From Nymphaea colorata (taxonomy: Eukaryota > Streptophyta > Magnoliopsida > Nymphaeales > Nymphaeaceae), in NCBI RefSeq assembly GCF_008831285.2, contig NC_045147.1, positions 16,780,854 to 16,844,853 on the forward strand: a DNA stretch of 64,000 bases, in the 5' to 3' direction. The first letter of the stretch is position 1. Every line of letters starts with the position of its first letter. The notes below the pieces were generated by a model. The model made no database searches. It was not told the DNA's origin and saw nothing but the letters and a program-made list of their open reading frames with translations. Shown here piece after piece: positions 1 to 64,000 of the stretch. A program made the translations under genes and the position numbers.

Positions 1-69
1 TGTCCTAGTTTTAGTTTGTCTGTATTTTCTTTTCATTTTCGTTTTTTCATTTTCTTCTTTCCTGCACAG

Positions 70-3000
70 TTTCTGGCCACTGTTTCACATGAGATTCGAA
101 CACCAATGAATGGAGTTTTAGGTACTTTGAGACTTCCTAAAAGTGTTTAAGGCTTTCGACATAAGTTCTCTTAGTCTGATTGCTTTACTCTTTACTGATA
201 TGCAGGGATGCTCCAAATGCTTCTTGACACAGATTTGGATTCAACTCAGAAGGACTATGTTCGAACTGCACAGGCCAGTGGCAAGGCATTGATAACTTTG
301 ATAAATGAAGTGCTTGACAGGGCAAAAATTGAGTCTGGAAAATTAGAACTTGAGGCTGTGCCATTCAACCTACGATCAATTCTAGATGACATTCTTTCTT
401 TATTTTCGGGAAAATCTCGAAATAAAGGCATTGAGGTATGCCTTATAATCATTCATAACGGCACAGGATCATGTTCGTTTCAGTATGTCTAACCTAACAA
501 AAATGGATATGAGCTGAACGTGGTAGATTTGACTATACAATGTTAACTACATATTCTTGTGGCCTGGGGTACCGTTCCTGATTTTAGTTTTGCCTTTGTG
601 GTTGCGAACAGTTCCAATATTGTTTCTCTTTTGCTTGGTTACCTGAGATTTCTGAACTTAACGCACCATAGCACATAAATTGATAAATATAGCCTCCTGG
701 TTTTGTATCATAAATTAATTGTTCATATTCATTTTTTGTATCATTTTTTAATCTGTACATATAATTCCTCTTTGTTAATTTATCATTCCTGACATTTTCT
801 GCTTGCTTATGCTCCTTGTATCAATGACAAATTGTAGCTAGGAGTATTCGTATCCGACAAGGTTCCAGAACTTCTAATTGGTGATCCTGGAAGATTCCGG
901 CAGATAATCACCAATCTTGTTGGAAACTCGGTGAAAGTATGTTCCTCTCTCATTCCTGATCTCTACCTGAAGGCTGAATTTATCTTTATATATTTCATTG
1001 TGATAATGCTATTGCAGTTTACTGAGCGCGGCCATATCTTTGTTCGAGTGCATCTTGTGGAACATGCTAAATTATTGGTTGATACTAGAGTTGATGCTAG
1101 TGCAAAAGGATCTCCAACTGATTTGGCTGTTTCAACTGGCAATGTTTTCAATACCTTAAGTGGATATGAAGCTTCTGATGACAGCAATAGTTGGGATAAA
1201 TTCAAATTGTTGTTTTCAGACTCTGTGCCTTTGTCTGACAAAGTGGCAGAGTGTGTGGCTGCGACTTCTATATCTGACAATGTTGCCTTGATGGTTAGCG
1301 TGGAAGATACGGGCATTGGAATTCCCTTGCCTGCCCAAGATCGTGTCTTCATGCCTTTCATGCAAGCTGACAGTTCAACATCACGGACATATGGTGGTAC
1401 TGGGATTGGACTGAGCATCAGCAAATGCCTAGTTGAGCTGATGGGTGGGAAAATAAATTTCATCAGTCGGCCGCATATTGGAAGCACCTTTACTTTTACT
1501 GTTGTTGTGCGCAAATGTGATAAATTATTATTAACTGACCGGAAGATGCATCTTTCTGAGACACTACCTATGTGCTTCAAAGGTATGAAAGCTATTATAG
1601 TTGATGGCAGACCTGTCAGAGCAGCTGTAACAAAATACCATCTTCAAAGGCTTGGTATGTCTGTTGAGGTTGTGAGCTGCATGAAAATGGCAATTCGAGT
1701 CATCTCTACACAAAATGGATATGCTAGAAACGGGTATGTTTTCTGCCATCGTTTTGTGGGTTTTTTAGCTTAATTTTCTTATTATTCTGGTCATGCTGTG
1801 AACTTTTCCTCCTTTTTTTCATCAGAATAACTGATTTCATTTTCCTGAAAATATTTTTTCACTGTGAATCTTAATGTCCAATGTGCTTTTGTTAATAAAT
1901 AACTAGGTTGCAATGTTGTATTGGGAAAATTATTAAAAAGTGGAGTTACAACAGTCCTGGTTCTCGTGGTTTGTATGTGATAACCTTGTACTGTGTGCCA
2001 AAAGGCTTGAGTATTTTTATGCTTAAGGAATGTTGGTGCATAATCATCGTCACCTATATTAATCTTGACATTTTCACTTCTTCGGCAATTTTGTTTCAAG
2101 TTGGGCAGTTTTTCAGTAAAATCTTGGGCTTTAAAACTTAAAAGGTGCAAACAACAACAGAAGGGTTATAAAGTAATAGGTTCTCTAGTATCCTTCTTGT
2201 TAAGTATAAATATACAATAAGAAACTTTTTGAAACATCAAAGAAACAACATGAAAACATTACATCAAAGAAACAACATGAAAACAATCACATTCTTGAAA
2301 ATATAAAGAGACTTTTATTAAAGAAATATTTAGGAATCATTAGGGATAATATGATGCCATTTTCTCTTTGATGACATTTTGAAAATACCAGGATTCTTTG
2401 CTGATACCGTTGGCTGTTCTTAAACTGCCAAAAATATTAGGTTATTTTCAAAATATTGAATATGTTTGTGTTTATATCAGTTTAATTCTGATTATATAGT
2501 TTCCCAAATTTTTAGTAAGGACATTGTGTTTGCTTAACAATTAACATATGTTTCTAGAACACATGTGAACACCATACTTTTTGTTTCGGAATAGATGCTG
2601 CAAAGTTACAAACTATGTTACACCGAGTACCTACATTTGGGCGAGGGACCCCTGTTGAAACTAGTGCAACATGGGCACATGTATGGATATGCCCTTGGCA
2701 TGGCCCAAACACAGTGAACCCCGTGTCGGGTGCAGTCAATCACAAGTAATGTCTCAGAGTTTTAAACGGCGAGGTTTTTCTCAGGTATAATACAACGAGC
2801 TTGAAAAAAATGGGAAAAAGACGAAAAAAATACTGTAAATTTTTAAAAATTAAAAAAAAACTAAAAATGAGAGAAAAATAAAATAAGTGAGAAACTAATA
2901 ACACAAACATCAAAAGATAAGTATATTTGCAACAAATAAAAAATGGAAAAGAAAAAAAACTGTTTAGCATTAAAAAAATGAAAAAATAAAAAAGTGAAAA

Positions 3001-5109
3001 AATGAAAAAAACTCGAAAAAAATGCGTTAAAAACATGTTTTTCGTTTTTAATGTTTTTTTCAAAAAAACATTTTTTTTTTAAAGTTTTAAACGGCCATTT
3101 AATTTATCACGTTTTTTCCCCCTAAAAAAACGCATTTTTTGTGTCAACACACCCATGGCCGTGTCCATCCCTTTTTGGACTCAATCAAAGTTGTCCATTT
3201 TTGTCCACTAATTAGGTTTTTTCTTTTAACCATCGTGTATATATGGTGAAAATGAAGAGCACTCGACAGAATTTGAAGGACTCTTCATCTTCTCTGCGGT
3301 CTAACTGCACCTGTTATGCAAGACTTTCTGGCAAGATTTTCCTGCGCTTGACGATTTTTCTGGTGATTTAGTTTCTCTAATTGAACTTTCTGTATTGTTT
3401 TGTTTGTTTAAAATCTTCTTTTTTGTTGTACACACACACACACACACACACATATGTACGGTGTGTCCCCGTACCCAAATCTTTTGAATGTGCTCTGCAA
3501 CCATACTCATACCTGCAGCCGTAACCATACCTATGTGACATAGGTTATAAAATTATTGATCTTGTTGTTCCTAAATCCAACATTCAAATACTGAACCTAA
3601 TCACAATATGTTTCTTGAACAGCATATTATTGGGCTATGTTTTCTAAGAACATGTGTTGCACAAACACAGTGTTCTTCTTATTGAACACTCACTTAATGA
3701 GTAAGGCTGCAAACTGTAATTTGTTTTGGTATCTTTATTTCTTAAGTGGCATGTATTTGTATGGTTCTTCAAATGAAAATCATACGATAAATGTTTCACT
3801 GATTGCTTATTGGTGCTCCATTCTTCTGAACTCTGGAGTTTCTTATTTTACTTGTTCAGGAGATCTTGCAGAATCCCAGATATTATACTAGTGGAAAAGG
3901 AATCTTGGCATTGTGAGGCTGAACTTGGCACTTTTGAGTGCATACAGGACATCAAGCATAATGGGCAAGTCCATGAAATGCCAAAGATGGTTCTTCTGGC
4001 AACCTCAATCAGTTCTGCAGAGTCTTTAAAAGCCAAGTCTGCTGGTTTTGTTGACACTCTGATCATGAAACCTTTGAGAGCCAGCATGATGGCTGCAAGT
4101 TTTCAACAGGTGCTAGGTATAGGCAATACACAGCAAGGGAAAGGAGTCCTTAGTGGTGGTCCTTTTCTGCGCAATGTGCTTTCTGGGAAAAAAATCTTAG
4201 TTGTTGATGACAATGGCGTAAATCGCAAAGTTGCTGAATTTGCTCTAAAGAAATATGGTGCTAATGTAGCATGTGCTGAGAGTGGAAAAATTGCACTTGC
4301 TATGCTTCAAATTCCACATAAATTTGATGCTTGCTTTATGGATGTCCAGATGCCTGAAATGGATGGGTATGCTGCTTTCTCAACTTATTAGTGTACACAT
4401 CATGTGCTCTCTTTCATCTTTAGATTGTCATGTTCTAGAATTATTTTCATTGCTCTTTTTTCCTCGGATGCATCATTTCCATCATTGAAGTTATAAACCT
4501 AATATGCTAGCCTGCTCATCATGGCCATCATTGATGTTATGGTTTTCAGAACCGTGAATTCATCAAAATTACTGATGGTATCATCTGGCATAGGATGATA
4601 ATCGGTCATCAAGGTTCCTGTTGAGCATCCAGTAGAGTCATTTGGCGGACATGATGGAATTGTCCACCTCCTCAGTTATCCATCGTCGTTGGTCACTGAT
4701 AGTGGCTCTTAGCAGCTTCTTCTCGTTTGTCTTCTATGCACTTGTGGTGCTGAAAGAAAGTCCCATTATTTGCTGAAGTTTGATAAAAGAATTTCTGTAG
4801 TAGGGTATTGCTGCTCTGGTTCTCCAGGCTGGTCATGTGGATGGTTGTTCCAAGTGACTGAAAGCTTGACCGCTTCACCTAGTTGACTCGGCTGGCTGTG
4901 GGAGTTTTGGGCGTGTGGTATCACACATATTGGTTTAGTCAAATGAATTAGTTACATTGATTCTGGATACACCATGGCCGAGAAAATGAAAACCAGGAAG
5001 CTGACAAAGACCTAGGGTCATCATGAGACGACCAGACAGACTTTTGATCATGTCATTGCACTGATTGGTTCAGTCGAATCTCGAGTGTATATAGTTAAAT
5101 AGATTCTGC

Positions 5110-5188
<79 letters not shown>

Positions 5189-6102
5189 CACTTCATTGCA
5201 TAAGCGAGATGCACAAGGTACTAGTAACATAATGGTAAATATATTATAAAAATTTGCACATATGTATAAGCATTCTAATGCATATTTTATATATGATTTA
5301 GGTGTCAACTGTGTACTAAATATAGTATCATATATGTGTAAATATAGTTTATGTGAAAAATGAAGTTTACAAAACCAAGTGGGGTCACTGCGTTGACCTG
5401 ACAAGTGACAAGGCACAAGTCAATTCGAGTGGATTGCTGAGTCATTGTGTTTTAAGATCTTGGTTAATAGTTGATAGTTGATACTACTGCTTTGTGGGTC
5501 GCCCTTTCATGTACTAATCATAGAGAAGATTCAAGGACGTCTAGCAATTATTGGCTTTGGTGCGATGCTATTATGCATGCTTTAGATAGGAATCAGAAAT
5601 AGATTTAAATGTCATTTCCAAAGTTGGTCCCCGACAACGACACAGACACACACAAATTCTATCTCCCCCCTCTTGTTCTCTGAGGTAATTTAAACTTGCC
5701 TAGACTGTATTTGATGTCTGTTCACCACTTTTCCTCAACAACCACGCCCACACAGTCTCTCTCTCGCTAAGGCAATTTAAACTTGACTGAGTTGTATTTG
5801 ATCTCCAGTCATGACCTTTTCTTTTTTCACTTTATAGGTTTGAGGTGACTAGGCAGATAAGGCAGCTCGAGAATCAGGCAAACAAGCAGGTGAACGTGGG
5901 GTCCGCATTAGATGGAGGGTCGGGAAAGTCTCAGTGGCACCTGCCTATACTGGCCATGACAGCTGATCTGATTCAGGCTACCTACGAAGAGTGTCTGAAA
6001 TGTGGAATGGATGGTTATGTCTCTAAGCCCTTCGAAGAGCAGCAGCTATATCAAGCAGTGGCCAAGTTCTTTGATACAAACCAGCCCCTGGCTCAGAACT
6101 AA
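70..6102 (+). CDS. AHK4: Cytokinin receptor hybrid histidine kinase, AHK4/CRE1/WOL type (5' partial)
   Basis: Membrane sensor kinase that perceives cytokinin and passes phosphate His to Asp to histidine phosphotransfer proteins. Six exons join in one frame: 70-121, 206-435, 838-936, 1018-1733, 3860-4366, 5838-6102 (1869 nt, 622 residues plus stop), all with GT-AG borders. Order seen: H-box FLATVSHEIRTPMNG with the phosphoaccepting His; dimerisation helix; N box NLVGNSVKF; G1 DTGIGIP; F box FMPFMQADSSTS; G2 GGTGIGLSIS; a receiver-like domain starting GMKAIIVDGRPVRAAV; then a true receiver with VVDDN, phosphoacceptor Asp in CFMDVQMP, AMTA and the Lys in YVSKPFEE. The spacer sequence NTLSGYEA and both receiver regions match the AHK4 branch better than AHK2/AHK3 as I remember them. 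The window begins in an intron just before the H box, so the CHASE ligand domain and membrane helices are upstream. All catalytic residues expected here are present. The AHK4 subclass call is from family knowledge, not a tree. Confidence 0.93.
1734..3859 (+). other. Large intron of the AHK4-like gene
   Basis: GT-AG intron of about 2.1 kb between the exon ending in the first receiver-like domain and the exon carrying the true receiver. It holds an A-rich low-complexity tract at about 2800-3090 and an (AC)n microsatellite at 3429-3452. No coding domain was recognised inside it. Confidence 0.85.
3429..3452. repeat. (AC)n microsatellite in the AHK4-like intron
   Basis: Uninterrupted CA dinucleotide run, seen directly, inside the 2.1-kb intron. 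Confidence 0.95.
4367..5837 (+). other. Last intron of the AHK4-like gene, splitting the receiver domain
   Basis: GT-AG intron of about 1.5 kb placed right after the phosphoacceptor segment (…MPEMDG) and before FEVTRQIR. It contains a compound (AC)n(AT)n microsatellite at 5112-5184. No gene was recognised inside. Confidence 0.85.
5112..5184. repeat. Compound (AC)n(AT)n microsatellite
   Basis: About 22 AC units pass directly into about 15 AT units, seen in the sequence, within the last intron of the histidine kinase gene. Confidence 0.95.
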
Positions 6103-8150
6103 TGTGAGATCTGTACAGTTACATATTCTTTCAGCAATCTTTCTGTTAGCCTGAAGGCAAAAGCTGTTTCCTCACCTGCTCACTACAACCGAGAAACTAT
6201 TCATGCTTATAGTGCTAGACAGAACGTGATCAGCATTATACCACTGTACGAGTAACTATTGGTGCTCGATTCGAAACACTGCAGAGGGGGTCTGTAAAAT
6301 TCTGTTATCCTTGGCTATGCATGCCAATATATTGTCTGGAGGATGGTGCGGGCCAAGAGATTGAAGTGTATATTTTTGATATTTTTGATTCTTTTTAGGA
6401 ACACTTACTTCTAGTAAGTGTGCCAAAGGGTTACCCAAGTTCTGTAAATATAGTAAATTGTCGCAGGCTGTTAGATTAGGTACTGAGGGCTATGTATCTA
6501 GAGTGTGCAGAAAATATCTTAACTACAGTTTCATGGTGTACTATATTTTTGATGGTTGAGGACCATTAAACTTCTTTCTTGAGAGAAATCAAATGAACTG
6601 CTCGGGATGCCTCCGTCGCTTTTTTCTTTTATTAATGGCTCAGTCTACTGTCTGTACTGAGCTTGCTAGTGTTTGTCAGATCCGCTGACAGGGAGGAAAA
6701 GGAATTGTTATTGGTAAACTGTGATGCCTCATGCTTGCAGGTTGCTGGATGAACTAACTGGGACATGCTGCCCGTTAGGTAGCATTCCGTGTTTGGTTCT
6801 GATGTCACTTCGGCTAGACTACATGCAATATTGGCCTGATTGCCAATGTATTTTGCTGTTATCGGGTAGGCTGGTGTCCGTTGGCCGGATGCTGGTCGTT
6901 TCTGTGGATGGCGTTCAGGCATAGTGATGTATTCGCTCTGGATTTAATGGTCTATACGAAATCCGTTCTTTTATGATACGCGGTCCTGGAAGATCATCAT
7001 GGTGGATGAAGGCGCCCAACACCAGGAACATCTCTTGACCTGCAGTGCTTCCTGTCTATGAGTACATGACCTTGTAGTCTTGTACAGAACGCCCAGTTCT
7101 TCTTGTCGCATATGTAGAGACATTTGGTGGCAGAACATAGACGAATGGCTTGGTACGGCTTGGAAAAGGAAAGTGACCATATGGTTTGTGATAATATGTT
7201 GAGCTTTCTGATTTCATTGACAATGGCCCAACCATGATACACAGAAGTTACACCCATTTTACACATCTGTTGCCCTTTATTCTCTGCTGTTGTTAATTCG
7301 CCAGACTTGATCAGTTATTTAACCCTCTTGATTAACAAACGCATCATTATTGCTAAAGGGAAAAACTCTGTTGCGTACTTAGTGCAAATAGCTGAACTAC
7401 ATCTTCAATTTCTCATTGTGCAGGTTTGCAACTGGGGCTGCAAAAGGGTTGGATCTATAAGATCTTATCGTTCTTGCCTGTTTTAGGTTTGGATTTAACC
7501 AATCTAACATATTTAGCCCAAGAACATGAACAGTTTCCATCTACAGTTTCTTCATTTTTGCTTTTGATATGCGACATGGGGTTCTGGCATGCTTCTAACT
7601 GTTTATTTGATGTGAATGATTCTTGAAAATAGGTGAAGGTTTGTCCTTCGGCGGTCTGATTCCATCTATGGATCCATACACAAATGTAGCTCCAACAAAC
7701 CAAGCAGAAATAGGATCTTCGTGATCCAACTTTGATTGAGCTTGTACCATCCCTCATTTGTGGGCATTAGATATGCAAATGCCGTTTTCTAGTTAAATCT
7801 TCTGGTTGCATTGAACTTTGGCGGACCGAGTTTTCTTCTTACAGTTGAAAGAAACACCAAGATCCATAGATCGGCTGCGGTGACTGCTGATTATTTTCCT
7901 CCAAACTGCCTTTAGGAACTTGTAATACGTGCTTGGGCATTTGGGAATGGAGAATTAACTGATTTTTTCTGTCATATTTATTAACTTTTTGGATATAGTT
8001 AAATGGAGGTCTTTAAATAATGCAAAAAACGACCACAGATGCATCTTAATACTGATTTGCTCCAAGGTGTTAAATCTAACCGCACTAGGGAAAATGGCCC
8101 TTAGCTTTTGGCAGTAGATAATACAGCGGGACTAGTGAAATACAAACCCA
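6103..8150. other. 3' UTR of the AHK4-like gene and gene-free spacer
   Basis: The first several hundred bases after the stop at 6102 are probably 3' UTR. Beyond that the stretch is AT-rich with only short open frames (for example 6997-7266 on the minus strand and 7426-7626 on the plus strand) that carry no recognisable domain. No RNA gene was recognised. Confidence 0.6.
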
Positions 8151-8152
8151 CA

Positions 8153-8224
8153 TATAAATAAATAAACAAACAAACAAACACATAAATAAATAAATAAATA
8201 AATAAATATGTATATATATATATA
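8153..8224. repeat. AAAC/AAAT tetranucleotide repeat passing into (TA)n
   Basis: Runs of AAAC then AAAT units followed by a short TA run that forms the left flank of the first MITE copy. Confidence 0.85.
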
Positions 8225-8408
8225 AGGATGACATTCAGTTATCTAGAGTCGTCTAGTCATCCAATTAATTAAGGCCGTTCATTTAAAATAGATAGAGGTT
8301 GAAAGAAAAAAAATGATAAACTAATATTAGATGATAAAAATGTCTATCATATTTTTTTTTTAGTTGATTAGATGACTGAGTGACTGTAAAAAACTAAAGT
8401 CACCATTT
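8225..8408. mobile_element. (TA)n-flanked MITE, copy 1
   Basis: About 184 bp between two TA microsatellites. The left end (AAGGATGACATTCAGTTATC…) aligns over roughly 45 bases with the reverse complement of the right end (AAATGGTGACTTTAGTTTTT…), giving imperfect terminal inverted repeats that include CTAGTCATC / CAGTCATCTAAT. There is no coding capacity. Insertion within TA runs resembles the rice Micron family, which is known to sit in (TA)n microsatellites; whether they are related by descent is inference. Confidence 0.7.
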
Positions 8409-8426
8409 ATATATATATATATATAT

Positions 8427-8545
8427 AAAGATGACATCTAATTAAAGCCGTTAATGTAAAATAGATAGATGGTTGAGAGAAAAATAAAGAAAAAATGGTA
8501 TCGATTAGATGATTTAGTGACTTTAAAAAGCTAAAGCACCATTCA

Positions 8546-8550
<5 letters not shown>
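8427..8550. mobile_element. (TA)n-flanked MITE, copy 2 (shorter)
   Basis: About 124 bp in the same orientation as copy 1 and separated from it only by a TA run. It shares GATGACAT at the left, the internal AAAATAGATAGATGGTTGA segment, and a right end ATTAGATGATTTAGTGACTT followed by CACCATT. It has lost part of the left arm and the middle compared with copy 1. A long (AT)n tract follows at once. Confidence 0.68.

Positions 8551-8624
<74 letters not shown>
8551..8624. repeat. Long (AT)n microsatellite
   Basis: More than 30 AT units bordering the second MITE copy, seen directly. Confidence 0.95.
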
Positions 8625-8631
<7 letters not shown>

Positions 8632-10626
8632 AGGTTTGAAATGCTATGGCCGGTTTGAGCTGTCACATTCCTAATTCATTGGGCGGGTGATGCCACATTT
8701 GGATATTTCTAAAAGACAGTTGCCACAGGAGCAAGGGTTTATAATATTTCCAACAACAGATTTGTTGCTTTTTACCATCCGGCAACATCAGGCATTTGGC
8801 ATATTTGAATCCTCTCTCTCACGCGCTCTCGCACACACACACACACACACACCGTACTTCCTGAACTCTGGGGCGTCTTCCTTGTGCTTCCACATAAATG
8901 ATCTTCAATCTTTCCAAACCGTCAACATCGAAGAACATATAGATCGACATGCAGGACACGAAATGCAATCTCCTTGCACTTAGATTGGGAAGAACTTGAT
9001 TTATTTATACAAAAAAGGCATATGGTTTCGTATTTGGTCTCCAAAAATGATTATCGTGCGTAATGTGTAGATTAGATTTTTATTTCGAAGTCTAAGCAGG
9101 AGTAGCCATATTAATTAATATTATCATAGGAAATAACACATTAGATCCTGTTTATTGGAACCTAAAACTATTTTCTGAGAGAGAGAGAGAGAGAGAGACC
9201 AATACAGAAGGAGATGCCACAGATTGATGTGTTGTCACAAAGCATTGGTTGGGTAATTACGGAGAGCAGACCCAGTATTTGGTCATTCGCTTTTACATTT
9301 CATGCCTCCAATGGACCCAGCATTCGCTTTTACATTCCTCTCACACCACCGTCAATTACGGCGTCTACCAAACAACATTGTTATTAATGTGCTACATGTT
9401 CAGCCTCTGTCGAGAAGAGCAGAGATATAGATCCGGTCTGAAAGATATAGAGCTGAATCTCTGCTCTCATACGGAGCATTCAGTTGTTCAAGCGCAAAAG
9501 GCTACTTTAATTACTTCCATTGGCACTGCTGTTTTCACTCCACCCAGCGTGTTATTAACTTTCAATTGACTTCACACTGAGCGCATCCATGAGCTTCCAA
9601 ACCTGCTCGTCCATCAGCAACGCAGCTTCTGTTTGAGAATTCAATGATGTTAGGAAGTAGCCATTAAACACAGGCCTAGTCCCGTGGCTGATTCAAACTC
9701 TGGCCATACAAAATTTATTTCTGTGTTTATGGGTCGCGCGTGAATCCTTGAGGACGTTCAACGTGGTATCATCCAGCCGTCTCATCGAACTTTGCATCAC
9801 ACAGTGACATCATGCCAGTACTCCTGTTGTAGAAAGCTAACTGGTTAACATACTCTTTCCCAGTATCCCTCTAGAGAATCTAGATTCTGAGTTTGCATGC
9901 CACCATGCAAATTAAAAACTTCGAAATTTTAAAGCACCTGATCTTTGTATTTCAGAAAGATCATGTCCATGCCGCTTTTGTTCCGTCGTATGTCTCCCTG
10001 AACGAGATCAATGTGAAGGCGTCAAGTTGAAGACCTTAGATTAAGTCCCAACCTTGCATTCTGTTTTGTTGCGAAGGCTTCTTTTCTAGTACGTCAAGTC
10101 ATATTCATCTGTCTGGACAATCTGCAGACAAGATTTTTAGATCTTGTTACAAAAACATGCAAACAGACTGTAGGATAGGACACCTAAATTTGAAGATGAA
10201 GTCTAAAAACAGGGTAAATGTACAAAAGGTTTTGCTACCAATTTAATGGTGCTTTGATAGCATGTTTTTTGTGGATCAATCTCCAGATTTGAGAAGAAGA
10301 AGGTAATGAAGATGATTAGTATGTCATTATAAATGCCCCAAACATGTGAACATTTTATAAGAACACGATTTCTTAGCAAACTCTCTCCACTCACTTTTGC
10401 AGCAACGACCTAATTCGATCGATGGCAGTCAACTGCAAGAGTGACCAGTGGAGAGTTGGAACATCCCAAGCCTAAATTGTAAGGCCATAGGTTCTTATAA
10501 GTTTTTATCTTTATTTCTAAATTAATTTAAAACATCTAAAATTATTTTTGAAATATATAGAACTCAAAAATAAGGTGGTACAAGCCTACATATATCGGGA
10601 CCAGAGGCAGCCCCCACAATCCCATA

Positions 10627-10682
10627 TTCTTCTTCTCCTCCTCCTCCTTCTTCTTCTTTTTCTCCTTCGTCTTCTTCTTCTG
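10627..10682. repeat. CTT/CTC trinucleotide tract
   Basis: Polypyrimidine stretch made of CTT and CTC triplets, seen directly. Confidence 0.85.
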
Positions 10683-12896
10683 CACTTTTGGGGAAGGAAA
10701 TGCAAAGGCGACCATGACGCGGCCATGCTGCTGCTTGACTCAACGTGGCAGTTCTGCTCGTGTCATCTGAAAGTTGTTCACAGATGAGGCCTTGCTCGCG
10801 GAGATTGTGCTGTGTGTTTAGCCATGATCACTTCTTCGATAACGCAAACATGATGTTGTCATCTTTGGCCTTTCCTGTTTTGTCTTTTGCGGAAAAGGCA
10901 TTTTGAACTTCATTTTTCTGCAACTTTTTCTTTCGTTCTGTTGCGAAACTTTCAACTAGTGGCGCCTTTTTCAGTCCCTCTGAACACTTGATTTATATTT
11001 AGAATAACCACGCAGGGTGTGCCTTGACTCCTCGTTTAATCTTCTCATTGCAGAACCTACTTGAAGATGAAAAGTAGCTAGTTTATAACCATTGACTGCA
11101 GGTCCACCATCTAATTAAAAATCATCCTTTATTTACGAGTGGGAAGCTCAAGGGATCAAGTCAGTTAATGAGTCTCACTCACTTGAAAGGTGAACTCCGT
11201 AAGTCATCCTCGTTAAGGAAGGAATCGTATTACATTACAGGAGCGAGTACATAAAGCTTGATGCTCTGCCCGAACTCTAGGTGTTATCCCCCCATTTTCT
11301 CTGGCTTTCGAGCAAATTACTAGGAAGAAAAACAAATTTAATTCGAAAGTGGGCCTTCCTTGGGATCTTTACAGTAGATGGTGGCGTTAGCTGTGGTCTT
11401 CTTGTCTTACGATTACATCAGCTTCTCAGGTGAAGTTTGGACAGATCTGAGCCATTACAACGAGACGCGACTGAGGCATATCAGCTCAGGATCTCAAAAG
11501 AATTTGACTACGCAACGTAAGAAAGAGAACAAGTGGAAGACGCTCCTGGCTCAGTGTCGAGAGAATAATGCACAAAGAAAGAAAAGAAAGGATGAACATA
11601 TCTGTCAGGTTATATATCATGATATAAATATAATAATCAAATAATCATGATCTTTGTTTACAGGGGCTTGTGGGGTTTCCAATTAGTTTTATTTTCTTAA
11701 ACTCTACACTACGGCGAATTATTAAGTAACACAGTGAACTTAGCCTTAGAATAGGTCTGACTTGCTATATGTATATATCATTGAGCTACAAGGTGAAAAT
11801 TGTAGGCAACTTAGCCATTTAATTTGCGCAATTTACGCCTTTCAAAGAAGTTCATTGAATGACAAGAAAAGAAAAAGTAAGCGGTATAAGATTTTTTATT
11901 CCTCATTATTTTTTTATTCCTTAAATAATTTAAATTATTAAAAAAAAAAATACAGGCCGATATAAGACTATACATATCGACTTACATGCTTTGTTATTGA
12001 CGGCGGCGAGTTCTCTGGATCTCCGATCATTTAATTAACTTAATCGGACGGATCTTTTTTGGAGGAGAAATGTAAGATTCATCTCCTTCGTTCCTTTTGT
12101 TTTAATTTGGATGCCTTTGACAAGAAAGACAGTGGGGAGGACCGCACCGTGAGAAAATGTTACGTACAGAGTTGCGATTGGAGAAGATCGATCGATCACA
12201 GTTGGTTGGTTACGCAAATAGAGAGAGTCATAAAACAAAGCGTGGAGGTGGAGATGCCACAGAGCTCAATCATGTGACCACCTTGATTGCCTGATATGAA
12301 GAAGTCAAATGGCGGTTCGCATTCGTTTCCATACACGCATGACGCAGAGAATGGGATCTGATTCACCGTCGGTCCCTTTTCACCGCCTTCCGCCATGGCC
12401 ATTAGCCCCACCACCACCGCCATTAGTGTCTGTCTGTAATTATTCGATCGGTTTCTCCTTAAATATTTGATTAGGAACCGGACCAGAAGCAATATAGTGA
12501 GAGCAGCGATGGGTGGGAGGACACCTGGCCGCCTCCCCAAGTTTCTGCTCAACCTAAGCTTTCTGATAAATACAAAATCGATTGGTCCCCTTGAGTTTTA
12601 ATTTTGACTGAGAGCAATAGATCTTTTGACGCAAGGCAAGAAGCCAAGAACAAGTAAATATAGTAATGAACAACGCTGCAAACATCTGCACTGGCAGTGA
12701 ATAAGTTTGCTCAATGATACTTATTTACGCATCGGCTTACATTTGTCTATTTGTATATTTTGTGATTTAATAAATCACTTAAATAATTTAAAAATGAAAC
12801 TAGAAAAACCATGTATGACTGTTTATCGATCGGCGAAGCACAAGATGATACATATACGCTCGCTGAGGCAAGCTATTATTTCAACCGATATAAGTG

Positions 12897-12897
<1 letters not shown>

Positions 12898-12930
<33 letters not shown>
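12898..12930. repeat. (AT)n microsatellite
   Basis: Uninterrupted AT dinucleotides, seen directly. The flanks do not resemble the MITE ends found at 8225 and 29156. Confidence 0.95.
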
Positions 12931-12933
<3 letters not shown>

Positions 12934-15613
12934 TATAGCTTACTAAGTAGCAGTTGACAAAGTTTTATCTGACAACTTTCTTTTCTAATTTATTCACAGC
13001 ATGTTGTAGGTTCAAAGTTATTTTTTATGCAGCTGAGCGTCGTTTCAGTAAAAAAAAAAAGAAAAAAGCATTAAATAATTGTCCCTGTCGTGCACACGCA
13101 CAGTTTTGTGAAGAATCAGTAAAGTTTTTTTAATTTTTTACCATTTGCACACTGCAAATAGTTAGTGCCCATATATATAGTGATCAAGGATGGATTGTAA
13201 AGAATTACTTGAATTAGCCAAGAACATCATTATAATGATGATATGAGTTCTAAATTCTATTGTAAGTTGTGTAATTGCTCCATACAAAATGACAAGCTTG
13301 CTCTGTCAGCGAGTTTTCAAAATTTTTTTGTTTGCCAGTGAGCAATAATCAAGTCTTCACCATTCTTTTTATGATATTTTTGTATACTAACTTCAATCAA
13401 TCGGTCATGATGTTTCTCATTAAATGGCAAAGTCCCTTGAGGAGAGGAAACTTTCCCGAGTCATTGTAGCACGATCTGCTGTCCCTCGGAAACGAATATG
13501 GTTTTGTGTTAAGAATTATGTTGATATTTTTTTTTAATACATAAACTTGAAATCTATTTAAATTTGAATGATAGATGCAGTAATCTCAACTGCCCTCATC
13601 TTGTCAGATGCGATAATTATGTTCATAGTTGCTCTTTTAGAATGAAAGCTTGGAGCAGATAATTATTATTCAACTACATTTTTGATAAAGTATTTGGACG
13701 TGGTAATGTGGTCTCTATAATTTTCCACTTCCCAATGCACATAATTCGGGACACATGAAGCCAAAAAAAGAAGATTACAGACCAAAAGCTTATCAACATA
13801 AAAATTTTTAAGTGCATATTAGTGACCATTTCTTTCGAATCGAAGTTTACTTAAGACTATTTATCATGTGTTTGATGTATATATAGTGAATTTCACTATT
13901 AAAAACCGTTAAAAGCAAGTGGAGGCTTACCAATTATTATTTTAATAATGATTAAAAATCATTATGCGATCTTATTGTATTGAATAATTATAGCTCCAAT
14001 AAGAGTTGTATTAAAGATGCATAGCTTATAAAAGTGATGAGTTTTTATTGGAAAGCAACTAGGGGACGTTTAACACTATGTTGACCAAGGAATGAGATTC
14101 GTTAATTAATCATTGCTGAAGTAGAATACAAATGACATGAGATTTATGTGTTATATAAAAAAATTTTCACATCGGCCAAATAGATTTTTCAAGCTCTTTA
14201 CGGGGGCAAAATTAATTTTTTTGAAAACGACAACTATATATATATATATATACTTTTTTCGAAGTCTGGAATGGGCCTGAATGTGAACAGGTCAGCCATG
14301 ATCATTGGATGTTTTGCTTCTTCGTTGTATATATAAAACTCTGATCCAAATGTGAAATATATATATATTTTTATATGTAATTAGCTGATCCGGTAGGCTG
14401 AAAATAACGAGTTGTTTTATATATGGCTGTAAGCTTCACGTGGTTTGGCACATTCAAGATGCTGCTGGCTCATGTGCTCTTGTCGTGAAAAATTTCCCAC
14501 TCCCTTCACGATATATGCGTTGGTCCTGACCTTTTTCGGTCAGGCCCCACGTTAGGGCTCAGCAGAAACTTCATATTTTTTGTCCGATCTAAGCGCAGAG
14601 ACGTCTTTCCATAATTATTTATTAAGAAACATATTTTATGTCAAATTAGTGAAAGAAATTTGAGTTTTCATCTTCAACGCCTTCTCTTGAGCAATCTAAG
14701 CCATTGATTCTTCACCTTCACTTGAAATATTTTGAAGTCTGAATATATATGTATGTATTGAAAAGAGAGACAAGAACCAGTCCACTTGGCCTCGATAGCG
14801 GCACAGCTCAACCCACATCAACACGCAAGATACCACCCTCTAGAATCGAACTGCAGACATAAGCCTTACTGCCTGAGATGTTTTTAACAAAAAATGAAAT
14901 ATTTAATTTTGTCGATTTAAGCACCAATTATTAACTAATTTTATGTTTCAAACACACTAAATAGGAAGGTAAAAAGAAATAATGCTTAGTTACATTTTTT
15001 TTTAAAATTTTCTCCCCCAAAAATCCCTTGCACACTAGGACAATTTTTAATTTTTATATTAAATGCTGCCCAACTGACACCTAATTATAGATTGTCATCT
15101 CAAGGTTCTTTAATAAAGAACCCAGTCTTGATCAAGACTACCTTACTTCTTCCTTCATAATATTAAAGACAGTATGATAAGCACATTTACTAATTTAAAT
15201 TGAAGAAAAAGAACCTGATCTAAATCTTCTTCAGGTTTACCAAAAAGAAGGAAGACCTGCATTTCATCTTCACACACTTGCACATATAGAACAGGGAGTA
15301 AATATGCAGGTAAAAAACCATCTCATTTTATGGCAGATAGAAAATGAATTCCGGAAGCAAAAAGGATATGCAATGGGAGGCGGACTAAATCACACAATGC
15401 ATACATAAAACCAGAAAACCTTTGACATAAAATCTAATTGCCAAGTATAATAATATTAAGCCCGATTAATACAACTCCAAGCTTACAAGAAATAATTGAA
15501 TGGTTGCTTAAAAGGAGGCAAGTTGTTTTCAATAAAAATAAATGATGATCCTTTAGCAAAATGATAATAATGGAGCGAAGGTTTTAATCGATTCAATTAA
15601 GGGAGCCATGACT

Positions 15614-15614
15614 T

Positions 15615-15649
<35 letters not shown>
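15614..15649. repeat. Compound (TG)n(AG)n microsatellite
   Basis: A TG run passes directly into an AG run. Confidence 0.9.
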
Positions 15650-15866
15650 CTTACATACAATTAGCAGATCTCCAAGTAGCTGAGATGAAGAACATTAACT
15701 AAATCTATCAGAAAGACATAAGTTGGTCCTTAATGTGTAATAAACAAAGGAAAGTGCAACAAAATACAAATTCATTGAAGGGTATATATTTTCATCATTG
15801 ACCTCAACAAGGGAGTTCCTAATGATCCCATTTCAATCCCAACTACTCTCCCTCCCTCCCTCTCTC

Positions 15867-15869
<3 letters not shown>

Positions 15870-15927
<58 letters not shown>
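15870..15927. repeat. (AT)n microsatellite after a CCCT-rich tract
   Basis: About 29 AT units preceded by a CCTC/CCCT pyrimidine stretch. Confidence 0.95.
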
Positions 15928-15928
<1 letters not shown>

Positions 15929-17376
15929 CATTTATGTGAGAAAGAGCACTGAATTTTGATCCAACTAACTGTGCCCACCTACCTTTTTCTTGTAAAGACA
16001 AGTTCTGTTATGTATTTGCAGGAAGAAGAAAGTTGTCTTGCTCATCATGCATTTTCAGGAAAGTTTCTTCACCCAACCAAATTCTATGTCTTGCCCTGTC
16101 CCACTCTGCTGTGTTGCATGCAACCCACTTAAAGCCAATATTAATCTCTTCATTCAACTACTTGTATTGTTATTAGCTGGTGAAATTAATTTAAGCAGAC
16201 ATTAGTCATATAGAAATGACATTTTACAACATAGAATTATTAGTACAAATACCTCCGGCACGATCCTTTATTGGGATAATTAGTACAAAATTAACTGCTG
16301 CATTTCAAGATGTTCAAAACAAAAGCCTTATTTTTTGAAAGAAAAATGGTTTTATGTACTTGTTGAGCAAGCATGTTTAGATAATGTTTGTTATTTCGAT
16401 ACCCATTTTTTTCTTTTTCTTTTGTTTCTCTTTAATATCAACTCGTTCTTGCATCTTCTCAATCATGTTTCTAAATTTAAGGCCATATATGAACATTTGA
16501 TAGGAAAAAGGCCTAATAAGCAGCGGTACTCGATGGAGTTTCAAGATCGGATGCTTGCCTTCCAAGTCCTTCTGGTTGTAACCCATTTTACAGGAACACA
16601 TTGCCTAACTTTCAACCAGAGAAGCTTTTGTTGGTCTCTGGTTCCTTTCGAAATTTGTTGGCAGGTAATTTTTTCTGAATTCCAGGCTTTTCGACCCTCT
16701 GTATCTACTTGAAGGTATAAGAAATTTTGGATTTATAATTATGTGATGATGAACAAGAAAGCAACCTTTAATGGGTAGAATGCCTCAAAGGGTTTGTAGA
16801 ATACTGAGATACAAGGTGATCCACTTTAAAGAAATCTGGTTTACAAATTTCGGTAGTCGCTGTCGTGACCCAGTGTACTATTCTTTTCGAACCTAAATAA
16901 TCCTGAAGTATACTTCACGAATCCCGAGAAAGAGGCAAAGAGAGTGGATTACAGCCTCTCTTTGGGCAGTGGAAAGAATCACTCACCCAAGAGAAAAAAA
17001 AATAGTTGAATAGGTAGAACTAATTTTGGCATACACCTTGAAGAAAATCTAAATTTTCTATTTTTATATGAAATGCTTTTACCCACCATTCTTGCACCTA
17101 CTTAAATAGAAAATGTATTTGGACCACTAAGTGCATCCAACATTTTTTTTTTATATATTTTTTCTTTTATTAACTGCAACTGGAAGCATATGAGTTCGAT
17201 ACAATCATTCCCAATTCTTCTGTCACCTAATTTCAATAAATAGGTAGGGCCGGGCAATGCCTAGTTGTGAACAGTTCTTCTTGCCGCTGTGTTGGTTTTA
17301 TGAAAAACCAGCTTTGATGAGTTTGGCTAATTTCACAGGCAGAGAACAAGTTGCCTTACGCCAAAATAGTGTGTGC

Positions 17377-17408
<32 letters not shown>

Positions 17409-18652
17409 TAAAGTTATAAAAGCCTATATTGCGTGATTATATTTAACATTTGATTGTTAAACTTAAAAATAATCTCCATGCTCGCATGATCTAATTTCTT
17501 ATGAGAAGAATATGGTGTTTTTCAAACATGTTTTATAAAATTATATGTTTCAAGAACAGGATGTTCTTATCACCAAACTTTGTTTGCTTTTGAAACAATA
17601 TTTTTGGAGTGTTTGCTTTTGAAACTAAATTCTTGTAAACTGGGTTAAATGAGAGTGTCATCTAAGGGCAATTTAGAATTAAATCGCTTTAAAGTTTTTA
17701 ATAAGAAGAACATTGTGTTCTTGCCACAGATTTTCATAAATGGACGACCTGTATTTAGTTTAGTTTGAAATCCAGTTAAGTTGGATCCAAACCGGCAAGC
17801 TTGACAGTGACCAAAAATTTAGGATTAGGTGAAACCCAGATTCGGTTTAGGTCTGACTTCTGAGTCCAAACCCCACATTATCTGCGCAAGCTGCGCCGGG
17901 AAACCGATCGATCCTTCCAATTTATTTTAAGTACACCAAACTAATCGAAATTCCAAACACCGGATCTTAACCGTTTCCATTATAAAACTGCGGCCATGTC
18001 TCATGTCTGGGTTAACCCCAACCAAACGAAACTCCCAGAGTTCAAAGGGCTGGGACCCGGCGCGGCTGCTGTCAGTGACAGTCCGCGCTGGCGCCTGGCC
18101 TCCTATTTTTTTTATTTAAAATTAAGTCATAATAACCTTTTTTTTATTTATTTACAAACATTTTTAAAATGATGGACCCGACCCCACGGCCACGGATGCC
18201 AAAATCCTGGTCCCTGGGTTTCCGGTCAGGCTGGAGACAGGTTGGTTGCCGCTTTCCACCTGTGAAAAGGTAGTCACCGGTCGGACCCCAGACGCTCAGG
18301 GCAAGTCAATGGGTTTCAGGAACTCTGAGGATCTTGAAATTATAAAAACATGGAGGCAGATCGAGAAAATTGGCAAGAAGCAGGAACTTTGCGCAACGCT
18401 AATTCGGGAACTGAAAAGACCCGGAAATCCGAAGATTTCCCTCGGGAAGGACTGGGACAAGACCACCAGAAGCGATCGAAAGGGGAACTGCTTTCCGGAT
18501 ACGGAAGTGTAAGGCATTTTTGGAGGGCAGGGCAGGGGACCAAATTTTTTTTAAAAATTTTTTTAATTAAATGCCCTTCTTTTTAAAAAGGAATTTTCTG
18601 CGCGATACACGCTGGAAATCGGCGCTCCCGTCCCCACCTTTATTTATTTATT

Positions 18653-18660
18653 TATATAAA
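18653..18660 (+). promoter_or_regulatory. Candidate TATA box for the TMK1-like gene
   Basis: TATATAAA followed by GGCGG, about 370 bases before the start codon at 19029. The leader between them ends in AG and AC repeats. The match is by sequence only and no transcription start is known. Confidence 0.35.
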
Positions 18661-18979
18661 GGCGGAAATAAACTGTCCAGGCACCGGCAGGAGCGCAGGG
18701 GTGAGGGCGAGTCGCAGCAGACAGATCCTCTTCCAGCACTTTCTTGAAAAAGAGTGAGCCAAACGGAGAAAAATAAATTTTCCTTTTTGCCTCAAACAAC
18801 AAAAAAAATGTTTAATTCTTTTGGTGTGGGCCCCGCACAGCCATGTGCGCGCCTCCTCCTTTCTTTCTTTCTCTGAATATGGAGAGTACGAGAGAGCGCG
18901 CAGTTGAAACGGAAGCGGAAATGATCTCTTCGTCCCCTTCCCCAAGCGCTCGCTAGTCCATCATACCCACAAGGGCCAC

Positions 18980-19026
18980 AACCCTAGAGAGAGAGAGGGA
19001 GACACACACACACACACACACACACA
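18980..19026. repeat. (AG)n/(AC)n tract in the 5' leader of the TMK1-like gene
   Basis: GA repeats then a CA run ending two bases before the ATG at 19029. It lies in the probable 5' UTR, so length changes here could affect translation; that effect is inference. Confidence 0.85.
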
Positions 19027-19028
19027 GA

Positions 19029-22000
19029 ATGGCGAGCACTAGCAGCGGAGGGCTGAGGGCAGCTGCGTTGGTGGCGGCCATGGCGGTGGCGCTGCTGTTA
19101 GGCGCGTGCTTGGCGGCCACGGACGCCGGAGACGCTCGGGTGATGCACGAGCTGGCGACCGCCATCGACCCCGGGGGCTCCGCCCTCGGGTGGTCTTCGT
19201 CGACGGACCCCTGCAAGTGGAAGCAGGTGTATTGCAGTAGCGACGGGCGGGTGACGGGGCTCAGGCTGGGCGGGCTGTCGCTGGGCGGAACCCTCCCGGC
19301 GAGCCTCCGCAACCTCACCTCCCTCCAGACCCTTGAGCTCCAGAACAACAACTTTTCTGGCCCTCTGCCGAGCCTCGCCGGCTTGGGCTCCCTTTCCGTT
19401 GCCATTCTCCACGACAACTCCTTCACCTCCTTCCCCCCGGACTTCTTCTCGGGGCTCGCCTCCCTCCAGGCCATCTACCTCGACCACAACCCCTTCGCCC
19501 CTTGGGACATCCCCCTCAGCCTCGCCGATGCGACGGCCCTCGTTAACTTCTCTGCCAACGACGCCGGCGTCCAGGGCTCTATCCCGTCCTTCGTGGGCAC
19601 CTTCTCTAGCATCCTCTCCTTTAACCTGGCCTACAACAATCTCACCGGAGGCCTCCCTTCTTCCTTTTCCGGCACGTCTCTTCGGGTGTTCTGGCTTAAC
19701 AACCAGAAAGGCCCGAAGCTCTCTGGCCGCATCGACGTCCTCGCCAACATGACCGACCTCGTCCAGGTCTGGCTGCATTCCAATGCCTTCACCGGCCCGC
19801 TGCCGGACCTCGCCGCCCTGACGTCGATCACCGACCTCAACCTCCGGGACAATCGCTTCACGGGGCCCGTCCCCCCTCTCTCGTCTCTATCCCGACACTC
19901 AAGAACATCTCGCTCACCAACAACCTTCTTCAGGGGGGAATCCCGGTCTTCCATGCCGGTGTGGGTGTCGACAACGACCCGAAGTTGAACCGATACTGCC
20001 TCCCTACCCCCGGAAACTGTGACGAGAGGGTCACCGTCCTCCTCTCGATAGCAGGCGCCATGGCTTTTCCGGCTTACCTCGCAGACAGCTGGCAAGGGAA
20101 CGACCCATGCGGCGGCTGGGCGGGGATTACATGCAGTCCGAATGGGAATATCACAGTCATCAACTTCCAGGACAAGGGCTTTTCCGGAACCATCTCGCCG
20201 GACTTTGGGAAGATTCCCTCGCTGCAGAGGCTCATGCTGTCCAATAACAACCTCACCGGGTCGATCCCGCAGGAGATTGCCGACCTTCCAGCGCTCACCT
20301 ATCTGGACGTGTCAAACAATTCCCTCTCCGGGAAGGTCCCGCTTTTCAAGCAGAATGTGCAGCTTCTGATGAGCGGGAACCCTCAGCTTGGGAAGGATGA
20401 TGGTTCCCAGTCTGGTTCTGGCTCGTCCGGATCAGGTGGGTCGGGCTCAGGAGGAGCTTCTGGAGGTGGCTCAGCCGGAAAGCGGTCGTCTGCATCGGTT
20501 GGAGTGATTGTTGGTTCCGTGGTAGCTGCAGTTTGCGCTTTGGGCTTGCTGGGGCTGTTGGCTTTCATGGCGTACAAGAGGAAGCAGAAGGGATTCGGAA
20601 GAGTGCAAAGTCCAAACGCAGTGGTCATCCACCCACGGCATTCTGGGTCTGATCCCGAGCTGTTAAAGATCACCGTCGCTGGAGCCAGCAGTGCCAATGT
20701 CGTCCTGAACGGTGCGCAGAGCCAAGAGGCGGCTGGCCCGAGCGACATTCAGTTGGTGGAGGCTGGGAACATGGTGATCTCAATCCAGGTTCTGAGAAAT
20801 GTCACTAACAATTTCAGCGAGGAGAATATTCTGGGCAGGGGCGGGTTCGGAACTGTCTATAAGGGGGAATTGCATGACGGTACAAAGATCGCGGTGAAGA
20901 GAATGGAGTCGGGGGTGATTGGCTCGAAGGGGTTGGATGAATTCACGTCCGAGATTTCTGTCTTGACGAAGGTTCGCCACCGGCACCTTGTTGCGCTGCT
21001 TGGGTATTGCGTTGATGGCAATGAAAAGCTTCTGGTCTATGAGTACATGCCTCAGGGGCCTCTGAGTAGGCATCTCTTCAATTGGAAGGAAGAAGGAAGT
21101 AAGCCCTTGGATTGGAAGAAGAGGCTGAGCATAGCATTGGATGTGGCAAGAGGCGTGGAGTATCTTCACAGCTTAGCTCACCAGAGTTTCATACACAGAG
21201 ATCTCAAGCCTTCCAATATCTTGCTTGGGGATGACATGAGAGCAAAAGTAGCAGATTTTGGCCTGGTCCGGTTAGCTCCAGAGGGGAAATATTCCGTCGA
21301 GACGAGACTTGCTGGCACATTTGGCTATCTGGCACCAGAATATGCAGGTAATTGACTTGGGTGGAGATTAGCACAATCTACATATGTTCTACATCTGATA
21401 TTCTGGTTGTTGTAGAACAGAGAATTGCATGACTACCATGATCGAATATTTCAATATGTTTCTATCTGTAAAAACTTTTAAGGTGGAATTATTTCTTTTT
21501 TATGTTGGGGCAGCTTCCCCAAGGAATTCAAAATTTTTTCCTAGGTTGGAGTAGTGAAAAGGCTGCATGACTCCATATCATTTCTAGGATCACATTCATC
21601 AATGGACAGATAAAGTTGATATCTTTCATTCTTCACGATTTCTGAGACTCAATCTCTTGATTTCTGGCTTGGCATGTGCCACACTTAGTGTAGAAGCTTG
21701 CTGTTTAACTTGTGTAGGATTGACATAGCTTCTCCCCTTCCTTAAAATAATAAGAGATTTAAGTAGTTGCCTAATTCATAGAAAAAAATATTGTTTCTTT
21801 GAAAATTGGTATAAGTAGTGAAATTTCAGCTGTAAAGGATGTAATTTGACTCGTTCTCTAAAAGACATTAGAAATCACAAAGTACTTCAGAGTCTAAGAT
21901 CATCTTTTGGTTGGATTTTTTTGTGTTCTGGTTTGGGTTGCATGTGACTGGGATGCACATTTTCGGCCCTAAACTTTGCTTGGATATGTAATCCAATATG

Positions 22001-22596
22001 TTTCTTGAATTTTCTCTTTGCATATTTCTTAATCCTTTTGTGTGATATATTTGCTTTGGCATGCAGTTACTGGGAGAGTAACAACAAAGGCAGATGTATT
22101 CAGCTTTGGCGTGATTCTCATGGAGTTGGTTAGTGGCAGACGAGCTCTGGATGAGACCCAGCCTGAGGAGAGCATGCATCTTGTTACCTGGTTCAGGAGG
22201 ATGCATCTAAACAAGGATGCATTTAGAAATGCTATAGACTCTTCAATTGAACAGAATGAGGAGACACTTTCCAGCATCTTGATTGTTGCAGAGCTCGCTT
22301 GCCATTGTTGTGCTAGAGAGCCATATCAGAGACCTGACATGAGCCATGCTGTTAATGTGTTATCTCCACTTGTTGAGCAGTGGAAGCCAACAGGCCCGGA
22401 TGCGGATGACTTGTATGGTATTGACCTTGACATGACTCTGCCTCAAGCTCTAAAGAAATGGCAAGCCTTTGAAGACACACAGATGGGTGATAGTTCCTAC
22501 CCTGCTTCGATGGCTAGTCTAGATAACACACAGACTAGCATTCCAAATAGGCCGTCAGGGTTCGCCGATTCTTTCACCTCTTCTGATGGGCGTTGA
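19029..22596 (+). CDS. TMK1: TMK1-type LRR receptor-like kinase, reading frame interrupted by a 1-base deficit
   Basis: Plasma-membrane receptor kinase of the TMK family, known in Arabidopsis for auxin-linked cell-surface signalling. Two exons: 19029-21347 and 22067-22596, a GT-AG intron splitting a Val codon inside the kinase domain just after YLAPEYA. Seen in order: signal peptide (residues 1-29), LRR block, an island with paired Cys ([10 protein letters not shown] … GNDPCGGW, about 314-368), a second LRR block, a Gly/Ser-rich stretch, one membrane helix (about 488-512), then kinase with [11 protein letters not shown] (about 603), IAVKRM, RD loop [10 protein letters not shown] (about 723) and DFG. 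The frame breaks near 19870-19893: upstream sequence runs in one frame to a stop at 19988, while the continuing LRR ([12 protein letters not shown]) is in another. One extra C in the CCCCCC run at 19872-19877 restores a single frame of 950 codons, the normal TMK length. It may be a base-calling error or a true null allele. Confidence 0.9.
21348..22066 (+). other. Single intron of the TMK1-like gene
   Basis: 719-bp GT-AG intron (donor GCAG|GTAATT, acceptor GGCATGCAG|TTACTGG). It separates the activation-segment exon from the C-lobe exon, a position I recall as typical of TMK genes. Confidence 0.88.
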
Positions 22597-25500
22597 GGAG
22601 TGTAAGGTAAATGATTTGAGCAAGGAAAATGGTGGCACCTTACATTTCTGCTCCTGGTTCGCATGTTTATTCTGATTGCTTACATCTTCTGGCTCTATCG
22701 TGATGGAGCTGATGCGGATTGGGTACATAAATATCTTGGTTTCTTGATTTTGTGTGTCATATGTCGGCCTAATAGTGGAAGAATTCTTCAATTCTGCTTT
22801 CTGGTCTTTTACATGTCAGAATGCTGGTCTTCTTATTTGCTTTTCTCCATTGTATTTACACCGTATCAAGCAGGTTATGCTGGTATGGACTGGATTGTTT
22901 TTTGAATGACCTAAATCTTGTAACCCTGGTAGACGTCAGTAGGTTCATTGTATTTTATTCAAATGAAGAGTTCTGTCTTGACTTCATTTTGTAGAAGGCA
23001 AGGTAGAAGGCAAGATTCGTCTGCACCTGTATGGTTATTTAACCTTCGTTCATTTCATCTCTATTTCTGTAACTCAGTATTTCTTGGTCAAAAAGTCATA
23101 TAGGTTTGTCATTCTGGTGAATGTGCTGAGGGAGAGTATACCATATGCCAAGTCCAATTTTTGTCGTATGTTTGTTGTTGTGGACCTGTATCTTACCAAG
23201 TCTCATGAGTGTTGCGGTAGATCCTCCCATCACATGTTTGATGTTGATACTTGATACCATCGTTCTGCATTTGGGTGGGAACTAAAGTTTTCCTCCTGCT
23301 TATCCTTTCAACACTTCTTCCACCTGATAAAGTTCCATTGGTGAAGCGGCCGACAACGAGGATGCTTATGAATGGTAGAGCATTTGGCTGGCCAATGGTT
23401 ATGTACATTGTCTGTGTAACTTATCAATCAAAATTGGCTAATGACCAAATTGAGCTAACAACCGAGGTTTTTTCTGCATTTTGTTTGTATAATTTGGTGA
23501 ATGTATATTTTGAATTTGAATATCCTTTTTTACTCTGTACGACTTCGGTTCAATGCTGGCAGAATATTGCCAGACTGCAGTTTGCCTTTTCATTTTTCTC
23601 GTGTAGGTGCCTTTGTGAGTTTAGATTCCAAGGACGACAGAGGATGGCCAGTCTGGTTTGCCTTTTCAGTTTTCTCTTTCCTTTCCAATGTGGACCATGT
23701 ACAGATTAGCAGAAACAATCGTGCCTGGAACCTTTCAACCTTCTCTTTCTTACTCTGAATATCAGTTATAATATGAGTGGTCACTTTCTCTCTCTGCATC
23801 CTCCCTCCCGCAGTATGATTCCTGAACAGCTTGGTTACTTGCATATTGGTGCCATGGGGTCAAGGATTTGCTTGAATCCATGTTTGTGGTGGTTGTTGTT
23901 GAACATGTTTGGCCTTTGAAGGATGGGCGTCTTGTGGGTTCTGGGCTGTAGCCAAGCTTATCCATAGGCCAACTTGAGCAGCATCTCATTCAAAGTCATG
24001 TGGTCTGGCCCCAGATGTTTGCTTGATATTCTATCGCCAGTCCGGATTGCAAGGCGGTCGCACCTTCACAAAAAAGAGAAATAATATGGGATTTCATTGG
24101 AGACTGCAGATGGCATGAAGTGTGGATTGCAGAACAGTTGGCTGGGGAAAAGGGGGCCACCGTAGTTTGTGGACAAATTGCATGACTGGGTGCATGTGGT
24201 ACTTGCTTTCCTAAGTAAAATGTTGGTATATATTTTCTTAACTACTTTTCTAGTGGGAGGTTGGTCGAACGTTATAATATCAGCTGGTTTATGTGGGTGC
24301 TGGTGCCACACGGTTTTATCATTGAGGAGAAATAGATCACCCATCTTTGTAAAGAGTTAATTATTTTCCTTTTTTAATTAAAGACGAAAATTCCATTTTC
24401 GAATTAAGGGGGCGTTTTGGCAACATGAACACATTCATTAAGACAGATTCATAGCACATTATGTTAGCAGTATCAGTAATATCATTGTCTAACATTGTTA
24501 TTCTTTTTTTTTTTTTCTAAATTTAAATCAGATTATGTTATTTTAACTTGTTTCTTTTCTTGAAAAGGCAATATATGTATATCAGTCGATGTTGCCTTGT
24601 TGGCGATCAAGCTGATATAGCATACATAGTATAGTGGAAGTGGGGGTGTTATGCATCAAAAGCAGCCTTGTACTTTAGAAAGGATGAAATAAGCAGACAT
24701 AGCATTGATTGATGCTGAGATTGGTAAGGTTGAGTACACTCATTTCTCATCATCTTATTAACTTATATGAAAAATATTTTCTACAAAATAAATACATGAA
24801 AACTCTAACTAAATCTGATAGCAGAGCAACCACGTCGTATCCTGTCCATTTATGAGTTTATGACCTCTCCTCCCGTCTCCACTCTCCATATCCTATGGAT
24901 ATTGGACAATTGAATAATTCCGGAAAACGAAAAGTCTGAAAAACGGCTGCGCCAACTGCAACGCAGTTGGAATGAAATAGAAATGCGCGATGGTGGGCCT
25001 TAGCTGGTAAGAATAAAACAACCCATCCCCACTAATTCCGGCCGAACTTCTTCGAGAATCAAACCATAAATGTCCTTCACTAGCTCCCAGCCGGCCCTCC
25101 GACGTGCCTCATATCCGGCCACGTCTACCTCTGCCGGACCAATTCTTCCTTGACAACCAAAAACACTCCCTCGCACATTCACAGGGAGACTGGAGAGTGG
25201 GAGCCTTCGGTCGTCGCTGTCAAGAGTCCAAGAGTGTCCTCGACCCCGGAGCAAAGGTCTCCGGCATAAACGGATCGACCGAAAAGGTGGGGAGGCCGGA
25301 GGTGTGAGAGCTGGTGGTGTCCAGCTAAGAACCAAAGGGTCGCCCTCTTATCCAGTTGAGCCTTTTGGGTTGGCAGCCGCTCTGCTTCAATCTCGGCCCC
25401 AATTGGGCCGATTCCTCCTGCACGTGGAGCCCGCTTTCCGGCAGCAAGTTGCTTCAGTCATGTGCAGCGTGTTGTCGCAACAGCCCCACTGTGCATAGCT
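22597..25500. other. 3' UTR of the TMK1-like gene and gene-free spacer
   Basis: AT-rich downstream DNA with short open frames lacking known domains. A GC-richer patch at 25000-25500 is open on the minus strand (25000-25335) and on the plus strand, but neither translation is recognisable. Confidence 0.5.
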
Positions 25501-25505
25501 CTTCA

Positions 25506-25509
<4 letters not shown>

Positions 25510-25536
<27 letters not shown>

Positions 25537-25537
25537 A
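25510..25537. repeat. (AT)n microsatellite
   Basis: AT dinucleotide run, seen directly. Confidence 0.9.
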
Positions 25538-26133
25538 ACAAATATTTTGTGCCAATCAACGGTTTCCAGCCAAATATGAAGCTTAAGAACCTTTTTTTTC
25601 TCAAATTTTGAATAAATAATACACGGGCACCCTTTTTTTTTAGAGTGAATGGTCGACAATGGCCTGGCCTGGTCTGTTCTGCGCCGCCCTTTCTTATCTG
25701 TTAGGAGGTGCAGCCGGCGAGACAGGTGTCGTTGCAGGATCCAGCTTTGGCTTAATGAAGACGTTGCGCAGCAAGCCAAATGTTGCTTTCGTAAAATAAA
25801 TCTGGATAAGGACAAGTTGTATTTACATGAAGTTTTGTTCGGATCCGGTGCTTTCAAGATAGAAGAAGAAAGAAGATGAATGCTTTGACAGGCCTGACAG
25901 CATCGTCTGAATGAAGAACGACGAGGTTTGGAATGTTTCTGCTGGTTCTAATAAATAATTGGTGTTTTAGTATGAGATTTATCTTAAACTTAAACTCGGT
26001 GGTTGGTAGGAAAGGCTTAGTTGAGGTGCATGCGGACAATGAGTGAGACAAGCTATACCCTTTTTGGAGTCCACCTGATAACATGGTGGCCAGGACATGG
26101 CAGCACACGAGCAGGACTGGCATGTCCAGCGAG

Positions 26134-26238
26134 GAGGACTCACTTTAATGAGTCCTCGATAATAGTTTGTTACTGTTTTGTTGTAAATGAGAAGGACTCA
26201 TTAAATGAGTCCTCGATAATAGTTTGTTACTGTTTTGT
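26134..26238. repeat. 57-bp tandem repeat containing a palindrome
   Basis: Two tandem units. Each begins with a hairpin-forming palindrome: unit 1 GAGGACTCA with a 6-base loop and TGAGTCCTC (26134-26157); unit 2 GGACTCATT, one A, AATGAGTCC (26194-26212). The segment from AATGAGTCCTCG onward to TTACTGTTTTG repeats at a 57-base spacing (26147 and 26204). Confidence 0.85.
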
Positions 26239-26239
26239 A

Positions 26240-28112
26240 AATCTGCATCGAATATTTGAGGTACATTAGTAAAAATGCTCTAATATATAAAGTCTATCGA
26301 ATCTAAGATTCAATGACTCTACAAGGTTACATGAACAGTTGCCTCTCTTTTTTTCTTTCTTTTTAAGGGATTTCTTGTCCCCAAATTTTGTTATATATTT
26401 CAATTTTATCAGCTTTCTTTCTCTCTCTTTCTCCTCATTTTTTATATCCAGATTTGCTTGAAATAACACAAAGCATGAAGTTCAAGTGGATGTACATTCA
26501 AGAGTAGGTGTTGTTGGACGCTTTGCCACAGAGAGTCTGGATGTACATGCATATAGGATCCTTTGATTAAGAAATACCAAACATGCCTGCGCAATGGCTT
26601 CCAGTAATTCAAGCTCTTTATTTAATTCCAAATAAAAATTGTGAAAATGCAACGATTAAAATGAATTATATAAACTAGTTGAAGGCACGAATTTTCAGAA
26701 AAAAACATAAGAAAAATCTGACTCAGAAATTTGATTTAGATCATCATATATTTGGATAATACAAGTTTCAATGTTTTGCATTCGCCTACATGACATATGG
26801 TATAAATATTAACTGTTCACCGTTTACTTTTTCTTCGTAAAAGATGAAATGATTCTTACAGTTAACACTTTACAGTTACACTTGGGAGAAAAGAAGATGA
26901 ATAACAGGTTTGGATATATATATATACCCCAAACCTATATATATTTTGGACGCATATGTACCTTTGGCTAGTAGGGATTCCAACTGATCACATTAGAATA
27001 GGATCTACAATTAACCATATCCACATTTTCAGATATTCAGGTATTTAGTTCACATGTGAATGAAGAAAAATCAAAATCGAATTTTACAATTCGAATATGA
27101 GCCGAAACTGATTTTCAAATTCACGTATGAATCTGAATTTTAAACGAGTTGGTTTCATTCAGTCATAATTGTTTGCGGAAAAGAATTTGTTGGAATGGAT
27201 CTTTGCCCACACTAAGATGGGGGCGATCTTTTCAATATATTTGGATTCAGATTCTCGTCAGACCTTGTAGTTTGATGCGCCCAGATTGAAATAAAAAAAT
27301 GCGTACCAAAATTGTGATTCGCTTTAATAATCCGATCTTGATTCCTTCTTTACAGAGGAGATTAACCAGATTTGGACTTGGAATTGCTCATCACGTAAAT
27401 CGGAATCCAAGATTGGATTGTAAATGCGGGCCTGTTTGTATGGTGTCATCATACTTTTCAGGAGTGAGACCTACGGCTGATCGATTCGTGCATCGATTTT
27501 CGGTCACTGATAAGAAGTCAAGGATCTAAAGTTCTCCAATCCAACAACTTAAATTCCCGAGTCAATCAAACATACCCCTTGGGTTTTGACGACCTTATAG
27601 ATAATTGTTCTGAGCAATTTAATTTGATCGTCACTTGATTATAATTTCCCGGGAACTTGGTTCTATACTGGTTCCAAAACAAGGAGTTTCGGTTCTCTTC
27701 ATTTTGAAGACTGATGCTTTTGTTCTTGAGAATTGGCAGGACGACCGGCCAAGGATCTGCATCATATGTGTGATCAAAAATTTTGCGGCTTGTTTTCGGA
27801 ACTTGATTACAGTCTTTGGCTTTTCAAAACGAGTTAATTTTTCTCCATGGAAACCCCAGAGTGGCAGACAAAGCCAATTTAAATGGTGAAAATTGTTATA
27901 AATGCTGCGTATTTTCGTACATTAGTATTAGTTCATACATTTTTTTTCTTGTTTTTCTTTTAACAGTCCATGAGATGGTCCTCGTGAATGAGACATGCAA
28001 ATATAGATAAGCAAGAAATTGGCAAATTAATTGTGTTTTCACGTGCCATGGTTGTCGGAGGTCAGAGATATCGTCTAGGACTATTGGAGAAACTCAACCT
28101 CTCTCTCTCTCT

Positions 28113-28149
<37 letters not shown>

Positions 28150-29140
28150 TTATGAATCTGCTTAAACTTAGGCGTATGTACACATGCATATGTGTGTGGT
28201 GCCTGTTTTCTCGTGCATTGACTGCTGACCAGTCGGTCAAGAAAATGCATGCAGTGCCTAATGACTTGACCAACTGGACTTGGACGATCAGACTTTAATA
28301 ATGGGTCAGTAGAGTTGTTAGCGCGACTTGATTAGGTATGAACACTCTCGGGGTCTCCTCCATTAAGGAAGTGAATGAATAGATCAGATTTGTTCCAATT
28401 AATATCTGACTCGAACCTGACCTGTTTACATCCTTAAGAACACAACTCAGTCAACCGTAAAAACAAAAAAGCTCCAATTGAGTCAACGGTCGTATGAGGT
28501 AAGGCCTACAGACTCAGTCCGAATTTTAATTAATTAAGTTGTTGACCGTCATGAGATTGAACCAACGACCCAGCTCAGCTGATCAAATAAGATTAGAATC
28601 TAGTCTTACAACTTTGGTGTTCACGAGAATTTCTAGTCAAATCTACTGTTGCAAATAAAAATAGTTTAATTGAGATCACATGATCGATTAAACGTTTTGG
28701 AAATACTGATCTGTATTCAGGGGATGAAAGATATTGCAAAAAAAGTTGAAGGCGAGAGAAATAACTGATGCTCAGCTGATTTACTGCAAATTAGATGAAT
28801 ATGGAACTCAACTCTGGCTGATCATGGAGCATTGATTCCATGGCGCGTAGAGAAAAGGAAAAAGAAACAAAAGTTCATAAATGAGAACTGCATGAATAAA
28901 TGGACGACTTGATTGTGCAACTTCCTTCTTACTGGTTGGTTGGTCCCAAATTAGTTGAAGTCAAGCAAGTCTCGAGAAGACTCCGGCGACTCCATGCGTA
29001 GACTGCAAATCTTTCTCCTTCACAACTCTTGCACCACTCACGCCATTTTCATCCTCGTCTCATCTGCCTTCGCCTATCCTTTAGAAGCGAGATCTATAGG
29101 AGCGATGAGCGGTGTGTACGGCAATGTAGTCAACGCAAGT
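26240..29140. other. Gene-free spacer
   Basis: AT-rich DNA with a CT/AT microsatellite at 28101-28146 and only short chance open frames. No gene or RNA was recognised. Confidence 0.55.
28101..28146. repeat. Compound (CT)n(TA)n microsatellite
   Basis: A CT run followed by a TA run, seen directly. Confidence 0.92.
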
Positions 29141-29155
29141 TGATGAATATATATA

Positions 29156-29392
29156 GAAAAATTGAATGGTGACTCTAATTTTCTAGAGTCATTCTGTCAT
29201 CTAATATGTATCGTTCGATCCAACATGATGGATGGTTAAAGAGAAAAATAAAAAGAAAAAGATGATGAATATTTTTGTCATCTAATATTAGTTTACATTT
29301 TTTTCTTCTTGTTTGTCTTTTCAACCATCCATCTACTTTAAATAGAACAACTTTGAGAGCTGGGTTATTCTAAATAGAAAGAGCTATCGTTC
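29156..29392. mobile_element. (TA)n-flanked MITE, copy 3 (inverted relative to copies 1 and 2)
   Basis: About 237 bp bounded by TA runs on both sides. Its left end (AATTGAATGGTGACTCTAAT, then GTCATCTAAT) matches the reverse complement of the right ends of copies 1 and 2. Inside it carries TGGATGGTTAAAGAG in one arm and CAACCATCCATCTACTTTAA in the other, a long fold-back structure. The outer part of its right arm has diverged. It has no coding capacity. Confidence 0.65.
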
Positions 29393-29419
29393 ATATATAT
29401 ATATATATATATATATCTC

Positions 29420-31150
29420 CATTGACTTCATTCATTTGGTGTTATCTTTCCAAAGACAAACTATGTATATGTGATCTCCAAGCTCAGAAACTTAGGAATA
29501 AAGGGTAGTTCATATTTTTTTTTTAATTTATGGATAATATTATAGAAAAATTGTGAAACGGATGTTATACCGGTGGTGGCCACGTATAATGTTGTAGTGA
29601 TATACTTTTAGTCAAGAAATTACATTGGAAGGTAAGTTTTGCCGAACATGGTTTGAAAATGAGATTTCCGCTTGAAGCAGAATTACATTTTCTAAGTGAA
29701 TCTTCTTAGACCGAACAGTAATTTTATTTATTTTTGATAGTTTAGAAGTGATCGGCCGAATCATCATATGATATTGTTGTTTTTCTCCTGAATTTCTATC
29801 TATCGTTCCTTCCAAGTTATGAGAGGATCGAATTGTACTGGACTGCTTGACTCGGTTAGTGGTCAACTTCCTCCCTCTCATTGTGGAAAAACCGTTGCCG
29901 ATGTCTGAGCTAGAAATTATTAATTGATGAGCAATTATAATATTTTTGAACTGGGTTCAATGGACTTCATATGACTGGACCCAGCTCACAAATGCTCACA
30001 CCAAACTCCTTCACTACCTGTTTACCATATCACGGTCAATATTTTTGGGTAAGGGATCGTTTCGTAGCCGAATAATTTGCGATAAATGGGATATTCCCGA
30101 AGCATTTTATGCATCTACTCCAAATTTTGGGAAAGATTCATGAGGCACTCGTAAAGTATCCATGTTACCAAACGATAATCCATAAGAAGAAGTCGTTTGA
30201 TTGTGAGTGTTCAATAATATATCCTAAATATTGAGTCAGATTTATGAAACACTTGAACTACTATTTATAAATAATTTGCCTCAATTTTAAGGCAGAAAGT
30301 GTTTCATTTGCTAAATGGCTCTTAAGTGCCTGCTTGGTAAATGAAACATTACGTAACTGTTACATAAATATGGTTCAAAGATTGAGATAGATTTTTATAA
30401 TATCTTACGAAATAATTTATGAATTTTTCCTAGCTTTTGAGGAAGTTTATGGAACAGTTAAAAACTGTTCATTTAAGAAGAGAGGGGTCCTTATGACACT
30501 AACAATTAAACCATGTTTTTAAAGGAACAAAGTGAATTTCCATGAGGTATTAATATAAGGGCTTCTTCATGAAAAATACCTAGCTCTGCCCCTGCCTACA
30601 TTGGCAATGTTCTATCGGGACGAACTAGTTGACTGTTCCAGTCAAGTAGTCCAACTATTCCCTTAAATTATTCACAAAGATGACTATAAAATTGATAGTG
30701 GGATCCACTGATTCCTGAAATGTGAGTAGCAATTTAGTAGCACAGTAGACGATGGAATAGAGCATGAAGAAAACTACAAAAATTGATCATAAAATATTCC
30801 AAATATATGGTTCTGAATAAACAATCTGCGGGCATTTTGTATGGTCGGATTGTACAAAAGACGGGATGACTGAATTGGCGGGCTGGTACCATCCATTCCT
30901 TAATAACGAAGAAAGGACTCATGCAGTGTGAAGCAATTACTTATACTAAAATAATTGAAAAGAACGGTCTTTTCTATGTAATGTCTAAAGTTTATAGTAT
31001 GATGATGCGTCTCTATGGCTGTTTCTCGTTTGACAAGTTCGAGCTTTTTTTATGTTGAATATGACAATTTATTTACTAAGGACTTTAGTTTAATGTGGTG
31101 CTTAAGAGAGTTGATTTCTAGATCTTGTCCATATTTTGGACAACATGGTA
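29420..31150. other. Gene-free spacer
   Basis: AT-rich DNA with no open frame above about 90 codons and no recognised feature. Confidence 0.5.
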
Positions 31151-31157
31151 TATAGGT

Positions 31158-31313
31158 GTAGCGACCTAACTCACTCTCACATCAGGTATAGTCTTTAATT
31201 CGACGGTTCCCAACTCACTTCTTAGCAATTTCAGTTTCAACTAAAAAAAAAAGAACTTGAGATTCGTTAGATCAAAGGCCCGAGCTCGGTGTGATAGTGG
31301 GTCAGGTCGTTAC
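31158..31313. mobile_element. Short TIR element (156 bp) of a dispersed family
   Basis: Left end GTAGCGACCTAACTCACTCT and right end reverse complement GTAACGACCTGACCCACTAT form a 24-bp terminal inverted repeat with 4 mismatches. The interior segment TTCGACGGTTCCCAACTCAC … AATTTCAGTTTCAACT recurs in diverged form at 53487-53533, and an inverted relative lies at about 31440-31555. I could not define a clear target-site duplication. Confidence 0.5.
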
Positions 31314-31642
31314 ATAACCATATTCAACATTCATACTTGGAGTTCCACATGTACGTACACATGTGATTTAAGGGATGGATTGTAACTGCCCAACAGTTGA
31401 GCATCGTATTTAAGATTGTGAGGAATCTTTAGGGTCTTATAAAGTTGGTTGTATTGGTTGCTAACTTTTTTTTGAGCTGAAATTGAAACTATTAAGAGAC
31501 CGATTAGATCCCATTAGACCAAGGTGGCCAAGAAAAGTTGATCGTATCATTACAATAGGTTCAAAGAAGATACCAGTGAATTAAGTGGAAAAATGATGAA
31601 ACTGTAGTAGATTAATTGGCAACCTTGTATTTTACTACTGTC

Positions 31643-31645
<3 letters not shown>

Positions 31646-31696
<51 letters not shown>
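31646..31696. repeat. (AT)n microsatellite
   Basis: About 25 AT units, seen directly. Confidence 0.95.
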
Positions 31697-31699
<3 letters not shown>

Positions 31700-33240
31700 A
31701 AGTCGCGACAGTGCGGTTTTGAAATATGTAATCCCAGCTAGTTGATTTGAATGTGGAATTAATGTAAATTGGTTCGATCAACATAACTAAGCCCCACCAA
31801 GAGGCATTTAACATCCAGATCTAGCATTTGACTCGGTTGACTTGGAGTGATAAGGGTGCAGTTCGTGCTACGAGCACCGCTGGCTAAAGGAGTGGATCGG
31901 GTTCTGCTCTCGATCTTATGCTTCTGTATTGTCCATGTCAACTCCGCCGCACTCGGACAAATCCGTCACCCTGTTGTCCAAAGATTCACATTTTTTTTTA
32001 ATTACCCTTTTTTCTTTGTCATTTTGGAAAAATGCTTTGATTCGAGGACTCGATGTCACCGACTTTGATATTTGTGCCATCTTTTGACATGAATTTTGCT
32101 TGGTTGGCGTGACCATGGATTCAGATGTGAACGTCTTCCACCAATGCATGCCTTTGCGTCCGGACCGGAATACAAACAGGGACTCCCCAGGATGCCCTCA
32201 CAGAAGGGCGGTGGTATCAAAGGAACGATGAGGGCAAAACTTGAAAACAAAATGAAAAGTTGATTGAATAAAATGGGAAAACTCATCTTTATGTTAACAA
32301 AGGTGATAACCAAACCCATGTTAAATGCGTTCATAGCAATGTCAATGGATAAATTTAGGTTCGAATTTCTACATTATATTTACAACCCAAATTTTCAATT
32401 TGCAATCCGAATCCAATCCCATTTCAACTTTTATTTTCACATCAGTCTTGAGTATGACTTTCGAATATATCTTCGAATTTGAACTAAATATAAATCCAAA
32501 TCCAACCAGATCTTCATAAACATGAATCCAACCAGGTGTCATTTCTGAATCTCATTCAATTCCATATTCATATGTTCATTGCTTTCTCAACTTTTTTAAA
32601 GCATTTCAATCAAATACGTAATTCAAATCCGATCTATTGTCATTTCTATGGGGGCTTTGGACCTGGTCTTTTGAGTGAGTCAAGAACATACTTGGCTGAC
32701 TCGTTGAGTTGGCTTGAGAATCGTTTGAGTAAGCTCGATTCACGAGAAAAACCTGGCCATGAGTCAAGGTTGGCTCGGCTTGATTTGCTCACGACTAGGT
32801 TCTGACTCATCCGATTTAGGTTATTTAAAAACTCGATCGAATTGAATTGATGTGTGAACTAACTAACCCACTTACCGGATCATCTTTCAATCCGAGTCCC
32901 CGAGTTGTAGGTTTAGTGCCATAAGTCGCCCAACACTAACCGCTAGTTTTTGAAATAAACCGTCACATTTTGAATTTTCAACGGTCAACGTTCAAACGCG
33001 CCAGTTCCATAATCAATCTTTTTCTGGCCTCTCTTGCAGCGATTTACTAAATTACCCTCCCCTGATGACCGTCAATTTCAACAGAAGTGGGCCATGAACG
33101 GTAGATTTGACAAAGTTTGGGGGTACCACGGTGATGTTTTGAACGGCTGGAGGGTGGTCCCCACCCGAGCCTCTCGTTCCCGCGTCCCGTGACTGACTCA
33201 ACGGGCGTATTAAAGGGGGCAAACAGAGAACCAACCAACC
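31700..33240. other. Gene-free spacer upstream of the U-box gene
   Basis: AT-rich DNA becoming GC-richer after about 33030 as the promoter region of the U-box gene is approached. The open frames here are short and unrecognised. Confidence 0.5.
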
Positions 33241-33248
33241 CACACAAA

Positions 33249-33255
33249 TATAAAT
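33249..33255 (+). promoter_or_regulatory. Candidate TATA box for the U-box gene
   Basis: TATAAAT, 108 bases before the chosen start codon at 33363. That position argues for the downstream start rather than one at 33189, which would lie upstream of the box. Confidence 0.4.
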
Positions 33256-33362
33256 TCCCAACCTCAGACGCAAGTAGGGAGACTGGACTGGACTCCGAGT
33301 TCCGGTCGCTCGTCCTTATTTATGTTCCTCTGGCCAACAACGCCTACATACTAACCAGCTCG

Positions 33363-34709
33363 ATGCCGCTGTGGAGAATCCGAATGGGGTCCGGAAGGAG
33401 CAAGTCCGGCGAGAGGCTGTCTGGCAAGACTGGGCCGCCGGCGGTCGACCTCTCCGAGGTCGTCATACCCCCTGCATTCCGGTGCCCCATCTCGCTTGAC
33501 CTCATGAAGGACCCCGTCATCCTTTCCACCGGCATCACCTACGACCGGCAAAGCATCGAGAGGTGGCTCGACGACGGCAACCACATCTGCCCCGTCACCA
33601 AGCAGCCCCTCCAAAGCTCCGAACTCGTCCCCAACTACTCGCTCCTTCGGGTGATACAGAGATGGTGCGTCGACCACCCATCCGCGGGAATCGAAAGGAT
33701 CCCCACGCCTCGGGTACCTGCTTCTCGGTCTCAGGTCGCCGAGATGCTCTCTCAGGTGGAGATTGCGAGCCGGCGCGGCAGTCCGCCCAGCTTCGCGACC
33801 GCCGTGGATCGGATTCGGCTTCTGGCGAGAGAGAACGAGCGGAACCGGCGGTGTGCTGTGGGAGCCGGCTCGGGTGCGGCTCTCACCGCAGCTCTCGCGG
33901 CCTTCTGTGAGAGGTTCGCGGAGGCGGAGGGGGATGTGGAGCCGAATGCGGCCGTTGAGGCGGCGCTGGCTGCTGCGGCAGCGGTGATGCCGCTGGACGC
34001 TGAAGCATGTTCCCGGGTGTGGACTCGGTCGTGCATGAGGCGCCTGGGTAGGGTGCTTCAAGGGGGCAGCCTGGAGGGGAGGAAGAACGCGACGTCGTTT
34101 CTGAGGGCCGTTCTGGAAGACGAGGTGGAGGTTGCAAATAACAGGAAGATTTTGGAGTCGACTCCGGCGCTGGTGGAGGGGCTCGCAAGGGCAGTTCGGG
34201 AGCCGATCTGCCCGTCGGCGACGAAGGCCTCGTTGACGTCCATCTTCCGGATGGCGTCCGCCAGCGACCAGATTGCGTCCCGGGTCGTGGACTCCGGCTT
34301 GGTGCCCGTGCTGCTGGAGACGCTGGCCGAGTGCGAGCGCGGGGTGTGCGAGAAGGTGCTGGCGGTGCTCGACCTGGCGTGCGCGTGCCGAGAGGGGAGG
34401 AAGCGGGCGTGCGAGAACGCGTTGGCGGTGCCTGTGCTGGTGAAGAAGGTGCTGAGGGTGTCGGAGGCGTCGACGGAGCTGGCGGTGTCGGTGCTGTGGA
34501 GGCTATGCAAAGGGGCGAGGGACGACGCCGTGGTGACGGAGGCCCTTTCGATGGGGGTGTTCCAGAAGCTGCTGTTGCTGCTGCAGCTGGGCTGTGGGGA
34601 AAGGACCAAGGAGAAAGCTACGGACCTGCTGAAGATGATGAACGCCTACAGAGACAGGGGCGACTGCGTTGACTCCGGCGACTTCAAGGAGGTCAAGCGG
34701 CCGGTCTGA
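33363..34709 (+). CDS. U-box/ARM E3 ubiquitin ligase, PUB20/PUB21-like
   Basis: Plant U-box E3 ligase that would transfer ubiquitin to substrates. Relatives of this class act in stress and immune responses; the substrate is not predictable. Single exon of 448 residues. The frame is open back to 33189, but I start at MPLWRIRMGSGRSK because PUB20/21-type proteins begin shortly before the U-box and run about 430-440 residues. The U-box spans about residues 36-105 (PPAFRCPISLDLMKDPVI, TYDRQSIERWL, CPVTKQPL). The rest is a Leu/Ala-rich helical region, about 130-435, that fits ARM-like repeats. Coding GC is very high, unlike the flanking spacers, and the gene has no intron. Minus-strand open frames over the same region are shadows of that composition. 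A meaning for the N-terminal extension from 33189 is unlikely. Confidence 0.92.
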   Translation: MPLWRIRMGSGRSKSGERLSGKTGPPAVDLSEVVIPPAFRCPISLDLMKDPVILSTGITYDRQSIERWLDDGNHICPVTKQPLQSSELVPNYSLLRVIQRWCVDHPSAGIERIPTPRVPASRSQVAEMLSQVEIASRRGSPPSFATAVDRIRLLARENERNRRCAVGAGSGAALTAALAAFCERFAEAEGDVEPNAAVEAALAAAAAVMPLDAEACSRVWTRSCMRRLGRVLQGGSLEGRKNATSFLRAVLEDEVEVANNRKILESTPALVEGLARAVREPICPSATKASLTSIFRMASASDQIASRVVDSGLVPVLLETLAECERGVCEKVLAVLDLACACREGRKRACENALAVPVLVKKVLRVSEASTELAVSVLWRLCKGARDDAVVTEALSMGVFQKLLLLLQLGCGERTKEKATDLLKMMNAYRDRGDCVDSGDFKEVKRPV

Positions 34710-37700
34710 ACCTGACTTGCCCTCCGGCTTCCCGGATAATCTCCGAGTAGTCTCATTCTAGCGTGGTTGTTTCCTTGTATGGAGCAGGAAGAGTGCCTAC
34801 TCCGATCGAGTGACCGGGTGGCAGGTGTTGCCTCTGTTTTATCATGGTTGCAGCCAGGTATTTGTTGATACTTCATCGTTCATTTTGTTCATGGTTTGTA
34901 AGAGTGTGTAGAAGAGATCAGGCTTATACGTATTCGACAATTTGTTGAGAGAGGTAGTCGGATAAAGAAATGTACAGATAAAGCTGTCGATGATACTTGA
35001 ACAGTTGAAATGAAAAGATTGTAACATATCACCGTAGGGATTTGATAATTCCGTTTTGTGGAAGTGTTTTGGAACTCACAATTCACTTAAAATCCCTTTA
35101 CTGTTGTCAGATTTTGTTTGCTTGGTAGTGTTGTTGCATAATGATTTTGGATATACCATCAACTACCGCTCGAAATGAAGTTCTGGTCGGCTTCATGAGG
35201 TTTGCAACTTAGCGTGTAACAGAGGGAAGAAAAGGGAAAAATCAAAGAGAAGGAGAGAATTTTTTCAGGGAAATTAACATATAAATTATAACTTCATTGA
35301 GTTTCTTCATCTGGGGAATTCATCTGTTTGATCTTGTTTCTAATTGTTCTGGCGATGACTACTACTTGCAAGCTCATTACCAACAATGACAAGATTAATG
35401 GGGTGTTTGATCAGGCCAGAATTGTTAAAATTAAAATCTTCATTCTTTTTTATGAACTGAAAATTGCTTCATCAAACGAAATTTTTTTGACTCATTTTGA
35501 ATCAGAATTTTATAATTGTGATTCAATCCTAAAAAGTGCAAATATGATTTTTAGAATTTTAAAATTTTTTCTTTTGCGTTTAGGCCATACATAAATCAAA
35601 ATTTTATACTATCAAGACACTAAGAACTAGAACTGAAATTTCCATTCTAATTCTGACATTTTGTTTTTTTGTTTTAAATCAAAATTTAAAGCCGTCAAAC
35701 GCCCTCTAAAAGAATAAAAATGATAGAGAACAGTCATCCTGTGCTCAGTTCGCTTGCATGGCACCAAGCAAAGAAATTCTAAATTAATTCACAGAGACCC
35801 TTTCCTTTTTCTTTTCGTCTTTCATATTAAACTGCGTCGACCTCGTGAATTGAATAATGAGTTTTCCATGGTTACATATTTGTGAGGGAGTCGTGAATCG
35901 TGTGCTGGCTAACTAATAAAGAACACGGCATCGTGAGGAGTGACGGAAAGAAAAGGAGAAGGAAAAGAGAAGCGGCAAGGGCGGCGAATTCTTCAGGAGG
36001 AAATGTGTCCCAAGCAAGCACGTGGCGGCGATTGCTTTACCAGGAAATTTTGTCCGACGCAAGCATGTGACTGTTTTCTTAACAGGTCATTTTTTAGAAA
36101 TACTTTCCGTTCCGATAAGAAACTCTGAAAAGACCAAGCCACTCGGAGACGGACCTACCATTCAATCCATCCAATCAAAAGCCGGTGCCACTCACATTTA
36201 TCGACCTAAGTTTTAAGGGACATAGTGTAACTGGTCAAACTAAAACCTGTTATTGTATGTACCGCTACCATCGATGACGTCCATGCAGATCAAGATCCGG
36301 AAAGTAATGGAAATGAAGGGGGCGTTCGGGTTTCTCTAGAGATGAATCTCTCACTCGCCTGAATTGACCACCTGAACGTACAGGTTATGAAATGCGCAAG
36401 GAAAGATTGCACGCACGGCTATTAGTGGCAGACCCAAGATTTTTCATCCTTAAGGCACTTGTGACACAACTTTGGTGTGCACATTGCATATAAATTTAAT
36501 TTAGAGTTATAACAATATGAAGTTAACACATTATAATGAAATTTCTTAGGTAGTGGCCCACCCCAACCAACAACTAGCTCCACTACTGACGGTTATTGAT
36601 GCATGCGTTGGTAATTTGGGAAAAATTAGTCCCTTAAAACGGCAAAGAAGCTCCAGTAAAACTCTCATTGATTCAGTTTGAGAAATTTAGAGGTAACTAC
36701 ACATAGTTTGATTTGTTCACAAAAAACCCCCCTTAACGATTAAAAGATTAGTCGACATGTGACTCCGCCTCTGCAATGGAGAAAGCAGACTCCTACCACC
36801 TAGAGAGAACTTTCAAGAAAGCGGAATTAATATGAAGTACATTTGATTATTTGGCTAATCTTGAAGCCTGTCATTATAGCTTTTGTCCCGTTTAGGTATT
36901 TTCCAACTTTAGCTAGAAGAAACCCATTGATGACCGTTTTGCAGAACCCTTATCTTCCAATGTTTGTCAACTAATTGCTTAGCCCGGGACTTCAATGCTG
37001 ATTGTGAAGTCAATTAGTTGAACTTTGAAAACTAAGACAGAAAGGGTTACTTATTCTATACTGTTTTCTTCTCTCGTAGTTCCTTGTTTTTGTGTCTGAT
37101 TTGATCGCATCTGATTCCCTCCCCACATGGTTCTACCATGCATCCATGACTCGCGTAAAAGGCTAACGACACCCTTGAGATTTGAACTAGTGACTGGCCA
37201 CCTAATCGAATTTGGATTGGAACCAACTCCATTCAGAATGCTGTTACATAGGCCGGGCCGGATCGAGGACGTGTCCCGAACAACGCCAGCCGAAAATAAA
37301 CCATAATCAGGAGAAAGCGGGACCCAGTCCGGACCAAATCAAGCCCAAAATGTTCAATTTTGGACTACCTCGACCCTCGTCAGGCAATATAAAACCAGAC
37401 ACCGACATGCCTTTTCCTCACCCAATTCGCTCTCTTATTCAAATTTGCCGACTTGAGCCAACCCAGTCAACTTTCAACCTTTGAACGCCAACCATGCCCC
37501 ATCTTTTCACACTTACATGCATGAACATACGTACAAGAAAAAGGCTCAAATATATAACAGTATGAGTAAGGTTAGGTTATCCAGTGTGTGCTTAAACAGC
37601 CCATCTTATCACAGCAATCAAACATATATAACTTAAGGGTAACCTCCGGTTGCGAACCGGAGGCCGATATAAAATCCCAATTTCTTGGATGTCCTGTCCA

Positions 37701-38600
37701 AGCAAACAGTAGACTTGTTTAGAGGAGTATCTAAATCAAACATTCTGGTGTGGTAGGTATTCTATTCATTTACGGCACGACTTGGAAGTCTGGTCTCCGC
37801 ACCATGTTGGCTCAATGCTCTTCGATTCCGGCGACCGGCCAGCCGGCCTGGTCCTCAGTTCTTCCCCTTTTTCTCTATAATAAAATATCGGAGGTGATCG
37901 GTAAGAGCTGCAGTCTTCCAGTTTTTCTCTTCGGAGGTGAGAAGCTGGAAGCCGGTCTGAGTTAAGCGAGAAAAGTGGTTGGAATTTGATATAAAATCTT
38001 CAACTTGATCAATTTCCAGAGTTTCTTTTTCCAACTGTCCATCATACGCAGTTGGAGCCTAAAGGCGTCTTAAGTAGAAAGCAAGGTTTGGTGTTTGATA
38101 AAATATTAGGCCGTTGAAGTCCCAAAAGCAAACAGGATGACTCCATTGATCACCAAATAAACGAAAAAGATAACTAAAACCATCCATTATAAACATGTGC
38201 TTCTGCTCTAAAGTTCAGATTATGAATTTAAAAGGGGCGTTTGGTGTAACAGTGTGGTCATTCGAACACAACATTCCTGTTATCAAACGTCTCACCGATA
38301 TGCTGTGTTGGCCGTATGAATCGGTACATATTTTGAACATAACATTCTTTTGCAGACAACTATCAAACAAATTAATATTATATCACATTAGAACAAATAC
38401 ACTTTCTGTGAATAGTGCAATCGGATGGCAAGACAGCTCACACTCAAGTGTAGTCTAAGTTTAAATTTTTTTAGACACTGTTATTTTTCAATATATTACT
38501 TTTTTTAGACTGTAAACAGTGACAAACACTATACCCAAGTTGAATGATGTATCATAGGTCTACTCAATCCCGAAACAAGACAGAACCTTAGAGATGTAGG
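34710..38600. other. 3' UTR of the U-box gene and gene-free spacer
   Basis: AT-rich DNA. It includes a possible MITE at 35400-35706 and, at about 37171-37190, a reverse-oriented tRNA B-box-like motif. No gene was recognised. Confidence 0.5.
35400..35706. mobile_element. Possible hAT-type MITE
   Basis: Starts GGGGTGTTTGATCAGGCC and ends GCCGTCAAACGCCCTC, whose reverse complement GAGGGCGTTTGACGGC gives a short imperfect terminal inverted repeat. The interior is AT-rich and non-coding. The target-site duplication is unclear, so the ends are tentative. Confidence 0.4.
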
Positions 38601-38620
38601 TCCAGGTGTCAAGGCACTCA

Positions 38621-38743
38621 ATCTCATGTTTGTTAGTGGCATCTCATGTTTGTTTTATGTGCAATGAGTCTCAAGGCTCTCCATCTCATGTTTGTTTTAT
38701 GTGCAAAGAGTCTCAAGGCACTCCATCTCATGTTTGTTTTATG
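38621..38743. repeat. 42-bp tandem repeat
   Basis: Units starting ATCTCATGTTTGTTTTATG at 38641, 38683 and 38725, spaced 42 bases, with a partial unit at 38621. The middle of each unit reads GAGTCTCAAGGC. Confidence 0.9.
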
Positions 38744-39273
38744 AGCTGCCATAGTTTTCGAAGTATATTTAGTTTCCATCACTTGCCTACACCATATTCG
38801 CCTATGTTGACTCCCTTAATTAGGCGCACGTCCGGTACTTTTCCACGTTTAACTTTTTCCATGATAAAATCTTTTTAAGATTGTAACGCCTTCCAATATC
38901 TCGTGCAGGGGAGAATTTCAAATTGACATCTAAAAGTATGTCGGAATGATAAAAGTTGGCACGCAACTTTTGAGAAACATGGAAGTTTAATAAGGGAAGT
39001 TGGATCGCCAAACCATGTTCACTGGCGATAAACCATACATAAAATAAGCAAACGAAAAACGCATCAGCTTCTTCAAATCTTCAGGCTCTCAATTCCCTGT
39101 GTTACTACACATAAGTTGAAGCGCAGCAGGAACAACATTCCAATACAACACTCCAATACACCAAAAACAGACTTTGTACTCTGAGACAAATGGTTATGTA
39201 AGAGCTTCGGCGTCTATATAGGTAGTAAGATGAAATACTCCTCATCCTCACAAAAAAAAAAAGTAGATGTCTT

Positions 39274-39455
39274 TGTCAAGCAAAGTAGCGAACAACTCCA
39301 TAATTGCAGCTTGCCTTAAAATAGACTCCTAGGGGATTGAAGTGGATGGTTCGATGACTAGATTTGTCAAGCAAAGTTGCGAACAACTCCATAATTGCAG
39401 CTCGCCTTAAAATAGACTCCGGGGGGATTGAACTGGATGGTCCGATGACTAGATG
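39274..39455. repeat. 91-bp tandem duplication
   Basis: Two head-to-tail units beginning TTGTCAAGCAAAGT at 39274 and 39365 with only a few substitutions between them, so the duplication is fairly recent. It is non-coding. Confidence 0.92.
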
Positions 39456-40084
39456 ATCATGCCACCTAATGGATAAGCTGCAATTTGCTCTTTTTATCAA
39501 AATTTTTTCCCTTACACCTTCCTTTATTGGTATGGGCTATGCTCAACTGTAACACGATTGCCTCTTGTTCATGAGTGCGAATGATTATGAATCGTTCACT
39601 TACAGAGCTTAGATAGTGTAATCCTCTTTATTTGCCCAAATCCAGTACTGTAACGCAAATGACGTATTTTAAATTTCACAGGGTTCATCTATCTTAAAAA
39701 TTTGTTAGTCTACTTTTGAGACATTTTGTTGAAGGAAGTTGAATCATATCAGTAATATTTCACGTGACTGCCAAGAGACTAGAGAATCAAATAAGTATAG
39801 TTTATGAATGCAACTACAAACAAAGATTACAACTAATAAACATGTGTTTATCTTGTTTTGCATAAACAATCATAGTTTATCTCTTAGTGCTATACCTAGA
39901 TTGGGGTGCTAAATGAAATAGTCAAGAATCAATCAATCTTGAGGTGATCCAATCGGTTTAGCCAATCTAGAACCGAGTCCTCTAAGATTCGTTTGTGTTT
40001 CGGTTGGATACTTGACTATTGGTCTGGTATCTTCGCAATAAGAATCAATTTTAGATGAGTCTCACGGGGTTTGCCTAGTAGCTT
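39456..40084. other. Gene-free spacer
   Basis: AT-rich DNA. I see nothing in it beyond the flanking repeats. Confidence 0.5.
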
Positions 40085-40451
40085 AAGCCTGGGCATCAGC
40101 CCGGGCCGGCCTGACATCTAAAACTCGGGCTTGGCCCCGACTCGATTCAAAAAACACGAGCCCGAGCCCGACCCGATTACATTAAAAAAAATATTTTTTT
40201 AATATAAACTAATACATAAAAATAATTAATTGTAATAAGTTATTATAAATATATATATATATATATATAAATTAATAAAAAAATTAAAAAAAATCATTAT
40301 TGGGACCAATCCGAGTTTACAGGGCCCACCCAGGCAGGCCCGATAACAAGTCAATCCAGCGCGGGTCACGTTTTTTCGGGCCCAGGCCCGGGTCCGAATC
40401 GGGCCGGATACCGGGTACCCGGCAACGGCCTGGCCCGATGCACAGACTTAC
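40085..40451. mobile_element. hAT-like MITE with 8-bp target-site duplication
   Basis: 367 bp flanked on both sides by AGTAGCTT (40077-40084 and 40452-40459). The ends are inverted: AAGCCTGGGCATC … at the left and, reading inward from the right, AAGTCTGTGCATCGGGCC. The arms are GC-rich (CCCGGGCCGGCC, GGCCCGGGTCC) and the core is AT-rich with an (AT)n run. It has no open frame. An 8-bp duplication and CCTGGGCATC-type ends are characteristic of non-autonomous hAT elements. Confidence 0.8.
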
Positions 40452-40459
40452 AGTAGCTT

Positions 40460-41990
40460 TATAGTTCTTTCATTTGGGGAGACTAATTTACTAGTTGATC
40501 TTGGTGGATCTAGCCCTAGACTAGCCATTCATACTGTGATAATCAATTCAAAATGCATATGATTGCAAATTTCATGTTTCATAAAAAATTGATAACACTA
40601 GGGGCCCATTTGCCTAATGGAACAATAACATACCTTCAATGAACCTACCCTAAAAAATGAGGGAAGGTTCATAAATCACTAAACATGAACCTTTTCTATT
40701 AGCTAAACAATCTTAAAGGTGTTGTTTGGCAATAGTAACACATTGTTACTGTCCCTCACATCTGTCCAAAAAATAAGACAGATTCATGAACACATTGTTA
40801 CAATGTTGAATGAATCTACCGTATTTTTAGGGGTACATTCATGGAATAATAACCATGTGTTACTATTACCGAACAGCTTCTACTTGGGAATATCTGAATG
40901 ACATTAAAGTTAAGCCAAATCCAGTTTCGATAAAACCTAGTTTATAAAGGGCTTGAAGAACCCGTCTGCAAGGTGGGCAGTCGGCAGTTGGAGTCCCATG
41001 TGCATCACCTGCTTGCCCAAGACAAGGCATGATATTTTTTTGTGTGCATCACATCCGATATGTTCAAATTTGCATGCAAATGACTTGTGAAAATCATAAC
41101 CATCATCTAGATGTCATCAACAGATTGAACTTCACAGATTCCTTTCTTCAATGTATTTTAATTGTATGACGAAAAGAATGCGGAAAGAAGCAAGGAAGTA
41201 CCGCTCGACCAAAAAAATCCTAACTCTGCCATTGATAAAAGATGAGCCAACCCAAGTATAGGCAAACTGAACTCTGATGTAATGGGATGTTGGCTCACTT
41301 GCATAAAACTGTTACCATATCTGGAGAGATTAGCAATCTAAATTAACTGTAATTAACGAAACATAATGTGGACATCAAACTTTGTGGGGATGTCCACACA
41401 GCCACCCAATCGGACCCGACGCAGACTTTTCGGGTCTAGGTCCGATCATTGAGTCTTTTTCATTGATATTCGAGGCGGCTGTTAAACAACAAACAACAAA
41501 GGAATTTCATCAGGGACCAATGATTTAGCCTTAATTGTTACCAGAGTCTCATTATTACAACTTTCAAATAAATGCCGCCTATACCTAACTCAAGTGAAAA
41601 ATGATAGCAAAATCCTTCATTGTGAGAGCAAACAAATGCTTATCAACTTCGAATTAAACATATAAAACGCCACATGTTTCCAAATGAACTCTGCCTTTTT
41701 GCCTTTTATTTCAATTTTTTTAGAAGATGGGGTCAGATTTTTCACTTTAGATCATAGAGTACACCGCTATCAGGAAATTCAGAAAAGTTAATTGCCGCTT
41801 TGGGGGAAAAACTAAAAGATGGGCACCTGAATTGGGAATTATCTTTAACAGGATGGAGGGCAAGAGGACCAGTCCCTGTCCCAAGGCATGCGTTGACAAT
41901 AACCAAAGAAAAAAAAAAAAAAACCACGGCGGCTATAACCAACCAAACAACCGTCCCGTACCTCTATCTAATCAGGAAGGCAGAGGAAGG
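40460..41990. other. Gene-free spacer upstream of the S-domain receptor kinase
   Basis: AT-rich DNA with no recognised coding region. A TATA-like CATATAAAACG occurs at about 41659 but is far from the start codon. Confidence 0.5.
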
Positions 41991-41992
41991 CC

Positions 41993-44428
41993 ATGGCTGC
42001 AAATGAAGGCTCCATGGCCACCAAAATTCTCATCCTCCTTCTCATCTTCTGCTTCTGTTCTCCAATCTCTTCTCAGAAACAACTACCCTTTCTCTCTCTG
42101 TTTCAGTCCCCGTGGCGCATCGACCAGAACCAGATCCTTGTCTCTCCCAACGGCACCTTCGCCGCCGGCTTTCGACCCCTGCCCTCCACGCCACAGCTTC
42201 ACTTTTTTGCCATTTGGTGCCAGAATGCTACAGACAAGACAGTAGTGTGGGCGGTTAACCGCGATTTCCCCGTGAATCGCTCTGCCTCTTTGGTCTTGTC
42301 CTCCACCGGAGAACTGGTCCTGACGCACCCGGCCACGGGTAAGAACCTCTGGCCTGATGCCAGAACCAACCAACCGAACTCAACGAGGTTGCTCCTGGAT
42401 GATGGTGGCAACCTCCAGTTTGGCGACTGGATGAGCTTCAACCACCCGACAGACACCATCCTCCCCAACCAGCCACTTCCACAAAGCGGGATCACCCTTG
42501 TCTCCAGCCGAAGTCCGACCGATTATGCATCCGGCAGATACAAGTTCATCAACTCCACTGTGCTGGTCCTCAACCAATCAGATCAGTACTGGACCCTGGG
42601 GAAATTTTTAAACTTTACATCTGATGGAAAGATGCTCACACCGACCAATCCTATTTTATCAGCCGACTTCGGTGGCCCTAGCAGGCTGCGGAGACTAACT
42701 TTGGACTCCGATGGGAACTTACGAATGTATTCTCTGGAACACGGCTCGGGAAACTGGACCGTGGTCTGGAATGCCATAGCAGATGTGTGCAACATCCATG
42801 GCACCTGCGGCCCGAACTTTTTCTGCAAGTGCAACACCATCACGAACCTCCCCTCCTGCATCTGCCCACCCGGATTCCGGGAGACCCCAGCCGGCAGCTG
42901 CGATAGGAAAATCCCACTCCCGGCAGACCCCAGAGGGAGTAAATTCATCAGACTCGATTATGTCAACTTCACCGGCGGCTCAAACCAAACAGACCTCAAA
43001 ACTCCGGATTTTGCTACCTGCAAAACAAAATGCTTAGCTAATCCTCGGTGTTTCGGCTTCGCCTACAAATATGACGGCAGCCAATACTGTGTTCACCAAA
43101 TCGATCGCCTGCTGGACGGATTTTGGTCGCCGAATACGCAAACTTCATTTTATCTTCGCGTGCCTGCGAATGAGTCTGCCACTTCAAACTTCACAGGGAT
43201 GGACAAGCCGCTAGACACCACATGCCGAATTCCCATCCGAATCCTAGAACCCCCAAAGCGATCACACACAAAAACCAGGAATCTGGCCATCGTCCTCTCT
43301 GTCTTCGTCATCGAGCTCGCCTGCGGCGTGGCCTTGTTCTGGTTTTTCCTTCGCAGGCACAACAAGTACACCAGCTTATCACACGCATTCGGCTTCGAGT
43401 TCCTCCCAGCAGGGGGTCCCAAACATTTCTCTTACGCAGAACTCAAGGCTGCTACAAGCAACTTCTCTCAGATAATCGGCGAAGGAGGATACGGCGTCGT
43501 CTACAAAGGCCAACTTCCAGACGGACGAGTGGTCGCCGTGAAACGCCTTAAGACATCCCCCCGCAGCGAGGCTGAGTTATGGGCAGAGGTTAAGATCATC
43601 GGAAGAATGCACCACCTCAACCTTGTTCACCTCTGGGGATTCTGTACCGAAAAGCAGCAAAGGCTGCTGGTCTATGAGTACGTCCCACATGGCTCCCTGG
43701 ACAAGCACATTTTCCCTGAAAAAATGGGGGATGAGAAACAGACGGCATCGAGGCCAGAGAAGCCCACGCTTGACTGGAGCATACGCTATCGGATCGCCGT
43801 GGGTGTGGCAAGGGCCATCGCCTACCTACATGAAGAATGCATAGAGTGGGTTCTTCACTGTGACATCAAGCCAGAAAACATCCTGTTAGAGCAGGATTTT
43901 TGCCCAAAGGTATCAGATTTTGGGTTGGCAAAGCTCCTAAAGAAGGAAGATATCTTGACCATGTCGATGATACGCGGAACTCGAGGGTACATTGCACCAG
44001 AATGGCTTGGATCAGAACCGATAACAGGAAAAGCAGATGTATACAGTTTCGGGGTAGTGCTGCTTGAGATGTTGACTGGGATTCGGAGCTTTCAGCAGCA
44101 AGGGCATTCTATAGAGAGCCACGAATGGTACCTCCCGGAGTGGGTGTTCAATAAGGTGTACCAAGAGAAGAACATCGAAGAGATTCTCGACCCGCAGCTG
44201 CTGCAGACATTTGACAACCAGCAGAATCATGTATTGGTCGACAGGATGGTCAAAACAGCAATGTGGTGCTTGCAAGACCAGCCTGAATTGAGGCCTTCCA
44301 TGGGTAAGGTTGCTAAGATGCTGGAAGGGGCAGTGGAGATCAAAGAACCAACGAGGCCGACCGTTTTTTATTTAGCAGAATCCAGCAGCCAAGCAAGTAG
44401 GATAGCTCCTCAAGAAAAGAACCCATAA
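41993..44428 (+). CDS. G-type lectin S-domain receptor-like Ser/Thr kinase
   Basis: Single-pass surface kinase of the S-domain (SD) family, whose members act in self-recognition, immunity and development. This one's ligand is unknown. Single exon, 811 residues. Seen: signal peptide (about 1-27, a Leu/Ile-rich run ending PISSQ), bulb-type lectin domain (about 45-160, with NGTFAAGF and VVWAVNRD), an EGF-like Cys cluster (CNIHGTCGPNFFCKCN … CICPPGF, about 263-293), a PAN-like Cys region (about 330-395), one membrane helix (about 430-452), then the kinase (about 490-780) with GEGGYGVVYKG, VAVKRL, HCDIKPENILL, SDFGLAK and GTRGYIAPEW. The catalytic loop has Cys before the Asp instead of Arg, so this is a non-RD kinase, a class often linked to innate immune signalling. 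The extracellular part is rich in N-glycosylation sequons. The intronless form and layout resemble the At1g34300/ZmPK1 type; no closer orthologue is claimed. Confidence 0.93.
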   Translation: MAANEGSMATKILILLLIFCFCSPISSQKQLPFLSLFQSPWRIDQNQILVSPNGTFAAGFRPLPSTPQLHFFAIWCQNATDKTVVWAVNRDFPVNRSASLVLSSTGELVLTHPATGKNLWPDARTNQPNSTRLLLDDGGNLQFGDWMSFNHPTDTILPNQPLPQSGITLVSSRSPTDYASGRYKFINSTVLVLNQSDQYWTLGKFLNFTSDGKMLTPTNPILSADFGGPSRLRRLTLDSDGNLRMYSLEHGSGNWTVVWNAIADVCNIHGTCGPNFFCKCNTITNLPSCICPPGFRETPAGSCDRKIPLPADPRGSKFIRLDYVNFTGGSNQTDLKTPDFATCKTKCLANPRCFGFAYKYDGSQYCVHQIDRLLDGFWSPNTQTSFYLRVPANESATSNFTGMDKPLDTTCRIPIRILEPPKRSHTKTRNLAIVLSVFVIELACGVALFWFFLRRHNKYTSLSHAFGFEFLPAGGPKHFSYAELKAATSNFSQIIGEGGYGVVYKGQLPDGRVVAVKRLKTSPRSEAELWAEVKIIGRMHHLNLVHLWGFCTEKQQRLLVYEYVPHGSLDKHIFPEKMGDEKQTASRPEKPTLDWSIRYRIAVGVARAIAYLHEECIEWVLHCDIKPENILLEQDFCPKVSDFGLAKLLKKEDILTMSMIRGTRGYIAPEWLGSEPITGKADVYSFGVVLLEMLTGIRSFQQQGHSIESHEWYLPEWVFNKVYQEKNIEEILDPQLLQTFDNQQNHVLVDRMVKTAMWCLQDQPELRPSMGKVAKMLEGAVEIKEPTRPTVFYLAESSSQASRIAPQEKNP

Positions 44429-44898
44429 CCATTCCTCCTTTTCAGTCTTCATCTCCTCACATCTGAGAGGGAACTGCATGTGCAAGATTGTAAAAGTAAA
44501 GACAACAAAATTCTTCAGCATTAGTTCATGAAAGCCGCAGTTTTTTTGGCATTTACACCATGAAAACCATGGTATTCAGAAAGAGCTAAGTACCAATTCA
44601 CAGATTCTGTATATAGGCTCATCGTTATGCGTGTCAACGTTCAGCACAGCTTCCAGTTTAGATGGGGAAAACCTCTGTTACCATGACGCAATTCAAATTT
44701 CAAACCACTGCACAAGAGAAAAGACCAGGGAAAATAGAGCTCGAGGAAACCTTGGAAGATCAAACCCAAATACGATACAACTACTGTAGGACATTAAGGC
44801 CTGCACCGGCACAAAGAAACTGTGATCAAACACAATAAGCATACGCCCACCCCGCACTCAACCAAGATTCCCACGTTTCATAAAAAAAAATGGCAGCC
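44429..44898. other. 3' UTR of the S-domain kinase gene and short spacer
   Basis: The stop codon at 44426-44428 is followed by AT-rich sequence with no further feature before the decayed Y14 copy begins. Confidence 0.5.
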
Positions 44899-47097
44899 TC
44901 AGAATCTTCTTCTAGGAGGCGATTTGGAACAATGGCCACGGGGAGACCTGCAGAAATAAGCAAATACAAGAGCCTTAATGAATATAAGCTACCTTTGGAT
45001 TGGCTGAAAATATAACAACTACCAATAACAAAACAAGGGGTCAACATCGAGGTAATAAGTTCCTCATGTTCCTACGCCTAAAGGGTCCATTGCTGAAAGC
45101 CCAATCAACAGAAATGGTTTGAGTGAGTAGTTTAGTTCCATTCAGGTTCATCTATGGCGACCCAGGCTTCCTCTATGTTCTCACAATCAATGAATAGCCC
45201 TGTGCCGAAACAACTTAAGTATTGCATTCACGTTTTTATTGAACCAAAATACTTATCTACCAAACAAAAGATAATTAAGCAACAATTGTGGACAAGACTC
45301 GATACAGAATCCTGGGAAGCCAAAAAGAATTCTACTAGGTCAAAGCAAACCAGGATCTGACAAATTTCAAGCAGCCGAGGATGAAAGACTACAAGTGTAA
45401 ACGAATCAGGTCATGTTAGTACACCGGAATGGCCATTTAAAAGGATTAAAATGATGCTTTATCTCCATGGTACTGAAACCCCAACAATCTAATACCGCAT
45501 TCCGTCGACCTTAATATCCTGGCAGTGGAAAATTGCCCATGCATGATAAGAGAAGTTTCTAACTAAATTTTTCATAAAACAAGCCCAAATCTTTGAAGGG
45601 TAATACAAAACAGGTTCAGGTTTGAATATTTTACGTTTGATCGCTGGAATTACATATACAAGAAGTAGTTAAATAAAGGAAACTCAGACTTAAGCATATA
45701 TCCATTGTTCCACAAAATATTAGGTGAGCTTTGTAAAATTACCATTCCATAATAGTTTCCACAAAGTAATTGGTTATGCAGTGTTGAAAGTGTGCGGACG
45801 AAGGGTACAGACAAGAATGCCCAAACGGGTCCTCCCAGTTCCTTGTTAATATGAACATCACACAAGAGAACAGAATTACAGAAAGGCAATTTTGTATATC
45901 CTTTTGTGGTACATTAACACCATAATCTGTGATGGTACACCTTTGATTTATGTGAATTTATCAACAAGAAAAAGTTATTTTAATTCTAAAGGATACTTGT
46001 CTTTAACACAATTACTATTTTTTACATGTTGAAGTTCAGCAGATGATTCTTCTGACAATTTTTTACTTCAATACCATGTCAACGAACTGGGAGATAGGTT
46101 CCCCATTAAACTCAAAGCAGCACCATCAGCACAGGAGATGATCAAATATTAGAATGTAGGACATGGTATATTGCTTTGGAATGGAAAAGTATTTCCTCTT
46201 CAGACAGAGAAATCCTTAAGAAACAGAATACTTCACCTCAGCCAAGCATGACTTGTTAAAAAAGACAGTTTGAAAAACCACGGAAAATTTTACAAATTTT
46301 CTTCAGGTGCATTAAGTGAATGTTACCTCAGAAACCACTGAAATCATGAGCGCTTTTAAGGGCAAACCGAAATGTCATTGTGCCATCAGTTTGGCTTCTT
46401 AACCAGAAGAAAAGGACCAAGCTAGGATGAACATTCAAGACGGCTAGCAGATATAAGAGGTCCAGGGAGAAACTTTCCAGGGTATTGGACCTTTGTTTTC
46501 AATTTATGATGGCATGAGTGCTGAACTGTCAAATATTTATTGGAATACTTTATTGACACGATTACATGCTTCTCCGGTCTTTCATATATACAGCATCCCG
46601 AATCATAAATCCAGTCACTGGTACAGTGTCTACTTTAAGTATTATCACTTACAACAATCAGTGCCTTCCGAAAAAGTACTGCCAGAAAGCTGTTTCTGAG
46701 ACAGTAGAGATGGCTGAAAACTCACAATCGATGAAGGAAAACCAATCGAGTGGAGTAAGTGAAAATAACAATCTAAGAATGAAACATTCTTATATAGAAA
46801 ACTGAGCAATCTAAACAAAAACCCCACTATTTTCACACAGGCATATTAGGACAGAGAAAGAACCATAATCACCCTTACAAGCTATGAAGATTGAGCTATA
46901 ATTTCTTAAAGACTTGAACTCCCAACAGTCTCTAAATTTTGCATGTAAGCCGTCTTCTTGAGCCTCTACGCGAACTCCAGTAACCAAAACAATCCAGCCC
47001 TCCACGGCTTCTTCTGAGGAACAACAATGCCAACAGAATCACACAAGGAATGGAAAGAATATAAAGGAAGGCTAAAATACAGCTTGTTTAAGTGATA

Positions 47098-47160
47098 TAG
47101 ATACAATTGTATCCTGGCCTTGTGGTAGTATCATAAGATGGTAGTAGGGGTTCGAGTCCT
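47098..47160 (+). repeat. Possible tRNA-derived SINE fragment
   Basis: A TGGCCTTGTGGTAG motif (A-box-like) is followed about 30 bases later by GGTTCGAGTCC (B-box). The rest does not fold as a clear tRNA, so a SINE remnant inside a Y14 intron is more likely than a tRNA gene. Confidence 0.4.
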
Positions 47161-47930
47161 GGTATAAGAAGAAGCGTCCAAGAGAAGTGATACAGATACA
47201 ATAAAGGACATTAAACACGGAGTTCAGAAATTCAACAGCAAAGAAAGCAGCAGGGGTGTCCCTCATTCACTGTAGAAACACCAATATCAAGTGACAAACC
47301 TTGGGCAAAGATACAAGTGACTAGAAAGAACGAATTTGAACTTTAATCCCCTAATAAACAAGACTAAAAATACGATGGATACTTTTTCTCTTTTGAAGAA
47401 GAAAACTGATAGCACTGACAACAGAAATTAAGCACAGAAGGAAGGCGAGCAGTAACCAACGAACAATAATCGCATCCTACAGAAAGCCAAAAATCACAGC
47501 CTCCTCCAAGCAAACTTTGAATCTCCCCATTCCCTTTGAACAGTACAACAGGGGAAGTTCCTTTTGTGAATATGAGAAGCCCAAAACTTTACTCCAACAA
47601 GCACCCTTACTGCTCCTTCCAGATTGCCCACCAAGTGGTGACGGCACAAAACACACCACCTCCTGGTTCATGCTTGGCCCTAAAAGGAACTCTACTACGG
47701 TGATCTCAAAGATAAGTTGTAAAAAGCAAGTCCTGAATTATCAGAAATTTGTTGCATTCTCAGCACAGATGATTCTTCCACATTGGAGCACATTTACATA
47801 TTTCTGAGCCTTGATGTACCTTGCAGGATTTCTTTTGAGTTGGAACCCATGCCACATGAGTGTCGGAGCAGTCATAAGTGCACACACAGATGTGGTCGTG
47901 GACACGGGTGACACAGGTGTGTCGTGTCCA

Positions 47931-47943
47931 TGTGTGTGTGTGT

Positions 47944-47991
<48 letters not shown>
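47931..47991. repeat. (TG)n and (AT)n microsatellite in the first Y14 pseudogene intron
   Basis: A short TG run then about 22 AT units, seen directly. A CA/GTGT-rich stretch with repeated CACGGGTGACACAGG-type words precedes it. Confidence 0.92.
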
Positions 47992-47993
<2 letters not shown>

Positions 47994-48985
47994 ACAAAAA
48001 TAAGATTTTTAAGCAAACAAATAATATATTCATTATTCACATTCATAAAATATAAAATAATAAACAAAAAAAATTACCAAAATAGACCCATATAGATACC
48101 ACACCCATGTCCAGACATGTTGGCACGAGGGCAGGACCTTCCGGGCAGGACCGTGTGACATAGGTTGGAAGTTGGAACCAGCTGAGAGTTAAGCAACAAT
48201 TCCAGATATATAGCAGTATAAATGTTCTGTTGAAACCTGCACTTAAAGATGCTAACAGCAGATCCTATCAGTGCTTTCCACAGCAAGACTTTTAATTTAT
48301 ATACTTACTAGAGTCCATTAGCTGCTATCGATCATGCAGTACACCATCGAGCAAAAAGCACAACAGTCTTGCTTTTCAAAATGTGAAACTCCAGCTATCG
48401 TCAGAAACTAGCAGTAATTGTCAAACCATCGTGTTACTGCTAATCTAAACTGTGCAGGTTAACTTTCACGAAGGACTTCCGGATACATGAATGTAGACTG
48501 AAGTAGAAAGCCCCAAGACATCAAAGATTTCGCTAATGAATCCCAAACGCTGATACGTGAATAATTAATCTCACTCAAAATGAGCTTTCAGGAAAGTGGT
48601 ATCACTATCCAGATGAACACGGTACAAACGTGATCAAGACAAGGAATGAGGAGAAACATCAAGACAAGAAATCGCCTCGTTCGAGAAAGGAAACCGCAAA
48701 CTCATACCAGCGACACCAAGGAATCAAAGTCGGCCTGGCGGAAACGCCTCCCCTTAGTCTTCTTGGCACCATCAAACTCCCCGAAGACTAGACGGTGGAC
48801 GGAGTTTCGGCAGGGGTGCGCCTAAAGGTTCCGTATCCATCCGGGTGGAAGCTCAGCGCTTCCACCTCCGCTCCCACCATCTTCCTCTGCCTTCTCTCCC
48901 CTTCTTCCCTTTCTGCCCGCCGTAGATCACAAACGAACGAGACAACGGCGGCGAGCGAGGATTCAGATCTGAAACCGTCAAACAA

Positions 48986-50520
48986 CTATCCTACCACCGT
49001 CCCTTCCTACCGGCGGTGGCAGGTCCAATTCCACAGTATTTTCAGCAGAAATGTCATTCTTTTCATGAGAAATATATAAACCTGTGGAAAAAAAATTGAG
49101 GAATCTTCCATCAATGGTTTGCGTGGTCGGATTACTCAATTTGTTAAACTTTGGTTTGGGAGGAGCGAGTCAGAAACACAGGAAAATAAGATCATTCGAT
49201 TTGGTTCGTTCTCAACAGTCATTGAGATACCCATTTCAGTGTAAACTTTTTTTTGTCAATAATACTACTAGCAGTATAAATTCAAGTACTGTATATGCCA
49301 TCAGTTTGATCTCTTAGAAAAAGTACTTAAAAATAATGAATCTGCGGAATTGATTTGTTTATCGTAAAGAGATTTCTGTTTTGCTGGGTGGAAAATGCTT
49401 CATGGTTGCGTTGCTTCTCATTCATCTCCAGGATAAACTGCGAACCAAGATGGTATAACTTAGGAACATGTTCATAACTTGGAACCTTCAACTTCAAAAC
49501 TGAGCATGTACTTTTAGGGGGTAATTGACAGCATCAGACTTGAGATTCTCAAAATTTAAAACCGTAAATTTAACATCTGAACCCTTCCATCTTAAATCCA
49601 ACTTTTTCTTAATGCAAATAAATAAAATAAGATCTGATGAACCATAAGGTTTTACCGTGGATCTTTTGTCAAATTAGCAAAAGCATGGCAGGTCAATACA
49701 CATAGATCCACGGGTTTAAAATCCGGAGTAACCAGACTGAATGTCTTCTTACATGTATTAAAACCGATACTAATTAAGAACTGATTCGATTGAATTGCTC
49801 AATCCGGCAATTCACTGAAATGGCAGCCTGGCCAATTTAGTTTAAAATCCAACTATTATGACACTCAATCCCTTGGAAATTCACGCTTGTCCTTTGAAAT
49901 TAGTGAGACTACACAAATGCATAAAATCATTATAGTTGATTTCTCAATGATCAATTTGTCAAATTTGTATTCATGAAAATTTGTATGTACAGATGAGACG
50001 TGAATTGTTACCGGAGCACGTCGTTCACACTTTCGTATATGATCAAGTGTTTGCCATTTAAACGCCAACCAAGTAAGAATACAATGATGAGTCAATGACA
50101 TGGTCCGACTTGCATTGATGCAACATGTCCGGGTCTTAAAAACAAGCACAAGCTTAAGAACATAAGGATTCCAAATGGGTTGAATCCGGAAAACCAAATA
50201 GATTTGTGATTGCGTTGGAATCGAGGAATATATATATATATATATATGTATGAACACTCTGCCGGATCTAGCCCAATTGCAGTGCATTAGTCTCAAAATA
50301 ACAAAAAATTTAACCTAAATTAAAAAAGGAAAGGTTTGAACGACCCGTATCGCTTAGATGATTGGCCGATACAGATCGGTATTGGGTGACACTGTTTTCT
50401 GATATGCAGCAACAGAAACGCCCGAATTATTAGAAAATAATTCATCGAACTGAATTTTTTCCTGCTTCAAGAAGAAAGGACCTTCCACGTTCGAATCGAA
50501 AAAGGGTGTGTAGCCCATAA
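48986..50520. other. Gene-free spacer
   Basis: AT-rich DNA between the Y14 pseudogene and the convergent end of the methyltransferase gene. It includes a short (AT)n run at 50229-50246. Open frames are short and unrecognised. Confidence 0.5.
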
Positions 50521-50607
50521 ACTAGACCGAGCCCAGCAGCCATGGAGGGGGCTCATCTTGGGCAGCAGTGAGCGAGGGAGGGAAGTGCGTGGGAGACGGA
50601 TTATCAG

Positions 50608-51912
50608 CTAGGTAAAGCCGCGCCGGCGCTGGCGCTGCTTTCCGGCCGTCATAGGCTTCTCCAACAAGGCGGAGATGTACGTCTCGCGCATCTGGGGGCC
50701 CCTGTCCAGCTTCCGGCCGACGGTCCACTTGACCCTCTTGAAGCCGACGGCGTCGATCATGGGGACGTAGACGTCGTGCATCTGGTCCTCGAGGCAGAAG
50801 AAGTGATCGAGCCAGAAGACTCCGCCCGGCCGCAGCACCCTGTAGATGTCGAACAGCGCGAACTCCAGCAGCCGCGTCGGGATCCAGTTGCTGAGGACGT
50901 GCATGGAGTGGACGATGTCGAGCGTGCCGTCGAAGAAAGGCAGCCGCTGCGATATCGACAGGTACAGCGGCACCACTCCTCTGGAGGCGATGAAGTTGTT
51001 GAACGGCCCGTTGAAGTTCATCGACGTCGTCACGATCGTCACGTTCCGCTCCCTCATCCTCACCGCGAACGTCCCCGTCCCGCCGCCGATGTCCAGCCCG
51101 ATCCGCACTGTCCCCTTCTTGTACGCCAGCACATCGTCGATAGAGTAGTCGAGATCCGCTACCGGCCCCACCCACCGGCGACTCTCCCGGCCGCCGAGGT
51201 CGAAGCAGTCCTTGCAATCGTCGAACCCCTTTTGGTTCTTCCGGTCCACGAGGCACGAGTAGTTCTTGCAGGCGTAGGCCGTCCAGACTACGGACGAGTC
51301 GTCGGGGATCGACCAGAGGGAGGCGGGGAAGGGGGCCGGCTCGACGAAACGGGCAGGAAGGGCGGGCGGAGAGCGGCAGCGCCGGCGAGGAAGGGGCTCG
51401 CAGCCCCGGAGGAGGAGGCGCTGGGCGAGGAGCTCGTCGTCGGGGCAGGGCCCGCCCACGGTGTAGTTCATGTAACGGGCGAGGTCCTCGGGGAACTGGT
51501 CGCAGGCGCGGCCGGCGGGTGGGTTGATGTGGTCTGACCCGAAGTTGGAATTCCGGCCGAGGGGCAGCTTCTTGGGGGAGACGAACTCGAGGTACTCCTT
51601 GGGGAGGAGGAGGTCGGCTTCGGCGTCAGACGCCGAATCAGGGGAATCGGCGGTGCCATTGGGGAGGGAGGAGGCCAACTGAGATAACTGCTGCAGAAGT
51701 AGACCGGACGCGGATCTGGTGGCGCGGAGCTCGTCGCGGAGGCGGTCTATCTCTTCCTCGGCCCTGAGGAGGGATTCAGTGAAGCTGCGGGAAGTGTTCT
51801 GACGGAAGGGGCTGTCGGAGGAGAAGAGGGACAGGGTGAGGAGATTAGAGATGAGCACACAGAGCAGGAGGAAGCAGAGATTATTGGAGAAGGATCGCGG
51901 GCTAGCATCCAT
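50608..51912 (-). CDS. Type II membrane putative S-adenosylmethionine methyltransferase (At1g29790-like)
   Basis: Single-exon gene of 434 residues. The N-terminus is cytosolic and short, followed by one membrane anchor (about 10-30, NLCFLLLCVLISNLLTLSLF), then a predicted coiled-coil stem (about 46-80, AEEEIDRLRDELRATR) and a Cys-rich lumenal part. The SAM-binding motif IGLDIGGGTGTFAVRM lies at 271-286, with later motifs DGTLDIVHSMHVLSNW and YRVLRPGGVFWLDHF. This layout fits the plant putative methyltransferases placed in the Golgi/endomembrane system, related to but shorter than the quasimodo2-like pectin methyltransferases. The acceptor substrate is unknown. Start at 51912 is chosen because it gives the membrane anchor right at the N-terminus. 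Coding GC is very high; the long open frames on the other strand and in another minus frame (50522-51256) are shadows of that bias. Confidence 0.9.
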   Translation of the reverse strand: MDASPRSFSNNLCFLLLCVLISNLLTLSLFSSDSPFRQNTSRSFTESLLRAEEEIDRLRDELRATRSASGLLLQQLSQLASSLPNGTADSPDSASDAEADLLLPKEYLEFVSPKKLPLGRNSNFGSDHINPPAGRACDQFPEDLARYMNYTVGGPCPDDELLAQRLLLRGCEPLPRRRCRSPPALPARFVEPAPFPASLWSIPDDSSVVWTAYACKNYSCLVDRKNQKGFDDCKDCFDLGGRESRRWVGPVADLDYSIDDVLAYKKGTVRIGLDIGGGTGTFAVRMRERNVTIVTTSMNFNGPFNNFIASRGVVPLYLSISQRLPFFDGTLDIVHSMHVLSNWIPTRLLEFALFDIYRVLRPGGVFWLDHFFCLEDQMHDVYVPMIDAVGFKRVKWTVGRKLDRGPQMRETYISALLEKPMTAGKQRQRRRGFT

Positions 51913-51954
51913 TTCTCCTCCCTTCCGCTCTCCCTCGCTCTTTCTTTTTCTTCT

Positions 51955-51962
51955 CTATATAG
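51955..51962 (-). promoter_or_regulatory. Candidate TATA box for the methyltransferase gene
   Basis: CTATATAG about 45 bases upstream of the start codon at 51912 on the minus strand. If used, the 5' leader would be very short, so the call is weak. Confidence 0.3.
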
Positions 51963-54900
51963 CAACTGGACTTGGTTGGGGATCGAGCAATCGGGAAGAG
52001 GATTGATGGGGATGTTGGAGATTGTCTTGCTCAACAGGGAATGACATTAATATGCAGTCATGGTGGCATTTTAAGAGCATTGTCTTCGCGTTCTTCAGAG
52101 TCAAAGGGGTTGGCAGCTCCGAGTAGGCACTCCCTTGGATGTATTCTGAAAATTAGGCGAGCCTGAATCTGCCGGTGCTGCTGCTGCTGCTGGTGGTCGT
52201 GGGGAGGCAGAGGAAGGAAGACGTCTGACCATCTTTATCTGGCATTCCTCTCGATTGGAAAAACACGGTCGGAGTGTGACTGCGATCCGACGCGTTTCCT
52301 GCTAAAATCTCGTGCACAGAACGGTAATCAAATCTTTAACTCCAAAGCAGCACCTTCACCATGATCGATATTCTAATATACAAAACTAATGTAAAAGAAC
52401 CATTTGATTCTTTAAATGAAGACAAACCTAAGAAGGAAAAAAAAAATTCGGGGAAATTTGTTACTGTTTAAGTGGCAGCAAATCTTTTACATGATAAAAA
52501 CGTTCTTTTACATAAAGAATTGAGTTGTATAAATTGTGAATATTAGTGATGATAGCTTGCTGTAACGTTTTTTTTTAAAAAAAAAAATTACATGAAGGGC
52601 TTTTAATTACATGACAGTTATAATCTGGACTATTGGATGCATTTAAAGCCTAAAAAAGAGTATGCCGTTATAATTACCTGAACAGCGGAGGATTTCTCTA
52701 AATCGATTTAAGATTTATGCTCAAGGTGGGGGCATCTTTTTATGTTCATGCAAAATCTTAATTTAAAACTGACTTCTACAGCACTAGAATTTCATTGTCC
52801 ATGACTGCCCTACTCCATCCTTAATAAAGTAGTAAGATGTTAATCACTCGAGTAATTCTGAGAGATGCTTTGGATTGCTTAAGTCAAACCGGATGGTTTG
52901 AGGTTAAAGGATTCTTCTGTTCAAATCCGAAGGAAGAAATTGACAAACCTTATACATAAAACATAAATATGCAAAAAGAAACTGTGCCAAACATTTGCTT
53001 TTTAGTTCGCGAGCTGGAGTTAGGCAGCAGATCCAGGTCAAAAAGAATGAAGAGGCGGGCGGCCGGCCGGCATCAGCTGGGCTTGACTTCCGTCTCTATG
53101 TCCAAACAGGCGGAGGAAAAAAAAAGAGGAAAAGCCACAAATAATTTAGGCCTTGTCACTTATGTGTTGGGGTTTGACTCTTGTGACAAGCTAAAGTTTG
53201 GTAGATCTCAACCATATAAGGTCAACCCTGTAAGTAAGAACGTGGATGGAAGAAGGCTGCTCTTATAAATAAAAAGGGTGCATGCCAATGATGCTGCAAC
53301 TTGCAAGCACGTCCTTCTTTCATGGCCTTTGAATCAACAATTGCTACGTCCTTTTAAGAAAATGTCATTAATCATAGATCTTCAACCATGGACTTGAGAT
53401 CCGACCTTGTGCATGTTATATTGGAAGTTTGTTCTCATGGATAACTCATTTATAACCTAACCCACTCTTGGGCTCGGGTTCATGGTTCGACGGATCCCAA
53501 CCCGCTCTCATAGCCGTTTCAGTTTTAACCCTAAAAAGGCTAGGAACCAAAACAACCATTTATGATAATGATCCATTTTATAAACCCTTGAAGAGTTTTC
53601 ACGACCTTTGATACGAGACTAAACTGCTAGAATGTTACAATATATACCAAGCAAATCAGACGATATGGACTTGTATATTTTCTATGTCAACATTTAAATC
53701 ATATTGAATAGAAGAATCTCAACACCACATTTCATTTTTTTATGTCTTCTGAAAATGGTGCACAAAGATTATAATATCTGATGAGATTATAATATCTGAT
53801 GTGGTTATTCTCAATCTCGCAATCTATCAGGCAAGGACTTTATTCTAAGTGGCAATTTCCACAATAAACAAATCAAACCTTGACAAGGAGTGCACTTTCT
53901 AAAACCACATGTGCAAGATAATGGCAATTTAAGAAGTAAGGTGGTGTTTGGTAGCATCGGATTTGTGTCTAGGCCTCCACAAAACAGTGGATCTCAGCAG
54001 TGCGAATTTTAAACTGATGCAACACGGTAAAAAGCATGGATCCGAGTTCTGACCTTCCCTTCCATCATCCCCCAGGGTTTCATTCCATGAGGGTGATGCT
54101 TTCGTTATGCTTCAATTTGCATATCAGCGTCTTATCTTTTATCAAAGGGTACAAATAAAGTGAACCTGTAAACTCAATTCTCACTTAGAGGTCCATCCTT
54201 CGATCGTGATATCAACACCAAATCCTTGTGTTTTTTGAATTTCTTGATATGACTCATCTCTTGATCCTGATAACTTGTCCAAGTAATAGCCTCAACTTAA
54301 TTATAGAACTAATTTTTTGTCATTTTTCCTTGAGGCTTGAAAGAGGTTGATGCTGCTGAGCAGATTTCACTGATGACTGAGTTACAAAACAGAGAGAAGG
54401 GTCCATGACAAGGGTGAGCTTCCATTTGGCAGTTAGTAACAATTGAAAGAAAACCAAAGCGTCGGCCTGTTCTTTGTGTTATGGCAAAAAACTGAGGGCA
54501 TTATTACATAAGTTTCTCCATATTATAGACTAGAGTAGGCAAAGAAACGTAAACTTGCAGTCAGTTCTCCTCAAGGTCAGTAGACTGTCTGTCTTGTGCT
54601 CTTGAGAGAGCCGACATTCGCAAAAAGTTCACCTTTTCATAAGAATATGTTTTTCGTGCATCCAACTTTGTGGAAATATTTTAAACCTATTCCTTAGTAG
54701 AAAATAAGCTTTGAATTAATTATGCAGTTTTCAACTATATAGTTCTAGCTGTTATATGTATGTACTAATATCTCAAAAAACACATTGTGCCGCATTTGAA
54801 AAAATAAAATTCATGTTTATATGTTAAACAAATACAATAAAATCATCATATCTTTATCAAAAACTGCTTCAAGAGGCCATTATAATATACTGAATCCTAT

Positions 54901-54994
54901 GAGTTCAATTTAAACAACCCTGACCTTTTAGCCTTTGATTGTCACCATTTAATGTGGGGGAAACAGTTAAGAAGAGATAGAACTAATTTCATAG
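51963..54994. other. Gene-free spacer
   Basis: Contains small open frames at 51972-52166 and 52969-53268 with no recognisable domain. A diverged relative of the 31158 TIR element lies at about 53487-53533. Otherwise it is AT-rich DNA with nothing identified. Confidence 0.5.
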
Positions 54995-55917
54995 CTATGT
55001 TGTCAAGGCGCCCAGGTGAGACCTAGGTTTTTTTTTTAAAAAAAAAAATTATAGTTACATTAATATGTGAAGTTATGTTGATTAACTATTACTAATATTT
55101 GAAATGTGAAGAGTAGGAATATGACAAGCATGATCAACTTAAACAGTCAAAATTAATTGTTAACTTTATTGAATATGAAAAATCAATAGAAGTTAAACAT
55201 TACCCATTAAATGTAATTTTAAAAAACTAAATCTCATATCTAGAAGAAGGAATGTAAATCTGCAATAAGGCTTTAATCCGTTTGTACTTAAAAAAGACAT
55301 AATATAATAAAAAAACTAATAATACATAATAGTATACATATAAGTATACAACAATAACAATACATATAAGTACATAACCATACTAACGTATAGATATAAC
55401 AGGTATCACAATACAACATGTTATATAACAGGCTAACAGTATATACATATAATAGGTTGATGCAATACCATATAACAGGTATAACGGACTGTAAATAACA
55501 TATATACACATAACACATATTACAATACATATAACAAGAATAACAAATTGTATTACAATATAGTATATACATATAAGTTTATAACAAGTATAACAAATTA
55601 ACAATACATATAATATATGATATAAGTATGTAACATAACCATGCTAATGTATACATGTAACAGGCATAAGGCATCTCAATGCTATATAGCAGACTAATAG
55701 TATGTACACATAACAGTACATATATAACAGCATAATCAACAACAGTACATAAAAATACCTAGTCAATTAAGAAACTTTAATTGAAAGGGAATGTGACTTT
55801 CAATTTCCCATGGACTAGGGGTGATGGAGCCTAGGTGCCAATACGTATCTTGTCACCAAGTGGTGGGCACAGGCGATGGGTGTGGAGTCACATTTAGGCA
55901 AGGCCTTAACAACATAG
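54995..55917. mobile_element. Putative 923-bp inverted-repeat element carrying a G-poor degenerate repeat
   Basis: The left end CTATGTTGTCAAGGCGCC is mirrored by the right end CCTTAACAACATAG (reverse complement CTATGTTGTTAAGGCC). Both arms also contain CCTAGG (ACCTAGG near 55021, GCCTAGGTGCC near 55829). Flanks TTTCATAG and TTCCCATAG are similar but not identical, so a target duplication is only suggestive. The interior is filled by the TATAACA-type repeat described separately. There is no coding capacity. Confidence 0.5.
55310..55750. repeat. Degenerate TATAACAGG/ACATATAA repeat array
   Basis: About 440 bases built from variants of words such as CATATAACAGG, TATAACAAG and AGTATACATATAAG, with very few G residues on the plus strand. 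The minus strand therefore stays open over long stretches with a low-complexity Tyr/Cys/Ile-rich translation, which I do not regard as coding. Confidence 0.75.
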
Positions 55918-57854
55918 TTCCCATAGGCAAACCCCGACCAAACTTCAATGCGAAGAAACACAAAACTGTACATAGGCAGTGCCGCACAGGAGCAAAAATT
56001 TGCATAGAAGAGTTTGTATACTAACATGAACGTAAATAAGGTAGCACTCCATGTAGTGCCAATCGGATGGTTTATCCTTCCAACGCCACCCTCTCCCGGT
56101 TGAGAAGAGGTCTTCAATGGGCAGATGGCGACTAACCCAATCCAATTATTGTCATATTTTGACTTCTATAAATTGTGTGTATAATTATACTGGATCATGC
56201 TTGACATTCAAATATAATATGGTTAGGATGTGATTATTGACATTAAATTGTTACATATGGTTGAAATGAGCATGTTAATGCACGCACTTACTCGATAATG
56301 TCTGCTTAGGACAGCTATAATTGTATGTTCGAGTTTCTGGTCTATCTGCTTGGGACAGCTATAGGCGTGTCTACGAGTTTCTGGTCTATCAAACTCCACA
56401 AATGACTGATTTACAACAACCGATGTTTTCCCAAATTCTGCACCATCACCGGCAATAGCCTGATTCACCGGATCTCACCAAGATTCGCACCTTCAGGAAG
56501 CCTCCTACCCTAATTTCTTACAGAGAATCCATAGTCCACCTGTTTATTCACGATCCGGAAAAGATCACCATCAGTAAACTGCGTACAGGGGGATCCCATT
56601 CCCAAAGAGACCACTTGAGATCCACTACTGGACCATGAGTGCCTTTGCAATTAGGTAACTAAAAGGCACATACGTCTGAGTGTAACCCAATCCTTTCCTG
56701 GAAAGAAGCCCAGCTTTGAGACTGAATAACCTTGAAGTGGTAAATGAAGGTAGACCCCTCCACACCTACTATAACTGCTATTTACGATGCTTGATGGTTA
56801 AAACGTAGCAATGGCACTGGAATACTCACACTCAAAGAAAAAGAAAAAAGAAAGAAAGGTACGCGCACGCGTAAAAGGTTGCATTCAACTAAAAGAAAAT
56901 CCAGCAACTGAAGCACTGTTTTATAGAAAAATGATAAACTGGAGACCTTAGCGCAGTGGGTAGTCTGTCAAATGGAAGAAAAAAAAAATCTTAGCCATGC
57001 GACAAGGCTGAGCGTTGGTCCACCGTCCACATGACGAAGGAACTCTAAAAGATGAAACATAGATGTAACAGCAAAATAATAAGAAAAAATTCCGGCAAGA
57101 CTAATACAGTTCAGAGTACTGAATTTTGCACTTTGGGCAGTAGGAAATCACTTATTGCCTATGCCAGTGCGTTGGTTTACGCCTTAAAATATAGGCGGTA
57201 ACTTACTGGTTGAAACGTTGAAACTTACAAAATGAGATGAACAACAATTCTATAAACAGCTCGCTGTCCACAACAGAACAACCATTTTAATAATACTGCA
57301 CGTGGACTAATGATGGTTACAAGCCAATATTCAGAGAGCTCATAAAGACATTTATATAATCAGATCCATCTAAAATCCTCAATAAGGTACAGTATTCGCA
57401 AAATCCACAATCAGAAAATGTTCCAAAATTGTTTGCTCCCACAAAATCTCAAGTATATCCTGCAAATGAGTCAAAACTCCTGGAAGCAGAGTAGATGTGT
57501 AGTGTAATCATCTGGTACAGTTCACCTCAGACCCATCAGCCAGAGATAACAATTTGACCAGGCTAAGGTAGAAAAGATTGACCACCAAGAGTTTTGGTGA
57601 GTTTGAGAAAATGCATTAATGAATGATCAAAGATATAGCAAGAGAACATACACGCGCATATTTTTCTGCCAGAGATGCAGAAGGTAACTTTTTCCAGTGA
57701 TGATCAGCGCATCAATCGCCATAATCTATATGGCCGACTGAAATAATTCTTGCTTCACAAAATTGATAGATGGAATCATGATCACCAGGTCGGGTCATTT
57801 GAGTAGAAGCAAGAAGCCGATATAGCAGCCACCAAGATCCTCAAGGAAACCAAC
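55918..57854. other. Spacer and probable 3' UTR of the POD1-like gene
   Basis: AT-rich DNA. A tRNA A-box-like motif TTAGCGCAGTGGGTAG at about 56949 may be a SINE trace. Sequence immediately above 57000 up to 57854 may include 3' UTR of the minus-strand gene. No other gene was recognised. Confidence 0.5.
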
Positions 57855-60800
57855 CTAGTCAAAATGGAGGTGTTGTTTCTTTTTGAGACACCTCTTGATG
57901 TACCACGTGGCATGAAGGCGGAGGCCCATCCCAACCATTATCTTCAGGATTACAAGTGTGACATAAGTCAGTGATGTCAATATGCATATCCAGAAAAACC
58001 TCCACCAAAGAGGGCAATATGGCAAATGAGCTGTATATATTGGAGTTAGGACCCGGATGACCTACAATCCCACGAGAAGGAATTTAGTATATATCTTCTT
58101 GCAGATCATTAGGTTGGATATTTATGCCCAACAGAAGGAAACATACCACGCAAGCAGGTGCTAGTGGGATAAAAGTCAATTGTTTCCGGCCTTCCTCAGG
58201 CTCTACATTCAAAGTCTACGATGAAAAGCAAAAGAAATAACTGATCAGATCAGGAGTGTATCAAGTAATTATGCAAGTCTTTCCTGCAGTGAGCTTCAGT
58301 AACGATTCACAAATTCAAGAATCGTTTTATAGTTTCTTTGACAAAATGAAGGAAATTTTTATTTTTTTCAAGAAATTGAATTTTCTTGATTGGATTTACA
58401 TTACCAGTTTACAATTTACAATCACCAATATAGACAATAAGCATCAATGAAGAAGCAAAAAGAAAATAGAACATATAAGCAGATCCAACTACAAAAACAT
58501 CTGGTATAGGGTAGTGGACATATTAAGTTTCACTTGAATCCAATCTCAAGGTCAACAACTTGGACATCCATGAAAATGTCAAGAATTAGAACATAGACCC
58601 ACTTGCTAGTTGCACAATTTTGTACAGTATGAACATTGCTGAAACCAATTTAAAGGTAAACCACTTTCAGTACAATGACAATAATATGCAAAGTTGCAAA
58701 CTGTTGGAGGCCAGAAAAGAAACCAATACTTAATAGCAATATCATGTATGAGATTATTCAATAACTGATCCAAACTAAACCTGGATACAATTAAGGTGTA
58801 GGAAAGAAACCTCGGACCTGATTAACAATGAGATTCAGTTTTTAGTTCCACATTCAAACCTTAATCCAAGTTTGAACTACATCCAAAATTCAACAATGTT
58901 TTAAACCAGATACATTTGACGAAATCTAGAGTTAGATAGACCGAGCTTCTAGAATTACATCCGAGACCAAGTGGAAATCCTAAACGGAGACAAGCTCACA
59001 ACCTAGAATCAGTTGAAGTCCAACATATCTACATCCGCAATAATGAAAGGGAAACTCAACAAGTTGAAATCCAGAAAAAGCAGGAAGCCAATCTCACCTG
59101 TTTGCAGAGAGCTTCCAGAAATTCAGAATAAGCTTCTGGTTTGATGTCATTGAATTTGGCTAGAAATGAATGTTTGATGATATCAATAACCACCTCACAC
59201 ATGTAAACAAGGGCTGCATTCTGAAGACAAAAACAGAGAATATACACTCAGAAGAGAATAAAGAAAAGCGGAGCGAATCAGCTGGCTCTGATAAATGGGC
59301 TAAGACATTATAGAACTTACAGTAAGGAAACTCCCAAACCAAGATCCTTCTGCTTCCAAAATGTTCTGGGCTAGTACAAATATGATGTATGCAGTGATAT
59401 GAAATCTCTCAATGGTATCTGTTCAATAAATAAGTAAAAGACAATTTATTGATAATAACAACAGTTTTATTTAGCGAAAGACACAAAACACAAAAAAATA
59501 ATGATTTTTCTCTCTCATCAAATTTCTCAAGCAACTAAAATTGCATACCATAGTACACCAGCATGTGGAGATTTTCCTTGCTAAGGCGCTTGAAAACATT
59601 ACTTTTAATCTCTGCAAAGTTGTTTGAGACTAGCAGAGCCAGTAATGCATTATTATGAGCCACGATGCAGGTAGACAAAGTTATTGCCTGAGCTAATAAG
59701 ATAAATGAATGGACAATTATCACGTGCTAAGGAACCCAGCAGCAGTAGCACCAGTAATGGACATAAAAAATCATATAAAAATAAATTAAGTGCTTATAAA
59801 AAGGATATTGAATGCAATAACAGCTATTGTCTGGTCCAAGATGAACCTCATAAGCTCAAATGTCATGCACTCTTGTGAACAGTTTGCAACCCCTTCTGCA
59901 GAATTAAATAGAACTTGCACGACATCCCCACCAAATGATTGACACAGTTTATCAAATATCTGCAATGAAAAGGTATCAATCTAGAAAAATAGAAAAAACT
60001 CCGACACAAGCATGCTACTATGCGTAAACAGTTAAGGACAATATCTCACCTCTAGAACATTGTACACCACATACAGCTTAAGTGTACCTTGCCCCCGAAT
60101 AATATGATATATAAGGCTAATATCTAGTTCACAAAGAAAGAGAAAAAAAATTCTTAGATCAACAAACCAAGTAAAGAAACATCAAGAGCATAGAGAAAAC
60201 TAAACTACAAGTACACAAGATAATGTCTCTCCAACAATACCTATTGCCTGCAACAGTGTAACACCACAGATCAATACCACAAAGCAACCGAAGTCTGATA
60301 AATCGGCTGCACAAGGCTTCTTGAACTGCCTGCCAGAATTATTAATAAATTATTTTACAGTCAAACTATTTTTGTTTGGTTTAAGACTGCTCTTAAAAAT
60401 AGAAAATATAATTAAGTTGTCATATCGGTAGAACAGGTAACAAAGCAGCTCAAACAAGATCTGAATAAATCTACGAACCAGAAGTAATCGGTATAGCACT
60501 TTGGCATATGGAAGAACACCTACTTTCTTTTTTACTGTCTATGTTCAATGCAGGACTTAACCTGCTTCATCATCCTCGATGAGCTGACTAATACAATATA
60601 CAATCCAGCTTCTTCCGATTATGGATTCACATTAAGCTTTCTTACATATGGAAAAAGTATTATACGAAAAAGTATTATCATTATCTTAGTCTTCATGAAT
60701 GATCTCCCAAGCTATGTCACATGGATACAGATTTAAGTGATAGTATGGGTGCTGCTTGGAACATTTTCAGAAAAACTTGGATACAGGATGGCTCTATGCA

Positions 60801-63796
60801 TATATAGACACCAATAAAAGCTATAAAACAATAAATGTTTAAAACAGGTGAACAACATGAGCTGATTTTACAATAGATATTCATAACTAAAAGTACAAGA
60901 ATGTGTTTCTCACCTCATATTCAAGAATGTCCAAAAGGTCATAATGATCCGAGCTGGCATGATTGTCAACAATGAAAGAAAAGAATCAAGACAGACGAAG
61001 AATCCAACATTAATTAGCTGCACAGATTTAAATGCATTAGGAATTGTAACCGTCAAACATATGTACACTACATTGAGAACAAATATTGAAATTTAGCATT
61101 GGACTCAGTTGTAAATTTAACATGCTTAAATTCATGATAAATGAACATCTATTGCAAGGCTCAAGACAAATACTAATGTACTCAGTACATGCTTGAAAGA
61201 AAGGAGGCAAGCGTGCACCAACAAGATGCTTAATGCAAGAGTTACAATGCTGAAAAAGATTCACCGTTCCAAATGAACTGGTTAAGCAAACTTGTCTATT
61301 TTTGGTTGTCTTCTGTCCAAATCTGATCCCCCAATTGTATGTACTTAGCTGATACATGTTTCACAACCCTAATCTCAATATGAGCCTTATAAATTCTACA
61401 AGCTATGTTGATCGACTATTCTTCTTGCATACACCAAGTCGTAAGTCAAACTTTTTGTCCATGAAATCATGAAACACCCCCAGTAAGGAAAGGAAGCAAA
61501 TTCACACTTTGGATAATTAGCAATTTCACACCAAAGAATGAGAAGAAGAATATAATCCAATGCTAAAAGAACAGAGAGCAGTGATAAACCAGTTCACATC
61601 TCCATGGCACATGAAACATTGTATTGTAGACCCTCTGCCTCTTCTTCTCATTTCCAACAGATGCTGTTATCCTTAAAGAATTTCCACCATGTATCTCCCC
61701 CCAGAAATACTGCAATGGCATCTTTTCTACGGGCACGGTGCTTGAATCTGGGTCAGACATGAGGTTCACTATGTAACCAAAATTGGAACAATGACTGAAG
61801 AAACAAAAGGCTGCATATAAACAGGTTTTCTACAACAATTATCTCAAAAGCACACCAGAATGTGCCAACAAAAATCAATGGAAGATCTGACACCACAACC
61901 TGAGGTATTCTATTTCTATCCACTATCCAATCCAGATGCTTGATGCATTTATTGTGTAGTTTGCTTTGTCACTTGCTTGACTGCGAGATAAACTGTGATC
62001 CCGCGGAGCTTCTGTATCCTATAATCTATGTCACATAGACATGCCTAAAAGGCTGCAGCATCCACGTCAACAGTTCAGGACACAGGTGCACTCTTGGACA
62101 AGGCAGGTACCCAATCAAAGCCATGCTGAATGCAGTCAACACATAAACACTTTTTTGTACAATTTGGACTCGATCAATTTTTATCAAGCCCAAATTTATC
62201 TTTCTTAAAACTTTACAGTGTTCTTTTTATTTGGTCACAACTAAATTACTTCTCTTTCTCCTAAACATTTTGATTATGGGTATCCATATAACTTTGGTGG
62301 CTTTAGGTACATTTTCCGACCATCATTTAACGTCACTAAGCATGGGACTTGACTTCCAAGAAAGGTTTATGTTCTTCTTCACCGTCTATTGTAAAGAGAA
62401 AACACCTCTCAAATATTTAGGATGGCCTGGTATAACATGTTGGTCATTAAACCCAGTACCAAAGAATAGTGGTAAGAGATAAGGCATCCTAACTCCATCA
62501 GTCAGCCAGTAAGGCTTCCATTATCTATGTTCTTTTTTTTTTCTTTTTCTTCGGAAAAAATCTTCTTCTTCTGTTCCTATAGTCGAATTACATTTCGATC
62601 TGTGCAACATATATGGAACGTTTGGTTATGTCAAACATATTGCCTTGTCCTTTAACGGGCATCATGGCCTCTTTCAATTATTCGTCATGTTTCCCAGCTA
62701 CTCCCGTCACTTTGCAACTACACTAATGTTATTCACAGTTAGTTTCTCATATCTTCATTGTGCTAGAAGACTCCCAACCACAACAATTACTGCAATATTT
62801 CGATTTCCTCTGTTTTACTGGAGATGACAAACCCACATTAGCATCCCCTATTTTCGTTCGTTCTATATTCATGCTTAATGAGGCACTTGTTCCAACAAAT
62901 CTTCATTTCCTCAAACAACTGTATCCTTCTGATAACTGAAAATCAGTATAATCATTTTTGCTGCGCAATTTCAACCCCAATTAATAAAAAAGTGATGTCC
63001 TTCAAAATGCCCACTTTATAACTGAAAGAAAGATAACCAGTTCGTTGATGGGATTTCCGTAAGGTAGCAATGAATTAAATCCACACTTACGAAATGAAAC
63101 AAGATAGAGAGGCTTACAATTCGAATCATCTGTGGTTAAAGTTTTCCAATCTAAGGACTTCTCTGTTTCCAGACGTGCATTCCCGTTGGACAGGGACCCC
63201 CACTTCCCGAGATTATTAGACATCGCACTGTCATCCTCCTTTGCATGTGCATCTGACCGACCCCCCGACCTGTTCGAATCCAAATCTCTGCCTACATGAC
63301 TCCCATTCATTGCTCGCTGCCTTAGTTCAACAGAAGCAATCGGCATGACCGATGAATTTTCCAAACTAGGCTCCAAGCACACCGTCTGGACACCCCCCAT
63401 GCAAATCGACTGGAATGGCCTAATCTCTCCGATCAAAGATTCGTTAGCAACAGGCTCAATTCTAGGGTATACTGAGCCTTCGACGACGGCTATCTCCAGA
63501 TTTTCAGCACGATCGGCCCCAACACCATGTCCCAGAACCTCACCGGAGGCTAAACCAGATCGATTGGTAGCAGTGGCATCGATAGAATCTCCAGCATCGG
63601 CATCCTTCAGCTTGGAACCTTTACTCTTCCGTTTTCGCTTCCGCTTCTTCTCCAGGAGGAACGAGACTCCGTCATCGGCCAGCTCCTCTGTAATAGCCGC
63701 TGACTGCGATCCGGAAAGAAGCCCTACATTTTCTCCGATGCTCTCGTCGGCGAGGAGCTCAAAGGGAAGCTTCCGCCCCCTGGGCCTCACGTCCAT
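57855..63796 (-). CDS. POD1: POD1/TAPT1-family multi-pass membrane protein
   Basis: Homologue of Arabidopsis POLLEN DEFECTIVE IN GUIDANCE 1, an ER membrane protein needed for pollen-tube guidance and early embryo patterning; the animal relative is TAPT1. Eleven exons on the minus strand: 63796-63118, 61768-61590, 61017-60914, 60329-60241, 60123-60050, 59959-59809, 59719-59549, 59418-59321, 59220-59098, 58215-58147, 58061-57855. They total 1944 nt (647 residues plus stop), and all phases agree. The N-terminus is hydrophilic with a Lys/Arg cluster (EKKRKRKRKSKGSK). The conserved part holds YNTMFHVPWRCEL, FFVCLDSFLSLLTIMPAR, IIRGQGTLKLYVVYNVLE, IFDKLCQSFGGDVVQVLF, HSFILLAQAITLSTCIVAHN, IDIIKHSFLAKFNDIKPEAY and PLAPACVVIRVLTP, with several membrane helices. 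I start at MDVRPRGRKLPFELL because the family begins there; an earlier in-frame ATG (63868) would add 24 Ser-rich residues. The intron 59808-59720 has an ATATCCTTTT 5' site. Confidence 0.92.
59720..59808 (-). other. Probable U12-type (minor spliceosome) intron in the POD1-like gene
   Basis: On the minus strand the exon ending GCATTCA is followed by ATATCCTTTTT, which fits the U12 5' splice-site consensus. TTCCTTAGC (59734-59726) fits the U12 branch site, consensus TTCCTTAAC. No GT-AG pair gives an in-frame join here. Ending the intron at 59720 joins AVIAF to IIVHSFILLAQ, matching the family's length, but the 3' dinucleotide would then be GA. An alternative join, exon ending 59807 or 59806 with the next starting at 59723 after AC, adds residues. 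The 3' boundary is unsettled. Confidence 0.65.
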
Positions 63797-64000
63797 GGAT
63801 GGGATCCCAGCACACGCGCGCGCGAGAGAGAGAGAGAGAGATGACGACGACGACGGATTTGTTCCCAACGGCTGATGACTGCGGCCTCTCTCTCTCGCGC
63901 GCGCTCTCCCTCTCTCTCAGTTGGCGGCAACCGAGCCGATCCCCGGAGCGTGACAAGCACGTCAGGCTCGCTAGTCGCTATTATTATAGTTTCATATTTG
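63797..64000 (-). promoter_or_regulatory. 5' leader and promoter-proximal region of the POD1-like gene
   Basis: Upstream of the start codon (minus strand) lie GA/CT-rich tracts (63822-63841, 63888-63920), common in plant 5' leaders, plus a GC-rich patch near 63930-63950. No clear TATA box is seen within the 200 bases available. Confidence 0.45.

Follow-up and report, generated by a model that had tools for sequence, protein, structure and literature searches.

TMK proteins are leucine-rich repeat (LRR) receptor kinases of plants that act in auxin-linked growth signalling. As outlined in the account of the family in PMC3628703, two LRR blocks with an intervening sequence are a TMK feature, and the location of an intron in the kinase domain is common to TMK genes. 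The same account describes the Arabidopsis quadruple tmk mutant as infertile, while single tmk mutants look normal. TMK1 is described in PMC9546594 as acting at the membrane and, through its cleaved kinase domain, in the nucleus. Here we describe a TMK-like gene from Nymphaea colorata, found in a 64-kb window (the whole stretch of DNA that was analysed, 64,000 nucleotides), in which the reading frame is broken once within the first exon.

By its predicted domains and alignments, 19029-22596 on the forward strand is a TMK-type LRR receptor kinase gene of the plant TMK subfamily. This identity had been proposed in an earlier sequence-only reading of the locus, and is borne out by Pfam domains and by alignments with Arabidopsis TMK1 and TMK3. 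The 5' part of the gene is read in one forward frame (frame A, 19029-19874), where Pfam places LRRNT_2 and then the first LRR block, and to which TMK1 and TMK3 both align. Its N-terminus is hydrophobic and, judged by eye, forms a putative signal peptide. Frame A runs from ATG at 19029 to TGA at 19986-19988, an open frame of 319 residues that ends in an out-of-frame tail of 37 residues (19875-19988). The rest of exon 1 lies in a second forward frame (frame B, 19874-21347), recognised from its open frame, PDB alignments and Pfam matches, and without a stop over 19700-21355. Within exon 1 frame B contains the last LRR of the first block, the intervening region and the second LRR block, followed by a transmembrane segment, read by eye, and a kinase domain which reaches APEYA at the end of the exon and covers positions 2-168 of the 263 in the Pfam kinase model. 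A second LRRNT_2 match was barely over its Pfam cut-off. A 719-nt intron with GT...AG ends and 34.5% GC is predicted from the sequence at 21348-22066 on the same strand. Exon 2 (22067-22596, forward strand) would then supply the remaining kinase and the C-terminal tail, ending in TGA at 22594-22596; a Pfam kinase match is also found in the open frame 22033-22593 at this exon. Among its kinase motifs the gene has the glycine-rich loop, [16 protein letters not shown] and APE.

The locus can be compared with the TMK subfamily trait by trait. Two LRR blocks with an intervening sequence are present, as seen from Pfam LRRs in both frames and from the TMK1 alignment, and so are the transmembrane segment (by eye) and a Ser/Thr kinase domain (Pfam, in frame B and exon 2). 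The predicted intron at 21348-22066 lies in the kinase domain and may correspond to the one whose location PMC3628703 describes as common to TMK genes. What the locus lacks is a single continuous receptor frame: frame A stops at 19988, and the continuation is frame B. Exon 1 (19029-21347, 2319 nt) and exon 2 (22067-22596, 530 nt) together come to 2849 nt, one base short of 950 codons with the stop, in agreement with the 949 residues previously predicted for the repaired protein. Going by its sequence this is a TMK-type gene that, as written, would encode no TMK receptor.

Homology was searched in PDB sequences and Pfam only. For frame A, TMK1 and TMK3 were the top two among 38 PDB sequences with E 1e-30 or better: TMK1 (PDB 4hq1) aligned over residues 12-272 with E 1.7e-82, and TMK3 (PDB 7brc) gave E 2.5e-71. 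Frame B up to 20520 aligned with residues 266-465 of TMK1 (4hq1; whole-sequence E 2.7e-75) and with residues 244-455 of TMK3 (7brc; E 2.6e-60). GSO1 (6s6q, E 4e-81) and FLS2 (4mn8, E 6.1e-79) ranked above TMK1 for frame B by whole-sequence E-value, but through many short matches to repeated segments of generic LRR sequence. The longest single stretch for frame B, 200 residues and 212.7 bits, was with TMK1; a single TMK1 alignment crosses the TMK intervening region, which no single one with GSO1 or FLS2 does. The Nymphaea gene matches TMK1 (4hq1) in the two LRR blocks and in the region between them, and differs from it in that its frame is broken between the equivalents of chain residues 272 and 273. 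TMK3 (7brc) aligns to both pieces more weakly than TMK1, and the frame break is the same.

The join between the two frames can be followed residue by residue. The TMK1 alignment of frame A stops at chain residue 272, encoded by 19872-19874, with 37 residues of frame A remaining, while residue 273 is found in frame B at 19874-19876. There is no gap on TMK1 between the two frames, and they share base 19874, so that a single base is missing where they meet. The TMK3 alignment continues 12 residues into the frame A tail, with few matches. The switch from residue 272 to residue 273 falls at a run of six C on the forward strand, which occupies 19871-19876; the earlier placement of this run at 19872-19877 was one base too high.

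Codon usage gives a second view of the same break. An initial codon scan was partly circular because the TMK-like gene was within its training set. A one-switch codon model was then trained leave-one-gene-out, on the three other genes, with background counts from the whole window, and was applied to 19029-21346, with exon 2 outside the test. Against the best single frame its gain was 152.4 nats, with the change-point peaking at 19879 and 19861-19892 lying within 2 nats. Under the same model the control gains were -1.9 nats for the PUB frame at 33135-34706, 1.4 for the S-domain kinase at 41972-44425 and 0.6 for the methyltransferase at 50611-51954 on the reverse strand. A second frame switch was not needed in exon 1 by this change-point analysis, and the 2844 nt of the three coding pieces contain no further stop. 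Not one of 5000 first-order Markov sequences stayed open over 492 codons; over 19871-21346 the remaining two forward frames contain 20 and 14 stops. There is a single frame switch in exon 1, placed to within a few codons. The proposal of a single break at the C run, or very close to it, is upheld both by the join on TMK1 and by the codon change-point; the run is the simplest place for the missing base, although the exact base is inferred.

The window as a whole is 40.5% GC and contains no N, and its genes belong to plant families by Pfam. Pfam was run on 30 open reading frames from a longer list, some overlapping or on opposite strands, and at E 0.01, taking the frames ten at a time, matches were seen in 8/10, 1/10 (under its cut-off) and 0/10. 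A cytokinin-receptor-type histidine kinase is encoded by two forward-strand exons, 838-1773 and 3777-4391, with HATPase_c, Receiver_CRE1 and Response_reg matches; its CRE1 receiver domain is divided between the exons at profile positions 1-54 and 56-136. Three long frames are unbroken: a U-box ARM-repeat (PUB) frame at 33135-34706 (forward strand, 524 residues stop to stop), an S-domain (G-type lectin) receptor kinase frame at 41972-44425 (forward strand; B_lectin, S_locus_glycop, PAN and kinase) and a methyltransferase-like frame at 50611-51954 (reverse strand, 448 residues stop to stop). On the reverse strand, 63005-63916 is an open frame of 304 residues with coding-like codon use, by a score trained on the window genes, and with no Pfam match at E 0.01. 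A tandem repeat at 39272-39454 consists of two copies of a 91-base unit with 93% matches, and no tRNA was found in the 64-kb window.

If the sequence is correct, an unannotated intron might join frames A and B in the mRNA. Pairing donors within 19600-19874 with acceptors as far as 20400 gives 94 GT-AG pairs of 60 nt or more that would restore the frame. The shortest, 19869-19933 (65 nt), would excise 22 codons, roughly one LRR, and leave the kinase intact. The size of the excised piece and a GC content of 53.8%, below that of the flanking exon (69.6% and 61.2%), speak for this pair; its donor agrees with the consensus at 3/9 positions. The best donor, at 19767, agrees at 6/9, and splicing it to its nearest partners would cost 46 or 56 codons. 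Across all 94 pairs the donors reach 2 to 6 of 9 consensus positions, against 8/9 for the kinase-domain intron, and the candidate introns are 53.8-65.7% GC against its 34.5%. The residues that they would remove are present in both TMK1 and TMK3, and the codon signal runs right up to the break and resumes directly after it. Such an intron is very improbable. Less probable still is a programmed -1 shift of the ribosome at the C run, which would yield a secreted ectodomain fragment together with the full receptor. In frame A the run is read as C CCC CCT, and slipping back by one base would put the ribosome into frame B. Efficient eukaryotic -1 sites, however, generally require A or U in their second triplet. 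A slippery heptamer with a stable RNA structure was also sought; the downstream RNA folds no better than its shuffles, with z-scores of +0.83 and +0.68 and with 159/200 and 147/200 shuffles folding at least as well, in a model that leaves pseudoknots outside. Given the single switch, the lack of any further stop and the poor support for an intron or for frameshifting, the choice falls between an error in the sequence and a recent null allele.

We favour a consensus error over a recent single-base null allele and consider it probable, as a judgement made from the sequence of the window. Reads, basecalling or polishing would have under-called a C homopolymer, leaving the reported sequence one base short at the six-C run, and the plant itself would carry a gene with one continuous frame that encodes an ordinary membrane receptor kinase of ~949 residues. 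The defect is a lone missing base at a homopolymer in a gene which has no further stop in 2844 nt and in which the kinase motifs are present. PMC8011154 describes frame-shifting homopolymer indels that survive polishing as an error of nanopore data, and the deficit seen here is likewise of one base at a homopolymer and likewise breaks a coding frame; that source concerns nanopore assemblies of microbial genomes, and the parallel would depend on the platform behind this window. In the 64 kb there are no C or G runs of 7 or more, where Markov simulations expect 1.5-2.7, and zero such runs occurred in 4-18% of simulations (200 for each Markov order, four orders in all). Such a lack of long C/G runs is only marginally unusual, and a general homopolymer collapse is weakly supported by it. 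Across the whole window C and G runs reach six at most, A runs up to 15 and T runs up to 13. Against an error, two other coding six-C runs (19433-19438 and 43557-43562) lie in intact frames, as does a six-G run at 19933-19938, 57 bases downstream of the C run; with the other three long frames tested unbroken, the rate of error in this region is not evidently high. The alternative, which we regard as possible but doubtful, is that the allele is real: replication slippage shortened the C run and left a recent loss-of-function allele or a young pseudogene. Its transcript would encode 319 residues, a signal peptide and part of an LRR block, lacking both membrane anchor and kinase; it could also undergo nonsense-mediated decay, and paralogues would cover the function. 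C runs are natural slippage sites, and one lies at the break. One null can also be tolerated, since PMC3628703, in its account of Arabidopsis mutants, reports single tmk mutants to be without discernible phenotype. The lack of a second disabling hit caps the age of a null only at about 0.5-3.6 Myr, assuming 3e-9 to 1.3e-8 substitutions per site per year, indels at a ratio of 0.1-0.2 and a broken frame from two thirds of them, so a young null fits. Yet the same lack of a further stop in the 2844 coding bases, the single switch sufficient for exon 1 and the intact kinase motifs leave such an allele with no positive mark of decay. An old pseudogene was set aside, there being no further stop in the 2844 nt. 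A technical origin of the missing base is inferred as most likely. The assembly error suggested by the sequence-only reading thus stands as the likelier account, on the strength of the lone homopolymer defect and the frame free of further stops; against it, the run-length evidence is weak, other six-base runs lie in intact frames and the loss of a single TMK is tolerated in Arabidopsis.

The consequences depend on which of these readings holds. The loss of the kinase foreseen for the unrepaired sequence is supported, as frame A ends before the kinase. If the six-C allele is real, it would leave a 319-residue fragment, presumably secreted, with neither membrane anchor nor kinase. Because TMK1 is described in PMC9546594 as acting at both membrane and nucleus, the Nymphaea copy would be deprived of both outputs if its kinase were lost. 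That a real six-C allele has been kept and yields a soluble LRR fragment, alone or with some full-length receptor made by frameshifting or splicing, which acts as a decoy in auxin-linked signalling, is extremely unlikely. Whether the break is an error or marks a young broken copy, its significance would be ordinary. A real six-C allele would be a null in a family that tolerates single loss. If instead the break is technical, as we think probable, automatic annotation would wrongly split a TMK gene in two or call it a pseudogene, which is of consequence for counts of receptor-kinase genes.
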